Shown here in pieces: positions 1-64,000 of a stretch of DNA of 64,000 nt. Numbering within the stretch: position 1 is the stretch's first letter; each line of letters starts with the position of its first letter. Origin of the DNA: Burkholderiaceae bacterium (GTDB lineage Bacteria > Pseudomonadota > Gammaproteobacteria > Burkholderiales > Burkholderiaceae_D); assembly GCA_019232795.1 (NCBI GenBank), contig JAFANH010000027.1, positions 62,001 through 126,000 on the forward strand, in the 5' to 3' direction. Below the pieces are notes generated by a model. It worked only from the letters and a program-made list of their open reading frames with translations. It ran no database searches and was not told where the DNA came from. A program made the position numbers and the translations under genes.

Positions 1-102
1 GGCATAGGCGTGGTCATTGCCAACCCCTTCCGGGTCGGCGTCGCGGCCTATGCGGCAATCATGAATAGCTCCGCTTCCAGTACCATGCTAACTGAAGCGT
101 AA
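1..102 (+). CDS. C-terminal end of an unidentified protein (truncated by window edge)
   Basis: The first reading frame is open from base 1 to a TAA at 100-102 and gives 33 residues ending in SSTMLTEA. The visible part is rich in small and hydrophobic residues (GIGVVIANPF, then AAYAAIM), so it may be the end of a membrane or secreted protein, but the family cannot be recognised. It lies 21 bases before the next gene on the same strand. The only support is frame continuity and the sensible spacing to the downstream ribosome binding site. Confidence 0.4.
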   Translation, partial: GIGVVIANPFRVGVAAYAAIMNSSASSTMLTEA

Positions 103-123
103 TAAACACCGTAAGGAAGCCGC

Positions 124-1011
124 ATGCTGACAGAACACGAGTTGGAAGACGCCTACCTCGGGCAATTCATCCCGCTGCAATACCATCACAACATGCTGAT
201 GGATGCCAACCGCATGCAGCCGTTCAAGGCGGCAATCGAGCATGTCGTCAAGCCCGGCGCCAAGGTGCTGGAACTCGGCGGCGGCACCGGCGTGCTGTCG
301 TGGTTCGCCGCCGCTAAGGCGTCCAAGGTCTGGTGTGTGGAATTCAACCCGGAACTGGTGCGCGAAGCGAAAAAGCTGCTGGCCATGAACCCGCACGGCG
401 ACAAGGTCGAAGTGGTGCATGCCAATGCCTTCGAATACCTGCCGCCGGAACCGGTCGACGTCATGATCTGCGAAATGATCCACGTCGCCATGCTGCGGGA
501 AAAGCAGATCGAGATGGTGGAGTCGTTCAAGCGCCGCTATCTCGAACGCTTCGGCGGCCCGCTACCCATCATGATTCCCACGGCCGTGCTGATGGCGGTG
601 CAACCGCTGCAGCAGGACTACCACTTCGAAGGCTACTACGCCCCCATCGTGCAGGTGCAGGAGTTCAACGCCAACGAGTCTTCCGGCTCGCTGGAGCTGG
701 CGCGCCCCGAGCTGTATGCCATTCTCGACTTCACGCAGCCTATGTCGCAAGACATCGCCTGGGAAGGCGAATTCACGATGGAACAAAGCGGCACCGTCAA
801 CGCGCTGCGCTTCATCACCAAGAACGTGTTGGCGATCATGTTGGAACAGTCGTCAACCATAGACTGGCTGAACCGCTACATGGCCTTTCCACTGGCCGAA
901 CCGGTCGAAGTGCAAGCCGGCGACAAGCTGCGCGTGCGCTTCCACTACCGCATGGGCGGGTTGATCAGTTCCTTGCAGGAAGTGCTGGAGGCTGAGGTAG
1001 TAGGGCGCTGA
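124..1011 (+). CDS. SAM-dependent methyltransferase, PRMT-like
   Basis: This 295-residue protein carries a class I methyltransferase fold. Motif I, VLELGGGTG, lies at about residues 48-56 and an acidic residue ends the next strand (VWCVEFNPE). A PRMT-like segment CEMIHVAMLREKQ near residue 117 places two glutamates in the spacing expected of the double-E loop that binds the substrate guanidinium. The C-terminal half is beta-rich, as in arginine methyltransferases. The ATG at 124 follows an AAGGAAG ribosome binding site. Methyl transfer from SAM is well supported; protein arginine as the substrate is inference, since bacterial members of this fold are poorly characterised. Confidence 0.75.
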   Translation: MLTEHELEDAYLGQFIPLQYHHNMLMDANRMQPFKAAIEHVVKPGAKVLELGGGTGVLSWFAAAKASKVWCVEFNPELVREAKKLLAMNPHGDKVEVVHANAFEYLPPEPVDVMICEMIHVAMLREKQIEMVESFKRRYLERFGGPLPIMIPTAVLMAVQPLQQDYHFEGYYAPIVQVQEFNANESSGSLELARPELYAILDFTQPMSQDIAWEGEFTMEQSGTVNALRFITKNVLAIMLEQSSTIDWLNRYMAFPLAEPVEVQAGDKLRVRFHYRMGGLISSLQEVLEAEVVGR

Positions 1012-1024
1012 CGCAGTTCAGCGC
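1005..1024. terminator. Short hairpin overlapping the methyltransferase stop codon
   Basis: GCGCTGA at 1005-1011 is repeated in inverted form as TCAGCGC at 1018-1024 with a six-base loop. It overlaps the stop codon of the methyltransferase and sits just before the convergent response regulator gene. There is no T tract, so intrinsic termination is uncertain. Confidence 0.3.
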
Positions 1025-1038
1025 GTCACCCGGGCCTT

Positions 1039-1503
1039 TCATTGACCGGCGTCGCCCTCTGCGCCTGATTCCGGCGCTTCGCCGGCATTCTCCCCATTCG
1101 CCGCATCCTGCGTATCGAGCTTCGCCTGCTGCTTGCGCACCACCTTCAGGATCGCATTGCGGATGATGGCCATCACGGTGGCGCCCTTGAAGGGTTTGGC
1201 GATGAAGCCGTGCACGCCATGCTTGGTGGCGCCTTCTTCGATGGTGGCCGCCTCGAACTTGCCTGAGACCATGCAGATGATGGCCTTGGGCAGGGCAGTG
1301 CGGATTTCGTCGACCAGGGCCCAGCCGTCGTCGGCATAGGCGACGTCGACGCAGACCAGTTGCGGGTCCAGGCCTATCATCTTGGCCACGTTGGACGGGC
1401 TGGTGTTGGAATCGCCGATGACTTGGTGTCCGCCTTCGGTCAGGACGGTATGCAATAGGGCACGCGAGATGGCGTTGCCGTCGATAATCACTACTCTTAA
1501 CAT
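1039..1503 (-). CDS. Single-domain response regulator (CheY-like receiver)
   Basis: The 154-residue protein is a stand-alone receiver domain followed by a charged tail of about 30 residues with no output domain. Key residues are visible: Asp8 (VVIIDGN, with Gly replacing the usual second acidic residue), the phospho-accepting Asp53 in VCVDV, the switch Ser80 in CMVSGK, and Lys103 in IAKPF. Such proteins pass phosphoryl groups to other proteins or act by protein contact. No histidine kinase adjoins it, and its partner may be one of the hybrid kinases elsewhere in the window. It is convergent with the methyltransferase gene. Confidence 0.85.
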   Translation of the reverse strand: MLRVVIIDGNAISRALLHTVLTEGGHQVIGDSNTSPSNVAKMIGLDPQLVCVDVAYADDGWALVDEIRTALPKAIICMVSGKFEAATIEEGATKHGVHGFIAKPFKGATVMAIIRNAILKVVRKQQAKLDTQDAANGENAGEAPESGAEGDAGQ

Positions 1504-1784
1504 AGGCCGTTGGATGTGAAACGGGCCGTGGTTTTAGGTAGTGGTATGGTGGCCCTGAGCGGATATTAAATGAAAAAGGGGCAAGTCCCAAATTTGTGCG
1601 GGTCAAATAGTGGCGATCGGCCGCCAGTCAGTGTTATCTGCTAACTATGTCTGGACACGCCAGCGGCCTGTCCGTAAACTGCCTAGCTTGTGCATTCGCC
1701 ATCGGTCCATGCAGGTTTTTGCGATAAAATTGCAAATCTTGCAATGAAGATGAATGCGGTTGAGTGGCAGGCAGGGAGAGTTTT

Positions 1785-3134
1785 TTGGATAGCGCAGGTA
1801 AGGTCAAAACGGTAGGCGATACGGCGGCCAATGTAGTGGGTGATACTGCTGCGGCAGTGCGGCAGGCACGGCCGGCAAAGTTGAATTTCATCCTGGTATG
1901 CGTGTTCATCGACATGCTGGGCATAGGATTGGCGATTCCGGTCCTGCCTATCCTGGTGGGCGAATTCGTCGGCACCAAGGACTTGCAGGCGCACTGGTAT
2001 GGCATCCTGGTGACGGTGTTCGGGCTGTTGCAGTTCCTGTGCATGCCTATTCTGGGCGCCATCAGCGACAAGGTCGGCCGCCGTCCGGTCATGATGTATT
2101 CGATGGCCGGCATGTTCTTCAATTTCCTGGCGACCGCATGGGCGCCGTCTCTGGGCTTTTTGTTCGTCGGGCGCGTGATCGGCGGCATGTCGGCCGCCAG
2201 CATGTCGGTGGCGTCGGCCTATGCGTCCGATGTGTCGACCCCGGAAAACCGTGCCAAGAGCTTCGGCATGATAGGCGCGGCCTTCGGCCTCGGTTTCATA
2301 TGCGGCCCCATGCTGGGCGGTTTGCTGGGCAGCATCAACCTGCACTTGCCGTTTTTCGTGGCGGCTTGCCTGTGCGCTTGCAACCTGGTGTACGGCTACC
2401 TGGTGGTGCCGGAATCGCTGCCGCTCGACCGCCGCACGAAATTCTCGCTGGCCAAGGCCAATCCCTTCGCCTCGCTGGCGCGCCTGGCGGGGCGGCGCGA
2501 CATTCGCGGCCTGATCATCGTCTATGCTTTGGTCACGTTTGCGCAGGTCATGCTGCAATGTACCTGGGTGCTGTACACGCACTTCCGCTTCGATTGGGGA
2601 CCGGGTCAGAACGGCGCGGCGCTGTTTTGCGTAGGGCTGTCTTCCGCCGTGGTGCAGGCCGGGATGCTCAGCTATCTGATCCGCCGTTTCGGCGAGGTCA
2701 AGCTGTCGCTGCTGGGCCTGACCTCGGGCGCCATCACTTATTTGCTGTACGGCCTGGCGACGCATGGCTGGATGATGTATGTGTTCATCCTGTGCAATGT
2801 GCTGGCGTTTGCAGCCGGCCCGGCCTTGCAGGGCATCGTCTCGAAGGCAACCGACCCGCGCGAGCAGGGCGCGCTGATGGGGTCGCTGCAGTCGCTGATG
2901 AGTCTGGGGCAAGTCATCATTCCCTACATCGGCGCAGGCATCCTGGGCCAGGTCAGCCATTTCGCGGCGAGCGACTGGCGTGTGGGTACGACGTTTTACA
3001 TCAGCGCCATCATGCAGACGGTGGGACTGATATTTGCCTGGCGTTATTTCAAATCGCATAAAAGCGTGGAGCGTGCGGTTGATACGGCGGCGGCCGAAAC
3101 CGGAGAGACCGCAGCCAAGATAAGCAAAGCCTGA
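1785..3134 (+). CDS. MFS transporter, TetA-like drug:proton antiporter family
   Basis: The protein has about 12 hydrophobic segments. It carries the loop 2-3 motif A of the major facilitator superfamily ([13 protein letters not shown]) and the antiporter motif C in the fifth helix ([10 protein letters not shown]), which together point to a proton-driven exporter of the tetracycline/multidrug type. The frame is open from a GTG at 1764, but AGGGAG at 1773-1778 is well spaced only for a TTG at 1785, so that start is preferred and gives 449 residues. The N-terminal 30 residues are polar and precede the first helix. The substrate cannot be told from sequence. The dctA gene follows 50 bases downstream. 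Confidence 0.85.
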
Positions 3135-3184
3135 CAGCAGCCGACGGCGGCGCTCATCTACTGAAAACAAGAGAGGGAGACCCG

Positions 3185-4450
3185 ATGAAAAAGCCGTTCT
3201 ACAAAATTCTCTATGTACAGGTGCTGTTCGCGATCGCGCTGGGCGTCGCGTTCGGCGTGTTCTATCCCGACAATGCGGTGACCATGAAGCCGTTCGGCGA
3301 CGGCTTCATCAAGCTGATCAAAATGATCATCGCGCCGGTGATTTTCTGTACCGTCGTGTCCGGCATCGCCGGCATGGAAAACATGAAAAAGATGGGGCGG
3401 GTCGGCGCCAAGGCCTTGATCTATTTCGAGGTGGTGTCGACCATCGCGCTCATCATCGGCCTGGTGGTGTCGAACGTGCTGCGCCCCGGCGACGGCTTCG
3501 TGGCGGCGCCGGGCGCGATGGACCCCAACGCCGTGGCCGAATTCACTACCAAGGCCAAGCCGCTCTCGGCTGTGGAAATCCTGATGAACATCATTCCCGG
3601 CACCGTGGTGGATGCGTTCGCCAAGGGCGATATCCTGCAAGTGCTGCTGGTTTCCATTTTGTTCGGCCTCTCGCTTTCTTTCCTCGGGCCCAAGGGTAAA
3701 CCCATCGTCACGCTGATCGATGACCTGTCCAAGGCCATCTTCGGGGTGGTCGGCATCATCATGAAGGCCGCTCCGGTCGGCGCGTTCGGCGCCATGGCTT
3801 TCACCATCGGCAAATACGGCTTCCACGCGCTGGTGCCGCTTGCCAAGCTGATGGGCTCGTTCTACCTGACCGCGCTGCTGTTCATCCTGGTGGTGTTGGG
3901 CATCATTGCCAAGGCCACCGGCTTTTCCATTCTGCGCTACCTGGCTTACATCAAGGAAGAACTGCTGATCGTGCTCGGCACCAGTTCCTCGGAAAGCGCC
4001 TTGCCCTCGCTCATGACCAAGCTGGAAAAGCTCGGTTGCGCCAAGTCCGTGGTCGGCCTGGTGGTGCCGACCGGATATTCGTTCAACCTCGACGGCACCA
4101 ATATCTACATGACCATGGCCGCCCTGTTCGTGGCGCAGGCAACCAATACCGATCTCACCTTGACCCAGCAGCTGACCATACTCGGCGTTGCCATGTTGAC
4201 GTCCAAGGGCGCGTCGGGCGTAACAGGCGCCGGCTTCATCACGTTGGCGGCAACGCTGGCCGTGGTGCCGACCATCCCCGTGGCCGGCATGGCGCTGATC
4301 CTCGGCATCGACCGCTTCATGAGCGAATGCCGCGCGTTGACCAACTTCATCGGCAACGGCGTCGCCACTATCGTGGTGTCGGCCTGGGAGCATGAACTGG
4401 ACCGCAAGACCCTGGGCGAGGAACTTGCTGCGGGATCGGGTACGCACTGA
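3185..4450 (+). CDS. dctA: C4-dicarboxylate transporter DctA
   Basis: This 421-residue inner-membrane protein belongs to the dicarboxylate/amino acid:cation symporter family. It shows the serine-rich re-entrant hairpin signature [12 protein letters not shown] at about residues 260-272 and the NLDGTNIYM motif in the seventh helix that forms the substrate and cation site. The N-terminus [15 protein letters not shown] and the family-typical length match DctA, which imports succinate, fumarate and malate. A GAGAGGGAG ribosome binding site precedes the ATG. DctA is often controlled by a DctBD sensor pair, which is not in this window. A fumarase gene lies about 55 kb away, not in the same unit. Confidence 0.93.
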
Positions 4451-4457
4451 GTCCGGC

Positions 4458-4970
4458 ATGGCGGTTGTGCTCAATACGGCGCGCCTGACGCTGCGTCCGC
4501 TCAAGGTCGAGCACGCGGCGTTCTGGCTGCGCCTGGTCAACGATGCGGCTTTCCTGCAGTTCATCGGCGACAAAGGCTTGCACACACTGGACGATGCGCA
4601 CCGCTCGATAGCGGAAGGGCCGGTGGCCTTGTTCGCCGAGCGCAAGATTGGCCACTTCCTGGTGCAGCGCAAGGAAGATGGCGCTGCATTGGGTACGTGC
4701 GGATTGATCAAGCGCGATGCGCTCGATGACATCGATCTGGGCTATGCCTTTCTGCCCGAATACCGGGGACAGGGTTTTGCGTTCGAGGCGGCGACGGCCA
4801 TGCTCGATTACGCCAGGGACGAGATCGGCCTCAAGCGCCTGGTGGCGATCGTCAGCCCGGACAACGAAGCCTCCGTCAAACTGCTGGAAAGGCTGGGTAT
4901 GCGGTTCGAGCGCATGCTGATGTTGAAGGAACCGGACGATATGGTGAAGTTGTTTGGACGCCGTTTGTGA
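4458..4970 (+). CDS. GNAT-family N-acetyltransferase, RimJ/RimL-like
   Basis: The ATG at 4458 begins MAVVLNTARLTLRPL, the classic start of RimJ/RimL-type acetyltransferases, and gives 170 residues. The acetyl-CoA loop is recognisable in YRGQGFAFEA, followed by helix and strand RLVAIVSPDNEASVKLLERLGM. It lies 7 bases after dctA and its stop codon is one base before the next start, so the three genes probably share a transcript. Ribosomal protein N-termini are the known substrates of RimJ/L, but many relatives act on small molecules, and the substrate here is unknown. Confidence 0.85.
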   Translation: MAVVLNTARLTLRPLKVEHAAFWLRLVNDAAFLQFIGDKGLHTLDDAHRSIAEGPVALFAERKIGHFLVQRKEDGAALGTCGLIKRDALDDIDLGYAFLPEYRGQGFAFEAATAMLDYARDEIGLKRLVAIVSPDNEASVKLLERLGMRFERMLMLKEPDDMVKLFGRRL

Positions 4971-4971
4971 C

Positions 4972-7221
4972 ATGAAAAAAATATTCAAGCTGCCGCATCG
5001 CGCCTTGCTCTTGTACGACAGGAAGCTGCCTGTGCTGGCGGCCGCAACGCTGTCGGTCGTGCTCGGCTGCCTGTCGCTGGTCGCCCTGGATGCCTGGCAG
5101 CTGTGGCGCGAGCGCAGCGCCGATATGCACGAGTCGGAAATCTTCGCATCCAACCTGGCGCGCTCGCTGGCCCAGCACGTCGAAGACATGGTGCTGACTT
5201 CCGACATTACGCTGCGGGAAATGGTGGAGAACATGGAGGCCGACGGCGCTTCGCCACGGGCGCGTGCGCGCTTGCACGCCATGTTGGCCGACCGGATAAA
5301 GGCCACCGAATGGCTGCGCAGCCTGTCCGTGTATGACGAGAAAGGGCGCTGGATCGTCAACTCCGAGCTGGCCGACCCGCCTTACCGCGACAATTCCGAC
5401 CGCGAGTACTTCATCTACCACAGCAGCCATGCCGAGCGCGGCCCTCTGATCGGCCTGCCGGTGCGCAGCAAGACCAGGGGCGACTGGATCGTCACGGTCT
5501 CGCGCCGTATCGACCACGCGGACGGCAGCTTTGCCGGCGTCGCGCTGGCGACGATCAGCCTCGATTACATCAAGCAGTTCTACTCCACTTTCGACATCGG
5601 CCCCCACGGTGCGATTCTGCTGGCGCGCGACACAGGCGCCATCCTGACGCGTTTTCCCTTCGACGAGAGCCTGATCGGCAAGGATCTGTCCAAAGGGCGG
5701 CTGTTTCAGGATTACCTGAAAAAATCGCAGTTCGGTACAGCCCGGATCACGTCCATGCTTGACGGCGTGGAACGGCTCAACGGATACCGCCATCTCGATC
5801 ACTATCCGCTGGTGATCGACGTGGCCCTGTCGACAGACGATATCCTCGACCATTGGTACACTGAAGTGTGGGTGCATGTGGCGGGGGTCGGCATCCTGGT
5901 GGTGGCGCTCGGCGCCATCGGCTATCGCATGATCGTGCAGATCTACCTGCGCATGCAGACGCAGAAGAAGTTGCGGGAAAGCGAGCGGCGCCTGCGCATG
6001 ATTGCCGACAACATGCCGGCCTTCATCGCCTATGTCGACCGCGATCAGAAATATCGCTTCTGCAATGCCTACTACGTCGACGAATTCGACCGGCCGATGG
6101 AGCAGTTACTGGGCCGCAGCATGCGCGAACTGTTCGGCGAAGAGGCCTATGCTACTGTCGCGCCCTATGTCGAACGTGCGCTGGCCGGAGAAACCGTCAA
6201 CTTCGAGCGCCATGCGCCGGAACGCGGAGCGGACAGCTATTCGCTCTATCACTATGCGCCTGATGTCGACCAGGACGGGCAGGTATGGGGTTTTTACGCA
6301 CTCGTGCTCGACATTACGCCGCGCAAACTGGCCGAACTGCGGCTCGCCTCGCGCGAAAAGCTGCTGCGCGCGCTGACCGACAACCTGCCGGCGCTGGTCA
6401 GCTATATCGATGGCGAAGAGCGCTTTCAGTTCAACAACCAGCCGTATGAAGCCTGGCTGGGCAAGCCCTTGTCGGAAATCACGGGGCATTGGGTGAAAGA
6501 CGCGGTAGGCGAGGAATCCTACTTCAAGTACAAGCGCTTCTACGACAAGGCCATGACCGGCAGGAAGGTCGATTTTGCTTTCGCTGCCGACCGCGACGGC
6601 GGCAAGCGCTACTACAATGCAGCCTACATTCCGCAATTCGATGAAAATGGCCGGGTGGTCGGTGTCTGCAGCATGATCAACGATATCACCGAGCTGAAAA
6701 AAGTCGAACTCAAGCTGATCAAGCTGGCGCGTGTCGATGCGCTCACCGGTTTGCCAAACCGGGTGCGTTTCGACGAGAACCTGCATGCCGCGATGGCGCG
6801 CAGCCGCCGCACCGGCGCGCAGATGGCCCTGATGTACCTCGATATCGACCGCTTCAAGAGCATCAACGACACTTACGGCCATCAGGCCGGGGACGAGGCC
6901 TTGTGCGAATTCGCCAAGCGCCTGACGGCCTCGGTGCGCAAGACCGACAGCGTGGCGCGCTTGTCCGGCGACGAATTCGTGATCATCCTGGAAGACATGA
7001 AGACGCGCGACGAGGCCGAGATAGTCGCCAACAAGATCCTGAAATCGATGGAACCTGAATTCAGGCTGATGGGGCACGCCTATGGCATCACGACCAGCAT
7101 AGGCATTGCCATCCTGCGTCAAGACGATGTCGACCAGCAGACCATTCTGCGCCGCGCCGACCAGGCTTTGTATCAAGCCAAATCGGACGGCCGCAGCATC
7201 TATCGCTTTGCCGCGGACTGA
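4972..7221 (+). CDS. Membrane diguanylate cyclase with periplasmic sensor, two PAS and GGDEF domains
   Basis: Two transmembrane helices (about residues 18-43 and 300-325) flank a periplasmic region resembling a dCache/PDC sensor. Two PAS domains follow (about 340-460 and 465-585), then a C-terminal GGDEF domain starting DALTGLPNRVRF. The active-site motif reads SGDEF rather than GGDEF, a substitution usually compatible with activity. An inhibitory-site RxxD (RKTD) stands five residues before it. The product should therefore make cyclic di-GMP from GTP in response to an extracytoplasmic and possibly a redox or ligand cue. The ATG at 4972 is one base after the acetyltransferase stop codon, suggesting translational coupling. 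Confidence 0.9.
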   Translation: MKKIFKLPHRALLLYDRKLPVLAAATLSVVLGCLSLVALDAWQLWRERSADMHESEIFASNLARSLAQHVEDMVLTSDITLREMVENMEADGASPRARARLHAMLADRIKATEWLRSLSVYDEKGRWIVNSELADPPYRDNSDREYFIYHSSHAERGPLIGLPVRSKTRGDWIVTVSRRIDHADGSFAGVALATISLDYIKQFYSTFDIGPHGAILLARDTGAILTRFPFDESLIGKDLSKGRLFQDYLKKSQFGTARITSMLDGVERLNGYRHLDHYPLVIDVALSTDDILDHWYTEVWVHVAGVGILVVALGAIGYRMIVQIYLRMQTQKKLRESERRLRMIADNMPAFIAYVDRDQKYRFCNAYYVDEFDRPMEQLLGRSMRELFGEEAYATVAPYVERALAGETVNFERHAPERGADSYSLYHYAPDVDQDGQVWGFYALVLDITPRKLAELRLASREKLLRALTDNLPALVSYIDGEERFQFNNQPYEAWLGKPLSEITGHWVKDAVGEESYFKYKRFYDKAMTGRKVDFAFAADRDGGKRYYNAAYIPQFDENGRVVGVCSMINDITELKKVELKLIKLARVDALTGLPNRVRFDENLHAAMARSRRTGAQMALMYLDIDRFKSINDTYGHQAGDEALCEFAKRLTASVRKTDSVARLSGDEFVIILEDMKTRDEAEIVANKILKSMEPEFRLMGHAYGITTSIGIAILRQDDVDQQTILRRADQALYQAKSDGRSIYRFAAD

Positions 7222-7242
7222 GTCGGGCAAGGCGGGCGGCGC

Positions 7243-7563
7243 ATGACCGTGGATTGGCAGATTGGCGGATGGCAGATGAGTGGATGGCAGGCAGTGCCAT
7301 GGATCGCCGCACTGTATGCGGCGATGAGCGTGGCGGCGTTTGCTGCGATAGGACGCGACAAGGCGGCAGCGCGGCGCGGCGAACGCAGGATCGCCGAAAT
7401 CCACCTGCATCTGTTGAGCGTCGGCGGCGGCTGGGCCGGGACCTGGCTGGCCTGCCGCGTTTTTCGGCATAAGACGCAAAAGCGCGCGTTTCGACGGATG
7501 TTCCGACTGGCGGCCGCGGCCAATTGTGCAGCCTTGGCCGGCTTGTTGTATCTTCTCGCCTGA
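7243..7563 (+). CDS. DUF1294 small membrane protein
   Basis: The 106-residue protein has a short tryptophan-rich leader containing a WQ repeat, then hydrophobic segments around residues 20-38 and 85-105. Between them lies the DUF1294-type core: IGRDKAAARRGERRI, GGGWAGTWLACRVFRHKTQK. In this family the segment before the HKTxK motif carries conserved glycines and a basic cluster. Function is unknown; in other bacteria the domain is often fused to a cold-shock domain, which is absent here. It lies 21 bases after the cyclase gene, so it may be the last gene of that transcript. An ATG at 7276 is a possible alternative start. Confidence 0.7.
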   Translation: MTVDWQIGGWQMSGWQAVPWIAALYAAMSVAAFAAIGRDKAAARRGERRIAEIHLHLLSVGGGWAGTWLACRVFRHKTQKRAFRRMFRLAAAANCAALAGLLYLLA

Positions 7564-7622
7564 GTTGATGCCTGCTGGCGTTGAAGCTCAGCGCGGCTGA
7601 CGAAAAGAAAGTGGATAGGTCC

Positions 7623-9236
7623 ATGAAAAATACCAGCGCCGCATCCCATGCTTCCTCAGGCCCCACATTGTCCCGCAGGGAATTCCTGTATCGCGCGGCT
7701 GCGGTCGGCGGCACCGGCCTGCTGCTCAACACGCTCAATGCCTGGGGCGCCAGCGTCGGCTCTACCGAGAATGGACCGCCGGCGTTAAGCGGTGACGGCA
7801 AGGGCAAGACCATTATCATCCTGGGCGCCGGCCTCGCCGGCATGACCGCCGCGTATGAGCTGGGCAAGCTGGGCTACACCTGCCGCATCCTGGAAGCGCG
7901 CGACTTCGCCGGCGGGCGCTGCCAGACAGCGCGCAAGGGGTTCACGCTCAAGGAATACGGCGGCGAAGAGCAAGTCTGTCAATTCGACGAAGGCCAGTAC
8001 ATCAATCACGGTCCCTGGCGCATTCCGTACAACCATCAGTCGACATTGCACTACACCAAGCTGTTCCAGGTGCCGCTGGAAATCATGGTCAACGACAATG
8101 ACGTCGCCTGGGTCTACCGCGAAGGCGCACCTGGCCCGCTCTTGAACCGGCGTGTGCGCCAGCTCGAAATCAAGGCCGACATGCGCGGCCACGTGGCGGA
8201 GTTGCTGGCCAAGGCCGTCAAAGACGACAAGCTCGACAATGAACTGACGGTCGAAGACAAGCGCCTGCTGCTCAATTACTTGGCCCATGAGGGACATTTG
8301 TCCAAGAACGACCTGAAATACCGCGGCGGCGAGGGGCGCGGCTTCAAGGTCTATCCGGGTGCCGGCACCGACCCCGGACCCGGCATGGAGTCCGACCCGC
8401 TCGGCTTCAAGGAATTGCTGGGGTCCGAGCTTGGCAACGTCTACAGCGGGGTGCATGAAATCTGGCAGCAAGCCACCATGTTCCAACCGGTGGGCGGCAT
8501 GGACAGCATTGCCAAGGCCTTCGAAAAGCGCGTCGGCAAGGACATCCGCTACGGCACCATCGTGCAGGCCATCCGCCAGCAAGAGGATGGCGTCAGCATC
8601 GACTACCGCGACGCGGTCACCGGCGCTACCGGCAGCGTGCATGGCGATTTCTGTCTTTGTACCTTGCCGCTCTCGGTTATGGGCAGTATCGCCAACGACT
8701 TCTCGCCGCAATTCAAGGAAGCGCTGCGCGCTGCGCCCTACCTGCCGGTCGGTAAAATCGGCTTGCAAATGAAGCGCCGTTTCTGGGAAGAGGACGATTT
8801 CATCTACGGCGGCCACATCCGCACCAACTTTCAGGGCATCGGCGACATCACGCTGCCGTCCACCGGCTGGCAAAGCCAGAAGGGTGTGCTGCTCGGTTAC
8901 TACAACTTCGCCAGCCAGGCTACCGAAATCAGCGCCATGTCGCTGCAGGAGCGCACAGACTTTGCGCTGGCGGCCGGGCAAAAAATCTTCCCCAGCTATC
9001 GCGAATCGTGCGAAGCGGCGTTCTCGGTGGCCTGGCACCGCGTGCCCTACAACCTGGGCGGCTGGGCCACCTGGACGCCGGAAGCGCGCAAGACCGCCTA
9101 TCCCTTGCTATGGCAGGGCGAAGGGCGGGTGTTGCTGGCCGGCGAGCACATGAGTTACCTCGGCGGCTGGCAAGCCGGCGCGATCGAATCGGCTTGGCAG
9201 CAGGTCGCAAAAATTCATCAACGGATGGGTGCATGA
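7623..9236 (+). CDS. Tat-exported FAD-dependent amine oxidase
   Basis: The 537-residue protein starts with a twin-arginine signal, SRREFL at residues 17-22, followed by a hydrophobic stretch. The FAD-binding Rossmann motif GAGLAGMTAAYE follows, with an acidic residue in RILEARDFAGGR, as in flavin monoamine and L-amino-acid oxidases. The C-terminal GGWQAGAIESAW is the second FAD-contact segment of this family. It probably oxidises an amine in the periplasm; the substrate is not determined. The frame is open to a TTG at 7581, but the ATG at 7623 places the Tat motif at a normal distance. Its stop codon overlaps the start of a cytochrome c gene, suggesting electrons go to the respiratory chain. 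Confidence 0.85.
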   Translation: MKNTSAASHASSGPTLSRREFLYRAAAVGGTGLLLNTLNAWGASVGSTENGPPALSGDGKGKTIIILGAGLAGMTAAYELGKLGYTCRILEARDFAGGRCQTARKGFTLKEYGGEEQVCQFDEGQYINHGPWRIPYNHQSTLHYTKLFQVPLEIMVNDNDVAWVYREGAPGPLLNRRVRQLEIKADMRGHVAELLAKAVKDDKLDNELTVEDKRLLLNYLAHEGHLSKNDLKYRGGEGRGFKVYPGAGTDPGPGMESDPLGFKELLGSELGNVYSGVHEIWQQATMFQPVGGMDSIAKAFEKRVGKDIRYGTIVQAIRQQEDGVSIDYRDAVTGATGSVHGDFCLCTLPLSVMGSIANDFSPQFKEALRAAPYLPVGKIGLQMKRRFWEEDDFIYGGHIRTNFQGIGDITLPSTGWQSQKGVLLGYYNFASQATEISAMSLQERTDFALAAGQKIFPSYRESCEAAFSVAWHRVPYNLGGWATWTPEARKTAYPLLWQGEGRVLLAGEHMSYLGGWQAGAIESAWQQVAKIHQRMGA

Positions 9237-9661
9237 AGACAATCTGGAAGGGAATGCTGTTCGCCGGCTTGCTGGCATCGAGCGTGGCATCAAGCCTGGT
9301 ATCGAGCCCGGCTCTGGCCGAAGACCTCGACGGAGCGACGCTGTTCCGCAAGCGCTGTTCGGCTTGCCACCAGCCGGACGGCCAGGGTATACCCGGCGCC
9401 TTCCCCGCGCTGGCGGGCAATGCCTTCGTACAGGGCGACGGCGATGCGGTCGCCAGCGTGCTTTTGAGCGGGCGCGGCGGCATGCCGAATTTCAGCGGGC
9501 AGCTGGCCGACCGCGACATTGCCGCCGTGCTGAGCTTCGTGCGCAGTTCCTGGGGCAACCAGGCGCCGCCGCTCAGTGCCGAGCAAGTGGCGGCCTTGCG
9601 CGCGCGCCTGCATGCCAATGCCTACGACCCCGCGCCACCGGGCGGCGGGCGCGGGCATTGA
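9233..9661 (+). CDS. Periplasmic c-type cytochrome
   Basis: The gene starts in an ATGA overlap with the amine oxidase stop codon and encodes 142 residues. A Sec signal peptide ends near SSPALAEDL. The mature protein has one haem-attachment motif, CSACH, and a probable axial methionine in GGMPNF, which fits a class I monohaem cytochrome such as those that accept electrons from periplasmic dehydrogenases. The C-terminal tail is proline- and glycine-rich. The overlap implies translational coupling and equimolar production with the amine oxidase, so it is the likely electron acceptor of that enzyme. That pairing is inference from gene order. Confidence 0.9.
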   Translation: MKTIWKGMLFAGLLASSVASSLVSSPALAEDLDGATLFRKRCSACHQPDGQGIPGAFPALAGNAFVQGDGDAVASVLLSGRGGMPNFSGQLADRDIAAVLSFVRSSWGNQAPPLSAEQVAALRARLHANAYDPAPPGGGRGH

Positions 9662-9682
9662 GCAGAGCACTGACGAAAGTCG

Positions 9683-10216
9683 ATGGCGATTATTCGTACA
9701 CTGCAAGCGGAAGACGCGGACCGCCTGCTGCAATTCGAGTGCGAGAACCGCGCGTGGTTCGAGCAAACCATCCTGCCGCGCCCCGAGTCGGTCTATTCCC
9801 CGGCCGGCATCGTTACCCACATCGAGGAATGCCTTGACGGACTGGCGCGCGGGACTTTCCACCCTTGCATACTGGTGGAGGAGGTGGAAGGGGCGGAAAA
9901 CGGCGGCGCCATTGTCGGGCGCGCCAACCTCAAGAATATCGACGCCGCCGCCAGTTCAACCGAGATCGGCTACCGCATCGCCGAGCGTTGTACGGGAAAA
10001 GGTCTGGCAACCGCTGCCGTGGCACATCTGATGGAACTCGCTTATGGCCGATGGAAGCTGGCGCGCATATTGGCCTACGTGACGGTCGAAAACCCGGCCT
10101 CGGCACGCGTGCTCGAGCGCAGCGGATTCGACAGGATCGCCCTGATTCCCAACAGATCGGCGATGCCGCACAAGCTGCTCGATTGTTACGAGTACCTGCA
10201 CTGCGCGTCCGTTTGA
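9683..10216 (+). CDS. GNAT-family N-acetyltransferase
   Basis: The 177-residue protein opens MAIIRTLQAEDADRLL and keeps the RimJ/RimL-like order of elements: EIGYRIAERCTGKGLATAAV as the acetyl-CoA loop, then VTVENPASARVLERSGF. It lies 21 bases after the cytochrome gene on the same strand. The substrate is unknown. A shadow frame covers the same region but has no family resemblance. Confidence 0.85.
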   Translation: MAIIRTLQAEDADRLLQFECENRAWFEQTILPRPESVYSPAGIVTHIEECLDGLARGTFHPCILVEEVEGAENGGAIVGRANLKNIDAAASSTEIGYRIAERCTGKGLATAAVAHLMELAYGRWKLARILAYVTVENPASARVLERSGFDRIALIPNRSAMPHKLLDCYEYLHCASV

Positions 10217-10252
10217 CGAACGCGCCCCCGTGGGCTCAGGCTTTTGATGAGC

Positions 10253-10627
10253 TTACTTTTCGGATGACGGGACCTGCTGCATCGAGGCCAGCAAGCTATC
10301 GACAGTCTTTTGCAGCGCCTGGCCGTTCAGGGCGTTCCATTTGATGTCATTGGCCCAGTTCGGCGTGCCGGCCAGCCACGTTACCGTCTGATCCGCGCCC
10401 AGCATGGCCTTGGGCTCCAGGTGGACTTCCATGATGATTTCGGGCAGCTTGCCCAAAACGTATTTGCGCGATTCAGGACGGAACAGGAACCACGCTTCCA
10501 GTGCATCCGAGACGTCTGCAAAGCGGCCGATCCTGGCCAGCTCGGTGCACAACTCGATGACCAGGCCACTACGGGTGTCATATTGGCCACGGTTCACCTG
10601 ATCGATGATCGCTTGTATCGAACTCAT
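10253..10627 (-). CDS. Hypothetical protein (124 aa)
   Basis: The protein begins MSSIQAIIDQVNRGQYDTR and has no signal peptide, membrane segment or recognisable motif. It looks like a small, mostly helical cytoplasmic protein (VIELCTELARIGRFADVSDALEAWF). It is convergent with the upstream acetyltransferase gene. Codon use and amino-acid composition are like those of its neighbours, and the opposite-strand frames have the arginine/glutamine-rich look of shadows, which supports this frame as the real one. No family is recognised. Confidence 0.6.
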   Translation of the reverse strand: MSSIQAIIDQVNRGQYDTRSGLVIELCTELARIGRFADVSDALEAWFLFRPESRKYVLGKLPEIIMEVHLEPKAMLGADQTVTWLAGTPNWANDIKWNALNGQALQKTVDSLLASMQQVPSSEK

Positions 10628-10845
10628 CTTGTTTGTTTTATTTGGGTTGTTGTTCTGGGCTTTCGCGTCAGTTTCTTATCCTACAGCGAAGCAAACCCGG
10701 AGGAGGAAAAACTGTAACATTCCATTTACAAATGTTGGTGCGAGGCAACATGATAGTGATGCCCCGACCGATTCCAAGACGGGAACAGAGGGTGTTTTGT
10801 CCGCCATCATCGATTTGACTGATGCCGTCGAAACAAGTGTGAGAA

Positions 10846-10874
10846 TAAAAAACGGCCCCGCAATGCGGAGCCGT
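10846..10874 (-). terminator. Rho-independent terminator of the thioredoxin-fold gene
   Basis: Read on the minus strand, the segment forms a GC-rich stem with arms ACGGCTCCGC and GCGGGGCCGT, a three-base loop and a run of six T residues. It lies 38 bases after the stop codon of the minus-strand thioredoxin-fold gene. Only one pair in the stem is mismatched, so this is a convincing intrinsic terminator. Confidence 0.85.
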
Positions 10875-10911
10875 GTCTTTCATGCCGGAGCGGCTGAAAG
10901 AGGCGCTGCGG

Positions 10912-12474
10912 TCAAGATTGGGCCGGGGACAATACGCCCTCGCATGCTGCGCGCTGCGAATCGCCTTTCGGCAGCTTTTCGCACACACCGCCCAACTGTT
11001 TGCGCACGTGCTGGAATACCGTGTCGTGCTTGCCCGCGCTGTTCCATGCGCTCAGCTTGTGGCCGATTTTTTCCAGTGCGGTGCGATTGCGCTCGTAGAA
11101 AGCATTTTCCATGCTGCCGACTTCGCGGATGACGTTGTCGGCGGCTTGCTCGATGCGCTTTTCATCGTCGGGCGCCAGTTCGAGCAGGCTGCTTAGATAG
11201 GTGGAACCCCATTGCAGGCGCGTGGCCGGCCCCTTGGAGGTGTTGTAGGCTTGCTCGTACCAATTCAGCGCCGCGGTATTGTCGCCGCGCTTCTTGGCAT
11301 TGGCGGCCAGTTTCAGCATGAAGTAATAGGGTGAATGCGAACGCTTGAGTTCGGCGTTGAGCAGCGCGTCGGATTCGTCAAGCAGGCCGGCGTCGGTCAG
11401 GGCTTCGGCAGCCGAGTAGATGACCGACTGGCGCTCGTCCTGGTTGGTGGTGGCCACGTCGGCGGCCGCGACGCGGGTGCGCACCTCTTGCAGCAGCGCG
11501 GCATCGAGCGCGCCGTTGGGCGTGTCGAGGCGGGCCAGCGTGACTTCGGCGTCCACCGCAGTCAGGCGGTCGGCCTTGGACAGCGAGGCGTCGTCGGCCA
11601 AACCCTTGAGCGCGCCGTTCCAGGCTGCGACCAGTTTGGCGCGCGCTTCGGATTGCGGCGCCGTGATCAGGCCGGCGATATCGGCGGCCGAGTTGACCAG
11701 GATGTCCATGTTGTCGCGCGCCAGACGGGCGTCGCCCAGTACCTTGAGCACCAGTGCATTGGCTGCGGCCTGGTCTACGGCGGGGCGCTCTTCCGGTGCG
11801 GCGGCCGCAGTCAGCACCAGCGCGCGCAATCCCAGGCGTAGAGCGGTGTCGCCGGGCGGGCAGGCGCCGGCCAGGCGCTGCACGGTGGCCGGCAATTGCT
11901 TGGGTGGGATCAACTGCGCTTCGTCTTCATCCCAGGCATACCAGGCCAGCAGGCGCCAATCGTCTTCGCTCAACTTTTTATCGCCGGCCAGGGCCGCGCT
12001 CAGCGTTTCCTTCACCGGCCGGCCGGCGTTCATGCCGAGTTCCAGCACCTGCAGGTAGCGCGCGCTATCGACTTCACCGGGCAGGCGCGTGATCTCGGTG
12101 CCGTCAGGACGGAACAGGATCATGGTCGGATAGCCGCGCACCTTGAAACGGGCGCCGAGTTTCTGCGCGCTCGGGCTGTCGCCATCCAGGTGCACGGGCA
12201 CGAAGAAGCGCGAACGCGAAATGAAATCCTGGCGATTGAAAACGGTAGCCTTCACCTGGTTGCAAGGCGGGCACCACACCGCACCCCAGTACAGGAACAG
12301 CGGGTGGTGATGCTTTTTCGCGTAGCTGAATGCGGAGTCGACGTCGCCCTTGTACCAAGCTATGCCGGCTTCGGCCTGGGCGCCCGGCTTTTCCGTGACG
12401 GCGTGACTCGGAACGGAAACGGCCAAGGCTGAGGCGGCCAGCAGCACCGAAAGGGCAAGGGGACGAATATTCAT
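10912..12474 (-). CDS. Exported thioredoxin-fold protein with C-terminal helical (TPR-like) region
   Basis: Starting at ATG 12474, the 520-residue protein has a signal peptide ending near VPSHAVTEK. A thioredoxin-like domain follows with the redox pair WCPPC and the downstream cis-proline segment GYPTMILF (about residues 25-150). The remaining 370 residues are helical and alanine-rich and resemble degenerate TPR repeats. Proteins of this type act in the periplasm as disulfide reductases or in cytochrome and envelope protein maturation; the client is unknown. The gene lies 31 bases downstream of a small exported protein gene on the same strand, so they are probably co-transcribed, and it ends in a clear terminator. 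Confidence 0.82.
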   Translation of the reverse strand: MNIRPLALSVLLAASALAVSVPSHAVTEKPGAQAEAGIAWYKGDVDSAFSYAKKHHHPLFLYWGAVWCPPCNQVKATVFNRQDFISRSRFFVPVHLDGDSPSAQKLGARFKVRGYPTMILFRPDGTEITRLPGEVDSARYLQVLELGMNAGRPVKETLSAALAGDKKLSEDDWRLLAWYAWDEDEAQLIPPKQLPATVQRLAGACPPGDTALRLGLRALVLTAAAAPEERPAVDQAAANALVLKVLGDARLARDNMDILVNSAADIAGLITAPQSEARAKLVAAWNGALKGLADDASLSKADRLTAVDAEVTLARLDTPNGALDAALLQEVRTRVAAADVATTNQDERQSVIYSAAEALTDAGLLDESDALLNAELKRSHSPYYFMLKLAANAKKRGDNTAALNWYEQAYNTSKGPATRLQWGSTYLSSLLELAPDDEKRIEQAADNVIREVGSMENAFYERNRTALEKIGHKLSAWNSAGKHDTVFQHVRKQLGGVCEKLPKGDSQRAACEGVLSPAQS

Positions 12475-12505
12475 GATGAACCAGGAGAAGAAGCAGAAAA
12501 TACGT

Positions 12506-12883
12506 TTATTGTACGGGCACCACGACCTTCTTGCCGCCGGCCTTGTATTCGAGCGTGCTGCCTTTGGGCGCACCCAGGCTCACCAGCTTTTCCTTGATCA
12601 GCGCCAGGCCGGCTTGCAGATCGTTGACTTCGATGTCGACTCCGGCCCATTCGATTTTGCCCTTGGCGTCGACCGAATTGCCGCCGCCAACCACTTCGCC
12701 GACCTTGGCCGCCTTCAAGGCTGCGTCGAGCGGGTCTTCATATTTGGTTTGACGGACATCGGAGGCGACAGGGTCTTTGATCTTGGCTGAAATCGAAAAC
12801 ACCTTTTCGTCTGCGCCGGCCGGCATGACGATGAGCGAAAAGCTGGTGACGAGTGCGAAGCAAAATGCGAAGAACAGTCTCAT
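12506..12883 (-). CDS. Small exported hypothetical protein
   Basis: The ATG at 12883 follows an AGAGGAT ribosome binding site and gives 125 residues with a Sec signal peptide (MRLFFAFCFALVTSFSLIVM, cleavage near AGADEK). The frame is open further upstream, but that extension runs through a palindromic repeat and lacks a start signal. The mature part is about 105 residues, with alternating charged helices and strands (WAGVDIEVNDLQAGLALIKEKL) and a lysine-rich C-terminus ending VVVPVQ. No family is recognised. It is upstream of the exported thioredoxin-fold protein and could be part of the same periplasmic function. Confidence 0.7.
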   Translation of the reverse strand: MRLFFAFCFALVTSFSLIVMPAGADEKVFSISAKIKDPVASDVRQTKYEDPLDAALKAAKVGEVVGGGNSVDAKGKIEWAGVDIEVNDLQAGLALIKEKLVSLGAPKGSTLEYKAGGKKVVVPVQ

Positions 12884-12913
12884 GTTTTTATCCTCTTTAT
12901 CTTTTGGATTCTG

Positions 12914-12987
12914 AAGCCCTCGCAAAATGTGTCTGGCCAGGCACCGCCCCTGGCAACAACGCCAAGCGCATTTTGTGAGGGCTTTTT
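12914..12987. repeat. Imperfect palindrome, family E copy 1 (about 74 bp)
   Basis: The left arm AAGCCCTCGCAAAATG (12914-12929) pairs with the right arm CATTTTGTGAGGGCTT (12969-12984) with one mismatch. The interior also folds on itself around CCAGGC...CCTGG. The element lies in the 5' leader of the small exported protein, 30 bases from its start codon. The same interior (TGGCGTTGTTGC, GGCCAGACAC) recurs in inverted orientation at 24,895-24,999, so the two are one dispersed family. Confidence 0.85.
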
Positions 12988-13136
12988 GTCCGGTTTGCTC
13001 AACAAGCCAGGCTAAGTCTAGCAAATATGAAACACAGGCAACAGATCTGCGTGTGCAATGGTGGAGTTTTCAGCTATATTCCCCACAAGAAATGCTAGAT
13101 GTTGGAGCCGCAAGGTCGGCAAGCCGGGGAAGCAAG

Positions 13137-15059
13137 ATGCAGGGCACGGGATTCAAAGACAAATCGGGCATGTCGATTCGCCGCCGCATGCTGCGCGTGC
13201 ACGTGCTGGGTGCTTTACTTCTCATCTTGCTGGTGGCCGGCATCCAGGTCACCGGGTTGACCGTCAGCCGCATCCAATACCGCGACCGCGTCGCGTTGAA
13301 TGCGCAGAACCTCGGCAACGTGCTGACCGATGCCTTCGGCGGTTTTTTCGGCAAGGTCGACATCTCTCTGCTGGCCTTGATCGATCACGTGCGGCTGCAA
13401 CAGAGCCTCGGGCAACAGCCGGGCGACAGCTTGAACGGTACGCTGGAGGCGATGCGCAACCAGGTGCCCGGCCTGACTGGCATGCGCGTCACCGATGCCA
13501 ACGGCGTGGTGCTGTTTGGAACGGGGCTGGCTTTCGTCGGACATTACAGCATCGGTGACCGCGATTATTTTCAGCAGCTCAAAGCCAATCCCATCCAGGG
13601 GATGGTGGTATCGGAGCCGCTGTTGAGCCGCTCCAACAATAAATGGGCGATCACCTGCGCGCGCGCTTACCGTAATCCCGACGGCAGTTTCGGCGGTATC
13701 GTGTTTGCCATCGTCGGCATCGAGCACCTGCTCGAAAGCGTACTCGGGCAACGGCCGCAGCTTGGCGAGGATGGGGTATTCGGGCTGGCGGACGACCAGG
13801 GAAACAATATTTTCCGCTACCGCCATAACCAGATCGATCCGACCAGCATTGGCGTCAAGCTGACCTCGCCGGAATTCAGCAAGCTGGTTGCCGCCAGGGC
13901 CGAATCGGCTTCCTACGTCGACCACTGGAAGCTCGACCCGCTCGAGCGCATCGTTTATTTCAAGCGTGTTCCGGGCGTGCCGATGTCGGTGGCGGTCGGC
14001 CTCGGGGTCGAGGAAGCCTTGGCCGGCTGGCGCCAGCTGGAGGCCATGGGCGTTTTCATTACGGTGCTGTTTGCCCTGGCGACTGCCACCGGTTCATGGC
14101 TGTTATACCGCGCGCGCATGAAGCAGCTGGCGACCCTGGAAAGGCTGGCGGGAACGCTGAACTTCAACGAGAAAATCATCGAACACTCGGAAATCGGTAT
14201 TTGCGTTCACCGGCCCGACGGCATGTGCATCATGGCCAATCCGGCCCTGAGTCAAATCGTGGGAGGGACGCATGCGCAGTTATTGCAGGTGAATTTTCGC
14301 GAGCTGGAGTCATTGAAGCAATCGGGCGGCCTGGCCCTGGCCGAACAGGCTCTGGCAAACGGCACGACCCATCGCGTACAGGCCAAGGTGATGACCAAGT
14401 TCGGCAGGGAACTGTGGCTGCAGTGGACGTTTACCTCGTTTGTCGACCATGGACAGCGTTTCCTGCTGGCCTTGGTGCGTGATGTCACCGAAATCCAGAA
14501 TGCGCGCGAGGAGCTCGAGGAAAGCAACCGCAAGCTGGCCGTGCTGAGCACCACCGACGGCCTGACCGGCATCGCCAATCGTCGTCATTTCGACGAGATG
14601 CTGGCTTCCGAATGGCGTCGTGCCGCGCGTCAGAACCAGCCGCTGGCGCTGGCCATGATTGACGTCGACATGTTCAAGAAGTATAACGACCACTATGGTC
14701 ACCAGGGCGGCGACGAATGCCTGCGCCAGGTGGCTGCCTTGCTCAAGCGCCATATTACGCGCGCCGGCGACCTGGTGGCGCGCTATGGCGGCGAGGAATT
14801 CGTGTTCATCTGCCCTGCCACCAGCGGCGAAGCGACCGAGACGCTGGCGGAAGGCTTGCGCGCCGCGCTCGAAAAACTGGCGTTGCCGCATGCCGAGTCG
14901 CCGTTGGGTGTGGTCACGGTCAGCATAGGCGTGGCCGCCATGGTGCCAGAGGATGGCGTCACCACCGACATGTCGCTGCTGCACCAGGCAGACGAAGCAC
15001 TGTACTTGGCCAAGCGCAACGGCCGCAACCGCGTGGTGTTGGCCGATCCCGTGCTTTGA
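13137..15059 (+). CDS. Membrane diguanylate cyclase with periplasmic sensor, PAS and GGDEF domains
   Basis: The start ATG 13137 is chosen because a GGGGAAG ribosome binding site precedes it; it gives 640 residues, and earlier in-frame starts run into a repeat. A first transmembrane helix (LGALLLILLVAGIQVTG) is followed by a dCache/PDC-like periplasmic domain and a second helix near residue 300 (VFITVLFALATATGSWLLY). A PAS-like domain (EHSEIGICVHRPDGMCIMAN) and a GGDEF domain follow. The catalytic motif is GGEEF with RAGD five residues upstream as the product-inhibition site, so the protein should be an active, feedback-inhibited cyclic di-GMP synthase. It is divergent from the small exported protein gene. 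Confidence 0.9.
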   Translation: MQGTGFKDKSGMSIRRRMLRVHVLGALLLILLVAGIQVTGLTVSRIQYRDRVALNAQNLGNVLTDAFGGFFGKVDISLLALIDHVRLQQSLGQQPGDSLNGTLEAMRNQVPGLTGMRVTDANGVVLFGTGLAFVGHYSIGDRDYFQQLKANPIQGMVVSEPLLSRSNNKWAITCARAYRNPDGSFGGIVFAIVGIEHLLESVLGQRPQLGEDGVFGLADDQGNNIFRYRHNQIDPTSIGVKLTSPEFSKLVAARAESASYVDHWKLDPLERIVYFKRVPGVPMSVAVGLGVEEALAGWRQLEAMGVFITVLFALATATGSWLLYRARMKQLATLERLAGTLNFNEKIIEHSEIGICVHRPDGMCIMANPALSQIVGGTHAQLLQVNFRELESLKQSGGLALAEQALANGTTHRVQAKVMTKFGRELWLQWTFTSFVDHGQRFLLALVRDVTEIQNAREELEESNRKLAVLSTTDGLTGIANRRHFDEMLASEWRRAARQNQPLALAMIDVDMFKKYNDHYGHQGGDECLRQVAALLKRHITRAGDLVARYGGEEFVFICPATSGEATETLAEGLRAALEKLALPHAESPLGVVTVSIGVAAMVPEDGVTTDMSLLHQADEALYLAKRNGRNRVVLADPVL

Positions 15060-15239
15060 GACAGTCCGCGCAACAGCGCTTCGATGCGAATGGGCAAGCG
15101 TCGGCTTCTCATCCCCCTGTCAAGGATCACAGCTTAACTTCCGGCGACCATTACCTAGACTGTTGGCACACGTGGATGACCCCGCGTGACGTCATCACTG
15201 GTTGTGTGCGTGGAGCAACCATCGAACAGGAGATTTGAC

Positions 15240-15983
15240 ATGGCTAACGCAACTCGCAAGGCTGGCCGTTACGGCAAGGCCTTGCCGCAATTCCCTACCG
15301 GATTGAAAGAATTCAAGGCTTACCTGAAACAAGGCGCCGCTCTCCCTGCGCCGCCTGCATCGGTCACCAAGTTTCGCGACGTCACCGCCTGGCCGATGTT
15401 CGGCAACGATCAGTACGGCGATTGCACCATGGCTGCGGCGGCGCACGCGATCCAGTGCTGGAATGCCATCACCGCGGAAAAGGACCGCGTGCCAAGCGAT
15501 ACCGCGGTGGTGGCCGAATATTTCAAATTGACCGGCGGCGCCGATTCGGGCCTGGTCGAATCCAATGTTTTGCAGACCTGGCAAAAGCAAGGCTTGTGGC
15601 GCAACAAGATCGTCGCCTACGCGCCGATCAACGTGCACGACCAGACACTGCTGCAACAAGCTGTCGACCTTTACGGCCTCGCTTACGTCGGCATCCAGGT
15701 CCCGCAAAATGCCGAGACGCAATTCCAGGACAAGCAGCCGTGGACTCTCGTGCAGGGGTGGCAGACGCAAACCATTGTGGGCGGGCACGCCATACCCGTG
15801 GTCGGTTACGACCAGCAATACCTGTACGTGATCACTTGGGGAGAGGTGCAGCAAGTGGCTTATGACTGGTGGCAAACCTACGGCGACGAAGCCTGGGCCA
15901 TCGTGCCGAACGAATTCAAGGAAGCCGGCGGCTACCAGAACATCAACCTGCAACAGTTGATTGCCGATTTGCAGGGCATTTAG
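15240..15983 (+). CDS. Papain-like (C1/C39-type fold) protein, probably not exported
   Basis: This 247-residue protein shows the order of catalytic segments of papain-like peptidases. Gln58 and Cys62 lie in DQYGDCTMAAAA, His183 in VGGHAIPVVGY, and a TWG segment at 199-201 occupies the place of the usual Asn-Ser-Trp-Gly. The catalytic Asn therefore seems replaced by Thr. There is no signal peptide or propeptide; the N-terminus is lysine/arginine-rich and then proline-rich. Its function could be peptidase, amidase or an inactive binding protein. A clear AGGAG ribosome binding site precedes the ATG. The gene stands alone between the cyclase and the initiator tRNA. Confidence 0.6.
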   Translation: MANATRKAGRYGKALPQFPTGLKEFKAYLKQGAALPAPPASVTKFRDVTAWPMFGNDQYGDCTMAAAAHAIQCWNAITAEKDRVPSDTAVVAEYFKLTGGADSGLVESNVLQTWQKQGLWRNKIVAYAPINVHDQTLLQQAVDLYGLAYVGIQVPQNAETQFQDKQPWTLVQGWQTQTIVGGHAIPVVGYDQQYLYVITWGEVQQVAYDWWQTYGDEAWAIVPNEFKEAGGYQNINLQQLIADLQGI

Positions 15984-15997
15984 CGCTCAAAACGACA

Positions 15998-16032
15998 AAG
16001 CCGTTGATCTTGTGGACAAGAATCAACGGCTT
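15998..16032 (-). terminator. Hairpin downstream of tRNA-fMet
   Basis: AAGCCGTTGAT at 15998-16008 is matched by its exact reverse complement at 16022-16032, with a 13-base loop. It lies 7 bases beyond the CCA end of the minus-strand tRNA and 15 bases after the papain-like gene, so it may terminate both. The T tract on either side is short. Confidence 0.65.
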
Positions 16033-16038
16033 CCAATA

Positions 16039-16115
16039 TGGTTGCGGGGACAGGATTTGAACCTGTGACCTTCGGGTTATGAGCCCGACGAGCTGCCAGA
16101 CTGCTCCACCCCGCG
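16039..16115 (-). tRNA. Initiator tRNA-fMet (anticodon CAT)
   Basis: Read on the minus strand, the 77 bases form a full cloverleaf with the anticodon CAT in GGGCTCATAACCC and the T-loop GGTTCAAATCC, and the CCA end is encoded. Two features mark it as the initiator rather than the elongator. Position 1 is C facing A at position 72, an unpaired acceptor end, and the anticodon stem has three consecutive G-C pairs. It stands alone and is not part of a tRNA cluster. Confidence 0.97.
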
Positions 16116-16492
16116 TCTGATGTGCATCATTATAGCACGGGGTGTTGCATTGCAGCAGCATGTCCCCAGAAATTGAAGGGGAATAGCCGCACAAATGTGC
16201 CCGCCGCCTGCGGCCAAGGCCGGTTCGCGGCGCGTCCGCGCATGGTCTTGGCCAGCCTTGGGCGTGATGGCCGCGTTTACAATTTGTAACCCCCTGCGCG
16301 GCCGCTTCGGCGGACAATCTCTCCGGCGTTCCTGCTTGAGGCAGCGGTAGCGGCCGCCGGCAGCAAGAGTCCCTGTGGCAAAAAACAGGCCGATTTCATA
16401 GTATCCTTGAGCCTTTGCCAATTTCCTATCAGTAGCCCTTGCGGTAGCCAATCCGCGGATGGTCGGCAGCTAATAGATTTCCAGGAAGATTT
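16116..16492. other. Intergenic region between tRNA-fMet and a lipoprotein gene
   Basis: Apart from the tRNA promoter, no convincing gene is seen here. Short open frames on both strands have arginine/proline-rich compositions typical of chance frames. The last 100 bases are less GC-rich and probably hold the promoter of the downstream lipoprotein gene, whose ribosome binding site is AGGAAGA. Confidence 0.5.
16129..16134 (-). promoter_or_regulatory. Extended -10 promoter of tRNA-fMet
   Basis: On the minus strand the sequence reads TGCTATAATG, a perfect TATAAT preceded by TGC (the extended -10 form). It ends 13 bases upstream of the first base of the tRNA. No good -35 hexamer is visible at the normal distance, which fits an extended -10 promoter. 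Confidence 0.75.
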
Positions 16493-17095
16493 ATGAATCG
16501 AATGAAGGACATCGCAGCGTGGTGCAGCCTGGCTGCGGCCGCATTGTTGGCGGGTTGCGGCGGGGGCGGTTCCGACGCCTCCATCTCGGGTGCGGTGAGC
16601 GGCCTTGGCGCCGGCCTGTCTGTGGTCCTGGTCAACAACGGCGGCGATGCGCAGACCATTTCCGCCAATGGCAACTTCAGCTTCGACGGCAAGATCGCAC
16701 CCAACAGCGGCTACAACGTCACCGTCAAGACCCAGCCCACGGGCCAGACCTGCCTGGTGACCAGCGGTTCGGGCGTTATCGACTTTTCCGGCGCCAGCGT
16801 CGGCAACGTTGCCGTCACTTGCTATAACAACGTGACGGTGGGCGGTACGGTCACCGGCTTGAACGCAGGCGGCGTGGTCCTGCAAGACAACTTCAATAGC
16901 GCCGATACCGTGACCGTGAGCGCCAATGGCGGCGCCGGCGTGAACTTCACCTTCCCGCTGAAGCATGCGCTGGGCGACTCGTACAACGTCACGGTCCTGA
17001 CCCAACCGTCCAGCCAGGTTTGCACGGTGACGCAAGGGCAGGGCGGCATTACGGCCTGGTCCAATATCACCGGCGTGAGCGTGACTTGCCAGTAA
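16493..17095 (+). CDS. Lipoprotein with two cysteine-paired repeats
   Basis: The 200-residue protein has a lipoprotein signal ending in LLAGC, followed by a glycine tract. The mature part consists of two units of about 80 residues. Each starts with a (S/T)GxVxGLxxG-like segment, contains a YNVTVxTQP core and then QxCxV, and ends in VxVTC. The two cysteines in each unit are placed to form a disulfide. The composition suggests beta-sandwich domains exposed on the outer membrane. The next gene is a paralogue with the same plan. No named family is recognised, and the function (surface binding, adhesion or matrix) is unknown. Confidence 0.8.
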   Translation: MNRMKDIAAWCSLAAAALLAGCGGGGSDASISGAVSGLGAGLSVVLVNNGGDAQTISANGNFSFDGKIAPNSGYNVTVKTQPTGQTCLVTSGSGVIDFSGASVGNVAVTCYNNVTVGGTVTGLNAGGVVLQDNFNSADTVTVSANGGAGVNFTFPLKHALGDSYNVTVLTQPSSQVCTVTQGQGGITAWSNITGVSVTCQ

Positions 17096-17243
17096 GCGCC
17101 GATACCGGCAAGTTCCGCCAGTTTGCCGGTCAAGACGCTGCCAACCGGCCATGTCTGAGCAATCGGCGCGGCAATAACGCAATGCAATAACGATCAACCG
17201 CCCGCGCTTACGCCGGGCACAAGCGAAATACGAAGGACGCACG

Positions 17244-17894
17244 ATGAAGCTCGTCAATATCAATGGAATTTTGGCCTTTGCCCCCTGTATGGCGGCAGTC
17301 TTGCTGGCCGGCTGCGGCGGCGGCGCCAAGGTCGCATCCACAATCGGCGGCACGGTCTACAACCTGTTGCCCGGCACAACGGTGACTCTGCTGGAAAATG
17401 GCGGCAACTCGCTGCAGGTGACCAACAATGCGGCTACTGCCGGAACACCGGTCGGCTTCACGTTCCCCGGCACGCTGGAAGCCGGCAACGAATATATCGT
17501 CACTGTTGACACCGCCAATCTGCCCTTGGGCCAAACCTGTACGGTCGTCAATGGCATCGGCGTGGTCGAGCAGGCGACCGGCAACGTCAACGGCATCACC
17601 ATCCAATGCCTGCCGACCGTATCGGCCAACAATTACGTGCAGGGCACGATCACCGGCCTCGCCAGCGGCGCCCAGGTTACGCTGGAAAACAATGGCACCG
17701 ACAAGCTGACCGTTACCGGCAACGGCCAAAATCCGCAGCCGTTCTCCTTTGTAACGCCGATCGTCTTGAACGGCAGCTACAGCGTGGTGGTGTCGCAGCA
17801 GCCTTCCAGCCAGACTTGCACGGTGAGTAGCGGCTCCGCGACGGGGAAGATTTCTGCGGGCACGGTGCCGAACGTAGCGGTCTCTTGCCAATAA
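17244..17894 (+). CDS. Lipoprotein, paralogue of the preceding gene
   Basis: This 216-residue protein has a lipobox in VLLAGC followed by GGGA, then two repeats of the same type as its upstream neighbour. IGGTVYNLLPG...QTCTVVNG...GITIQC forms the first and VQGTITGLASG...QTCTVSSG...VAVSC the second. The conserved QP(S/T)xQxC core and the terminal Cys after VAVS are clear in both genes. The pair probably arose by tandem duplication, since each copy contains an internal duplication as well. An inverted repeat, ACCGGCAA at 17104-17111 with TTGCCGGT at 17123-17130, lies between the two genes. Function is unknown. Confidence 0.8.
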   Translation: MKLVNINGILAFAPCMAAVLLAGCGGGAKVASTIGGTVYNLLPGTTVTLLENGGNSLQVTNNAATAGTPVGFTFPGTLEAGNEYIVTVDTANLPLGQTCTVVNGIGVVEQATGNVNGITIQCLPTVSANNYVQGTITGLASGAQVTLENNGTDKLTVTGNGQNPQPFSFVTPIVLNGSYSVVVSQQPSSQTCTVSSGSATGKISAGTVPNVAVSCQ

Positions 17895-18052
17895 GTTTGC
17901 GCGTCAGCTTGCCGGTAGGCTTGTCAAGAATTGTCACAATTCCGAAATCGCAATTTACCCACCGCTGTTCTATACTGAAAGCGAAGCTGAAACCAGGCTG
18001 GCATGGTGCCGGCCGCGGGTTTTAAATGGCTGAACAGTGGAGAGAAGGGCGA

Positions 18053-18469
18053 ATGAAATTGCTTAAATCTGTTCTGGTGGCGGCAGCACTGCTTTCGGCC
18101 AGCGCATTGAGCCTGGCGGAAACCCATCAGCAGCGGGCATTCTTCGGTCACGGCGCGCGTGAAGGCCGTGTTGCGCACAATGTGCAGGGTCCGGGAGGCT
18201 GGCATGGGCACTGGCATGGCTACACCACCGTGTATGTCGGCGGCTGGCCCTGGTATTCACCATGGTTCTACGGCTATGCCTGGCCTTATTACCCGTATGA
18301 CACGGCCGTTGCGCCGGCAGCTCCGGTCGAGTATGTGCAAATGAATCCGCCTGCAGCCGATGCAGCGCCGGCAATGTGGTACTACTGCGCGAATCCGGCA
18401 GGGTATTATCCCTACGTCAAGGCTTGCCCCGGCGGCTGGCAGCAGGTTCAGCCGCAACCCCCACAGTAA
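18053..18469 (+). CDS. Small exported Trp/Tyr/Pro-rich protein
   Basis: The ATG at 18053 follows a GAGAAGGG ribosome binding site and gives 138 residues with a signal peptide ending near ALSLAET. The mature protein has a His/Gly-rich stretch (GGWHGHWHGY), then WPWYSPWFYGYAWPYYPYD. It ends in the pattern WYYC...GYYPYVKACPGGWQQV, which recurs in many short exported proteins of proteobacteria and contains two cysteines likely to form a disulfide. It is probably envelope-associated, but no function is known. The histidine cluster could bind metal, which is speculation. Confidence 0.75.
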   Translation: MKLLKSVLVAAALLSASALSLAETHQQRAFFGHGAREGRVAHNVQGPGGWHGHWHGYTTVYVGGWPWYSPWFYGYAWPYYPYDTAVAPAAPVEYVQMNPPAADAAPAMWYYCANPAGYYPYVKACPGGWQQVQPQPPQ

Positions 18470-18505
18470 TTTTTCCGTAAGTATTCTTCCTCCGCCGACA
18501 GGCAA

Positions 18506-18901
18506 CTAGCCGTTATGGCCGGTTGCCTCCTTGAACGCCCACAAGCGGCTACCCGTGAAGTTCCAGATCAGGCCGATCCCGGTGGTCAGGAATTGCGCGA
18601 TCCAGTAATTCCATCCCAGGTGGTGCACCAGCAGGCCCATCAAGCCGGTGTTGATGCACCAGCCAACACCCAGCACGCTGAAGTATTTGGAGGCTGCCTC
18701 GACGTGGGTCTTGCCGCTCTCGAACGTGAAAAAGTAATTGAGCAGGTAGTTGACCACCGAACCGCAGACGTAGCCGACACCGGAAGCCAGCGCCGCCGGT
18801 ACGCCTGCCAGTTCGACCCCGGCCCACAGCACGGCGTATTGGACAGCAGTGCCGCACAGACCGACGGCGGCGAAACGAAGGAATTGGCGGGGCAGGGACA
18901 T
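18506..18901 (-). CDS. GtrA family membrane protein
   Basis: The 131-residue protein has four hydrophobic segments and the typical GtrA opening RFAAVGLCGTAVQYAVLW, with YFFTFESGKTH in the loop and RLWAFKEA near the end. Family members help translocate undecaprenyl-phosphate-linked sugars across the inner membrane for O-antigen or teichoic acid glycosylation. No glycosyltransferase partner adjoins it; the nearest gene on the same strand is the exported adenosine deaminase 45 bases upstream. Confidence 0.88.
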   Translation of the reverse strand: MSLPRQFLRFAAVGLCGTAVQYAVLWAGVELAGVPAALASGVGYVCGSVVNYLLNYFFTFESGKTHVEAASKYFSVLGVGWCINTGLMGLLVHHLGWNYWIAQFLTTGIGLIWNFTGSRLWAFKEATGHNG

Positions 18902-18946
18902 GCGGCTACTCGGTTTGGCAAAGTCCGCATTTTCTCACAGGACAGG

Positions 18947-20443
18947 CTACTTCCTGGCCAATTTAGCCACGTCTGCCTCGAATTTCTCGAAGCGCGCATC
19001 GAGCCGCTTTACCTGCACCTTCTTGTCTTCCGCACTCAGGAAGGAATAGCGGATGCTGTTGTACACCACCTGCTTGAGCGTGTCGTAGGACGGCCTGTAG
19101 CGGCTCGCGAATAACAGATATTCGGCGCTGATATTGCTGCGCGAGACGCCGGCATCGTCGGTGGCGATGACGAAAGGCACGTGATGACGCAGGTAGACCG
19201 TGACCGGGTGCATCTGCTCTTTCACGCCGAGAATGAAGGCGTTGCTGCTCAGGCAGACCTCGACCGCGACATTGCGGCGCTTCAAATCTTCCAGCAGCTG
19301 GTCCGGCTCGCTTTCATAGGTGACGTCGATACCGTGGCCGATGCGTTCGGCGCCGGCCACGTCGAGCGCCGCGCGCATGTGGTCGCGCAGGCCTTCCGGC
19401 GGCACCATGCCCAGCGTCAGCTCGCCGGCGTGCAGATCGAGGCGAACGTCGGGGAAGCGCTGCCTGAGAAAGCGGAACATCCGCATGTGCAAGCCATAGT
19501 CGCGCATGGCAACGTAGCCGTTTTCGGGGCCGACGAAATTGACGCCGACCACCAGCTTGTTGTCGTGCGCCGCGGCAAACGCCGTATACAGATTTGAAAA
19601 CACTGTGCCGGGAGGATTGTTGCGCGTGGTGTAGCTCTGGAAGCGCAGCGTGAAGTCGTTGTCGTCGATGCCGGCAGCGTAGTTGCCCAGCTTATTGCGG
19701 TAATCGGCGATGGCTTGTTGCGCAGCGGCGTCGTGGTCGATGAAGTCGGCATATTGCTGCAGCGCCTGCTCGATCGTGTGCGCATCGCTGTCGCTGCTGA
19801 GCGCATTGAGCTGGGACTCCAGCGCCGGGTTGGCAATGGCCGGCGAACCCTTCAGCATGGTTTCCAGATATTGCAGATTGTCGGCCTTGGCCTGCTGCTT
19901 GAGCAGCTTCAAGCCATCCTGCGGAGAATAGTCGCTGGCCGGGCCGAAAAAGCCGAAAGTGTTGAAGAACTGCTGATCGGGCGCCGGCTCTTCATGGGAA
20001 TGATTGTCGAAGTCCTTGTCCGACCAGCGCATCAGCAATTGCCGGTAGAAGCCGTTGTCCTTGCGGATGGCGTCGGCGCTCAGGCAATCGGCGGATGTGG
20101 CGCTGGGGCGCGAGGTGTCGATGCGGAATTTTTCGCGGTGATTGGGTATGTCATCCACCCGATACACGCAATAGCCCTGTTTGGCGACCCAGTCGAGGTA
20201 GGTTTCCGCGTACAGCGCGCCACTGTAGTGGTGGTGGATGTCGCCGCCCTTGGGTAGCATGGTCATCAAGAGATTGAGTTCGGCCAGCTGTGCCGGCGCT
20301 TTGCCGGCAATTAACTCTCCGTAAAATTGCTTGGTGAACCGGTAATTCTTTTGCGCTTCGCCATTGTCGTTGCCGGCCTGCGCCGCCCCTGTCAACAATC
20401 CGGCAAGAAGAATGATGGAAAGTATGGCAGGGCGCTTATTCAT
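18947..20443 (-). CDS. Exported adenosine deaminase family protein
   Basis: ATG 20443 has AAGGA at the right distance, unlike the ATG two codons earlier, and gives 498 residues with a signal peptide ending near TGAAQAGND. The metal-dependent deaminase motifs are all present: KGGDIHHHYSG (metal His pair), DLHAGE (catalytic Glu), ERIGHG (metal His) and ATDDAGV (metal Asp). The protein is longer than cytosolic adenosine deaminase and has an N-terminal extension, like secreted ADGF-type enzymes. It probably deaminates adenosine or a related nucleoside in the periplasm for purine salvage or nitrogen supply. GtrA follows on the same strand. Confidence 0.88.
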   Translation of the reverse strand: MNKRPAILSIILLAGLLTGAAQAGNDNGEAQKNYRFTKQFYGELIAGKAPAQLAELNLLMTMLPKGGDIHHHYSGALYAETYLDWVAKQGYCVYRVDDIPNHREKFRIDTSRPSATSADCLSADAIRKDNGFYRQLLMRWSDKDFDNHSHEEPAPDQQFFNTFGFFGPASDYSPQDGLKLLKQQAKADNLQYLETMLKGSPAIANPALESQLNALSSDSDAHTIEQALQQYADFIDHDAAAQQAIADYRNKLGNYAAGIDDNDFTLRFQSYTTRNNPPGTVFSNLYTAFAAAHDNKLVVGVNFVGPENGYVAMRDYGLHMRMFRFLRQRFPDVRLDLHAGELTLGMVPPEGLRDHMRAALDVAGAERIGHGIDVTYESEPDQLLEDLKRRNVAVEVCLSSNAFILGVKEQMHPVTVYLRHHVPFVIATDDAGVSRSNISAEYLLFASRYRPSYDTLKQVVYNSIRYSFLSAEDKKVQVKRLDARFEKFEADVAKLARK

Positions 20444-20550
20444 CGGCATTCCTTTTTGTGAGATATCAGCCAAGGCACAATGCGCAGGACATTAACATAG
20501 AGCTTGTGGTTTGCGTAATACAGCTTGCGAGTATGTGTCCGGAGCTGCAA

Positions 20551-20579
20551 TTGACAAGCGCTAACTTTGGTCATACCGT
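20551..20579 (+). promoter_or_regulatory. Possible promoter upstream of the TPR/beta-barrel gene
   Basis: A perfect TTGACA at 20551-20556 is followed after 17 bases by TACCGT, a poor -10 hexamer. It is the best sigma-70 candidate in the 216-base divergent gap and points toward the beta-barrel gene. The weak -10 suggests activation or a chance match. Confidence 0.3.
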
Positions 20580-20689
20580 ATCCTTGCAGCTTCGCATCAG
20601 CTCAGCGCATTACCTGAGCGCATCACCCAAGTACAGCATTCAACTGCATCGCCCGACCGCATCGCCACAGTTTTTCGGGGGGAAAGCTT

Positions 20690-22078
20690 ATGCAAGTGCG
20701 TCTGAATCTGCAGGGGAAGCCCATACTGCGCGGTTTCCTGACCCTGTTATGCCTGACTTGCCTGGCCGTCTACCCGACCACCAGCAGGGCCGCCGACGAT
20801 TCCACTCTCGAGCAAGCGCGCACGCTGATGGCGCAAGGCAATGCGCGCGCCGCCTATGCCATGCTTGAACCGCTCGAATTCGATCGCGCCGGCGACGTCG
20901 AATTCGATACGCTGCTGGGCGTGGCCGCGCTCGACAGCGGCAGCCCCGACAAGGCCACGCTGGCCTTCGAGCGTGTGCTGGCGGTCGACCCGAATGCGGC
21001 GGGCGCACGCCTCGATCTGGCGCGCGCCTATTTTGCGCTGGGCGACTTGCCGCGCGCGCGGCAGGAACTCGACCTGCTGACCGCCAATAACCCGCCGCCG
21101 GCGGCAAGGGTCGTGATCGACAAATACAAGGCGGCGATTGCCGAGCGCGAAAAGAAAAAAGCCACCACAACCACCGCCTACGCCGAAGGCTTCATCGGGT
21201 ACGACAACAACATTACCTCGGTGGTCAGCGACTTCGGCGGCGCCGTGCTGGCCAGCTACAATCTGGCCGGCTTCCTGCCGACCGGCAATTCCGTGATGCG
21301 CACTTCCTCGATTTTCGGCGCGGCCGGCGGGTTTGCCGTCGACCACCGGGTCGACGACCATTGGTCGCTGGCAGGCGGCCTGGATGCGCACTATCGCGGC
21401 GTCACCCAGGACGACAATTACAGCAGCGAAGAACTCGACGCCCGCGCCAGTGCGGCCCGCAGCAGCGGCGCCGACACCTGGCGTGCTGGCATCACGCTGC
21501 AAGACTTTTTACAGCGCACCGACGTGCCGACCGACAACCGCAATGCCATCGGCTTGAACTTCGAATGGCGCCACACCTACAACGACTACAATCAGGGCAG
21601 CGTGTTCGGCGTAGTGACGCGCCAGCGCTACCCCGACATCGCCGTCGACGACATCAACTCCACCATCGTAGGCGCCGGTTGGCTGCATCTGTTCCAGGGC
21701 CCGCATCATGGGTTGATGTACGCGAACCTGATCGTCGGCCAGGAAAACGCCATCAATCCGCTGGTCAACGGTTCCGACAACAGCCGCCGCGATGCCGGCG
21801 GCCGCCTGTATATGCAGTTGTCGGCCAACGACCAAGTGGACTGGTTCGCCAATTTCGGCTTGCTGCAGCGGTCGGACCGCTCGCCCTATGCGCGCGCCAT
21901 TACAGTGGAATACGGGAACGACCACCTCAGTGACGCTACCGTCGGCTGCACTTGGCGGCCGTACCCGCAGTGGAGCCTGCGGCCGCAAGTCTCGTATTCC
22001 GAAAATCGTTCCAATGTTGCCCTGAGCGACTTCCATCGCCTGGAGGCACTGCTCACCGTCCGCTACGAGTGGCACTAA
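20690..22078 (+). CDS. TPR plus beta-barrel outer-membrane protein, Slam/DUF560-like
   Basis: The 462-residue protein has a signal peptide cleaved near TTSRAADD. A TPR region follows at about residues 40-140 (LMAQGNARAAYAMLEPL, LDLARAYFALGDLPRARQEL), then a short charged linker. The C-terminal 300 residues are built of alternating strands typical of a 14-strand barrel (YAEGFIGYDNN, WRAGITLQDFLQR, LNFEWRHTYND, ATVGCTWRPYPQWSLRPQVSYSEN). This order is that of surface lipoprotein assembly modifiers (DUF560), which move client proteins across the outer membrane. The next gene, 21 bases on, encodes a large exported protein that may be the client. Family assignment is from architecture, not from a search. 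Confidence 0.65.
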   Translation: MQVRLNLQGKPILRGFLTLLCLTCLAVYPTTSRAADDSTLEQARTLMAQGNARAAYAMLEPLEFDRAGDVEFDTLLGVAALDSGSPDKATLAFERVLAVDPNAAGARLDLARAYFALGDLPRARQELDLLTANNPPPAARVVIDKYKAAIAEREKKKATTTTAYAEGFIGYDNNITSVVSDFGGAVLASYNLAGFLPTGNSVMRTSSIFGAAGGFAVDHRVDDHWSLAGGLDAHYRGVTQDDNYSSEELDARASAARSSGADTWRAGITLQDFLQRTDVPTDNRNAIGLNFEWRHTYNDYNQGSVFGVVTRQRYPDIAVDDINSTIVGAGWLHLFQGPHHGLMYANLIVGQENAINPLVNGSDNSRRDAGGRLYMQLSANDQVDWFANFGLLQRSDRSPYARAITVEYGNDHLSDATVGCTWRPYPQWSLRPQVSYSENRSNVALSDFHRLEALLTVRYEWH

Positions 22079-22099
22079 ATTCAGACCGCGAGGATGATC

Positions 22100-24895
22100 A
22101 TGAAATCCACTTATCTGCGATTCCGTTCCGAGTCTGTTTTGCTGGTGTTGCTGTCTCTGTTGCTGCTGTGGTCGAACGTGGCGATGGCGGCCGTGGCCGG
22201 CTACGTGCAATTCGCCGCCGGCGACGTGCGCATCGTCGACCTGGCCGGCAAGGAGCGTGCGGCGCAAAAAGGGCAGCCTATCAATGAAGGCGAAACGGTA
22301 TTGACGGCCGGCGGCGCGTCGGCGCAGCTGCGCATGGTCGATGGCGGCATCCTGGCGCTGCGCCCCGATACGCAACTGAAGGTCGACTTGTACACCTTCA
22401 GCGGCGCGGCAGACGGCAGCGAGAATGCCTTGCTGTCGCTGGTCAGGGGAGGTTTGCGCGCCATTACCGGCTTGATCGGCAAGACCAACAAGGAAAAATT
22501 GAAATTGCAAACGCCGACGGCGGTGATCGGCATCCGCGGTACCGACCACGAACCGGTGGTGCTGCTGGCGTCGCCACCCGGCACACCGGCGCCCAACCCG
22601 CCCGGCACTTACGACAAGGTCAACGTCGGCGCCACCAGCCTGACGACGCAGGTGGGCACGACGGTGATCAACGCCAACCAGATTGGCTATGCGGCGTCGC
22701 TGACCCAGCAGCCGGTGATCCTGCCGAAACTGCCGGACTTCTACCGTGCGACGCCCACGCCGGTCGCCCGTCAGGACAAGCAGGGGCAGCAAGGCAGTAC
22801 GCAACAAGGCGGGCAACAAGGTTCGCAGCAAGGTTCGCAACAGAGCTCATCGTCGAGCCAGAGCACGCAGAGTACCTCGAGCAGCAGCACGTCCTCTTCC
22901 ACGTCTACCACTTCTACCGCTACGGCAACTGCCACCGGCGACGTCAGCACGGTCACGGCGGTGCTGCCGGCTGCTCCGTCCAATCTGACGGCGGTCGATT
23001 CCAGCGGCAACGTGTTGAGCCTGGCCAACCAAAGCGTGACCACGGCGAGCGGACTGACGCAAGCCTTGAGCAGCAGCACGGTGTCGACACTGGGCGGCGG
23101 GGCCGTCTACAACGAAGTGCTGTTGGTCTATCCGTATACCACGGGCGGTCCATCCTTCCCGCAAACGCCGACCTTGGGCGGCCCCGGCCTGAATCTGAGC
23201 CGTGACGCCAGCGGCAATCTGACCGGCTTCACTTACAGCGGCAGCAGCAAAAACGTCGGCGGCCTCAACATCGGTTCCGGGGCGGGCAATGTGCAGGTCA
23301 CTGCAACGCAAAGCGGTTCGACGATGACCGATTTCGGCAGCGATGCGGCCACCGGCCTGGCTTGGGGCCGTTGGCAGGGCGGGCAAGTCAGCGGCAGCGC
23401 GCAGTACTACGGCACTGACGCCAGCGGCAACTCGGGCTATGGCGCCAACAACTCCTCGGGCGCATTCGTCATCGGCGGCACGCAAAACGAATCGGTCACG
23501 CTGGGCAGCGCCAGCCTGCACTGGATCACAGGCCTTGCGCCCACGCCCAGCTACCTGTCTCAAGTGTTGACCGGCACCGCCAATTACACGCTGCTGGGCG
23601 GCACCCATCCGACCGACCTGTCGGGCAACGTCGGCACCTTGGGTGGCGCTACCCTGAACGTGAATTTCGGGCTGCAAACCGCCACCGCCGATGTCAACTT
23701 CTCCATAGGCGGCAACAGCTGGACCATGCAAAGCGGCACCATGCAATTGAACGGTGATGGGCAGTTCAATGCCTACACCAATTGCGCGTCAAAGTGTTTC
23801 AGCTCCGTCTCGGTCACCAAGAATGGCGTGAACGTCAGCAGCTCGCCTACTCCCACCGGCTTTGTACTCGGCACCATGAACGGCTACCTTACCGGCACCG
23901 GCCTCAATGGCGCCGCGCTGGAATATGCCGTGCAGGACTTCGGTGTGCCGCCGCCGGCCGGCACCAATGCCTACAACCTGATCCAGGGCGTGGCCGCGCT
24001 CTCCGGGCCTACCCAGAATGTCAATACGCCGTTTCGTGCGGTCGGCACCGAAGACGGCTGGAACGACCTGGGTAATTTGCTGGGCGCGGGCGGCACGCCG
24101 CCTCCCCAATATCATGGCAACATCAACGGCGGGCAGCAGGCGCCCGCCGACGTGGTTGACAGCTCAGCCGGCTTGACCGCCTTCCTCGGCCAGGCCGCCG
24201 GGTATACGGCGGCGAATTCATCGGTTACCGTGCCGTCGCCGCAGTCGCCGCAATTGGCTGCCGTCAAGATCGGCACCGCAGTCAATGCCGACGTCGGTTC
24301 GACTTCCATAGGCGGCATCACGGTTTCCTGGGGGCGCTGGGCCGGCGGCACGATCGACGTCTACACCCCGGACGGCTCCACCTTGCTGGGCACGATAGAC
24401 AACAGCAACCGCAGCGTCCATTGGGTCGACACCTCGGTCCTGACATCCGATTTCAATGCCATGCCGGCCAGCGGCACTGCCACCTACACCGTGGCGGGCA
24501 ATACCTCGCCGACCGATTTCAGGGGCAATGTCGGCACATTGACCTCGGCCACGCTCAATGCCGACTTCGCCAACCTCAAGGTCAACGCCGGCATTAACGT
24601 CAGTTTCAACGCGTCCACCAACACCAGCTCCTGGGCCTTGACCGCGAACAATATCCCGCTCACCGGCGCCGACTTCAAGACCGGAACTTCGCAGAACGGC
24701 ATCAACGGCGTCGCTACCACGGTTACGTGCAGCGGGGCTTCGTGCAGCGGGCAGACGGTCGGCTCGCTGGAGGGACACTTCATTTCGGGCGCCCAAGGCG
24801 CAGTGATGCTTTACAGCATGGCCGGCGGCACGCTCAGTGCTTCCTCGTTTACGCCGGCCATTGGGGTTACCGGCCTGGTGGTGATGAAACACTGA
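22100..24895 (+). CDS. Large exported FecR-domain protein with TbpB-like repeat domains
   Basis: The ATG at 22100 is preferred over one at 22094 because GCGAGGA is correctly spaced, giving 931 residues. A signal peptide ends near NVAMAAVAG. A FecR domain spans about residues 35-150 (GDVRIVDLAGKERAAQKGQPINEGETV, LKLQTPTAVIGIRGTDHE), followed by a Gln/Ser/Thr-rich low-complexity linker near 230-280. The remainder contains two related beta-rich units, each with VHW(V/I), GTATYTxxG, PTDxxGNVGTL and a terminal GHFISGAQGAVMLYS or GYLTGTGLNGAALEYAV segment. These recall the beta-barrel lobes of TbpB-like proteins exported by Slam systems. There is no lipobox, so the protein should be soluble or surface-held. 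It ends at a palindromic repeat. Confidence 0.7.
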   Translation: MKSTYLRFRSESVLLVLLSLLLLWSNVAMAAVAGYVQFAAGDVRIVDLAGKERAAQKGQPINEGETVLTAGGASAQLRMVDGGILALRPDTQLKVDLYTFSGAADGSENALLSLVRGGLRAITGLIGKTNKEKLKLQTPTAVIGIRGTDHEPVVLLASPPGTPAPNPPGTYDKVNVGATSLTTQVGTTVINANQIGYAASLTQQPVILPKLPDFYRATPTPVARQDKQGQQGSTQQGGQQGSQQGSQQSSSSSQSTQSTSSSSTSSSTSTTSTATATATGDVSTVTAVLPAAPSNLTAVDSSGNVLSLANQSVTTASGLTQALSSSTVSTLGGGAVYNEVLLVYPYTTGGPSFPQTPTLGGPGLNLSRDASGNLTGFTYSGSSKNVGGLNIGSGAGNVQVTATQSGSTMTDFGSDAATGLAWGRWQGGQVSGSAQYYGTDASGNSGYGANNSSGAFVIGGTQNESVTLGSASLHWITGLAPTPSYLSQVLTGTANYTLLGGTHPTDLSGNVGTLGGATLNVNFGLQTATADVNFSIGGNSWTMQSGTMQLNGDGQFNAYTNCASKCFSSVSVTKNGVNVSSSPTPTGFVLGTMNGYLTGTGLNGAALEYAVQDFGVPPPAGTNAYNLIQGVAALSGPTQNVNTPFRAVGTEDGWNDLGNLLGAGGTPPPQYHGNINGGQQAPADVVDSSAGLTAFLGQAAGYTAANSSVTVPSPQSPQLAAVKIGTAVNADVGSTSIGGITVSWGRWAGGTIDVYTPDGSTLLGTIDNSNRSVHWVDTSVLTSDFNAMPASGTATYTVAGNTSPTDFRGNVGTLTSATLNADFANLKVNAGINVSFNASTNTSSWALTANNIPLTGADFKTGTSQNGINGVATTVTCSGASCSGQTVGSLEGHFISGAQGAVMLYSMAGGTLSASSFTPAIGVTGLVVMKH

Positions 24896-24999
24896 GAAGC
24901 TCAAACAAAATGCGCCTGGCGTTGTTGCTACTCCTCGCCGTACGTCATGTACTGTCTGCGTCGTAGCGCCTAGCCAGACACATTTTGTTAGAGCTTCTT
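24895..24999. repeat. Imperfect palindrome, family E copy 2 (about 105 bp)
   Basis: Terminal arms AGAAGCTCAAACAAAATG and CATTTTGTTAGAGCTTCT match over 18 positions with one mismatch. The centre, GTACGTCATGTAC, is itself nearly self-complementary. The interior shares TGGCGTTGTTGC and GCCAGACACATTTTG with copy 1 at 12,914, in inverted orientation. The first base is the last base of the FecR-protein stop codon, and the other end is 5 bases from the stop codon of the convergent cyclase gene, so it may act as a bidirectional terminator. Confidence 0.9.
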
Positions 25000-25004
25000 A
25001 AAAG

Positions 25005-26678
25005 CTATGGAAATGGCCCTAGCCCCCCTTCGGTTCCATCGGGCTGTTCATGATGGTGGTGCATCATGCCGTAGAACTGCGCATTGTTGCGCCCGCTTTC
25101 CTTGGCGCGGTACATGGCGACGTCGGCGTTTTTCACCAGGGTGTTGAGGTCGGCGCCGTCTTGCGGGTAGCAGCTCACGCCTATGCTGGTGGTGACGTTC
25201 ACGACGTGTCCCTCGAGATGGTAGTCGGGTTCCATGGCATTGAGGATCTTGCCGGCAGTGCGCGCCACCGCTTCCATGTCCCGGCAATTTTCCAGCAGCA
25301 CGACGAATTCGTCCCCGCCCAGGCGCGCCACGATGTCGCCCTGGCGCACGCTGTCCGCCAGGCGCGTGGCTACCTGCTGCAGCAGGTGGTCGCCGGTTTC
25401 GTGCCCGAGTTCGTCGTTGATCAGCTTGAAGCGGTCGAGGTCGATGAAGAGAATGGCGAACGCAGTGCCGGCGGGGTCGGCTTTTGCCAACAGGTTGCGC
25501 AAGGTGTCCATGAACATGGCGCGGTTCGGCAGACCGGTCAGTTCATCATGGAAGGCGCGGTGCGCCAGTTCCTGCTGGGCGCGTTTGCGCGCGTCGATGT
25601 TCGATAGCGCAATCAGCAGGCAATCCTGGCGGTTGTAGGAGATGCGCTGCGAGGAAAACAACGTCCAGAAAGGCGTGCCCTCGGTATCGCGCAGCAGCAC
25701 CTCCCGGTCGCGCAGGCTGCCCTGGATGCGCAACGCGGCCAGCAACTGGTTGCGATCACCCTTGCGCACATAGAAGCGGCGCGCCTGCAGACGATGCAGG
25801 GCATTGGGCGCGACCTTGAACTGGGCGAGCGCATGGTCGTTGGCGTAGACGATCGCTTCGTCGGCAATGCGCACGATGACGATAGGAAGCGGCGCAAACT
25901 GCAGCAATTCGCGCATCTGCTTTTCGCCCTCGAGCAACGCGCCCTGAACGCGTTCGCTTTGGCGCACCACGCGGCGCGAAAACAGATACGCCGCCAACAG
26001 CAGCACCGAAACCACGGCAAACATCATGAACAGCAGCACGGCCTGCAGCTTGCGCGCGGCTCGTCCCAGGGTATAGGAAAAATCCTCTTCGCGCGGCACC
26101 AGGCTTTTGTTCAGTTCGAAGATCTGTTCCAGGTAGGCCCGGGTACCGGCGTCGTCCAGGGTGCCGGCCTCGAGCGCGGCATGCAGGTGCTCGGCAATGC
26201 CGACGAGTTGATCGATGTCCGCGTCGGCAGCGGTCCAGATCAGGACGGCCTGGTTGATTTCGTAGACGCCGCGGAAATTGCGGAACAGGCTGATCATGCC
26301 ATCCACGTCGTCAGGGTGGTTGCGCCCCTGGATGAGGCCGGCGGCGGCGATTTTCAGATCGGGATTGCGTTTCTCCAGCTCCAGCCGCGCCTGACGGTCG
26401 CCGTGAATGACGGTGAGCGACTGCAGATAGCTGTCGTAATAGGATTGGTCATGGTAACGGGCGTAGCGGGCCAGCGAATAGACCATATCCTTCTGCGCCT
26501 TCGACCACAGGCTCTCGCCGCCGATATAGGCGCGCACAGCCGACAATACGCTGATGGAGCAATAGGTAAAGGCCAGCAGGAAGACCACGATCGCCACCCA
26601 TAGCCAGGCGATCGCAATCAGGCGGCGGCTCTTGCCGTTCGCCATGGGTGCCGTATCGATATGCAGGAACCTCGCCAT
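25005..26678 (-). CDS. Membrane diguanylate cyclase with PAS and GGDEF domains
   Basis: The 557-residue protein has a first transmembrane helix (about residues 22-45), a helical periplasmic domain of about 160 residues (four-helix-bundle-like), a second helix (LQAVLLFMMFAVVSVLLLAAYLF), a PAS domain and a C-terminal GGDEF domain. The motif is the canonical GGDEF with RQGD five residues upstream, so synthesis of cyclic di-GMP with product inhibition is expected. The C-terminus ends with a His-rich tail (MMHHHHEQ). AGAAGG precedes the ATG. It is transcribed away from kup and ends against a palindromic repeat. Confidence 0.9.
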   Translation of the reverse strand: MARFLHIDTAPMANGKSRRLIAIAWLWVAIVVFLLAFTYCSISVLSAVRAYIGGESLWSKAQKDMVYSLARYARYHDQSYYDSYLQSLTVIHGDRQARLELEKRNPDLKIAAAGLIQGRNHPDDVDGMISLFRNFRGVYEINQAVLIWTAADADIDQLVGIAEHLHAALEAGTLDDAGTRAYLEQIFELNKSLVPREEDFSYTLGRAARKLQAVLLFMMFAVVSVLLLAAYLFSRRVVRQSERVQGALLEGEKQMRELLQFAPLPIVIVRIADEAIVYANDHALAQFKVAPNALHRLQARRFYVRKGDRNQLLAALRIQGSLRDREVLLRDTEGTPFWTLFSSQRISYNRQDCLLIALSNIDARKRAQQELAHRAFHDELTGLPNRAMFMDTLRNLLAKADPAGTAFAILFIDLDRFKLINDELGHETGDHLLQQVATRLADSVRQGDIVARLGGDEFVVLLENCRDMEAVARTAGKILNAMEPDYHLEGHVVNVTTSIGVSCYPQDGADLNTLVKNADVAMYRAKESGRNNAQFYGMMHHHHEQPDGTEGGLGPFP

Positions 26679-26884
26679 GGAACCCTTCTTCTTGTTCTAC
26701 AGCAGACTGCAAGTTACACCACCGCTTCGCGGTTTGGTGACATTTTTTCAAGAATATAATTTCTATGTGGAAATATTACTCCGTTCTGCGGAAGTGCATA
26801 GGCACAGAGCGTCGTTGACCAAAATGCCAGCGTGAGCCGATAAGGTCGTGTATGCGAGGGAAACTGAAGCGGGAAAGAAGGGCG

Positions 26885-26910
26885 ATGCAGAACCCTCGCT
26901 CGTTCTGCAT
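26885..26910 (-). terminator. Possible terminator after kup
   Basis: ATGCAGAAC at 26885-26893 and GTTCTGCAT at 26902-26910 form a perfect nine-base stem with an eight-base loop, 52 bases beyond the kup stop codon on the minus strand. The following bases are pyrimidine-rich but contain no long T run. The gap from 26,679 to 26,961 holds nothing else apart from a GC-rich dyad at about 26,927-26,948 and the AT-rich leader of the cyclase gene. Confidence 0.4.
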
Positions 26911-26961
26911 TTCGGATTCACACTGCGCACCCCCGCGGCGGGGAGTGCGGTTGGAGAAGCG

Positions 26962-28851
26962 TCAGATCTGGACTTGCGTACCCAGTTCGATCACGCGGTT
27001 CGGCGGAATACGGTAGTAGTCGGCCGCGCCGCGCGCGTTGCGCGACATGGCGACGAACAAGTGCTCGCGCCACAAGGCCATGCCGCCGCCGGGGCCGGCG
27101 ATCAGGGTCTGGCGGGCGATGAAGAACGAGGTTTCCATCATCTCGAATTCCATGCCCTTGTCCTTGCACAGTTCCAGTGCTTTCGGAATGTCGGGCTCGT
27201 CCTTGAAGCCGAGGTGTACGTCGAGCTGGAAGCAGTTGTGGCCGAGGTCGGCGATCTTTACCTGTTCTGCGGGCGGCAGCCAGGGCACGTCGGCGGTGTG
27301 TATGGTCAGGAATACGATGCGCTCGTGCAGGATCTTGTTGTGCGAGAGATTGTGCAGCATCGCGTGCGGCACGCCGTCGGTTTCGCTGCGCAGGAAAATG
27401 GCGGTGCCTGGCACGCGCTCGGGCGGCGCCTTGAACAGCGAATCGAGGAAACCTTCAAGCGGAATCGCGTGCATCAGCAGGTTGCGGAACACCAGCTGGC
27501 GGCCTTGCTTCCAGGTGGCCATGATCAGGAACACCACGGCGCCGAGCGAAAGCGGGAACCAGCCGCCGTGCGTGATCTTGAGCGCATTGGCCGAGAAGAA
27601 GGAAACGTCGATGATCAGGAAGAAAACGGTGGCGGCGCAGCTCAGGAACAGGTTGTATTTCCAGCCGTAGAAAATCACGAAGAAGGTCAGCACCGTGGTC
27701 ACCGCCATGGTGCCGGTCACCGCAATGCCGTAGGCGGCGCCCAGCGCGGCCGAGGAGCCGAAGCCGACCACGGCCAGCAATACCGCAATCATCTGCGTCC
27801 AGTTGATGGCGGGGATGTAGATCTGGCCGATCTCGCTGACCGAAGTGTGCGTCACGCGCATGCGCGGCATATAGCCGAGCGCGATCGCTTCGCGGGTCAT
27901 CGAGAAGGCGCCGGAAATAGTGGCCTGCGAAGCGATGATGGTGGCCGCAGTGGCCAGCGCCACCAGCGGGTACACGCTCCAGGCGCCGAGCTGGTGGTAG
28001 AACGGGTTGTCGGCCGTACTCGGGTCGGTCAGCAGCAAGCCGCCCTGGCCCAGGTAGTTGAGTGCGAGGGAAGGGAAGGCGATGAAGAACCACGCGGTGC
28101 GGATCGGTTCCTTGCCGAAATGTCCCATGTCGGCGTACAGCGCTTCAGCGCCGGTGAAGGCCAGCACCACGGCGCCCAGGGCGACGAACGCCACCCAGGG
28201 GTTGGCGCTGATGAAAACGAAAGCATGCCAGGGATTGACGGCGGACAGGATCTGCGGCGCCTTGCCGATATTGATCACGCCCATGGCCGCCAGCGCCACG
28301 AACCAGATCGTCATCACCGGGCCGAACCACTTGCCGATGCCGCCGGTGCCGTGCGACTGGAATGAATACAGCGCGATCAGCACGCCCACGGTCAAGGCCA
28401 CCACGTAAGGCTTGAAGAAAGGCGTCGCCACCTCGAGGCCTTCGACGGCGGACAGCACCGAAATGGCCGGCGTGATCACGGAATCGCCATAGAACAGCGC
28501 GGCGCCGATCAAACCCATGATGGTGAGCGGGATGTACCAGCGCGAAGCCTTGCCGACCGAAGTCTTGGCCAACGCCATCAAGGCCATGATGCCGCCTTCG
28601 CCGCGGTTGTTGGCGCGCAGGATCAAGGTCACGTACTTGAGCGTGACGATCAGCGTCAGGCCCCAGAAGATCAGCGAAATCACGCCGAACAGGTTGAGCG
28701 GATTGAGCGCCAGGCCGTGCTCCGCTTCGAACACGGTTTGCAAGCTATACAGGGGGCTGGTGCCAATGTCGCCGTAGACGATGCCGATGGCGGCGAGAGT
28801 TAATGCGGGAAGGCTGCTTTTCTGGTGTTGCTGTATCGCGGTGTCACTCAT
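26962..28851 (-). CDS. kup: KUP-type potassium uptake protein
   Basis: The 629-residue protein has about 12 membrane helices. It opens with the family signature LTLAAIGIVYGDIGTSPLYSL and contains ALKYVTLIL-type and YGDSVITPAISVLSAVEGLE segments characteristic of KUP/HAK/KT carriers, followed by a C-terminal cytoplasmic domain. Length agrees with the E. coli protein. It imports potassium, probably with protons. The gene is divergent from the pullulanase gene, with a 271-base AT-rich region between them. No kdp or trk genes are nearby. Confidence 0.95.
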   Translation of the reverse strand: MSDTAIQQHQKSSLPALTLAAIGIVYGDIGTSPLYSLQTVFEAEHGLALNPLNLFGVISLIFWGLTLIVTLKYVTLILRANNRGEGGIMALMALAKTSVGKASRWYIPLTIMGLIGAALFYGDSVITPAISVLSAVEGLEVATPFFKPYVVALTVGVLIALYSFQSHGTGGIGKWFGPVMTIWFVALAAMGVINIGKAPQILSAVNPWHAFVFISANPWVAFVALGAVVLAFTGAEALYADMGHFGKEPIRTAWFFIAFPSLALNYLGQGGLLLTDPSTADNPFYHQLGAWSVYPLVALATAATIIASQATISGAFSMTREAIALGYMPRMRVTHTSVSEIGQIYIPAINWTQMIAVLLAVVGFGSSAALGAAYGIAVTGTMAVTTVLTFFVIFYGWKYNLFLSCAATVFFLIIDVSFFSANALKITHGGWFPLSLGAVVFLIMATWKQGRQLVFRNLLMHAIPLEGFLDSLFKAPPERVPGTAIFLRSETDGVPHAMLHNLSHNKILHERIVFLTIHTADVPWLPPAEQVKIADLGHNCFQLDVHLGFKDEPDIPKALELCKDKGMEFEMMETSFFIARQTLIAGPGGGMALWREHLFVAMSRNARGAADYYRIPPNRVIELGTQVQI

Positions 28852-28993
28852 CGATCACTCGTTGTTCTTGTGCGCGGGTAGGGCGGTAGTATGCCTTAAA
28901 GCGGACCGTTCCGGTTGGTCCCGAGTCAATGGTTGTTGCAGACTCACATTGCATAGGTGTTGTCGAGATTCGGGATTTGTGTAAGTTGTTTTG

Positions 28994-29095
28994 CTACATT
29001 TGTAGAGAATATGTAGTGTGGACGCTGGAATTCGCTTGGCAATTGACCAGTCTAAGACTTTGCCGTATTGTTCGAAATATATGTAGTTTTACTAC
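28994..29095 (+). promoter_or_regulatory. Repeated TGTAG dyads upstream of the pullulanase gene
   Basis: The AT-rich gap between kup and the pullulanase gene holds CTACATTTGTAG (28994-29005), an ATATGTAGT half-site a few bases on, and GTAGTTTTACTAC (29083-29095) directly before the pullulanase start region. All share the TGTAG half-site, and ATATGTAGT occurs twice. This looks like an operator array for a dimeric repressor or activator, as might be expected for a starch-utilisation gene. The regulator is not in the window. Confidence 0.45.
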
Positions 29096-29122
29096 TTAAA
29101 ACAATAAATGACGGAGACCAGC

Positions 29123-31990
29123 ATGCCAGCCATCCCCATCCTTGGCCAATTCGTTCGTGGCGTCGTCTCAACATTGATTGTTGCAGCCACGCTCACCGTC
29201 AGCGCCTGCGGTGGGGGAGGCGGGGGTGGCGCAGGCGCGTATGGCGGCGGTAGTGCCGGCAGTACCAGCAGCAGCGTCAGCCTCAGCGGCGCGCGTGCCG
29301 TGTGGCTGGCGGCCGATACGCTGGTCTGGCCTGGGGCCAACACCGGCAACAGCTACCAGTTGTTGGCAGCCCCCAACGGTGGCCTCAGTGCAGTGAGCAG
29401 CAGTGCCAATGGCTCGGCCACTGCGTATCCGCTCAGTGTGTCGTCGGCCGGTTTCGGCGGCTTGTCAGCGGCCTTGCAGGCCAAATATCCGCAATACGCC
29501 GGTGCCGCGGTGCTAAAGCTGACCCCCTTCAGCCAGGCGCAGTTGAATAGCATTGTCAGCGGCGAAATTGCCGTCGTCGAATCGAGCAATGGCCAAGCGG
29601 TCGATGGCACGCAAGTGCAACTGGCGCCGCTGCTCGATGCGGTCTACGCGCCTCGCGCGCAATCTGCCGCGCTCGGCCTGTCCTTCAGCAACGACGTGCC
29701 CAGCTTCGCCTTGTGGGCACCCACGGCACAGTCGGTCAAGCTCAATGTCTTCGACAGCGCCAGCGCGACCACACCGTCATCGACGGTGGCCATGAGCATG
29801 GATCCGGCCAGCGGCATCTGGCGTTATGCAGCCGCCGACAGCAGTTGGACTAACGTCAAGTACTACAGCTATGCCGTCGCCGTGTATTCGCGCTATGCCA
29901 ATAACACCGTAGTGACCAACACCGTTGCCGATCCCTATGCGGTGTCGTTGAACGCGCTCGACAGCACCACCGTCGGCACCAGCGCCGGCAACCTGAATGC
30001 CATGGTGTTGAACCTGGCCGATGCGCCGGCCATGCCTTCGGGCTGGACCAAGCACGTGCAGACCGGTTTGCCGCCTACACTGGACGGCACCGACAGCGCC
30101 ATCTATGAATTGCACATCCGCGACTTTTCGGCCAACGACTCCAGCGTGGCGTCGGCCATGGTCGGCAAATACGAGGCCTTCAATCTCGCCAATGCGGGGG
30201 CCACTAGCGGCATGAAGCATCTGGCCGCGCTGGCGCAAGCTGGCCTCACCCACGTGCACCTGCTGCCACCGGTCGAATTCGCCAGCATCGATGAGGTCCA
30301 TTGCGCCACGCCCGCCATCGCGGCCGCCACCGGCGCCAGCCTGACGGCCGAGCAAGCGGTGATCGCCACGCAAAATACGGATTGCTTCAACTGGGGCTAC
30401 GACCCCATCTTCTACGGCGTGCCGGAAGGCAGCTATTCGAGCAATGCCGCCGACGGCGGTGCGCGCGTGCGCGAATTCCGCGACATGGTCATGGGCCTGC
30501 ACGGCATCGGCCTGCGCGTGATCCTGGACGTGGTGTACAACCACACGCCGGCCAGCGGCCAGGGCAACGTCTCCATCCTCGACAAGATCGTGCCCGGCTA
30601 CTACTACCGGCTCGATGCCAATGGCAACGTCACCGACCAGTCCTACGCCGGCGCCGACCTCGCCGCCGAAAACGCCATGACCGAAAAGCTGGTGATCGAC
30701 ACGCTGGTGCGCTGGGCCGACCAGTACAAGGTGGACGGCTTCCGCTTCGACATCATGAGCCTGCTGCCCAAGCAAGTGATGCTGGACGCGCAAAGCGCGC
30801 TCAACGCCGTGGCGCTGGCCGACGGCCGCCGCACGGCAAGCGGCCCGGGCGTCTACCTGTACGGCGAGGGCTGGACGCAAAACGGCCTGAACTTCGTCAA
30901 CGCCCAGCAAGCCAATATGGCCGGTACCGGCATCGGCAGCTTCAATGACCGCCTGCGCGACGCTACACGCGGCGGCAGCCCGATGGACAGCGGCGCCGCC
31001 ATGGTCACGCATCAAGGCTTCATCAACGGCCTGTGCTACGACAACAACGACGGCTCCAGTTGCAGCACCGCCGGCGCCAACATCAGCTGGTGCGGCAGCG
31101 GCAGCCTGACCCAGCAGCAATGCCTGTTCCTGCTGCAAAACCGCATCAGCGTCGGCCTGGCCGGCAATCTCGCCAGCTTCCCGCTCAACGCCACGACCAC
31201 CGGAGCGCAGGTCGACTACTTTGGCGCCGACACCGGCTACACCGCCGCGCCGCAGGAAAACATCGCCTACATCTCGGTGCACGACAACGAAACCGTGTTT
31301 GACGCCAGCCAATACAAGCACCCGGTTACTACCAGTGCTGCCGACCGTGCGCGCGCCCAAGTGGTCGGCCTGTCGCTGGTAGCCTTGGCCCAGGGCGTAC
31401 CTTTCTTCCACGCCGGCGACGACTTGCTGCGCTCGAAGTCCATGGACAGCAACAGCTTCAATGCAGGCGACTACTTCAACCGCATAGACTGGACTGGCGC
31501 AACCAATAACTGGGCGGTCGGCGCGCCGCCGCAAAACACCGGCAACAACGCCGCCAACCTGGCTACCATGACGCCCTTGCTGAACAATACGGGGCTGGCA
31601 ACCGGCCCCACAGACAGCAACCACGCCACGCTGGCCTTCCAGGATTTCCTGCGCCTGCGGCAAGACACGTCCATGTTCCGCCTCAAGACGGCGGCGGCGG
31701 TCAACAGCTGCGTCAGCTTCCCCGACCAGGGCGCGCAGCAGCGGGGCCTGATCGTGATGCGCATTTCTGGCGCGGCCGGCTGCGGCGACAGCAAGTACAA
31801 GAGCATCGTGGTGCTGTTCAATGCCAACAAGCTAGGGCAGAGCTTCACACTGGCAAGTTATGCAGCGAGCAATGTGGTCTTGCATCCGCTGCAGGCAGGC
31901 GGCAATGATGTGGTGGTGAAGAATGCGGGCTTCGCGGCCGGCGTGTTCAGCGTGCCGGCGCGCACCACGGCGGTGTTTGTGCAGCAGTAA
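29123..31990 (+). CDS. Pullulanase-type alpha-1,6-glucosidase lipoprotein
   Basis: The ATG at 29123 follows GGAG with six-base spacing and is preferred over the ATG at 29108, giving 955 residues. A lipoprotein signal ends in LTVSAC followed by a glycine tract. A CBM48-like domain (SFALWAPTAQSVKLNVFD, about residues 190-290) precedes a GH13 barrel. The barrel has the four conserved regions: region I VILDVVYNHT, region II GFRFDIMS with the nucleophile Asp, region III YGEGW with the acid/base Glu, and region IV ISVHDNET. The C-terminal domain is beta-rich. It should cleave alpha-1,6 branches of pullulan or glycogen on the cell surface or in the periplasm. No maltose transport genes adjoin it. 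Confidence 0.93.
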   Translation: MPAIPILGQFVRGVVSTLIVAATLTVSACGGGGGGGAGAYGGGSAGSTSSSVSLSGARAVWLAADTLVWPGANTGNSYQLLAAPNGGLSAVSSSANGSATAYPLSVSSAGFGGLSAALQAKYPQYAGAAVLKLTPFSQAQLNSIVSGEIAVVESSNGQAVDGTQVQLAPLLDAVYAPRAQSAALGLSFSNDVPSFALWAPTAQSVKLNVFDSASATTPSSTVAMSMDPASGIWRYAAADSSWTNVKYYSYAVAVYSRYANNTVVTNTVADPYAVSLNALDSTTVGTSAGNLNAMVLNLADAPAMPSGWTKHVQTGLPPTLDGTDSAIYELHIRDFSANDSSVASAMVGKYEAFNLANAGATSGMKHLAALAQAGLTHVHLLPPVEFASIDEVHCATPAIAAATGASLTAEQAVIATQNTDCFNWGYDPIFYGVPEGSYSSNAADGGARVREFRDMVMGLHGIGLRVILDVVYNHTPASGQGNVSILDKIVPGYYYRLDANGNVTDQSYAGADLAAENAMTEKLVIDTLVRWADQYKVDGFRFDIMSLLPKQVMLDAQSALNAVALADGRRTASGPGVYLYGEGWTQNGLNFVNAQQANMAGTGIGSFNDRLRDATRGGSPMDSGAAMVTHQGFINGLCYDNNDGSSCSTAGANISWCGSGSLTQQQCLFLLQNRISVGLAGNLASFPLNATTTGAQVDYFGADTGYTAAPQENIAYISVHDNETVFDASQYKHPVTTSAADRARAQVVGLSLVALAQGVPFFHAGDDLLRSKSMDSNSFNAGDYFNRIDWTGATNNWAVGAPPQNTGNNAANLATMTPLLNNTGLATGPTDSNHATLAFQDFLRLRQDTSMFRLKTAAAVNSCVSFPDQGAQQRGLIVMRISGAAGCGDSKYKSIVVLFNANKLGQSFTLASYAASNVVLHPLQAGGNDVVVKNAGFAAGVFSVPARTTAVFVQQ

Positions 31991-32150
31991 GGCGACACTG
32001 AATAAGTCCCGCGATGACACGCGCCTCGATTTGGGATGAGATGCAAGGCGCGAACCACAGCCATAGCACAGGCTATGGCGAGGATTCGCAACGCCGCAGA
32101 TCGCCCAAATCGGGGATGCGTGGCGCGCGAGCGACTTGCTCAGCGTTGCC
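31991..32150. repeat. Long imperfect palindrome, family F (160 bp)
   Basis: The terminal segments GGCGACACTGAATAAGTC and GACTTGCTCAGCGTTGCC are inverted copies with a few mismatches. Nested inside are CGATTTGGG/CCCAAATCG and, at the centre, CCATAGC-ACAG-GCTATGG. The whole element is therefore one long foldable palindrome resembling a small MITE. It begins on the base after the pullulanase stop codon. The rest of the gap to 32,278 holds only the promoter region of the kinase hybrid gene. Confidence 0.88.
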
Positions 32151-32278
32151 TTGATTGTTGCAGCAATCAGACAGGCAATTTGCGCGTCAGCTTGAAATCA
32201 GGAGGAGTGCTACCATAATCGAGACGTAAGGAAACCTGTCTACCGATAGGTCTCCGCTATCGTTTCAAGGGGCACCTC

Positions 32279-33544
32279 ATGAGCGAAAAAGAGGCTGACG
32301 CAACAGTCCTGATCGTGGACGATACGCCGGCCAACCTGATGGTGGCGGTCGAGCTGCTCGAGCAGCACGGCTTGCACGTCGTCGTCGCCCAAGACGGCAA
32401 AGAGGGTCTGCGCCGCGCCGCCGCCAGTGCGCCCGACCTCATCCTGCTCGACGTCATGATGCCCGGCATGAACGGCTACGAAGTCTGCCGCGAGCTGAAA
32501 TCCAAGATCGCCACGCGCGACATCCCGGTCATTTTCATGACCGCGCTCAACGATGCCGAAAACCGCCTTGAAGCCTTCAAGGCCGGCGGCGTCGACTACA
32601 TCACCAAGCCGTTTGAAATCGACGAAATGATGGCGCGCGTCTCGGCCCACCTGACGTTGCGCCTCACGCAAGTCGAATTGAACCGGCAAAACCAGAAGCT
32701 GCGCAGCGAAGCGGCCGTGCGCCAGCAGGCCGAAAGCACGCTGCAAGACGCGTACGCCGAACTCAAGAGCGCGCACAAGCGCCTGGAGCAGGCCAAGATC
32801 CAGATGCACCGCGACGCCAAGACGGTGTCGATCGGCATGCTGTCCAATGGCGTGGCGCGCCAGCTTGCGCGCCCGCTGGAAAAATTGCAGCAAGACCTGG
32901 GCAAGCTGGAAAATCTGCTGAAGCAGGAAATGGAGACCAGTCCTTCCGCGCGCGAGATGTTGCAGCTAATCGAACAAAGCCGCAGCGAACTCGCACACAC
33001 CGAAGGCTACATGCATGCCCTGCATGATCTGTCTTCGCTGAGCGAACCGGTCTGGCGCGCTGCTGTTGTCAACAGCCTGCTCGACGACGTGGCCGCCATG
33101 CTGGCCGAACAGTTCGGCGAACACACCAGGCTGGTCAAAAACTACGCCGAGGTACCCGCCGTCGCCTGCCGCCCGATCGAGCTGATGCAAGTGTTCATGA
33201 ACCTGCTGTTGAACGCCAACCAAGCCATCGAAGAGAAGGGCGAAATCCGCATCTCTTCGGGCCACAGCGGCGAAGAAGTCTGGGTCGATATCGCCGACAC
33301 CGGCGTCGGCATAGAAGAACACAACTTGGCCCGCATCTTCGACCCCTTCTTCAGCACCAAGACCGGCGGCAAGGGGGCTGGCCTGGGTCTATCATTCGCT
33401 TTCGCCACCATCAAGAAACACCACGGCCGCATCGAGGTCAACAGCGCGCCGGGAGTGGGGAGTACGTTTCGGGTTTGGTTGCCGCTCAGGCAGCCGGAGA
33501 CTCAAAATTCGTGGGGGCGATCGAATGCGGGATATGTCGGGTGA
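32279..33544 (+). CDS. Receiver/histidine-kinase hybrid lacking the phospho-accepting histidine
   Basis: The N-terminal receiver domain is complete: Asp14-Asp15, phospho-acceptor Asp58 in LILLDVMMP, Thr88 and Lys110 in YITKPF. A coiled coil (about 130-180) follows, then a HisKA-like segment and a HATPase domain with N box (MNLLLNANQAI), DTGVGI and GKGAGLGLSFA. In the H box the expected VAHEINNPL reads VARQLARPL, so Arg194 stands where the phospho-accepting His should be and Gln195 where Glu is usual. The protein may bind ATP but cannot autophosphorylate at the normal site. It could act as a phosphate-responsive scaffold or regulator. It has no membrane segment. Confidence 0.85.
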   Translation: MSEKEADATVLIVDDTPANLMVAVELLEQHGLHVVVAQDGKEGLRRAAASAPDLILLDVMMPGMNGYEVCRELKSKIATRDIPVIFMTALNDAENRLEAFKAGGVDYITKPFEIDEMMARVSAHLTLRLTQVELNRQNQKLRSEAAVRQQAESTLQDAYAELKSAHKRLEQAKIQMHRDAKTVSIGMLSNGVARQLARPLEKLQQDLGKLENLLKQEMETSPSAREMLQLIEQSRSELAHTEGYMHALHDLSSLSEPVWRAAVVNSLLDDVAAMLAEQFGEHTRLVKNYAEVPAVACRPIELMQVFMNLLLNANQAIEEKGEIRISSGHSGEEVWVDIADTGVGIEEHNLARIFDPFFSTKTGGKGAGLGLSFAFATIKKHHGRIEVNSAPGVGSTFRVWLPLRQPETQNSWGRSNAGYVG

Positions 33545-33561
33545 GTTGTGACATTCCTCCT

Positions 33562-33643
33562 TCGTCGCCCCCGCGTAGGCGGGGGCCCAGGTTGAAGTAG
33601 AAAATAAAAGCTGCCTGGACCCCCGCCTGCGCGGGGGAGACAC
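33562..33643. repeat. Paired REP-like inverted repeat, copy A
   Basis: Two GC-rich hairpin units, one containing CCCCCGCGTAGGCGGGGG and the other CCCCCGCCTGCGCGGGGG, lie in inverted orientation about 35 bases apart, flanked by CCCAGGTTGAAGT and CTGGA. Related pairs occur at 36,700, 45,310 and 48,665. This copy lies between two convergent genes. Confidence 0.9.
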
Positions 33644-33658
33644 GCGGGGGAGGCAGTA

Positions 33659-34429
33659 TCAAGCCGCAACCGCCACCTGCCCCGACAAGCGCCGCAACCT
33701 CTGCAAAGTCGTCTCACCCTGCACGTTCGGTTCGTTCACCGACTTGCGGATCGCATCAATCTCGGCTTGCTGATCGAGCGGCTTCTGCCCAATATCGGCC
33801 ACGATCTTCATGCCGGCCGCCTGATTGCTCACGGTTTCGGCGCGGCGCGCTAGCGCGTTGAGCGCCGTCGAATGGTTTTGCAAACCATTCAGGCTGGCCA
33901 ACTGGCTTTGCCGTTCGGCGCGCAGTTCCTGCAAATCCTTTTGCGCATTGGCGGCGGCCAGCTTTTGCAGTGCCTGCTTGGCGGCGCGGTCGAATTCGGC
34001 CAGTTGCTGGGCGAATGCGTCGACGATCTTTTGCAGCTCGTCCATGTAAGCCTTGGCGTCGGTTTCCTGCCGCATTTCCATCGGCAGCTTGGCCTTGTTC
34101 GCTTCGAGCTCGTCGCAGAACAGGGCGACGGTGGCTTCGGCGATCTGGCCGGCGGCCAGGCGGTCGGCCAGCGTACTCGAGGCCTTTTCATCGTTGGCGA
34201 TCAGCGCGCGCAGCTTTTCCACGTCGCCGTGTTCGCGATCGAAGGAAGAGCGCGCCGCCGCCAGCTTTTGCGCGGCTTCGCGCAAGGCGGCGGCCAGGCG
34301 GTCGCGGTCGGCTTCGGTGGCCGTTTCCGGGTCGAAGTTGGCGATGGCTTCGGACACCTTGTCGCCCAGCGCGCTGAAATGTTTGGAGATCAAGCGGGTG
34401 GTCAGGCCCCAGCCGTTCATGTTGCTCAT
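33659..34429 (-). CDS. Coiled-coil cytoplasmic protein, possibly PspA/YjfJ-like
   Basis: The 256-residue protein is almost wholly helical, with heptad-like stretches (DRLAAALREAAQKLAAARSSF; MDELQKIVDAFAQQLAEFDRAAKQALQKLAAA) and no membrane segment. Size, helicity and position after a DUF2491 gene are like the enterobacterial yjfJ-yjfK pair, where YjfJ is a PspA/IM30-family protein. Direct sequence resemblance to PspA is weak by eye, so the assignment rests mainly on context. It is the last gene of a three-gene minus-strand unit and is 29 bases from the DUF2491 gene. Confidence 0.55.
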   Translation of the reverse strand: MSNMNGWGLTTRLISKHFSALGDKVSEAIANFDPETATEADRDRLAAALREAAQKLAAARSSFDREHGDVEKLRALIANDEKASSTLADRLAAGQIAEATVALFCDELEANKAKLPMEMRQETDAKAYMDELQKIVDAFAQQLAEFDRAAKQALQKLAAANAQKDLQELRAERQSQLASLNGLQNHSTALNALARRAETVSNQAAGMKIVADIGQKPLDQQAEIDAIRKSVNEPNVQGETTLQRLRRLSGQVAVAA

Positions 34430-34458
34430 GGCATTCCTCTTCTGGTGAGTGGATGAAA

Positions 34459-35256
34459 CTATTGGATAGAAATGCGATTCACATCGAGCGGAATCGCAAT
34501 GGTGAAATCGACGTGGATCGCGCGCCGTGACGCATCACCGTCGCGACTGTCGACGATCTCGGTGGCGATCAGCAGGTATTCGCGCCCGCTACCCATCTTC
34601 CTGGCGTAAGGCATGAAATGGAGCCGCTGCGCCAGTCCGTGCTCGCCGGCGGCATCGTCGATGCGGGTTTCGTGGCCGGTGAAGGGGGCAACAAAGGCTT
34701 GCGCGGGATCGCCGGCGTCGCGGCTGTAGACGAGCTGGTCGGATGTGCCGAAGGCGGCAGCCAGGTCGGCCTCGGCAGCACCCAGTTCTGCCAGTTGCGC
34801 GCGCCACAAGGTATAGGTGGAGTCACCCAGACCGGCGCCAGACAAGCCCATATAGGCATCCTGATCTTCCGCGCTTTCCGGCACGATGCGTGTCAACTGT
34901 GTGCAATACAGCACTTCGGTCACATTGCCGTGTGCGTCGAGCAGCACTTGCAAATATGTCTGTTGCTCGTCGTCGTCACCGGTATGCAGGAAGTAGCGGT
35001 ACAGCTTGCCGCTCAAATTCAGATGCACGCGGCTGACAGCGCGAATCGGCAGGGCGTTGCCTTCCGGTTCGGTGATCAGCGAACCGTTGAGCGCGGCTTC
35101 GATGAAAGGCGCTTTTTGCAGCGTGACCAGGGCTCCTATGCGTACGCCCAGCGGCAGGTCACGGTCCTCATTGCTTTGCGATTCATACAGGCCGTGCTTG
35201 GCGGCGCGCTTGTTGACAATATCGCGTACATAGCTCGTTGCGTTGTTCCAGCTCAT
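34459..35256 (-). CDS. DUF2491 family protein (YjfK-like)
   Basis: ATG 35256 is preceded by AAGGA and gives 265 residues. The sequence follows the DUF2491 pattern: LPLGVRIGALVTLQKAPF near residues 28-45, GSLITEPEG, then LYRYFLHTGDDDEQQTYLQVLLD, SAEDQDAYMGLSGAGLGDSTYTLWRAQLA, ETRIDDAAGEHGL and a conserved end RRAIHVDFTIAI. E. coli YjfK is the best known member and has no defined function. It lies 8 bases downstream of an exported membrane protein gene, so these are co-transcribed. Confidence 0.8.
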   Translation of the reverse strand: MSWNNATSYVRDIVNKRAAKHGLYESQSNEDRDLPLGVRIGALVTLQKAPFIEAALNGSLITEPEGNALPIRAVSRVHLNLSGKLYRYFLHTGDDDEQQTYLQVLLDAHGNVTEVLYCTQLTRIVPESAEDQDAYMGLSGAGLGDSTYTLWRAQLAELGAAEADLAAAFGTSDQLVYSRDAGDPAQAFVAPFTGHETRIDDAAGEHGLAQRLHFMPYARKMGSGREYLLIATEIVDSRDGDASRRAIHVDFTIAIPLDVNRISIQ

Positions 35257-35264
35257 GGCATTCC

Positions 35265-36008
35265 TTATAGCGTGTAGTGATTGGTGCGGCGGACGGCGCG
35301 ACGGGCGAAATACACCACGGCGGCGCAGATGATGGCGGTAGTCAACGCGGCCCACAGCAGGGTCTTGAGCAGGCTGTGCAGCAGCGAAGGAGCAGGCTGA
35401 TCTTGCAGATTGGCCACTGCCGGTACGGCGCCATCGACTTGGCCGCTATTGGCAACAGGGTTGGTGGCGGGATTGGCGGCGGGATTGACAGTGCCGGCAG
35501 TGCCGTTGTTGCCGTTAGCGCCGTTGTTCACCACCACCACGCGGTCTTGGTTCATCGAATGGCCCATCCAGAACCACAGCCAGGGGCTGGAGAAAAAGCC
35601 GCTATGCTGCTGCACGATCACCGGTTGCGGCACGTAGACCGGAGCCGGTCCATAAGCGGGAGCTGGCGCACCGACGGCGCCCTGGGTAGCCCGCTGTGCC
35701 TTGTTCCGGGCATCGTAGGTATTGAGTGCATTGGCATTGGCGCTACCAACATTCAAGTCTTTCGATAAGGCGGAGTTACCGGCCGGGCCGGAAGCAGCGG
35801 CGCCGCCGAAGGAGCCGAACGTAGTACGTTGAGCACTGCCGGTCGGTGCCGCGTGCTGCGCCATGCTCTTTTGCGAAGAAAAGCCGCCCCGCAGGGCAGA
35901 CGAAGAACCGGCGCGGCCCATGCCGGATACGTGTATGCCGGCTTGAGCCGATTCCCATGCCGGGCCGCACAGCAGCAGGGCCAGCAACAGGACTTTGAAT
36001 ACTTTCAT
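35265..36008 (-). CDS. Exported membrane-anchored protein, low-complexity Gly/Ala/Asn-rich
   Basis: The ATG at 36008 follows GGGAG and gives 247 residues. A signal peptide (VFKVLLLALLLCGPAWESAQA) is followed by a Ser/Gly/Ala-rich region, a Pro/Val-rich patch (APAYGPAPVYVPQPVIVQQ) and the hydrophobic motif GFFSSPWLWFWMGHSM. An Asn/Ala-rich spacer with NPAANPATNPVAN repeats and a C-terminal transmembrane helix (LLWAALTTAIICAAVVYFA) followed by Arg residues complete the protein. It therefore spans the membrane with a periplasmic low-complexity domain. No family is named. It is the first gene of the unit with DUF2491 and the coiled-coil protein. Confidence 0.7.
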   Translation of the reverse strand: MKVFKVLLLALLLCGPAWESAQAGIHVSGMGRAGSSSALRGGFSSQKSMAQHAAPTGSAQRTTFGSFGGAAASGPAGNSALSKDLNVGSANANALNTYDARNKAQRATQGAVGAPAPAYGPAPVYVPQPVIVQQHSGFFSSPWLWFWMGHSMNQDRVVVVNNGANGNNGTAGTVNPAANPATNPVANSGQVDGAVPAVANLQDQPAPSLLHSLLKTLLWAALTTAIICAAVVYFARRAVRRTNHYTL

Positions 36009-36128
36009 TATTTTTCTCCCAGATTTGCCGGTGGTAGCCACACCGATTTCGGTACAATGGCTGCGACCTGGAAGAAGCATAGTCATCCGCTGCGCGCCCC
36101 GCATCGGTAATAAATGGAAGAATTCACC

Positions 36129-36614
36129 ATGACCCGCAGATACTCGGACATGAACCAGCACGACGCCTTGTACAAGGTGGCGCGCGCTTATCCCGGCGGC
36201 CTGGAAGCGCTGGCCGAGCGCATGGGCGTGTCGGTCAACGTGCTGCGCAACAAGCTGGCGCCCGGCATCGATACGCATTACCCGTCTTTCGAGGAAATGT
36301 CGCAGATCGTCGAGCTATGCTATGAAGCCAGCGTCAAGGACGCCTTGCTGCCCATCCACGCCTTGCTGGCGCGCCACAACATGGCCGCCTTCGTGGTGCC
36401 GGAACCGGAAACGGTGAACACCGACGACTTGTCGCAAACCGTCTGCCGCGTCATGAGCCAGGTCGGCAGCGTGGCTGAAGTGGTGTCGGATGCCTTGCTC
36501 GACGGCGTAATCACCAACGCCGAGGCTGATTTGATCGAACGCGAGTTTCAGGGCGCGCTTACGGCGCTAGGTGAGTGGCGTGCGCGGATTCGGGCGCGGG
36601 GGACGGTGGGGTAG
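36129..36614 (+). CDS. Phage CII-like regulatory protein
   Basis: The ATG at 36129 is better placed after GGAAG than the one at 36114 and gives 161 residues. The N-terminal half reads MNQHDALYKVARAYPGGLEALAERMGVSVNVLRNKL, the pattern of the phage regulatory protein CII family (CP76-like) with a helix-turn-helix. The C-terminal half (LIEREFQGALTALGEWRARI) is helical. No other phage gene is nearby, so it is a domesticated or chromosomal member. It is divergent from the exported protein/DUF2491 operon, with 120 bases between starts and a TACAAT -10-like box at 36053-36058, so it may regulate that operon. Confidence 0.7.
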   Translation: MTRRYSDMNQHDALYKVARAYPGGLEALAERMGVSVNVLRNKLAPGIDTHYPSFEEMSQIVELCYEASVKDALLPIHALLARHNMAAFVVPEPETVNTDDLSQTVCRVMSQVGSVAEVVSDALLDGVITNAEADLIEREFQGALTALGEWRARIRARGTVG

Positions 36615-36699
36615 GGAACTATTGCCGCTTACGTGCGATAAGGCACGTTGAAGCTGTCAATTGCGGCCGCACACTTTCATATCTTCGACTATTTTTCCC

Positions 36700-36797
36700 C
36701 GTCGTTCCCGCGTAGGCGGGAACCCATAAGGCGGTTGTGCGCCCATGCTCACGATGGATTACTGCGGGGCGGCCATCCGATGCGCGGGAATGACGGA
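36700..36797. repeat. Paired REP-like inverted repeat, copy B (diverged)
   Basis: GTCGTTCCCGCGTAGGCGGG (36701-36720) begins one unit, which continues into AACCC. The partner unit ending GATGCGCGGGAATGACGG (36779-36796) is inverted about 54 bases further on. The internal part has diverged from the other three copies and the flanking CCCAG/CTGG boxes are changed. It occupies the gap between the CII-like gene and an acyltransferase gene. Confidence 0.8.
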
Positions 36798-36851
36798 GCA
36801 GCGATGTCGTCGATTGTCTAAATAAATGAACCATTTATCACCGAACTAATC

Positions 36852-38027
36852 TTGTCCGAACTTCCCTTGAGCGTACCTTCGCGTAGCTCCAATCGCTACC
36901 CTGGCCTCGACTTCATCCGCGCCTGCGCCATCCTGTGGGTAATGGTCTACCACTCCAGCCTCTACGGCCTGCTGCCGCGTGACAATCCTTTCATCGCCTT
37001 CGGCTGGATGGGCGTCGACCTGTTCTTCGTTCTCAGTGGTTTCCTGATCGGCGGGCAGTTGTTCCAGCCTTTTGTGCGCGGCGATGCGCCCGACTACCTG
37101 CGCTTTTTCCAACGCCGCTTGTTGCGCACGGTGCCGGCTTTCGCCGTCATGCTGGCGGTCTACTTCCTGCTGCCATCGTGGCGCGAGCAGAGCTTTATCC
37201 AGCCGTTGTGGCAATTCCTTACCTTCACGCAAAACCTGTTCATCCACGCCGGGCCGGGGATTGCGTTTTCGCATGCGTGGTCGCTGTGCGTGGAAGAGCA
37301 GTTCTATTTGGTGTTCCCCTTGATCGTGATGCTCGGCGCACGCAAGCCCAGTGCACGCAAGTTTGCCTTGATAGCGGGTGGCGTGCTGCTGTTCGGCGTG
37401 GCAGTGCGTGCCTATGCCTGGCTGCACTACGTGGCCGACCCGACTCTTACACTGGATGACGGGATTGATTGGCGCGCCTACATGTCCGACATCTATTACC
37501 CGACCTGGAGCCGGCTCGACGGTTTGCTGGCCGGCGTGGTGTTGGCCGCCGTCAGAATCCTCCGCCCGCAATGGTGGAAGCGGTTCACGGTGCGGCCGAA
37601 TTGGCTGGCTGCTCTCGGCATCGCTGGCGTGGCTGGAACCGCATGGTTCTTCGATGACCAGATCGCGCAATTCTGGCCGGCCGTGTTCGGCTATCCCTTG
37701 CTGGCGGCGAGCATCGCGCTGATCGTGGCGGCTGGCGCCGAGCCGCGCAGCCTGTTGTGCCGTTTGCCGGTACCCGGTGCAGCGACCCTAGCCGCGGCTG
37801 CCTACAGCTTGTACCTGAGCCATAAGATGGTGTTTCAGGCTGTGAAAATGGCGGGCAGTGCGCACGGCCTCGGTGGTGCTGAGTTGGCGCTGTTGGCGTT
37901 CGGAGCGGCTTTCCTTGCCGGGTCCGCACTTTACCTGGCGGTGGAGCGACCTTTCCTGCAACTGCGAGAGCGGATCACCGTGGCGCGACATTTACCCGTG
38001 GCGGCGCCAACTGCCGCCACTCCCTGA
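36852..38027 (+). CDS. Membrane acyltransferase family 3 protein
   Basis: The 391-residue protein has about ten hydrophobic segments and the acyltransferase-3 opening PGLDFIRACAILWVMVYHSS with the conserved Arg and His, followed by GWMGVDLFFVLSGFLIG. Members O-acylate sugars of polysaccharides, lipopolysaccharide or peptidoglycan. The start is uncertain: TTG 36852 is the first start in frame after a stop, and the only later ATG cuts into the first helix. The Arg/His pair is present, so activity is likely, but the acceptor is unknown. There are no polysaccharide genes next to it. Confidence 0.85.
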   Translation: MSELPLSVPSRSSNRYPGLDFIRACAILWVMVYHSSLYGLLPRDNPFIAFGWMGVDLFFVLSGFLIGGQLFQPFVRGDAPDYLRFFQRRLLRTVPAFAVMLAVYFLLPSWREQSFIQPLWQFLTFTQNLFIHAGPGIAFSHAWSLCVEEQFYLVFPLIVMLGARKPSARKFALIAGGVLLFGVAVRAYAWLHYVADPTLTLDDGIDWRAYMSDIYYPTWSRLDGLLAGVVLAAVRILRPQWWKRFTVRPNWLAALGIAGVAGTAWFFDDQIAQFWPAVFGYPLLAASIALIVAAGAEPRSLLCRLPVPGAATLAAAAYSLYLSHKMVFQAVKMAGSAHGLGGAELALLAFGAAFLAGSALYLAVERPFLQLRERITVARHLPVAAPTAATP

Positions 38028-38197
38028 TTCCTTGATTTGATGTACGGCAACTCATTAAAACGATGTTGCTTTATTAATAATCCCATGGCAGCATGACCGG
38101 CATTGCACCAGGTTTTACGTTCCGGCGTTGACCAAGTTTTGTGCTGTCGGTCACGGCAGGCTGGGGCGGCATTTCGATGTCAACCTAGGCCGACGCC

Positions 38198-41100
38198 ATG
38201 CTCTGCGTTCACTGCGAGTTCGATAACCCGTCAGGTAACAAATTCTGCGGCGAATGCGGCACGCCCTTGCGCGGTGACGCGGCAGCGCTCAAGTCATCTC
38301 CCGCGAATTCCTCTCTCAGCGACGAACGCAAGCAAGTTACCGTCATGTTCTGCGACGTGGTCGGTTCGACCGAGTTAACCGCGAAACTTGGCGAAGACCG
38401 CATGCACCGCCTGCTCAACGAATTCTTCGGTATTGCGATAGCTGGGATCCATCGCTACGAAGGCAGCGTCAACAAGTTTCTCGGCGACGGCTTCATGGCC
38501 TTGTTCGGCGCGCCCATCGCACATGAAGACCACACGCGTCGCGCCGCGCTGGCAGCCGTCGCCATCCGCGATGCGGTCGCTAATGCGACTTGGGAAAGCG
38601 TACCTGCCGGACAGCGCCTGCAGATCCGCATGGGCCTCGACACGGGAACGGTGGTGTTCGGCAAGGTGGGTGGCGGCCAGCGCGCTGAGATCACCGCCAT
38701 CGGCGATACCACCAACGTGGCGGCTCGCTTGCAAAGCGAAGCGCCGCCGGGTGGCATAGCCTGCAGCGAAGGCGTCGCCACCACAATCGATGGCCATTTC
38801 GAATGCCGCAAACTCGGTTTACGCACCCTCAAGGGCAAAGGTGAACCGATCCTGGTATACGAGATCGCACTGCGCAAGAAGCGCGCTGCCGGTACTGCAC
38901 AATCGACACTGCCCTTGTTGGGGCGGCAAGCCGAAATGACGCAGGTGCGCAGCGCGCTCGATGCGCTGACCGCGGGGCAGGGCGGCATCCTTATGATCGT
39001 TGGTGAAGCCGGCATGGGGAAATCACGCTTGCTGGCCGAGACTCGCCAATACGCTGCCGGACAAAATTTGGCCTGGGTGGAAGGTACCAGCCTTTCCTTC
39101 GGCAGCACGCTCAGCTACTGGCCGTTTCGTGAAGTGATCCGGCGCTGTTTCAACATCACCGAAGAAGACGGCGAGCGCCAGAGCTGGCAAAAGCTTTCCA
39201 ATCGTATGGCTTCTTTGTTTGGGCGAGAGGCCGGCGAAGAGATGGCGCCCTTCGTCGGCGTGCTGCTTACGCTGAATATGCCGGAACCGTTCGGAAGCCG
39301 CATGCGTGCCATTGATTCGATTTCGATGGGACTCCAGTTGGCGCGCACGGCAAACCTGCTGTTCGAGCGTTTGAGTCGGGAGCAGCCGCTGGCCGTTTGC
39401 CTGGAAGATTGGCACTGGGCTGATTCTTCGTCGGCCGACTTGCTGCTGAGCTTGCTGCAACTGACCCCTGCGAGTCCCATATTATTCGTGATTGCCAGCC
39501 GCCCCGAACAGGCCGGTGCCATGGCGCGTCTTGAAAGGGCCATTGCCGACGATGCAGGTGTGCGAACGGCAGTGCGCCGCGTCCAACTCAAACCCCTTGG
39601 TGGTAACGATGTGCAGCGCATCATAGGCGGCCTGCTGGGCGGCGAGCGGCTGGCGCAAGACGTGGCCGAGTTGTTGAGCGCGCGTGCGGGCGGTAATCCG
39701 TTTTACGTTGGCGAAATGGTGCGTATGCTCAAGGCCACGCATGCCGTCGTCAGGGATGATGCCAGCGGAGAATGGCGTGCCGCTAGCCGCATCGAGGAGC
39801 TGCCTTTGCCGAATTCGATTGAGGGCGTGATCCTGGCGCGTATCGACCGCCTTGAAGACGAGGTCAAGCAAGTGCTTAAAGTCGCGGCTGTAGTCGGCCA
39901 CAGCTTCTTTCATCGGGTGTTGAAGGTCGTTGCGGATGAGGGTGTGACGCTCGATGTCGATCTGGCCAAGCTTGTCCAGGCGCAGTTCATCGATCAAGTC
40001 GAGCGGCATGCCGAAATCGAGTACATGTTCAAGCACCCGCTGATTCAGCAAGCCACCTACAACAGTCTACTGGAATCCCGGCGCAAGCAACTGCACCTAC
40101 GGATTGGTGAAACAATAGAGCAATTCTTCGTTGCCAAGATTGAGGAGTTTTATCCCATCTTGGCCTACCACTACGCGCAAGCGCAGGAGTGGACGAAGGC
40201 GCAGGAGTATTTGATGAAGGCTGCCGACCAGGCTGGCGCCATGTCGGCCAATGAAGAGGCCTTTGCACTGTATCAGCGAACCATTGAGGTGGCGGAGAAG
40301 CATTCGGCGTTAAAGTTCACGCCGTATGAACGTGCTGTGCTCGATGTAAAAATTGGCGAAGCGATGTATGGCGCAGGAAAGCTGATGGAGGCGACACAGT
40401 ATTTCGAAAAAAGCCTGCGGCATTTGGGGGTGAAGTTGCCGACCGGGCGGAAAGAAATCGCACGCAAGACGATTGCTACGCTGATTCAATGTCTGCCCAA
40501 TTGGCTTGCGACGATATACCGAAACAGCCCACAAAGTGGCGAAATATTATCACGTGAGCGAACGTTGATAAGGAAAATTTTAATTAACCAAGGGTGGATT
40601 GATTATTTTTGTAACCCGCACAGACTTTTTCTGGTTACGGCGATTGGATACAAAATAGGACGCGGCGATCAAAATTGCGGCGAATTCGCAGTCAGCTTAA
40701 TTGGGGTCGGCTATGGGCTTTTCTTCTTGGGCCGGCGCAGGTTTGCGGAGAGGTGTTTTCGATTGGCATTACGCATCGCAAAAGATTCCGGCGACACTTC
40801 AAGCATCGCCAATTGCCACGTTGCATACGCCAATTGTCTGGTTTTGATGGGCCTCGGCACGGAGGCAGTCGAAAATTTTATTTCGGCAAGAGAGCTTTTT
40901 GTGAAGGCCGGAGATCTTGGACGGGCGACGACGACGACTCGGGGGCTCGTCGCGTTTTACCGGGAGCTTGGTCATCCGCAGTACCGTCGTCTCAATCAAG
41001 AGACAAACGACCAAGCGAAGTATGCGTTCGATCCTCACAACGCCAGTTTCGTCAAGATGACCAATGGCCGCATTGCAATTTGGGATGGCGACTACGAAGG

Positions 41101-41680
41101 CGCTATTCGCGAATTGGGTTCAGCGATTGACATCTATGCAGTGACAGGAAACGTTTCATCCTCCGTGTCGGCCTTGTGCGAGATGGCGCGCAGTCACATC
41201 ATGATCGGAAATTTTGACGAGGCCGAAAAATGGACGGCCGAAATAGACGCAATCGATCTCAGTCTGCTGCGTGGTTCATTGGCTACTTGGGCAATTATGG
41301 GAAAAGCCCAGGTGCTGTTGATGCTGGCAGAAAGCGGGCGAGAAGCAAGCCGCAATCGATTCCTGGTAGCTGCGGCCGAGGCTTGTCGCGTCGCGACGCG
41401 GTATGCGAAGCGAATCAAGGATTATGGTTGCGTGGAAAGCCTGCGCCTTGAAGCAAACCTGGCTTGGTTGCAAGGCAAGCGTGGCAAGGCGGAAGCCTTG
41501 TGGCACAAGGCCTTGATCGATGCGGAACAAAAGGGCTACAAGCCCGTCCTGGCGGACACCAATCTGGACCTCGGCCAACGCTTGGGGCGGCGCGACAATC
41601 TGCTCAAGGCCCAGGCCCTGTGGGCCGAAATCGGCTCACCCGCCAAGGTGGCCATTATCCAGGACCTGCTGAATCCCTGA
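38198..41680 (+). CDS. Zinc-ribbon adenylate cyclase / AAA ATPase / TPR protein
   Basis: The 1160-residue protein starts with a zinc ribbon (CVHC, then CGEC). A class III nucleotide cyclase domain follows at about residues 45-215, with metal Asp in FCDVVGST and LGDGFMALFG, substrate residues Lys (VNKF) and Asp (IGDTTNVAARLQ), and the Asn/Arg transition-state pair. An AAA/STAND-type ATPase follows with Walker A GEAGMGKS and Walker B AVCLEDWHWAD, and then TPR-like repeats to the end. This layout is that of large signal-transducing cyclases found in bacteria of soil and plant habitats. From about base 40,480 the coding sequence is clearly less GC-rich (ATA, TTA and AAA codons), unlike the N-terminal half. 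Confidence 0.9.
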   Translation: MLCVHCEFDNPSGNKFCGECGTPLRGDAAALKSSPANSSLSDERKQVTVMFCDVVGSTELTAKLGEDRMHRLLNEFFGIAIAGIHRYEGSVNKFLGDGFMALFGAPIAHEDHTRRAALAAVAIRDAVANATWESVPAGQRLQIRMGLDTGTVVFGKVGGGQRAEITAIGDTTNVAARLQSEAPPGGIACSEGVATTIDGHFECRKLGLRTLKGKGEPILVYEIALRKKRAAGTAQSTLPLLGRQAEMTQVRSALDALTAGQGGILMIVGEAGMGKSRLLAETRQYAAGQNLAWVEGTSLSFGSTLSYWPFREVIRRCFNITEEDGERQSWQKLSNRMASLFGREAGEEMAPFVGVLLTLNMPEPFGSRMRAIDSISMGLQLARTANLLFERLSREQPLAVCLEDWHWADSSSADLLLSLLQLTPASPILFVIASRPEQAGAMARLERAIADDAGVRTAVRRVQLKPLGGNDVQRIIGGLLGGERLAQDVAELLSARAGGNPFYVGEMVRMLKATHAVVRDDASGEWRAASRIEELPLPNSIEGVILARIDRLEDEVKQVLKVAAVVGHSFFHRVLKVVADEGVTLDVDLAKLVQAQFIDQVERHAEIEYMFKHPLIQQATYNSLLESRRKQLHLRIGETIEQFFVAKIEEFYPILAYHYAQAQEWTKAQEYLMKAADQAGAMSANEEAFALYQRTIEVAEKHSALKFTPYERAVLDVKIGEAMYGAGKLMEATQYFEKSLRHLGVKLPTGRKEIARKTIATLIQCLPNWLATIYRNSPQSGEILSRERTLIRKILINQGWIDYFCNPHRLFLVTAIGYKIGRGDQNCGEFAVSLIGVGYGLFFLGRRRFAERCFRLALRIAKDSGDTSSIANCHVAYANCLVLMGLGTEAVENFISARELFVKAGDLGRATTTTRGLVAFYRELGHPQYRRLNQETNDQAKYAFDPHNASFVKMTNGRIAIWDGDYEGAIRELGSAIDIYAVTGNVSSSVSALCEMARSHIMIGNFDEAEKWTAEIDAIDLSLLRGSLATWAIMGKAQVLLMLAESGREASRNRFLVAAAEACRVATRYAKRIKDYGCVESLRLEANLAWLQGKRGKAEALWHKALIDAEQKGYKPVLADTNLDLGQRLGRRDNLLKAQALWAEIGSPAKVAIIQDLLNP

Positions 41681-41766
41681 ACACGTTTGCTTGGCGTATT
41701 CGGAAGCCCCAGTTTGGGACAGGGAAGCGCATTGCCTCTTGACTCAATGTTTCATATTATGCAATA

Positions 41767-41823
41767 TTGACATCGCATGATGTCAAATGTAGACTTGCGC
41801 AAAACTGACATTGAATGATGTCA
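41767..41823 (+). promoter_or_regulatory. Promoter with two matching operator dyads
   Basis: TTGACA (41767-41772) is followed after 17 bases by TAGACT, a usable sigma-70 pair. TGACATCGCATGATGTCA (41768-41785) overlaps its -35 and spacer. A second copy, TGACATTGAATGATGTCA (41806-41823), lies just past the expected start point, with centres 38 bases apart. Both have the form TGACAT-N6-ATGTCA. The arrangement is that of a repressor-controlled promoter for the following operon; the repressor gene is not in the window. Confidence 0.7.
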
Positions 41824-41864
41824 AATTAAGGCAAAAAAACTATCACTCCACCACAGGAGGAGAC

Positions 41865-42914
41865 GTGCAGAACTGGATGATCTATGGCGCCAACGGCTAT
41901 AGCGGCCGCTTGATCGCGGCTGAAGCCTTGCGCCTCGGTCTGCGGCCCGTCCTGGCCGGACGCGGTGCGGCGGTCGAAGAACTCGGCGCCGAACTGGGCT
42001 TGCCGGTGCGGCGCTTCGATCTCGGCGACGGCGCTGCCACGCTCGCCGCGCTGACGGATATGGAACTGGTGCTCAATTGTGCCGGGCCGTTCTCGCGCAC
42101 CGCTGCCGCCATGATGGCTGCTTGCCTGCAGGTGAAGGCGCACTACCTCGACATCACCGGCGAATTCCCGGTGTTCGAGCATGCGCGCAGCCTGCATGCG
42201 ACCGCCGTCGAGAAGGGCATCGTGCTGTGCCCCGGCGTCGGCTTCGACGTGATTCCGACCGACTGCCTGGCCGTGGCGTTGAAGCGTGCGCTGCCCGACG
42301 CCACCAGCCTCACGCTGGGCTTCGACACCAGCAGCAGCCTGAGCCCCGGCACCACCAAAACCGTGATCGAGAACCTGCATGAGGGCGGCAAGATACGGCG
42401 CGGCGGCGAGCTGGTGACAGTGCCCAATGCCTGGCGCGTGCGCAAGATCAATTTCGGCTTCGGCAGCAAATGGGCCATGACGTTGCCCTGGGGCGACATT
42501 TCCACCGCCTACGCCAGCACCGGCATTCCCAACATCAAGGTGTACGTGGCCGTGCCGCGCAAGACGGCGCGCCTGTCGCGCTGGACCGACTGGGCGCGCG
42601 GCATTTACCGTCAAGCCTGGCTGCAGCGTTTCCTGTTGCGCTGGGTAGACAAGCACGTGCAGGGCCCGGACGCCGAACAGCGCGCCATGCTGCGCACGGC
42701 GGTATGGGGCAAGGTGCGCAATGCAGAAGGCGTCACGCGCAATGCCCGCGTGGAAACCGCGAGCGTGTACGCGCTCACGGTGTATGGCGCGGTAGCCATG
42801 GTGCGCTGGCTGAAAGAACATGAAGTGGCCGGCGGCTATTACACCCCTGCCATGCTGGCCGGACCTGAATTGGTCGAGAGACTGCCCGGCAGCAGCGAGA
42901 TTCGAATCGTATAA
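41865..42914 (+). CDS. Saccharopine-dehydrogenase-like oxidoreductase (trans-acting enoyl reductase family)
   Basis: GTG 41865 has a strong AGGAGG five bases away, so it is preferred over any upstream start; it gives 349 residues. A Rossmann motif YGANGYSGRLIAAEA opens the protein and NCAGPFSRTAAAM follows, as in NAD(P)-binding proteins of the saccharopine dehydrogenase family, which includes enoyl reductases of lipid biosynthesis. Further landmarks are DITGEFPVFEHAR and GVGFDVIPTDCLA. The substrate is unknown. It is the first gene of a probable operon with an SDR, a monooxygenase and a GMC oxidoreductase and follows a promoter with two dyads. Confidence 0.75.
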   Translation: MQNWMIYGANGYSGRLIAAEALRLGLRPVLAGRGAAVEELGAELGLPVRRFDLGDGAATLAALTDMELVLNCAGPFSRTAAAMMAACLQVKAHYLDITGEFPVFEHARSLHATAVEKGIVLCPGVGFDVIPTDCLAVALKRALPDATSLTLGFDTSSSLSPGTTKTVIENLHEGGKIRRGGELVTVPNAWRVRKINFGFGSKWAMTLPWGDISTAYASTGIPNIKVYVAVPRKTARLSRWTDWARGIYRQAWLQRFLLRWVDKHVQGPDAEQRAMLRTAVWGKVRNAEGVTRNARVETASVYALTVYGAVAMVRWLKEHEVAGGYYTPAMLAGPELVERLPGSSEIRIV

Positions 42915-42946
42915 ACCGCATCGTCTCATTTTGAATAAGGCAAAGC

Positions 42947-43762
42947 ATGAACGTTTTCCAGGGAAAAGTCGCCGTCATCACCGGCGCGGGTTCGGGCATA
43001 GGCCGCCAATTGGCCGTGCAATTGGCGGCGCAGGGCGCACGCCTGGCGATTTCGGACATCAATGAGAGCGGCCTGCAGCAGACCGTGGCGATGTGCCGTG
43101 CGGCACAATCACAATGCGAGGTGCGTAGCTATAAACTCGACGTCTCTTCGCGCGAGCAGGTGTTTGCGCATGCCGAAGACGTCAAGCGCGACTTCGGCAG
43201 CGTGCACTACCTGTTCAATAATGCCGGCGTCACGCTGGTGGGCACCATAGAACATTCCAGCATAGAGGAATTCGAATGGCAGCTCGGCATCAATCTATGG
43301 GGGGTGATCTACGGCGTCAAGGCTTTCCTGCCCATCATGCTGGCGCAACGCGCTGGCCACATCGTCAATATCTCCAGCATCTTCGGCATGATCGGTTTCC
43401 CCGGACAGGGTGCCTACAACGTCTCCAAGTTCGGTGTGCGCGGCCTCACGGAATGTTTGTGGAGCGAACTGGAGGGCACGGGTGTGCAGGCCACCACGGT
43501 GCATCCGGGCGGCATCCGCACCGAGATCGGCGCCAAGGCGCGCATGTGCAAACTGGCGGACGAACAGGAGCACAAGATGCTGCCCTTGGTCGACAGGATG
43601 TTGATCACGCCTCCCGAAGAATGCGCGGCCAATATCCTCAGGGGCGTCGCGCAAGGAAAACGCAAGATCGTCACCGGACACAAGGCGACGCTGGTCGACT
43701 GGCTGTCGCGCCTGGTGCCGGTCAACTATGGCGGTTTCGTCAAGCGCGATATGGGCGTTTAG
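42947..43762 (+). CDS. Short-chain dehydrogenase/reductase
   Basis: The 271-residue protein has the classical SDR signature: VITGAGSGIGRQLA cofactor loop, SDIN (Asp suggests NAD preference), NNAG, catalytic Ser in ISSIFGMIG and the YNVSK active-site pair. The C-terminal part is of normal SDR length. It lies 32 bases after the saccharopine-like reductase gene and 42 bases before the monooxygenase. In similar clusters, SDRs oxidise or reduce an alcohol/ketone pair before or after a Baeyer-Villiger step. That role is inferred from context. Confidence 0.88.
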   Translation: MNVFQGKVAVITGAGSGIGRQLAVQLAAQGARLAISDINESGLQQTVAMCRAAQSQCEVRSYKLDVSSREQVFAHAEDVKRDFGSVHYLFNNAGVTLVGTIEHSSIEEFEWQLGINLWGVIYGVKAFLPIMLAQRAGHIVNISSIFGMIGFPGQGAYNVSKFGVRGLTECLWSELEGTGVQATTVHPGGIRTEIGAKARMCKLADEQEHKMLPLVDRMLITPPEECAANILRGVAQGKRKIVTGHKATLVDWLSRLVPVNYGGFVKRDMGV

Positions 43763-43804
43763 GTTGAGCGTGTGAGGAAACCTGGAACTTTAACTGGAAC
43801 AACA

Positions 43805-45280
43805 ATGCAAAACCCCGCGCAAAACCACTACGACGTCTTGATCATCGGCGCCGGCCTGTCCGGCATCGGCATGGCTTGCCATGTCGTCACCGATTTTCCG
43901 CACTGGAAGGTCGCCATTCTCGAGCGCCGCCAGGCCATAGGCGGCACCTGGGACCTGTTCCGCTATCCCGGCATCCGTTCCGATTCCGACATGCTCAGCT
44001 TCGGCTACGGTTTTCGTCCGTGGAACGAGTTGCAGACGCTGGCCGACGGCCCGTCCATCCGTCAATACGTGGCCGATACCGCGCGCGAATACGGCGTCGA
44101 CAAAAAGATTCAATACGGCCTCAAGATCACGGCCATGGATTGGTCAAGCAAGGATTGCCGCTGGAGCGTGCATGCCATCGAAGAGGCGAGTGGACTGGAA
44201 AATGTGTTCACCTGCAACTTCCTCGCCAACTGCACCGGCTACTACAGCTACGACCAGGGTTTTACACCGGATTTCGAAGGCGTCGATGCCTTCAAGGGCA
44301 AGGTGATCCACCCGCAGCATTGGCCCGAAGACCTCAACTACAGCGGCAAGCGCGTGGTGGTGATTGGCAGCGGCGCCACGGCCGTGACGCTGGTCCCGGC
44401 CATGGCGGATAACGCCGAGCACGTCACCATGCTGCAACGCTCGCCGGGCTACATCTTCTCTTTACCCGCGACTGACGGCCTGGCGCGCGTCTTGAGCAAA
44501 TTCATGCCAAAAAAATGGGCATATGCCTTGGCAAGGCAGCGCCGCATCATGTTCCAGCAAGTGACGTATAAAATCGCCAAGCGCTATCCGAAGCAGGCCA
44601 AATCCTTTCTGCTCAACAGCGTGCGCAAACAGTTGGACGGCCATGCGGACATGTCGCATTTCACGCCCAAGTACAACCCTTGGGACGAGCGCCTGTGCGC
44701 GGTGCCGGACGGCGACTTGTTCAAGGCCATCAAGCGCGGCAAGGCCTCGGTGGTGACTGACCGCATCGAGCGTTTCACCGAAAAGGGCCTGCGCCTGCAA
44801 TCGGGGCGTGAGCTGGAAGCCGACATCATCATTACCGCCACCGGCTTGCAGATGCAATCCTTCGGCGGCATCGCCCTGCGTGTCGACGGTGAAGAAAAGC
44901 ATATCAACGAACGCATGACCTACAAGGGCGTGCTGCTCGAAGGCCTGCCCAACCTGGCCTGGATTTTCGGTTACGTCAACGCGTCGTGGACACTCAAGGC
45001 CGAAATCGCCAGCAACTATTTCTGCCGCCTGCTGCAACTGACCACGCAAAGCGGGTTCCAATCCTTCACGCCGCGCGCGCCGGAGGGTGAAGCCACCAAT
45101 GAAAGCATGTGGTGCGCCTTGCAGTCCGGCTACGTGCTGCGCGCCAGACCCTTCGTTCCGCGTCAGGGCAGGAACTTGCCGTGGAAGGTGCTCAACGATT
45201 ACAAGCGTGACCGCAAGATGCTGCTGGACGAGCCGGTGAATGACGAGGCGCTGGAGTTCAGGAAGGCGAATGCGGGCTAG
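43805..45280 (+). CDS. Flavin-containing (Baeyer-Villiger-type) monooxygenase
   Basis: The ATG at 43805 gives 491 residues. The FAD motif GAGLSGIG occurs near residue 15 and a second dinucleotide motif VIGSGATAV near residue 185. Between them is FKGKVIHPQHWP, which fits the Baeyer-Villiger fingerprint FxGxxxHxxxWP. The protein is related in layout to mycobacterial EtaA/MymA-like monooxygenases. It should insert oxygen next to a ketone or oxidise a heteroatom using NADPH; the substrate is unknown. The frame extends 33 bases upstream to an ATG at 43772, but that N-terminus is not family-like. Confidence 0.9.
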   Translation: MQNPAQNHYDVLIIGAGLSGIGMACHVVTDFPHWKVAILERRQAIGGTWDLFRYPGIRSDSDMLSFGYGFRPWNELQTLADGPSIRQYVADTAREYGVDKKIQYGLKITAMDWSSKDCRWSVHAIEEASGLENVFTCNFLANCTGYYSYDQGFTPDFEGVDAFKGKVIHPQHWPEDLNYSGKRVVVIGSGATAVTLVPAMADNAEHVTMLQRSPGYIFSLPATDGLARVLSKFMPKKWAYALARQRRIMFQQVTYKIAKRYPKQAKSFLLNSVRKQLDGHADMSHFTPKYNPWDERLCAVPDGDLFKAIKRGKASVVTDRIERFTEKGLRLQSGRELEADIIITATGLQMQSFGGIALRVDGEEKHINERMTYKGVLLEGLPNLAWIFGYVNASWTLKAEIASNYFCRLLQLTTQSGFQSFTPRAPEGEATNESMWCALQSGYVLRARPFVPRQGRNLPWKVLNDYKRDRKMLLDEPVNDEALEFRKANAG

Positions 45281-45309
45281 TTTTCCTATAAGCCAGGCTA
45301 TCTATTGCT

Positions 45310-45399
45310 TGTCGTCCCCGCGTAGGCGGGGACCCAGCTTGAAGTTGTTTGAGGAAAAAACAAATGCCACCTGGGCCCCCGCCTACGCGGGGGCGACGT
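45310..45399. repeat. Paired REP-like inverted repeat, copy C
   Basis: The left unit contains GTCGTCCCCGCGTAGGCGGG and the right unit is its inverted copy over about 27 bases, with CTGGG on the inner edge and a 35-base AT-richer spacer. It is the most regular of the four copies. It lies 30 bases after the monooxygenase gene, inside the presumed catabolic operon. Confidence 0.92.
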
Positions 45400-45476
45400 A
45401 TTTGATAGACACCTGAGACACATGTAAGCATTGCGGGAATTGTGTCATCAACAAAATAAAAAATAAGGAGGAGAAC

Positions 45477-47081
45477 ATGGACCAAACAGAAGTGGACTAC
45501 GTCGTCGTAGGCGGCGGTTCGGCCGGTAGTGTACTGGCCGGACGCCTGAGCGAAGACCCGGCCGTCACGGTCGGCTTGCTGGAAGCGGGCGGCGGCGGCA
45601 ACAGCGCCATCGTCAATACGCCGGCCGGCGTGATCGCCATGCTGCCCACCAAGCTCAACAACTACGGTTACGAGACCGTGCCGCAGCCGGGCATGGCCAA
45701 TAGGCTCGGCTACCAGCCGCGCGGCAAATGCCTGGGCGGCTCCTCGGCCATCAATGCCATGGTCTACATCCGCGGTCACAAGTGGGATTACGACCACTGG
45801 GCTTCGCTCGGCAATGCCGGCTGGTCGTACGACGAGCTGCTGCCTTATTTCCGCCGCGCGGAGAACAACGAAACCTTGAATGGTCCGCTGCACGGCAAGG
45901 GCGGTCCGCTCAACGTCAGCCAACTGCGCACCGACAATCCCTTTCACGACATTTATCTGGAAGCGGCGCGCCAGGCCGGCTATCCCATCACCGACGACTT
46001 CAACGGCGAGAACCAGGAAGGCATAGGCATCTACCAGGTCACGCAAAAGAACGGCGAACGCTGGAGCGCGGCGCGCGGCTACCTGTTTCCGCATCTTGGC
46101 AAACGCAACAACCTGCACGTGCAGACCGGCGCCGTCGCCACGCGCATCCTGTTCGAAGGCAAGCGCGCAATCGGCATCGAGTACCGACAGGGCGGTCAAA
46201 CCAAGACGCTGAAAGCGCGCCGCGAAGTGCTGCTGGCGGGCGGTGCATTCAATTCGCCGCAACTGCTGATGCTCTCCGGTGTCGGCCCCGGTGCGCACCT
46301 GCAACAGCATGGCATTCCCGTGCTGCACGACTTGGCCGGTGTCGGTCAGAATCTGCAAGACCACCCGGACTTTATCTTCTCCTACAAGGCCAAGAGCCTG
46401 GACCTGATCGGTTTCTCGGTGCCGGGCAGCATACGCATGACCGGCGAGCTGGCGCGCTATATCTCGAAGCGGCGTGGCTTGCTGACCTCGAACTTCGCCG
46501 AAGGCGGCGGCTTCCTCAAGACCGATCCGAATTTGCCGGCACCGGACGTGCAACTGCACTTCGTGGTCGCAATTGCCGACAACCATGCGCGTACGCTGCA
46601 TTGGGGCCACGGCTTCTCCTGCCACGTCTGCGTGCTGCGGCCCAAGAGCCGCGGCCACGTCGGCTTGCTCAGCAAAGACCCGCTGGCCGCGCCCGAGATC
46701 GACCCGGCATTCTTCAAAGACCCGGACGATCTGGAAACCATGGTCAAGGGCTTCAAGATGACACGCAAGCTGTTGAACAGCCCGGCGCTGGCGCAACATG
46801 TGACCAAGGACATGTACACCGCCGACATCCACAGCGACGACGACATCCGCGCCATCCTGCGCGCGCGCACCGACACCGTGTATCACCCGGTGGGCACCTG
46901 CAAGATGGGCTTCGATAAATTGGCCGTGGTCGGCGCCAGCCTGCGCGTGCACGGCCTGCAAGGCTTGCGCGTGGTTGATGCGTCCATCATGCCGACCCTG
47001 GTCGGCGGCAACACCAATGCGCCGACCATTGCGATTGCGGAGAAGGCAGTCGATATGATCCGCGCCGACGCCGAAGCTTAA
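45477..47081 (+). CDS. GMC oxidoreductase (choline/alcohol dehydrogenase-like)
   Basis: The 534-residue flavoprotein opens VDYVVVGGGSAGSVLAGRLSE, the GMC-family FAD motif, and has the GMC signature RGKCLGGSSAINAMVYIRGH near residue 82. The C-terminal catalytic His lies in YHPVGTCKMG. This subgroup includes choline dehydrogenase and the alkanol dehydrogenase AlkJ. A strong AAGGAGG precedes the ATG. With the SDR and Baeyer-Villiger genes upstream it suggests oxidation of an alcohol or alicyclic compound. A REP-like pair separates it from the rest of the set, so it may be partly independent. Confidence 0.92.
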   Translation: MDQTEVDYVVVGGGSAGSVLAGRLSEDPAVTVGLLEAGGGGNSAIVNTPAGVIAMLPTKLNNYGYETVPQPGMANRLGYQPRGKCLGGSSAINAMVYIRGHKWDYDHWASLGNAGWSYDELLPYFRRAENNETLNGPLHGKGGPLNVSQLRTDNPFHDIYLEAARQAGYPITDDFNGENQEGIGIYQVTQKNGERWSAARGYLFPHLGKRNNLHVQTGAVATRILFEGKRAIGIEYRQGGQTKTLKARREVLLAGGAFNSPQLLMLSGVGPGAHLQQHGIPVLHDLAGVGQNLQDHPDFIFSYKAKSLDLIGFSVPGSIRMTGELARYISKRRGLLTSNFAEGGGFLKTDPNLPAPDVQLHFVVAIADNHARTLHWGHGFSCHVCVLRPKSRGHVGLLSKDPLAAPEIDPAFFKDPDDLETMVKGFKMTRKLLNSPALAQHVTKDMYTADIHSDDDIRAILRARTDTVYHPVGTCKMGFDKLAVVGASLRVHGLQGLRVVDASIMPTLVGGNTNAPTIAIAEKAVDMIRADAEA

Positions 47082-47088
47082 ACCGATT

Positions 47089-47493
47089 TTAAGGCGTCAC
47101 CACGCTCAACATATTAGCGTCACGCACCAGCAGCCAGGCGCCGTTTTCCTTGCGGAAGATGGAGAGCGCACTGCCGGCGCGCGTGATCGGTGCAGTCGGC
47201 TTGCCGGCGGCTGCGCCGTTCTGCTGCTGAATCTGCACAGTCAGCTTGTTCCAGCAATAGGCCCAATCGCCCAGCAGCTTCACTTCCTGGATGTCGCTGC
47301 GCACATGCAGTTTCATCTGCTTGATGCCGGCGAATGCAGCGGCAAAGTCTTTCTTGTTCATCTGCGGCACGCCGGCACCGAGGAAGACGGCGTCTTCCGC
47401 CGTCATGCGCAACACCTGCTCGGTGTCGCCGTTCTCGGTGGCCTTGCCCCAATTCAAAACCAGTTGCCGAATGGCTTGCTCGTCGGCTTGCAT
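47089..47493 (-). CDS. SnoaL/NTF2-like protein (DUF4440-type)
   Basis: ATG 47493 is correctly spaced after AGGAGG, giving 134 residues rather than a longer reading from 47520. The sequence has the NTF2-like helix-and-sheet order: AIRQLVLNWGKATENGDTEQVLRMTAEDAVFL, FAAAFAG, then SDIQEVKLLGDWAYCWNKLTVQI and ALSIFRKENGAWLLVRDANML. Family members are ketosteroid-isomerase-like, polyketide cyclase-like or of unknown role. It is convergent with the GMC oxidoreductase gene, 7 bases away, and may belong to another unit. Confidence 0.75.
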   Translation of the reverse strand: MQADEQAIRQLVLNWGKATENGDTEQVLRMTAEDAVFLGAGVPQMNKKDFAAAFAGIKQMKLHVRSDIQEVKLLGDWAYCWNKLTVQIQQQNGAAAGKPTAPITRAGSALSIFRKENGAWLLVRDANMLSVVTP

Positions 47494-47660
47494 GTCATTG
47501 CCTCCTGCTATCATCTCCACCCTGTCCTGTTATTTTGTGTTTCGCAATTATTCCCCATTTTTGCGGGTCAAGTGGTCTGGAAAACCTGACAGGGGCAGAA
47601 ACGGCAGGATGGCAGGAAGGCGGCATTTTTTGATCGTGTTTTACGAGAAAACCAATTCTT

Positions 47661-48575
47661 ATGACTTCAACGGCATCCAACACCGCGCATCCTTCACATC
47701 GCCGCAGCCATTACTTGCTCAGCATTACTGCAATGATTGGCGCCGTAATGCTGTTTTCGTTGATGGATTCGGCCTTGAAACTGCTGTCGGCGCATTACCC
47801 GCCGCTGCAGGTGGCGGCCTTGCGCGGCATGTCTTCGCTGCCGCTGATCTGCGCTTATGTAGTGTGGCGTAAAGCCACGCCCAGCCTGTTCAAGGTGCGC
47901 TGGTCTTTGCAACTCGCGCGCGCCAGTGTGGGAATCGCCACGCTGGCGATGTTTTCCTACGGCTTGCAGACGCTGTCGCTGGCCAATACCTATGCCATCT
48001 TCTTCGTTGCGCCACTGATGATTACGGCCTTGTCGGTGCCGATGCTGGGAGAACGCGTCGATGCCTCGCGCTGGTGGGCGATAGGCATAGGCTTTTGCGG
48101 CGTGCTGGTCGTGTTGCGGCCGAGCGGAGCCGGCATGTTTTCACCGGCAGGCCTGGGTATCCTGGCGGGCGCCACCGGCTATGCCTTGTCGGCCATCTGG
48201 GTACGCATGCTGGGGCGCACCGATTCCAGCGAGAGCATGGTGTTCTGGTGGATATTTCCCTTGGCGGTCGGCGCGGGCCTGCTGGCCTGGCCGCATTGGG
48301 TCGCCATCCGCGCCGAGGACTGGCTCGTGATCGCCGGTCTGGGGCTGGCCGGCTTCTTTGGGCAATTGCTGGTGACGCTGGCCTTCAAGCACGGCGAAGC
48401 TTCGTCCATCGCGCCTTTCGAATACACGGCGCTGGCCTGGGGCGTGGCGCTGGACTGGTCCCTGTGGCATACGTTGCCGGACCGTACCACCTTGATCGGC
48501 GCGGCGGTGATCATCGTCAGTGGAATTTACCTGGTACACAGACAGACGAGCGTGCTGGAGGCGGAGCATCCTTAG
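47661..48575 (+). CDS. EamA/DMT-superfamily transporter
   Basis: The 304-residue protein has ten hydrophobic segments in two EamA repeats (MLFSLMDSALKLLSAHYPPLQVAALRG...; GILAGATGYALSAIWVRML...). These RhaT/EamA-type proteins export amino acids, nucleosides or other small solutes. The start is ATG 47661, with no strong ribosome binding site. It stands between a convergent-looking gap and a REP-like pair and has no obvious partner gene. Confidence 0.85.
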   Translation: MTSTASNTAHPSHRRSHYLLSITAMIGAVMLFSLMDSALKLLSAHYPPLQVAALRGMSSLPLICAYVVWRKATPSLFKVRWSLQLARASVGIATLAMFSYGLQTLSLANTYAIFFVAPLMITALSVPMLGERVDASRWWAIGIGFCGVLVVLRPSGAGMFSPAGLGILAGATGYALSAIWVRMLGRTDSSESMVFWWIFPLAVGAGLLAWPHWVAIRAEDWLVIAGLGLAGFFGQLLVTLAFKHGEASSIAPFEYTALAWGVALDWSLWHTLPDRTTLIGAAVIIVSGIYLVHRQTSVLEAEHP

Positions 48576-48664
48576 AAAGGGAGCGACAAGAAGTTGATTT
48601 CGTCCTGTGCCACGCAGAATTGATTGAATGCGGGAACATGTTCGATAAATTGAGGCACTCTTCC

Positions 48665-48757
48665 CCCGTCGCCCGCTCGCAGGCGGGGGACCGGGCTGAA
48701 GTTAATGTCATTAGAAAGCAAAAACTACCTGAACCCCCGCCTGCGCGGGGGTGACGA
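48665..48757. repeat. Paired REP-like inverted repeat, copy D
   Basis: CCCCGTCGCCCGCTCGCAGG at the left and CCCCCGCCTGCGCGGGGG at the right are inverted GC-rich units separated by about 40 bases. The CTGAAGTT next to the left unit matches TTGAAGT in copies A and C. It fills the middle of the 299-base gap between the DMT transporter and the DUF885 gene; the rest of the gap holds the DUF885 promoter region. Confidence 0.88.
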
Positions 48758-48874
48758 GAACTCGTGCGTGCACACGTGAACACCAGGGCGCATTGACCCC
48801 AACACATCGACTCCAGCGCATCCAAAAAGGCAATCAAGTAAAATCCCGGGCTACAAAAACTCCGGAGACAAAGC

Positions 48875-50608
48875 GTGTTACCCACCCGCAAATTCCTGCC
48901 TCATCTGACCTTGGTCATCACTGCCGCGTTTGCTTCCACCGGCACGTTCGCCGCCACGCCAGCCGATGCGCGCTTCGAAAAAATATCCGACGTCTTTATC
49001 GAAAAGCTGCTGGCCACGCATCCGGAAACGGCGAGCACGCTGGGCGATCACCGTTACGACTGGCGCACCAGCGACTACAGCGCGCGCGGCATCGCTGCCG
49101 ACCGTGCGCTGTACCACAAGACGCTGGCCCGGCTGGCGGCGATTCCCGCCAAGGACCTGTCGCCCGACAATGCCGTCGACAGCGCGATTCTGCAAAACGA
49201 ATTGCATGCGCGCCTGCTCGACATCGAAGTGATCCATGAAGCGGCGCGTGACCCGTTGCAATACAACCCGGCGCCGGGCATATACATCCTGCTGGCGCGC
49301 GACTATGCGCCGCTGCACAAGAGGCTGGAAGCAGTTGAGGCGCGCCTGCATGCCATACCGGACATCCTCGCCGCCGCCAGACAGAATTTGCAGCACCCGC
49401 CGCGTGTCTTCACCGAAACCGCCATCGCGCAAAATCAGGGCGCGATCTCGCTGGTGCGCGACGAACTCGATACCTACCTGAAAGACGCGCCTAAAATGCG
49501 CGCCCGGCTGGCACCGGCACGCAAGCAGGCGCAGGCCGCACTGGAAGCGTATGGCGTCTGGCTCAAGAACGACTTGCTTCCACGCTCGGATGGAAACTTC
49601 CGCATCGGCAAGGAAGCCTTCCGCCAAAAGCTGCGCTACGCGCTCGATTCGGACCTGACCCCCGAGCAGATCCTGGCCAGCGCCGAAAGCGAATTGAAGG
49701 CCACGCAGCAGGCGCTGTTTGAAGTCGGCTTGCCCTTGTATAAGAACTGGTTTCCGGATCAGCCGATCGAAGGCGTCGAGCATCGCCTCATAGTGCGCGC
49801 CGTGCTCGGCAAGCTGGCCGAAACGCATTCGGACAACGACAGCATCGTCCCCAACGTCCAGAAAAAGCTGGCAGCCGCCACTGAATTCGTGCGTGCCCAT
49901 CGCCTGTTGACGCTGCCGGATGCGCCGGTCCAGGTGATCGTGATGCCGGAATTCGCGCGTGGCGTCGATATAGCCTTCTGCGATCCGGCCGGTCCGCTGG
50001 AAAAGCGCGGCACCACCTTCTACGCCATTTCGCCGACCCCGGCCGATTGGAGCAAGGAGCGCACCGACTCCTTCTACCGCGAATACAACGACGCCATGCT
50101 CAACGACCTGACCGTGCACGAAGCCATGCCCGGGCATTACGTGCAATTGAGCATAGCCGCCAAGCATTCCACGCGCGTGCGCGACCTGTTCAATAGCGGC
50201 ACCTTCGTCGAAGGCTGGGCCACCTATGCCGAGCAGTTCATGGCCGACGCCGGTTTCGGCGGTCCGGAAACGAAAATGGAGCAGTTGAAGATGCGCTTGC
50301 GCACCATCATCAACTCCATTCTTGACCAGCAAATCCACGCCGGCGACATGAGCGAGCAGCAAGCCATGCAGCTGATGACGCAGGAAGGCTACCAGGAAGA
50401 GGGTGAAGCGGCCGGCAAGTGGCGGCGCGCGCTGCTGACTTCGACCCAGCTGTCGACCTATTTCGTCGGCAACCTCGAAGTCAACGCGCTGGCGCGCGAT
50501 CTGCAGGCCAAGACCGGCGCGACAACGGATATGGGCGCAGCGCACGACAGCATGCTGGCGCACGGATCGATCGCAACCAAATACATCCGCACGCTATCCG
50601 GCTTGTGA
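48875..50608 (+). CDS. Exported DUF885 family protein (metallopeptidase-like)
   Basis: A GTG start at 48875 follows CGGAGA and gives 577 residues with a signal peptide ending near TGTFAATPAD. The diagnostic DUF885 motif HEAMPGHYVQL is at about residue 415, in the position of the metal-binding HExxH-like helix of related M32-type carboxypeptidases, followed by EGWATYAEQFM. The fold is expected to be all-helical. It is probably a periplasmic zinc peptidase, but no substrate is known for the family. Confidence 0.85.
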   Translation: MLPTRKFLPHLTLVITAAFASTGTFAATPADARFEKISDVFIEKLLATHPETASTLGDHRYDWRTSDYSARGIAADRALYHKTLARLAAIPAKDLSPDNAVDSAILQNELHARLLDIEVIHEAARDPLQYNPAPGIYILLARDYAPLHKRLEAVEARLHAIPDILAAARQNLQHPPRVFTETAIAQNQGAISLVRDELDTYLKDAPKMRARLAPARKQAQAALEAYGVWLKNDLLPRSDGNFRIGKEAFRQKLRYALDSDLTPEQILASAESELKATQQALFEVGLPLYKNWFPDQPIEGVEHRLIVRAVLGKLAETHSDNDSIVPNVQKKLAAATEFVRAHRLLTLPDAPVQVIVMPEFARGVDIAFCDPAGPLEKRGTTFYAISPTPADWSKERTDSFYREYNDAMLNDLTVHEAMPGHYVQLSIAAKHSTRVRDLFNSGTFVEGWATYAEQFMADAGFGGPETKMEQLKMRLRTIINSILDQQIHAGDMSEQQAMQLMTQEGYQEEGEAAGKWRRALLTSTQLSTYFVGNLEVNALARDLQAKTGATTDMGAAHDSMLAHGSIATKYIRTLSGL

Positions 50609-50627
50609 TCGAGTGATGGGAGCTTGC

Positions 50628-51137
50628 CTACTTGCACTCAAGCGGCAAGTAGGGAATCGGCACCGTGGTCTGGTTCGCGCCCATCAGGGTCATGTTTTTA
50701 GGCGCTTGGGCATTGCCACATACCCAGGTCACCGGCACTTGCGGCGCGTCGCTGACCACGGCCGGGCGCAGCGTCAATACCTTGCCGGCCAAAGCGCCCA
50801 CGGCGCGGTTGCCGAAGGTGACATTGACCGCGCCGTTCACTACCGCGACATTGCTCACGTAGTTGTTGACCATCTTGTCGGCCGAAGGCAAGCCGGCAGC
50901 GGCGTTGTCGGCCGGCAGTGCCTGCGTCATGCGCCAGGCTGCCGCCACCGGCGCTTCGGCCACCGCCACCAGCGGCCCCATGCCTTCAATCTGCTGGCGC
51001 ACCACGCGCGTGTAATAGGAAGGCAGCGCGGTCATGGCCAGGATCGCCAGCACGGCCAGCACCACCATCATTTCTATCATGGTGAAGCCGGCCATTTGGC
51101 ACGGGCGCGTCCGGGTTTTAGGCTGGATGTTGGACAT
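50628..51137 (-). CDS. Type IV pilin-like protein
   Basis: The 169-residue protein has a prepilin leader of 17 residues ending in MAG, with cleavage expected before FTMIEMMVVLAVLAILAMTALPSYY. Glu5 of the mature protein is present, as needed for pilus assembly. The C-terminal region has two cysteines, in TWVCGN and LECK, which fits the disulfide loop (D-region) of type IVa pilins. It may be the major pilin or a pseudopilin; no other pilus genes are near. It lies 11 bases after an acetyltransferase gene on the same strand. Confidence 0.87.
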   Translation of the reverse strand: MSNIQPKTRTRPCQMAGFTMIEMMVVLAVLAILAMTALPSYYTRVVRQQIEGMGPLVAVAEAPVAAAWRMTQALPADNAAAGLPSADKMVNNYVSNVAVVNGAVNVTFGNRAVGALAGKVLTLRPAVVSDAPQVPVTWVCGNAQAPKNMTLMGANQTTVPIPYLPLECK

Positions 51138-51148
51138 GGCGAATGCAG

Positions 51149-51718
51149 CTATCGGCCGGGCTGGGCAGGCATGATGCGCTTGCTCATGCCGACATAGGAG
51201 AACGCCTGGCCGTCGAAGCGGAACATGTCCGCGCTTTCTCCCGTGCAGGTATAGCCGTTGCGCCGGTACAGGCTAATGGCGGCCTCATTCACGGCCAGCA
51301 CTTTCAAGTCTATCCATTCCAGCCCGTGCTCGGCGGCCCATTGTTCGGCATGCGCCAGCAGACGCGCGCCGAGGCCCTGTCTGCGATGCGTGCGTTCGAC
51401 CCCCATGCCGAGCAGGCAGCGGTGGCCGGTATGCGCCTCGGGGTGTGCGCGCAAATCGATATGCCCGGCAATGCTGCCGTCCGCCGAGTGTGCGACCCAC
51501 AGGCGCCGCCAGCCCGGTTCGCCCAGCGCGCTCTGCAAGCCTCTGCGAAAGCTCTCCATTTTGTCGGTCGGCATTTCCGATTGCTGGCGCGGCAGGGGCT
51601 GGAAGTAACCGGTTCCCGGCGCGCCGTTGTCGCCCAGGTGGTCGTTGAGGTAGGCAAAGAAGATACCGAGTGCGGATGCGTCGAGCGCGTTGATAGTCAA
51701 ATCGTCGTGACGCAGCAT
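51149..51718 (-). CDS. GNAT-family N-acetyltransferase
   Basis: The 189-residue protein has the GNAT acetyl-CoA loop RRQGLGARLLAHAEQWA and the strand/helix LKVLAVNEAAISLYRRNGY that follow the family order. Upstream segments SIAGHIDLRA and LLGMGVER are consistent with the central beta strands. It lies between the TPR protein and pilin genes on the same strand, 41 and 11 bases away, so all three may be one transcript. The substrate is unknown. Confidence 0.85.
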   Translation of the reverse strand: MLRHDDLTINALDASALGIFFAYLNDHLGDNGAPGTGYFQPLPRQQSEMPTDKMESFRRGLQSALGEPGWRRLWVAHSADGSIAGHIDLRAHPEAHTGHRCLLGMGVERTHRRQGLGARLLAHAEQWAAEHGLEWIDLKVLAVNEAAISLYRRNGYTCTGESADMFRFDGQAFSYVGMSKRIMPAQPGR

Positions 51719-51759
51719 GGGGGAATGGCTCGATTAAAGCTGGTTCGCATGTCGTTGGT

Positions 51760-52851
51760 TCAATGCGCCGCATCCCGGATCGCCTTGGCGCGCGCTTCCA
51801 ACGGTGCGGCATCGTCGTTCTTGCCCATCTTGCGGTCCAGCGCCGCCAGGTTTTCCAGGCTGGCGGCCACGTCAGGGTGGTTCGCGCCCAGCTTGCGCTC
51901 GCGCACCGTCAGTACGCGCATATAGACAGGCAAGGCCTTGTCGTACTGGCCTTCCTCGGTATAGGCGCGGGCTTCGGTATTCATGGCTTTCATCAAGGCG
52001 CCATGGGCATTGCCCAGTTTTTTCTCGAGCAGAGGCAGCGCCGGCTGCAGCAGGGCTTCTGCCTTGGCGTATTGCTTCTGGTCGACATAGGCGGCCAGCA
52101 CGTCATTGAGGGCGTCGGCCAGCAGCAGATTGTTGGGCGCCAGATAGTTGTCGCTTGCCGCCAGCAGGCGTTGATAGAGCGCGTCGGCTTCTTCGGTCTG
52201 GCCGGTATAGGCATCGGCCACGGCCAACTTGCCGGCGAAGAGGGCGGCGTCCAGCGAATCGGCGCCGAAGGCCTTTTCGGCGATAGGCAGCGCACGCTTG
52301 AACAGCGGCTGCGCCTGCGCGTATTGGTGCATGGACATGTACAGCGTGCCGAGGTTGGTCAGGCTGATGCCGACCAGGCCGTGGGTGGCGCCGTAACCGG
52401 CTTCGCGGATGGCGAGCGAACGTTTGTAGAGCGGCTCGGCATGAGCGTTGTCGCCTTTCTTCTGAAATAACTGCGCTTCGTCGTCCAGCGCTTCGGCAAC
52501 CGAGGGATTGTTGAGGCCGCCGCTTTTTTCCCAGATCGCTTGTGCGCGCTTGAACAATGGTTCGGCCAGGTCGTCCTTGCCCAGCGCCATCTGCGCCTCG
52601 CCGAGGTGCACCAGGCTCTTGGCCACGTCGGGGTCGTTCGGCCCGACCGATTTGGTGGCGAGGTCGAGCGCTTGCTGCGCTGCATCCAGGGCTTTGTCGT
52701 ATTGCTCGTCGCGCATCAAGGACTTGATTTCCTTGTTCATGTTGCGCCATTGGGTGCGCCAGTTGTCGGCGCTTTGCGCCAGGACGTTGGCGGACAAAAA
52801 CAGGGACAGCAGCAGTGATATGACGGGCAGGCGGACAAGCGCTTTTTTCAT
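51760..52851 (-). CDS. Exported TPR protein
   Basis: ATG 52851 gives 363 residues with a signal peptide (LVRLPVISLLLSLFLSANVLAQ). The rest is a series of TPR repeats of the kinesin-light-chain/NB-ARC-associated kind. Examples are AKSLVHLGEAQMALGKDDLAEPLFKRAQAIWEK, then NLGTLYMSMHQYAQAQPLFKRALPIAEK and NHPDVAASLENLAALDRKMGKND. It is probably a periplasmic scaffold. An alternative start at 52884 lacks a ribosome binding site. Its location upstream of the acetyltransferase and pilin genes suggests a shared transcript. Confidence 0.8.
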   Translation of the reverse strand: MKKALVRLPVISLLLSLFLSANVLAQSADNWRTQWRNMNKEIKSLMRDEQYDKALDAAQQALDLATKSVGPNDPDVAKSLVHLGEAQMALGKDDLAEPLFKRAQAIWEKSGGLNNPSVAEALDDEAQLFQKKGDNAHAEPLYKRSLAIREAGYGATHGLVGISLTNLGTLYMSMHQYAQAQPLFKRALPIAEKAFGADSLDAALFAGKLAVADAYTGQTEEADALYQRLLAASDNYLAPNNLLLADALNDVLAAYVDQKQYAKAEALLQPALPLLEKKLGNAHGALMKAMNTEARAYTEEGQYDKALPVYMRVLTVRERKLGANHPDVAASLENLAALDRKMGKNDDAAPLEARAKAIRDAAH

Positions 52852-53009
52852 CGCGTGAAGACTCCGGTTTACCAGGTGAGGCATGGAGGAACCAGGCAGT
52901 TCTTGTGCGACAGGGAAAATCTTTCTGCCCGGTGCGGCGCACTCAGACTAGCCCAGTATAGTTATTTTTGCAAATCATCATTGAGCGTGCCGTCCAGCTA
53001 GAACACCGG

Positions 53010-53054
53010 CACGGCGGCAACTGAGGGGCGCTCGCTAGAGATCATAAGCAGGTT
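53010..53054. repeat. Solo half of a family G palindrome
   Basis: GGCACGGCGGCAACTGAGGG, then CGCTCGCTAGAGATCATAAG and CAGGTT form one arm of the long palindrome at 54,637-54,780, with a few mismatches. The opposite arm is absent. It lies in the 316-base gap upstream of the exported TPR gene and the following small gene, which otherwise holds no recognisable gene. Confidence 0.75.
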
Positions 53055-53167
53055 TGGCGGGGTTTTGCGGCAACAAGGAAGGCGGCAACCGAGTTCCTGG
53101 ATATGCTTTACAATAAAGCAAGCTGTATCGATCAGTTGCCCATGCCCAGCACCTTCTTGGAGGACAC

Positions 53168-53497
53168 ATGACAACGCAAGCAGGTTACGAGTTCCACATG
53201 CCGGTAGACGGCGCCACACGCCGCTACACCATTGCCCCGATATTTTCGCCTGAGGGCAATCTGCAGCAGCTCGCGATTTCCCAGGACGCGCCGCCCGACA
53301 AGCGCCAGACCATCCATATCGCGATGGATCCCGCCGTATTCAAGCAGGCCGCCTTGCCCGGCGTGGAAGTGCTGTCGCGCATCGCCATCGGCCAAGCTAC
53401 GCAGGACAAGCTGTTCGGCGGCCCCGGCGAGTCCGAGGAAATTCTCGACTTCACCATCGAGCCTTGGCAGGGCGACCTGCGGCCGCTCAATAGCTGA
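53168..53497 (+). CDS. Small hypothetical protein
   Basis: A GGAGGACAC ribosome binding site precedes the ATG and the protein has 109 residues. It begins MTTQAGYEFHMPVDGATRRY and is beta-rich, with no signal peptide or motif recognised. A strong intrinsic terminator follows at 53519-53540, so it is a single-gene unit. The composition is like ordinary cytoplasmic proteins. Confidence 0.65.
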   Translation: MTTQAGYEFHMPVDGATRRYTIAPIFSPEGNLQQLAISQDAPPDKRQTIHIAMDPAVFKQAALPGVEVLSRIAIGQATQDKLFGGPGESEEILDFTIEPWQGDLRPLNS

Positions 53498-53518
53498 CAA
53501 GCCTTGGTTTATAGCCGG

Positions 53519-53540
53519 GCCGCCTGCGGGCGGCTTTTTT
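53519..53540 (+). terminator. Rho-independent terminator
   Basis: GCCGCC-TGCG-GGCGGC followed by TTTTTT forms a perfect six-base GC stem with a four-base loop and a T run, 22 bases after the stop codon of the small hypothetical gene. This is one of the clearest intrinsic terminators in the window. Confidence 0.93.
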
Positions 53541-53642
53541 GTTTTTGTCGCAACCGCATCGACAAACCGCACCAACTGCACTACCATCAGTCCCGGAATT
53601 GTGGTGACAGTCGGTAACATTCCGCCTTCGAAGGGGGACAGC

Positions 53643-54629
53643 ATGCCGCGCTACAGTCGCAGTTTCCGCCAGTGGTCATCCGAACGCGATGCCCTTGCCT
53701 GGGGCAGAAAGGGAGTGCTTTGCCTGCTCGGCACCCTGTTCGCTGCGGCATTATTGCAGTCTGCGGCGGCGCAGCAGGCCAGCCAAACGGCCATGTCAAG
53801 CGAGGGCAGTGCGCGGCAGATTACCTGGGTGTTGATGAATTGGCCGCCGTTCTACATGGCCAAAGACGACAGGTCGGCGCAGTCGTTGAAGCAACGCGGC
53901 GAGGGCGCAGCCGAGCGCATGATAGCCGAACTGATTGCGCACCTGCCCGGCTACCAGCACAGTTTCGAAGTGTCCAACATGCAGCATGTCTGGGCCGGCT
54001 TCGAGGCCGGGCGCAATTACTGTTACATGTCCGCGGCACGTACGCCGGCCCATGAAAAAGTCGCTTACCTGACTCCGCTCACGCTGGCGCCAATGGCGGC
54101 GTTGGTCGTGCGCAGCGATCGCCGCGCAGCCATGAAGCTGTCGGAAAAAACCGTATCGCTGAAAGGCTTGCTGACCGCGCGCAAGGATCTTGCAGGCTAT
54201 ATGGCAGAGGGGCGCAGCTATGGCCAGGAGATCGAATCCTTTCTCGGCGGCGGCGACTACAATGTGCGCCGTTTTCCAGTGCGCGAGCAGTTCGACCTGA
54301 TGCGCCAACTCGACCTCGGTCGGACCGACTATATTTTTGAATTTCCACCGGTGGTCGAGTACGCGCAGCGGCGTACACCATTTCAACACACCTTCGATGT
54401 GATCCCGTTTGACGATCTGCCACCGCTGATGACAGTGTATGTCGCCTGCACGCGCAATGCCTGGGGCCGGGATGTCATTGCCGACGTGGCCGTGGCCGTG
54501 AAGGACGCCGCGCGGGGGGCGGTGTTTCGCAATGCGCTCAAGAGGTGGCTGTCGCCGGAGTTGCTGCGCCTGGATGGCGGCGACATGGACCGGTTTTACG
54601 ACGCGCTTGCAGGCGGCAAGCTGCCATGA
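53643..54629 (+). CDS. Periplasmic solute-binding-like protein, TIGR02285 family
   Basis: A GGGGGACAG ribosome binding site precedes the ATG at 53643, giving 328 residues; the frame is open far upstream only because of overlap with the preceding gene. A signal peptide ends near LLQSAAAQQAS. The mature start ITWVLMNWPPFYM is the hallmark of the family-3-like TIGR02285 proteins, and the later CYMSAARTPAHEKVAYLTPLTLAP and YIFEFPPVVEYA segments agree. These resemble extracellular amino-acid-binding proteins, but no permease is nearby. Its ligand is unknown. Confidence 0.8.
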   Translation: MPRYSRSFRQWSSERDALAWGRKGVLCLLGTLFAAALLQSAAAQQASQTAMSSEGSARQITWVLMNWPPFYMAKDDRSAQSLKQRGEGAAERMIAELIAHLPGYQHSFEVSNMQHVWAGFEAGRNYCYMSAARTPAHEKVAYLTPLTLAPMAALVVRSDRRAAMKLSEKTVSLKGLLTARKDLAGYMAEGRSYGQEIESFLGGGDYNVRRFPVREQFDLMRQLDLGRTDYIFEFPPVVEYAQRRTPFQHTFDVIPFDDLPPLMTVYVACTRNAWGRDVIADVAVAVKDAARGAVFRNALKRWLSPELLRLDGGDMDRFYDALAGGKLP

Positions 54630-54636
54630 GTATGTT

Positions 54637-54780
54637 AGAACCTGTTTATGATCTGTAGCGAGCGGCCCTCAGTTACCGCCGCACAGCGCGGAAAAACCGG
54701 AATGTACTGGAGTACATGAGGATTTTGAGCACTGCGTGGCGGTAAATCAGGGCCGCGCAGTAAGATCATAAGCAGGTTCT
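54637..54780. repeat. Long imperfect palindrome, family G (144 bp)
   Basis: AGAACCTGTTTATGATCT at the left is matched by AGATCATAAGCAGGTTCT at the right with one mismatch. The next inner segments GCGGCCCT...TTACCGCC pair with GGCGGTAA...AGGGCCGC, and the centre ATGTACTGGAGTACAT is a small dyad. The right end overlaps the stop codon of the convergent kinase gene by one base, and the left end is 7 bases after the solute-binding gene. It probably serves as a shared terminator. Confidence 0.92.
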
Positions 54781-56141
54781 CAGGCCAGTTTGATCTCGGG
54801 CGCACAGCGCGGCACCGTCAGTGTGAACTTGGTGCCGTGGTTCTCCGCGCTTTCAATCGATATCTTTCCGCCCAGCACCCCGGTGACGAGGTTGTAGACG
54901 ATGGATAAACCCAAACCCGATCCACCTTGGCCCAGCTTGGTGGTGAAGAAAGGGTCGAACACGTGCTTGAGATGGCGCTCGTGGATGCCATTCCCGTCGT
55001 CGGCGAACACGATCTCGGCGTGGTCCGATTCGAGCAGGCGCGTACTCAGGAACATTTTCCCTTCCTTGCGGTTTTCGAAGGCATGCGCGATCGCGTTGGA
55101 AATGAAATTGGTCAGGATCTGCCCCATGGTGCCGGGGTAGCTGTCGAGCACGATGCCGGGCTGCAGTTCCGCATGCAGCGTAAATGGCGTCTTCTTGCAC
55201 ATGGGCTGCAGCGTGACGATGTCCTGTTCCAGCACTTGCTGCAGATCGAATTCGCGGCGCTGGTTGGTGGTCTGGTCGACCGCCACGTTCTTGAAGCTGT
55301 CCACCAGGTCCGAGGTGCGACGCAGGTTGCGCATCAGGATTTCGTTGCCGCTCATGGCATCGTTCAGGAATTGCATGAATTCCGAACGCTTGAGCCGTCC
55401 ATCCTCGACATCGCGCGCCAACGCCGCGGCCTGGCTTTGCAGCGTGCTGGCGACGCTCACGCAATTGCCGACCGGCGTATTCAGTTCGTGCGCCACGCTG
55501 GCGACGATGCCGCCCAAGGCCGCCAGCCGCTCGGCCTCGGCAACCTGGTGCAAGGCTTTTTCCAGGTCGCGGGTGCGCTGCTCGACGCGCGATTCGAGTT
55601 GTTCGTTCAACATGCGCAAGCGCTCTTCGGAGTCGCGCCGGGCGCCGATTTCGGTCGCCAGTTCCAGCGTCAGCGTGGTCAGCACGGCAGTCTTTTCATC
55701 GACTTGCGCGCTCAGCTTATTGCGATGGAATTCCAGTTCCTGGCGCTGCGCGAACAGGTCGCAAAACACGCGCACCTTGCTGCGCAAGACCAGCGGGACG
55801 ATGGGCTTGATCAGGTAATCGACCGCACCGAGTTCGTAGCCTTTGAAAACCTGCTTTTCGGTATGCAGGCCGGCGGTGACGAACAGGATGGGCACGTGGC
55901 GTGTCTTGGGGTTGGCGCGCAGCAGTTCCGCGACTTCGAAGCCGTTCATGCCGGGCATCTGCACGTCGAGCAGGATCAGGGCGAAATCGCGCTTTAGCGT
56001 GAAGCGCAAGGCATCTTCCCCGGAAAGGGCTTTCACTGCTTCCAACTGATACGGCAGATCGGCAAACAGCGCTTCAAGCGCGACAAGGTTTGCAGGCACA
56101 TCATCGACCATCAAGACGGGGATGCTGAACTGTTGCGGCAT
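54780..56141 (-). CDS. Receiver/histidine-kinase hybrid
   Basis: The 453-residue cytoplasmic protein starts with a receiver domain (Asp13-Asp14, Asp59 in LILLDVQMPG, Lys in YLIKP), then a coiled coil (RVEQRTRDLEKALHQVAEAERLAALGG). A HisKA domain with the intact H box SVAHELNTPVGN and a HATPase domain with LTNFISNAIAHA, DDGNGI and GSGLGLSIVYNL follow. It should autophosphorylate and be modulated by its receiver. Its receiver and coiled coil are like those of the hybrid at 32,279, in which the histidine is lost. No partner regulator adjoins it. Confidence 0.9.
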   Translation of the reverse strand: MPQQFSIPVLMVDDVPANLVALEALFADLPYQLEAVKALSGEDALRFTLKRDFALILLDVQMPGMNGFEVAELLRANPKTRHVPILFVTAGLHTEKQVFKGYELGAVDYLIKPIVPLVLRSKVRVFCDLFAQRQELEFHRNKLSAQVDEKTAVLTTLTLELATEIGARRDSEERLRMLNEQLESRVEQRTRDLEKALHQVAEAERLAALGGIVASVAHELNTPVGNCVSVASTLQSQAAALARDVEDGRLKRSEFMQFLNDAMSGNEILMRNLRRTSDLVDSFKNVAVDQTTNQRREFDLQQVLEQDIVTLQPMCKKTPFTLHAELQPGIVLDSYPGTMGQILTNFISNAIAHAFENRKEGKMFLSTRLLESDHAEIVFADDGNGIHERHLKHVFDPFFTTKLGQGGSGLGLSIVYNLVTGVLGGKISIESAENHGTKFTLTVPRCAPEIKLA

Positions 56142-56910
56142 GCGAACCTTTCGAGGCGTTGTGTCGGCGAACGCAAAATAATCGCCGCTCTTTTTTTAAA
56201 AGCAAACATGACATGCGTGACATCGATTGTCAATTTGACGAAATGATACGGAGCTCGCGGCTGATGCAGCGCATCGTGAAAGTGTTGATTGAATCGGACA
56301 CATGCAATCACAACGCGTGTCCGCATTCATCGATAAATCGGCCATGCGTATTCGATGCGAACGGCGGCCGACGGTCCCCCAAAAAGAAAACCAGCAGGGC
56401 CTGATGGTCGGATGGGAAGCACGATGCGTTGTGTTTTCCCGCGTCGCATTTTGGGGCGCGTAAAACGGCAATGGCACGAGCCGATTCCTTGGATCACAGA
56501 CCGCGCCGAAGCCACCCGCGGGATCCGTCGCCGCGCGAGCACGAGTTAGCCGTTTACTACCAAGTTGACTTTTTTGATATTTATTTTCGTAAAAATAGTT
56601 AATTTTTACCTAAAACTTATCTCCAAAATGAAAAATATCTGATTCTGTTTCTTGGTTTGGGGAAACGAATCGTGTAGTATTTCTGTCCGAAAAGGATAAA
56701 TTGCTGGCCGTTTTCATCAAGTTTTCAAACTTGTATCAAATCTGTCGTCAGTGCATCTCCCACCGTTGTTTTCAGGTTGTCTCATTCGCGTGAGCCGACG
56801 CTTGCTGGTGCTTGCCGGTTGATGGGTGGGGTGATCGCTGGCGGGTGGCCGGCATCGGGCAAGACCGAATCTAAAAACATGAAATGCAATAACGTGAAGG
56901 AACTCTGGCA
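56142..56910. other. Intergenic region upstream of the chemoreceptor gene
   Basis: No gene with normal codon use is seen in these 769 bases; short open frames are Arg-rich and overlap one another. The part from about 56,560 to 56,690 is strongly AT-rich, unlike the rest of the window, and is followed by the perfect dyad CAAGTTT-TC-AAACTTG at 56718-56733. The region probably contains the promoter of the chemoreceptor gene. No clear flagellar sigma-28 site was found. Confidence 0.5.
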
Positions 56911-58590
56911 ATGACGATCAAGTTGAAGCTCAGGATTTTGATGCTGGTTACGCTGCTCGCCATCGCAGGCGGCATTGTGGCGACCGCGATCGGATTCAAT
57001 TCAGTCAACAACACGCATGCCGATGCGCATCGGCGCCAGGAACAGGTGCGCGGCATCACGGAAATCAAGGCGAGCCTGTTGGCCACCATGGGACTGGATC
57101 CGGCGACGGAAGACACCAAGCGCATCTTTGCAGAAGCGGAACGCGACATCGCCAAGTGGGCGGAGGTGACGGCTCCTTTATTCCTGATGCCGGCACGTCA
57201 CCAGGCTTTCCAGAACATCGTCGGTGCCTGGAGCGAGTACGACCAAAAGTCGCAGCAACTGATTACACTCGCCGCAACGGATCCCAAGCAGGCCAACGAT
57301 AAAAACACTGAGCTGTACCGCTCGAACTTCCAGCCGATGATGGCGATGGTCGAGCAGCTGGCGGACGAATGCAGCAAGGAAGCAGCGGCCAGTATCGAGC
57401 GCGCGAATAACATGAGCACGTTTGCCGTGCGTGCCGTGGTTGCCATCTTGGCGGTGATTCTGTTGCTGGTGGTCGGCGGCGTCCTGGTGGTTTCGGCGTC
57501 GATCCGCAAGGCGCTGGGTGGAGAGCCCGAATTCGCAGCCAAACTGTGCCAGCGCATTGCCGACGGCGACCTGACTACCGAGATCGTGCTGCAGGACGGC
57601 GACAAGCATAGCCTGCTGGCGGCCATGCACGACATGAAGGACAAACTGACCGTCATCGTGCATGGAATCAAACAGGCTTCCGGAACCATCGCCGTCGGCG
57701 CTTCGGAAATCGCGGTCGGCAACACCGACCTGGCGCAGCGCACCGAAGAACAGGCCGCGTCGCTGGAAGAAACCGCGACCAGCATGGAGCAACTGGCAAG
57801 CGCAGTCGGCAATAATGCCGATAACGCGAAACAAGCCGAAAGCCTGGCAGACTCCGCGCTCGACGTGGCACATCGCGGCGGCGAAGTGGTCAAGCGGGTC
57901 GTGGTGACCATGGACCAAATCTCGGAAAGCTCGGCGAAGATCGGAGAAATCGTCAAGCTCATCGAAAGCATTGCTTTCCAGACGAATATTCTGGCGCTCA
58001 ATGCCGCCGTGGAGGCCGCGCGGGCCGGCGAGCAGGGCCGCGGCTTTGCGGTTGTCGCCAGCGAAGTGCGCAACCTGGCGCAACGCTGCGCCGGCGCCAC
58101 CACCGAGATCAAGTCCCTGATCGAGGAATCGGTATCGCGCGTCGGCAACGGCGGGAAGCTGGTCGCTGAAGCCGGCAGCACCATCGAGGAGATCGTCCAT
58201 TCCGTGATGCGCGTGAACGATATCGTACGCGAAATTTCCTCGGCGTCGAGCGAGCAGCACGACGGTATCACCCAGGTCAACAAGGCCGTCACGCAGATGG
58301 ACGATGTCACCCAGCAGAACGCCGCGCTGGTGGAGGAAGCGTCGGCCGCGGCGCAGTCGATGAGCCATCAGGCCGACATGCTGCGCGATGCGGTCGCCGT
58401 ATTCCGGATGAAGGAAGCCGGCCAGCAGCGCGTGCAAGCCATGGCGCCGGCTGCGGGGGCGGCCGCGGCATCGGGCGGTTTGGCCGTCGTCAAAAGCACA
58501 TCCAGGGCCTTGCCCGACAACCCCGCCCGCAATCCGCGTCTGCCCGCCAGGAAGGTAGTGGGCGGCGAATCCGAGTGGGAAAGTTTTTGA
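56911..58590 (+). CDS. Methyl-accepting chemotaxis protein
   Basis: The 559-residue protein has a transmembrane helix at about residues 10-30, a helical four-helix-bundle-like periplasmic domain and a second helix near residue 170-190 (VRAVVAILAVILLLVVGGVLVV). A HAMP segment and a long signalling domain follow, with the conserved hairpin tip ESIAFQTNILALNAAVEAARAGEQGRGFAVVASEVRNLAQR. The C-terminus ends in EWESF, which resembles the NWETF pentapeptide that tethers the CheR methyltransferase. It is followed by cheW 49 bases later. The signal sensed is unknown. Confidence 0.93.
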   Translation: MTIKLKLRILMLVTLLAIAGGIVATAIGFNSVNNTHADAHRRQEQVRGITEIKASLLATMGLDPATEDTKRIFAEAERDIAKWAEVTAPLFLMPARHQAFQNIVGAWSEYDQKSQQLITLAATDPKQANDKNTELYRSNFQPMMAMVEQLADECSKEAAASIERANNMSTFAVRAVVAILAVILLLVVGGVLVVSASIRKALGGEPEFAAKLCQRIADGDLTTEIVLQDGDKHSLLAAMHDMKDKLTVIVHGIKQASGTIAVGASEIAVGNTDLAQRTEEQAASLEETATSMEQLASAVGNNADNAKQAESLADSALDVAHRGGEVVKRVVVTMDQISESSAKIGEIVKLIESIAFQTNILALNAAVEAARAGEQGRGFAVVASEVRNLAQRCAGATTEIKSLIEESVSRVGNGGKLVAEAGSTIEEIVHSVMRVNDIVREISSASSEQHDGITQVNKAVTQMDDVTQQNAALVEEASAAAQSMSHQADMLRDAVAVFRMKEAGQQRVQAMAPAAGAAAASGGLAVVKSTSRALPDNPARNPRLPARKVVGGESEWESF

Positions 58591-58639
58591 ACCAGTAGCA
58601 GATCTCGTATCAGCAACAACATCGATTGGGAGAAACGAC

Positions 58640-59146
58640 ATGGAACATCAAGTCACAGCATTGAAATCCGCTTCGGCGGGAGATGCGACCGGACAGGTTG
58701 CCGAATACCTGGCTTTCTGCATCGGCCGTGAAGAATACGGCATCGATATCCAGAAGGTGCAGGAGTTGCGCGGTTATGAAAGCGTGACCACGATTCCCAA
58801 TTCGCCGGCCCATCTGAAAGGTGTGGTCAATCTGCGCGGCGTGATCACCCCTATCGTCGACATGCGCATCAAGCTGAACGTCGGCGAGCCGAGCTACGAC
58901 CAGTTCACGGTCGTCATCGTGCTGAGCTTGAACGGAAAACAGGTCGGCATGGTGGTGGACAGCGTGGCAGACGTCATCCGGCTTGAGCCGGAGCAAATCA
59001 AACCCGCGCCCACTCTCGGCAATGCGGTCGATACCGATTACCTGACCGGCATCGCGACCGTGAACGAACGCATGATCATTCTGATGGAAATCGAAAAGCT
59101 GGTTGCCGAAAGCCTGATGAATGTCGATACGCGCCTGGCCGCGTAA
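58640..59146 (+). CDS. cheW: Chemotaxis coupling protein CheW
   Basis: The 168-residue protein contains a single CheW domain: EYLAFCIGREEYGIDIQKVQELRGY, then TTIPNSPAHLKGVVNLRGVITPIVDMRIKL and VVDSVADVIRLEPEQIKP. It links chemoreceptors to CheA. The gene follows the chemoreceptor gene with a GGGAG ribosome binding site. No CheA is present in the window, so this pair is an accessory set rather than the main chemotaxis operon. Confidence 0.95.
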   Translation: MEHQVTALKSASAGDATGQVAEYLAFCIGREEYGIDIQKVQELRGYESVTTIPNSPAHLKGVVNLRGVITPIVDMRIKLNVGEPSYDQFTVVIVLSLNGKQVGMVVDSVADVIRLEPEQIKPAPTLGNAVDTDYLTGIATVNERMIILMEIEKLVAESLMNVDTRLAA

Positions 59147-59169
59147 GGTAAGCGCCTGCCGGTTCTGAA

Positions 59170-59622
59170 TTACTTGTAGGGACTGCCGTCACGGTGCACG
59201 AACCCCGCCTTGGGGTCGGCCACCATGTCTATGTCGGAGTACACACACGTGTCGTCCGGGTGCTTGGTACCGATGTCGAGCACCACGGCGGTGGTCCCGC
59301 TGCGGTTGATCAGGTGATGGCCGTTCGGCGTGTTGGCTGGAAAGGCCGCGCAGTCGCCGCTGCGCATGACTTGCTCACCTTCGTCCGTCACCAGGACGAC
59401 TTCTCCTGAAATCACATAGACGAATTCGTCTTCATGCGTATGCCAATGGCGCTGGCTGGACCAGGTGCCGGGCGGCAAATGACGCAGGTTGACGCCGAAT
59501 TGCGTCAAGCCGCCGGCGTCGCCCAGGCGCTTGGTGAGGCGCTGCCCGGGTTGCTCGGCGAACGGCGCCGGGTAGCTGGTGCCCTGGCGTTCGGGGATGG
59601 CTTGCTGGTCGAGCTTGGGCAT
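59170..59622 (-). CDS. Cupin-domain protein
   Basis: The 150-residue protein has one cupin domain with the metal residues HWHTHEDEFVYVISGE (His/His/Glu) and PNGHHLINRS (the later His), between a Pro-rich N-terminus and a short C-terminal tail. AAGGAG precedes the ATG. Such proteins may be metal-dependent isomerases or dioxygenases, or sugar-binding. It is divergent from fumC, and no further function can be assigned. Confidence 0.85.
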   Translation of the reverse strand: MPKLDQQAIPERQGTSYPAPFAEQPGQRLTKRLGDAGGLTQFGVNLRHLPPGTWSSQRHWHTHEDEFVYVISGEVVLVTDEGEQVMRSGDCAAFPANTPNGHHLINRSGTTAVVLDIGTKHPDDTCVYSDIDMVADPKAGFVHRDGSPYK

Positions 59623-59720
59623 GGATACTCCTTTTCCGCATCTGTAATACGATAGAAGGTCGCGCCCATTTTAGCCTGATCCGTATAGTGTAGTGGCGCG
59701 TCACAATGTGAAGGTGTGCC

Positions 59721-61127
59721 ATGACCAGCTACCGGACCGAAACCGATTCCATGGGCGGCGTCAACGTGCCGGCCGACTGCTATTGGGGCGCGCAAACCCA
59801 GCGCTCGATAGAAAACTTTCCCATCGGCGTGGCGCGCTTCCGCTGGCAAGCGCCCATTATCCGCGCGCTCGGCATCCTGAAAAAAGCCGCGGCGCAGGCC
59901 AACGCCGAACTCGGCGAATTGTCGCCCGAGCTGGCCAGGCTGATCGTGGCGGCGGCCGACGAGGTGATCGCCGGCAAGCTCAACGAGCAGTTCCCCTTGG
60001 TGGTGTTCCAGACCGGCTCCGGCACGCAGTCGAACATGAATGCCAACGAAGTGATCGCCAACCGTGCCATCGAACTCGCAAACGGCGTGCGCGGCAGCAA
60101 GACGCCCGTGCACCCGAACGATCACGTCAACCGCGGCCAGTCTTCCAACGACACGTTTCCCACGGCCATGCACATCGCGGTGGTCGAGCAATTGCACCGC
60201 AAGCTGCTGCCGGCGGTGGAACGCCTGCGTGACACCCTGGCCGAGAAGGCTGAAGCATTCAAGGACGTTGTCAAGACCGGGCGTACCCATTTGCAGGACG
60301 CCACGCCCATTACGCTCGGCCAGGAGATCAGCGCCTGGGTGGCGCAGATCGAATTCGGCCTGCACGCGGTGCGCCAGTGCCGGCCCGGCCTGTACGAACT
60401 CGCCATCGGCGGCACCGCCGTGGGCACGGGCTTGAATGCGCATCCGCGCTTTGGCGAGACGGCGGCCCAGCACATCGCCGCCATCACCGGCTACCCCTTC
60501 CACGCGGCGCCCAACAAATTCTTTGCGCTGTCCGCGCATGACGCGCTGGTGCAGACTTCGGCGGCATTGCGCACCTTGGCCGGCGGCCTCATGAAAATGG
60601 CCAACGACGTGCGCTGGCTGGCCAGCGGCCCGCGCTGCGGCATAGGTGAACTGCAGATCCCGGAAAACGAGCCGGGTTCTTCCATCATGCCGGGCAAGGT
60701 CAACCCCACCCAATGCGAAGCGCTCACCATGGTGTGCGTGCAAGTGTTCGGCAACGACGCCGCCGTCGCCTTCGCCGGCAGCCAGGGTAATTTCCAGCTC
60801 AACGTCTACAAGCCGGTGATGGTGCATAACGTGCTGGAAAGCATGGAGCTGCTGGCCGACGCCTGCGGCGCCTTTGACGCCCATTGCGCGCAAGGGCTGG
60901 AGCCTAACCGCGAACGCATAGACGCCAACCTCAACGCCAACCTGATGCTGGTGACGGCGCTCAACCGCCATATCGGCTACGACAATGCCGCCAAAATCGC
61001 CAAGCGCGCGCACCACGAGGGCATCACCCTGCGCGCGGCGGCGCTGGCGTCGGGGCTGGTGACGGCGGAACAGTATGACGTCTGGATTGTGCCGCTGGAG
61101 ATGACCTATCCGAGCGAAGCTGGCTGA
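59721..61127 (+). CDS. fumC: Class II fumarate hydratase
   Basis: The 468-residue protein matches class II fumarases: opening [65 protein letters not shown], and the fumarase/aspartase signature [16 protein letters not shown]. The catalytic His/Glu region lies in [11 protein letters not shown]. It hydrates fumarate to malate in the citrate cycle without an iron-sulfur cluster. The gene is divergent from the cupin gene, and the GFA protein gene follows 11 bases downstream. Confidence 0.96.
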
Positions 61128-61138
61128 AAGGGGCGGCG

Positions 61139-61552
61139 ATGGAGCAAACGTCGGAAGGCCAATGCCTGTGCGGCGCGGTGAAATTTTCCGTGGCGCTGCC
61201 GGCCAGGTGGATCGCCCACTGCCACTGCACGCGCTGCCAGCGCGCGCACGGCGCTGCTTTCGTCACCTGGGTCGGCACCGATGAAACCAGCTCGCGAATC
61301 ATCGACCCCGGGCACAAGCTGACATGGTATGTGTCGGAACTGGGCGGCCATCGCGGCTTTTGCTCGCACTGCGGCTCGCCGATGTTTTTCAAGTCGGAAC
61401 GCTGGGCCGGCGAACTGCATATTGCCCGGGCTTTGTTCACTCAACCTATCGGCGGTGAGCCGAGCGGGCATGCGTTTTACGATACCCATGTGGGGTGGGT
61501 GGAGCTGGGGGATCACTTGCCGAGGAAGCCGGATCCGGCGTCACTCAAATAG
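61139..61552 (+). CDS. GFA family protein (formaldehyde-activating-enzyme-like)
   Basis: The 137-residue protein has the cysteine pattern of the glutathione-dependent formaldehyde-activating enzyme fold: CLCG, HCHCTRCQRAHG, then CSHCGSPMFF, which bind two zinc ions. Most family members act on other substrates or are uncharacterised. It lies 11 bases after fumC and is probably co-transcribed. A stem at its stop codon may end the unit. Confidence 0.88.
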   Translation: MEQTSEGQCLCGAVKFSVALPARWIAHCHCTRCQRAHGAAFVTWVGTDETSSRIIDPGHKLTWYVSELGGHRGFCSHCGSPMFFKSERWAGELHIARALFTQPIGGEPSGHAFYDTHVGWVELGDHLPRKPDPASLK

Positions 61553-61574
61553 GGCGGAAGAGTGTCCTCCGCCC
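61552..61574. terminator. Convergent-gene hairpin
   Basis: GGGCGGA (61552-61558) and TCCGCCC (61568-61574) form a seven-base perfect GC stem beginning on the last base of the GFA stop codon and lying 8 bases before the stop codon of the convergent PEP-CTERM gene. There is no T run, so it may act as a Rho-aided or RNA-stability hairpin. Confidence 0.55.
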
Positions 61575-61582
61575 GCAGCTTG

Positions 61583-62302
61583 TCAGCGGCCTGGTTTCCT
61601 TTTCGCCAGTCCGAGACCGGCAAGCGCTATGCCGAACAAGGCCACGGTCGCAGGCTCGGGTACGTTGGCCGGATCGGTCGAAATACTAACTGAGTCCAAG
61701 GTCATGCCATCTTCATGGAGTGTGGTCCCATCGAAATAGGACAGCCCTGCAAAATTAAATGTTCCCGCCGCCATGAAATTCACGGGTTGCGTTACATCCA
61801 ATCCCGCATTGGGATCTTGGAATATGTTGGTGGCCAATCCATTGAAATCCCAGGTGTTCAAGTAAATGGAATTCCAGTAGCACGTACCGTCGGAACAAAT
61901 CTCGGTATTACCTGAGACCCAATATTCGTTAAAGCCATCGCCTCCCGCATTCCTGTCGACCATGGCCCACGCATCATCGACATCGCCTCCACCCAAATTG
62001 AAGTTCATCGTACTCGTGGTCGCCGACCCGCTCATGGGCGAAGGCGTCGGGGGGAAGTAGATGCCGTATTGCTCGAGATAGGTGCTGCCATCGCCTTCGC
62101 CAACGTTCGTGAACGTTGCAGGATCGACGGTCAATGACGCGCTTACCGTGCTGCCTATCGGGTCGCCATTGCTGTTCCAATCCACGGTCCCGGTGAACGT
62201 GTAGGTGACAGGTGTCGCTACAGCTGCTCCAGTTGCCAGCAATAGACCAAGCATCCCAACGATTTTTTTCGCTTTCCAAAATTCCCACGTACAACCGCCC
62301 AT
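61583..62302 (-). CDS. PEP-CTERM sorting-domain protein
   Basis: The 239-residue protein starts at ATG 62302 with GGAGG at good distance. It has a signal peptide (VGMLGLLLATGAAVATP), a beta-rich region of about 180 residues (TYTFTGTVDWNSNGD...) and the C-terminal sorting signal VPEPATVALFGIALAGLGLAKRK: the VPEP motif, a hydrophobic helix and basic residues. Such proteins are processed by an exosortase and are linked to exopolysaccharide and floc formation. The exosortase is not in the window. Confidence 0.92.
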   Translation of the reverse strand: MGGCTWEFWKAKKIVGMLGLLLATGAAVATPVTYTFTGTVDWNSNGDPIGSTVSASLTVDPATFTNVGEGDGSTYLEQYGIYFPPTPSPMSGSATTSTMNFNLGGGDVDDAWAMVDRNAGGDGFNEYWVSGNTEICSDGTCYWNSIYLNTWDFNGLATNIFQDPNAGLDVTQPVNFMAAGTFNFAGLSYFDGTTLHEDGMTLDSVSISTDPANVPEPATVALFGIALAGLGLAKRKPGR

Positions 62303-62362
62303 CTTTCCTCCAGCCTGAATTCTCGCGAATGATATCGTGAGCAAAATAAAAGATTTCTGCTA

Positions 62363-62378
62363 AGCATGTTGTATGCCA
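62363..62378 (-). promoter_or_regulatory. Candidate sigma-54 promoter of the PEP-CTERM gene
   Basis: On the minus strand the sequence TGGCATACAACATGCT has the -24 GG and -12 GC dinucleotides at the required 12-base distance and matches TGGCA and TGC of the consensus. Transcription would start about 50 bases before the ATG. The same bases overlap the dyad ATGCCA...TGGCAT (62373-62390). Confidence 0.55.
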
Positions 62379-62605
62379 GGAACTTGGCATGATGATTTGG
62401 GGAATGGTTGTTCTAATGAAATCAATGGTTTATGGAAATGTTGCAAGGGCTTTTACACCGGCAGGTCCCGCGGATAAAGCGGATGTGTCAAATATTCCGA
62501 CAACTACATGTGGGGCGATTATTTGAATTACCTGCCTGAGGAACAGCTTCTGTGAGATAACATCGTTTCGATTACGAGCCAGCCATATCGCATTTTCGAA
62601 TACCT

Positions 62606-63007
62606 ATGCCGCCCACTTCTGAACAACTTGCCCGTATATTCTTTGACCGCTATACCGAAAGCTTTTCGGACTTAAGCGGCCAATGCATGGCGCGGTGCTA
62701 TGCATTGCCTTCGGTGATGACGCGAGCCGATGGTTCCAGCTACGCATTTACCGATGAAGAAACGCTGTTGTCTGCCTTGCGCTGGGTAATGCAAGATTAT
62801 GTGGCCCAGGGTGGGGTCGCCTGGCGTTACGAACAGTTGGAGGTGCATGGCTTGGGCCAGAATGGCATGCTTGCCAGCGTGACGTGGATCATGCTGGACC
62901 AACACGCGCAGATACTCAAGCAGTGGCGGCATTCCTATGTGCTTGTGCAAAGTTCAGATGCAGGTGGCGCTTCAGTAAAAATTGTTGCGGCAGTGTACAA
63001 CCGTTGA
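62606..63007 (+). CDS. Hypothetical NTF2/SnoaL-like protein
   Basis: The 133-residue protein starts MPPTSEQLARIFFDRYTES and ends with the antiparallel strands LASVTWIMLDQHAQILKQWRHSYVLVQSS and VKIVAAVYNR. Length and pattern fit an NTF2-like alpha+beta barrel of the SnoaL type. It has no signal peptide. A 303-base gap separates it from the PEP-CTERM gene start, holding the sigma-54 candidate and AT-rich DNA but no gene. It is convergent with the hydrolase gene. Confidence 0.65.
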   Translation: MPPTSEQLARIFFDRYTESFSDLSGQCMARCYALPSVMTRADGSSYAFTDEETLLSALRWVMQDYVAQGGVAWRYEQLEVHGLGQNGMLASVTWIMLDQHAQILKQWRHSYVLVQSSDAGGASVKIVAAVYNR

Positions 63008-63038
63008 ATTTTTCCTGCTGCTTACGGTTCCGTATGAG

Positions 63039-63992
63039 CTATTCGTCGTGATCAAATGCGTGAGGGGCGCCTTTGAACCACTTATCCAAATTCGCGATAA
63101 AGCTCTTGATGTTGGACTTGTCCCCCACCTGCAGGCCGTGGCTCGCATTCCGGTATTCTATGAATTGGAAATCGCGGTCTGGATGCTGCTCAAAATAGTG
63201 TTTGAGCATGAATCCCGATTCGATGGGCTCGGCTTCGTCCTTTTCACCCATGGCGGCGACGATAGGAATATCGAGTTTGCTATAGGTAGTGATCGGGTCA
63301 TAGAACAAATGCGAGTTCCAATAGTGGTAGCTATGTCCGAAGAAGTGCTTGTCTAGGTTCTTCGGATCTTTCGCGATTGTCGCAAATTCTTCCTGCAGCA
63401 ACTTCTCGGAGTAGGGGTTCGCGTAGGGTGCAACGCCTCGTCTGGCAAACGTCAGGAAGCCGTCTGCTTGCGGCATGCCGCCGCTGCCCACGGTGGCCAG
63501 CCATCCGATTTTCTTGCTTCTGGATGCGACGATGGGAGCAACGCGGCCTCCCTCGGAAAACCCCACCACGGCTATCGAACGCTCGCCGTGCTGTTTCAGC
63601 CGCGGCTCGCTCTCGATGAACTCCAAGGCGTCGGACACGCGCCGCTCCAGGTAATCGTCTCGCTCAAAAGCTGGAGAGCAGCTTTTCGGTTGAGGGCCGA
63701 CACCCTTTTCAATATGCGGCTTCTCCAGGAAGTAGACGTCGGCGGGCGCGGGATAAAGTTCGAAAAATCCCGCAAGTCTCGCCCCAAAATCGCCACAGCC
63801 GGATCCGTCGATCAGCAGGATGACGGGACCTCCGCTCGGAGTATTCTGATCGTGGAGATGATAATAGCGACGCGCTTCACCTTGAATCTGTATTGTTGCT
63901 TCATCGGTCTTGCGTTCGGCATGTGCACAGGTTGAGCAGAATGCCATGCCGATCGCCAAAATAGGCGGTATCAAAGTTTTAGGAAAATTCAT
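63039..63992 (-). CDS. Exported alpha/beta hydrolase
   Basis: The 317-residue protein has a signal peptide ending near CAHAERK. An alpha/beta hydrolase core follows with the nucleophile elbow GFSEGG (Ser), an Asp in GEKDEAEP, and the catalytic His in NASHGLQ, in the correct order. The oxyanion-loop region is LLIDGSGCGDFGARL. It could be an esterase or peptidase in the periplasm; the substrate is unknown. The gene starts 8 bases before the window end, so its promoter is outside. Confidence 0.8.
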   Translation of the reverse strand: MNFPKTLIPPILAIGMAFCSTCAHAERKTDEATIQIQGEARRYYHLHDQNTPSGGPVILLIDGSGCGDFGARLAGFFELYPAPADVYFLEKPHIEKGVGPQPKSCSPAFERDDYLERRVSDALEFIESEPRLKQHGERSIAVVGFSEGGRVAPIVASRSKKIGWLATVGSGGMPQADGFLTFARRGVAPYANPYSEKLLQEEFATIAKDPKNLDKHFFGHSYHYWNSHLFYDPITTYSKLDIPIVAAMGEKDEAEPIESGFMLKHYFEQHPDRDFQFIEYRNASHGLQVGDKSNIKSFIANLDKWFKGAPHAFDHDE

Positions 63993-64000
63993 TCTCGTCG

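Follow-up and report, generated by a model that had tools for sequence, protein, structure and literature searches.

What does an outer-membrane barrel do for an exported FecR-domain protein when the two genes lie side by side? FecR domains are commonly interpreted as components of iron or sigma-factor regulators. The gene pair that raises this question, here P1 and P2, lies on the forward strand of a 64,000-nucleotide stretch of bacterial DNA (the window). On the basis of homology, architecture, conserved pairing and co-inheritance, we lean towards the view that P1 and P2 form a divergent Slam/type XI (DUF560, SlipAM) secretion module in which P1 would export the TbpB-like lobes of P2. The pair has the appearance of a branch, so far little noticed, of an established secretion system. 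According to passages of a survey of DUF560 proteins (PMC8406197), nine unstudied clusters, in which soil and water bacteria abound, are likely to carry cargo not yet known; the P1 family offers a concrete predicted cargo, tightly paired with its barrel. A literature search returned no paper joining the FecR domain to DUF560, to the surface lipoprotein assembly modifier or to T11SS, among the papers listed by a broader search none was recognisable as describing the barrel-FecR pair, and neither PMC8406197 nor PMC12282271 uses the term 'FecR' in its main text.

P1 (20690..22078, + strand) is an ORF of 462 aa with a signal peptide (read by eye, as was that of P2), a predicted periplasmic TPR domain at residues ~36-155 and a SlipAM-like barrel at ~160-462. 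A preliminary description of this DNA had seen a TPR plus β-barrel protein followed 21 bases later by a 931-residue protein, and both ORFs are present: P2 (22094..24895, + strand) is open for 933 aa but probably starts at its second ATG, at 22100, which gives 931 aa and a gap to P1 of 21 bp. P1 has the N-terminal periplasmic TPR domain that belongs to the SlipAM/DUF560 class (TPR_19 in Pfam, 53.4 bits against a cut-off of 25). The AF2 alignments held three rows only, because the contig search for relatives gave two relatives. In the resulting model of P1, seven helices lie within residues 38-155 (block means of 69-83 pLDDT for residues 41-150), followed at lower confidence (mean pLDDT 53.7, with residues 156-255 under 50) by 14 strands at residues 160-461, a count obtained by manual grouping of the strand list in which 160-165 and 167-169 were merged as one.

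The kinship of this barrel becomes visible through its relatives. P1 itself scores 15.3 bits against SlipAM (PF04575), below the Pfam cut-off of 22. Within the P1 family, SlipAM is matched at E ≤ 0.01 by 48 of 61 members (best 8.6e-16; the window's P1 is not among the 48) and TPR_Slam by 17 of 61; the barrel ORF of one member, L171, is split in two, and only its 262-aa piece entered the set. Relatives above the cut-off include G130 (42.9 bits), G098 (34.9 bits) and G233 (31.1 bits), and G233 shares 30.9% identity with P1 across 304 aligned residues of the barrel. By sequence comparison the P1 family is SlipAM-like, with P1 alone below the Pfam cut-off, and the earlier reading of P1 as Slam/DUF560-like holds through the family and not through the score of P1 itself. 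Like the Slam, NilB and HrpB proteins of type XI systems (T11SS, DUF560, SlipAM), P1 has N-terminal TPRs, a predicted SlipAM-type C-terminal barrel and a gene that adjoins that of its predicted cargo. Unlike them, it falls under the Pfam threshold, the client predicted for it has a FecR domain but lacks a lipobox, and a scan of the 10 ORFs flanking the pair found no TonB-dependent receptor.

The model of P1 also invites a quite different function. Among its best Foldseek matches are PelBC (E = 3.0e-5) and BcsC (E = 3.3e-5), as would be expected if P1 were a porin or, like BcsC, PelB and PgaA, a TPR-barrel exporter of polysaccharides, P2 were purely periplasmic and the genes were merely co-transcribed. 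The SlipAM matches across the family argue against this, as do the TbpB-like lobes of the partner and a Pfam search of 10 neighbour proteins, in which no polysaccharide synthase appeared. We regard the porin or exporter function as very improbable.

P2, the candidate cargo, is exported and non-lipidated and combines a FecR domain with two C-terminal TbpB-like units. Its FecR-like N-terminal domain (22193..22549, + strand; residues ~34-152) contains PF04773 at residues 68-151, and the score of 34.4 bits against a cut-off of 24 places it in that family; PF04773 was also found at E ≤ 0.05 in 59 of 59 P2-type partners, which had been chosen with our own FecR profile (of 60 partners, two that are truncated at contig ends were left out of the set). 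A linker recognised by its composition follows at residues 221-296 (22754..22981, + strand), with 21 Ser, 14 Thr and 14 Gln among 76 residues. Unit 1 (22982..24028, + strand; residues 297-645, WGRW at 424) aligns with unit 2 and with the unit of a relative, L054; unit 2 (23999..24892, + strand; residues 636-933, WGRW at 746) ends in a putative TbpB-like barrel. The two units are 28-29% identical, the relative G062/L054 has one unit only, which aligns to both, and judged by these alignments they are homologous to each other. The FecR domain, Ser/Gln-rich linker and two repeat units named in the preliminary description are thus all found in P2. Its first cysteine is residue 564, and it therefore has no lipobox. 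An Rfam scan of 20400-25300 gave no match.

In its first half, the FecR-like domain is similar to the N-terminal retention module of LapA-type adhesins. Against NF033682 (NCBIfam), the model of that module, the P2 domain scores 25.3 bits, below the cut-off of 50, and with phmmer it matches PDB entry 5ix9_A ('Antifreeze protein'), which we take to be the retention region of MpAFP, at E = 1.7e-4. NF033682 is matched at E ≤ 0.001 by 38 of 59 partners, the highest score seen being 40.6 bits (L183), below the same cut-off. P2 differs from the LapA-type adhesins in this sub-threshold match and in having a full FecR domain.

Do the C-terminal units of P2 resemble known type XI cargo? By the Pfam model TbpB_B_D (PF01298), P2 is unmatched at E ≤ 1, as are its separate units, and so are all 59 partners at E ≤ 0.05; P2 is therefore not filed as a TbpB_B_D protein. 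A more sensitive comparison gave a different result. We aligned with hhalign a profile of the partner tails (from the 47 of 59 that carry the WGRW motif) to a TbpB_B_D profile built from 25 of 30 loci, with L079 and L081 (FecR-type) and L075, L082 and L089 omitted and L080, below the Pfam cut-off, kept. The two aligned over 102 columns at 91.9%, E = 6.8e-7 and a score of 42.9, against at most 14.6 in 200 column shuffles and 11.7 for the reversed profile, which indicates that the lobes are homologous to the TbpB_B_D barrel. A TbpB profile search found a direct match in 4 of 59 partners (E ≤ 2.2e-4; reversed control, 0 of 59 at E ≤ 1), and NF041636 ('Slam-dependent surface lipoprotein') was matched at E ≤ 0.001 by 4 of 59; in L183 this match covers residues 309-428, the C-terminal lobe, at 20.6 of 80 bits. 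In G186, a FecR protein with TbpB_B_D at 21.6 of 26 bits has a SlipAM gene (86.1 bits) 1.1 kb downstream.

Structural comparison pointed the same way, with less force. The AF2 model of P2 unit 2 is poor (pLDDT 37.8), and its structural matches therefore count as weak support only. Foldseek gave it no significant match; among the top 26 Foldseek rows 9 were T11SS cargo, each at E ≥ 0.12, and so were 34 of the 50 rows from VIA, with Z ≤ 4.3, many of the latter being repeated fHbp entries. The weak matches are to HpuA, HphA, fHbp and TbpB barrels; in the tally HpuA, LbpB and 2lfu (label NHBA) were counted as Slam cargo on our own assumption. Taken with the profile-profile comparison, these matches mark the P2 lobes as TbpB-like, so that the tandem TbpB-like lobes proposed earlier stand by hhalign and weak structural likeness, while Pfam TbpB_B_D stays silent. 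The T11SS cargo proteins TbpB, fHbp, HpuA and hemophilin share a C-terminal eight-stranded barrel, the family to which the P2-type lobe profile aligns, and P2 shares with TbpB its tandem lobes. In contrast to such cargo, P2 is too divergent for the Pfam model, its units are marked by WGRW, and a FecR domain stands in place of the lipid anchor.

The two genes keep company far beyond the window. A FecR gene follows the barrel gene at 59 of the 60 top Burkholderiales loci fetched outside the host's taxonomic family and adjoins it at 11 of 11 strong loci within that family; this adjacency is more than chance, and the pairing that the preliminary description proposed to look for is conserved. That description had also thought a FecR-domain client without a lipobox an unusual substrate, a view that does not survive, since a non-lipidated FecR partner is the rule for this barrel family. 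Barrel and partner are also co-inherited (Mantel r = 0.55-0.80, 0 of 500 permutations; 40 of 61 loci used), with barrel distances correlating at 0.80 with those of FecR and at 0.62 with those of the lobes. The pairing is one-way: P2 matches, mostly to the FecR part, occur in 92 of 145 same-family genomes, and only 9 have a strong match to P1. This asymmetry and the closer tie of the barrel to FecR than to the lobes count against the export view. Neither P1 nor the L166 barrel protein gave a match in plasmid searches.

How might such a pair work? In the export reading, P2 would cross the inner membrane via its signal peptide and be received in the periplasm by the TPR domain of P1, whose barrel, by homology to Slam systems, would recognise the TbpB-like C-terminal lobes and move them through the outer membrane. 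The flexible Ser/Thr/Gln linker could thread a barrel, and the lobes, once outside, would serve in binding or adhesion. The weakest step concerns the FecR domain, which would most likely remain periplasmic and tether P2 in place of a lipid anchor, in the manner of LapA-type retention modules; we offer this detail tentatively, as a possibility well short of probable. If correct, it points to a means of holding a surface-displayed protein in the outer membrane without lipid and links FecR domains to surface display.

The same barrel might instead secrete the whole of P2 into the medium; FecR would then be an N-terminal effector domain, and P2 a soluble cargo like the hemophilin-type clients. FecR domains elsewhere are generally periplasmic, and tethering fits both the linker and a FecR-like domain whose first half is LapA-like; we consider complete secretion unlikely. 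In its favour, P2 has no lipobox, and passages of PMC8406197 describe known soluble T11SS cargo as combining an SPI signal peptide with a C-terminal barrel.

Outside Burkholderiales a FecR partner is present at 18 of 20 loci, but the lobe profile is matched only by the partner of L214, with no detectable lobe in 17 of 18 FecR partners; FecR is thus the more constant companion of the barrel. Matches to a CHASE2 profile (profile matches only, without a Pfam check) occur at 10 of these 20 loci. Within Burkholderiales, 7 of the 60 loci hold CHASE2-type genes, and for 2 of these 7 the assignment was checked against Pfam. The order at L108 is FecR, CHASE2 cyclase, barrel; in G233 a CHASE2 cyclase lies upstream of the pair. 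Because the barrel outside the order mostly stands beside FecR proteins in which no lobe is detected, with CHASE2-profile matches at half of the loci, we keep in view a trans-envelope signalling role, in which P1 would be an outer-membrane receptor or gate and P2 a periplasmic FecR relay, ending in some relatives at an inner-membrane CHASE2 cyclase. Passages of PMC7529298 and PMC13001267, which treat NsrA together with CyaK and CHASE2, supply a parallel from S. meliloti, where CHASE2 cyclases require the outer-membrane barrel NsrA in order to respond, and passages of PMC5192318 describe an operon of a LysM-FecR protein and a CHASE2 kinase. The likeness to NsrA is one of layout only, in that a barrel of the outer membrane is connected with signalling by CHASE2 cyclases; unlike that of P1, the NsrA barrel lies at residues 600-1200 according to a passage of PMC7529298.

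Export and signalling could also be joined. A Slam-like barrel might serve as a trans-envelope receptor that keeps the FecR protein threaded across the outer membrane, the TbpB-like lobes outside sensing a ligand and the FecR domain inside relaying the signal, which in certain relatives would reach a CHASE2 cyclase. We hold this combination to be distinctly unlikely; if true, a single device would act as both secretion machinery and receptor. The signalling role by itself we consider rather unlikely. A CHASE2 search found no match on the window's contig, although three lie on other contigs of the same genome, and 47 of 59 Burkholderiales partners carry at least one WGRW unit, with a maximum of five in one partner (the motif is absent from 12 of 59, some of them without a lobe-like end). 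A TPR gene follows the pair at 13 of 60 loci; these genes form one cluster, and 3 of 3 tested encode a GT41 glycosyltransferase. Up to five WGRW units per partner and GT41 neighbours suit a surface protein.

In the window, the gene for P1, a predicted TPR and Slam/DUF560-like outer-membrane barrel protein (20690-22078, + strand), is followed head to tail by that for P2, an exported FecR-domain protein (22094-24895, + strand; probable start 22100), with a gap of 21 bases if P2 starts at its second ATG. P1 contains TPRs and a sub-threshold SlipAM match (15.3 bits), and an AF2 model from a three-row alignment (mean pLDDT 53.7) shows a helical TPR domain (38-155) followed by 14 strands (160-461). 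Among 61 members of the P1 family, 48 matched SlipAM at E ≤ 0.01 (best 8.6e-16), 17 matched TPR_Slam and 36 matched BBP2_2. Relatives in three genomes (G130, G098 and G233) exceed the SlipAM cut-off; their alignment with P1 runs the length of the barrel, where all share G.D.N close to the start and, towards the end, SN followed by R. P1 is best described as a divergent relative of SlipAM, linked to it by way of intermediates.

P2 consists of a FecR domain (34.4 bits), a 76-residue linker with 21 S, 14 T and 14 Q, and two homologous C-terminal units that each carry a WGRW motif; its first cysteine does not occur before residue 564. The preliminary description had read these units as tandem TbpB-like lobes. 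We compared 59 FecR partners of P1-type barrels, all of which matched Pfam FecR, as expected of a set chosen by a FecR profile. None matched Pfam TbpB_B_D at E ≤ 0.05, but 47 of the 59 possess a lobe with the motif, related to Slam cargo, and the consensus closes with G.F.G..A..AG..Y. A 47-row profile of partner tails aligned with a 25-row TbpB_B_D profile over 102 columns (91.9% probability, E = 6.8e-7; score 42.9, vs. ≤14.6 for 200 column shuffles and 11.7 for the reversed profile). The TbpB profile matched four partners, two of them (L172 and L193) with two lobes each, and no reversed partner sequence. The 'Slam-dependent surface lipoprotein' model NF041636 also matched 4/59 (E ≤ 0.001); the one match whose position was determined, that of L183 (20.6 of 80 bits), falls within the C-terminal lobe. 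Genome G186 encodes a FecR protein of 1152 aa that matches TbpB_B_D at its C-terminal end (21.6 bits vs. a cut-off of 26; 26 counting neighbours, in the genome search); one ORF separates its gene from a downstream SlipAM gene of 86.1 bits. The structure model of P2 unit 2 was poor, and its weak matches were rich in fHbp, HphA, HpuA and TbpB barrels. A lipobox-like stretch occurred in the called N-terminal part of two of the 59 partners, both in over-long ORF starts. The most WGRW units, five, were seen in a 1696-aa partner (L199, 895-5982).

Searching 145 family genomes with P1 (E ≤ 1e-20) returned 11 loci in nine genomes, window included, and a FecR partner directly adjoins the barrel gene at all 11 (at L042, as read from the match coordinates of P1 and P2). 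L053 belongs to a same-genus genome (G065, Oxalobacteraceae bacterium palsa_996) and L054 to a groundwater Burkholderiales (G062); a further same-genus genome, G037, gave no P1 match. Thus, the pair is accessory within the family. The converse pairing fails: P2, chiefly through its FecR part, matches in 92/145 family genomes. The second FecR gene of the window's own genome (L232, 6854-7837) stands alone, with no barrel gene in the surrounding 15 kb. Across the order, a profile of nine P1-type barrels matched in 135 of 399 genomes. At the 60 best matches in a row, from 52 genomes of other families (G000, G233 and G186 had contributed to the model, and one match from each was left out), a FecR ORF was always adjacent (median gap 10 bp), and downstream on the same strand at all but L198, where it is on the other strand; these counts call for caution, being best-scoring matches to a model whose own sequences were paired.

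Because the barrel is of Slam-type family, 47 of the 59 partners are lobed and the two genes are neighbours at almost all loci examined, export of the lobes by P1 is, on sequence grounds, the likeliest function of the pair, by a modest preference. The lobes would pass through the Slam-type barrel. The FecR domain, the constant element of the partners, may remain in the periplasm, since its first half is similar to the module by which LapA-type adhesins are retained. DUF560 proteins are described in the 2021 survey as T11SS; that survey covered cluster 1 and considers it likely that the other nine clusters carry unknown cargo (PMC8406197). A 2025 study added marine cluster 3, in which the known barrel domain co-occurs only rarely and DUF1194 often (PMC12282271). 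'FecR' is absent from both main texts, and in the open-access papers searched we found no publication joining FecR with DUF560, T11SS or surface lipoprotein assembly modifier.

Several results count against this simple reading: the partners outside the order, the CHASE2 matches and barrel distances that follow FecR more closely than the lobe. At the 20 best outside-order loci, FecR was downstream on the same strand at 15 and divergent at three; the other two (L208 and L210) carry 1206- and 1020-aa proteins that matched the lobe profile and not the FecR profile, with N-termini FecR-like by eye. Only L214 of the 18 FecR partners matched the lobe profile. Nine of the other 17 were read: in eight the tail is of low complexity (Pro/Gly-rich, acidic or of another kind), and that of L218 could by eye be a worn lobe. 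Barrel distances correlated with FecR at Mantel r = 0.80 and with the lobe at 0.62; all parts are co-inherited, and the distances carry no species-tree control. A CHASE2 profile matched at 10/20 of these loci, the weaker matches possibly stemming from other parts of the whole cyclase proteins from which it was made, and a CHASE2-type gene was in reach at 7/60 loci within the order (two of the seven Pfam-checked). A barrel-FecR-CHASE2 signalling chain in place of export is a real alternative for lobe-poor relatives; for the pair as a whole we consider it rather unlikely, and in the window's type of pair signalling could coexist with display.

Other neighbours recur at relatives' loci. A same-strand TPR gene lies one to three genes past the FecR gene at 13/60 loci, all in one sequence cluster; those checked (L146, L169 and L183) are Glyco_transf_41 (GT41), as are those in G130 and G098. 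The adhesin glycosyltransferase HMW1C belongs to GT41. In L108 (4928-9586) the order is FecR, CHASE2 cyclase and SlipAM-like barrel (18.0 bits, sub-threshold), with an ORF Crp-like by eye beyond. In L141 (2017-4389) a GAF-MshEN-T2SSE ATPase gene stands beside the pair, with a CHASE2 cyclase also there; L188 has a gene of the same cluster. A very large ORF upstream of the barrel gene in G098 (L037, 3-4883) resembles filamentous haemagglutinin by eye.

The window's genome (2.95 Mb, 87% complete) does contain GT41 and CHASE2 genes, but on contigs other than that of the window. Among ten ORFs scanned between 12927 and 31990, those near the pair seem to have no connection with it: upstream lies a gene with an adenosine-deaminase domain, downstream a PAS-GGDEF gene and a potassium transporter gene, all on the other strand. 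Two diguanylate cyclase genes (PAS-GGDEF) flank the region (12927-15059 and 25005-26678); the first also matches dCache, below threshold. Directly after P2 lies a palindromic element (24895-24998; 26-nt arms, 88% complementary, RNA fold z = −6.1), a REP- or MITE-like dispersed repeat; counting this copy, 21 pieces of the genome match it. One piece, with its 16-mer at two mismatches, lies within the first GGDEF ORF (12953-12984, minus strand).
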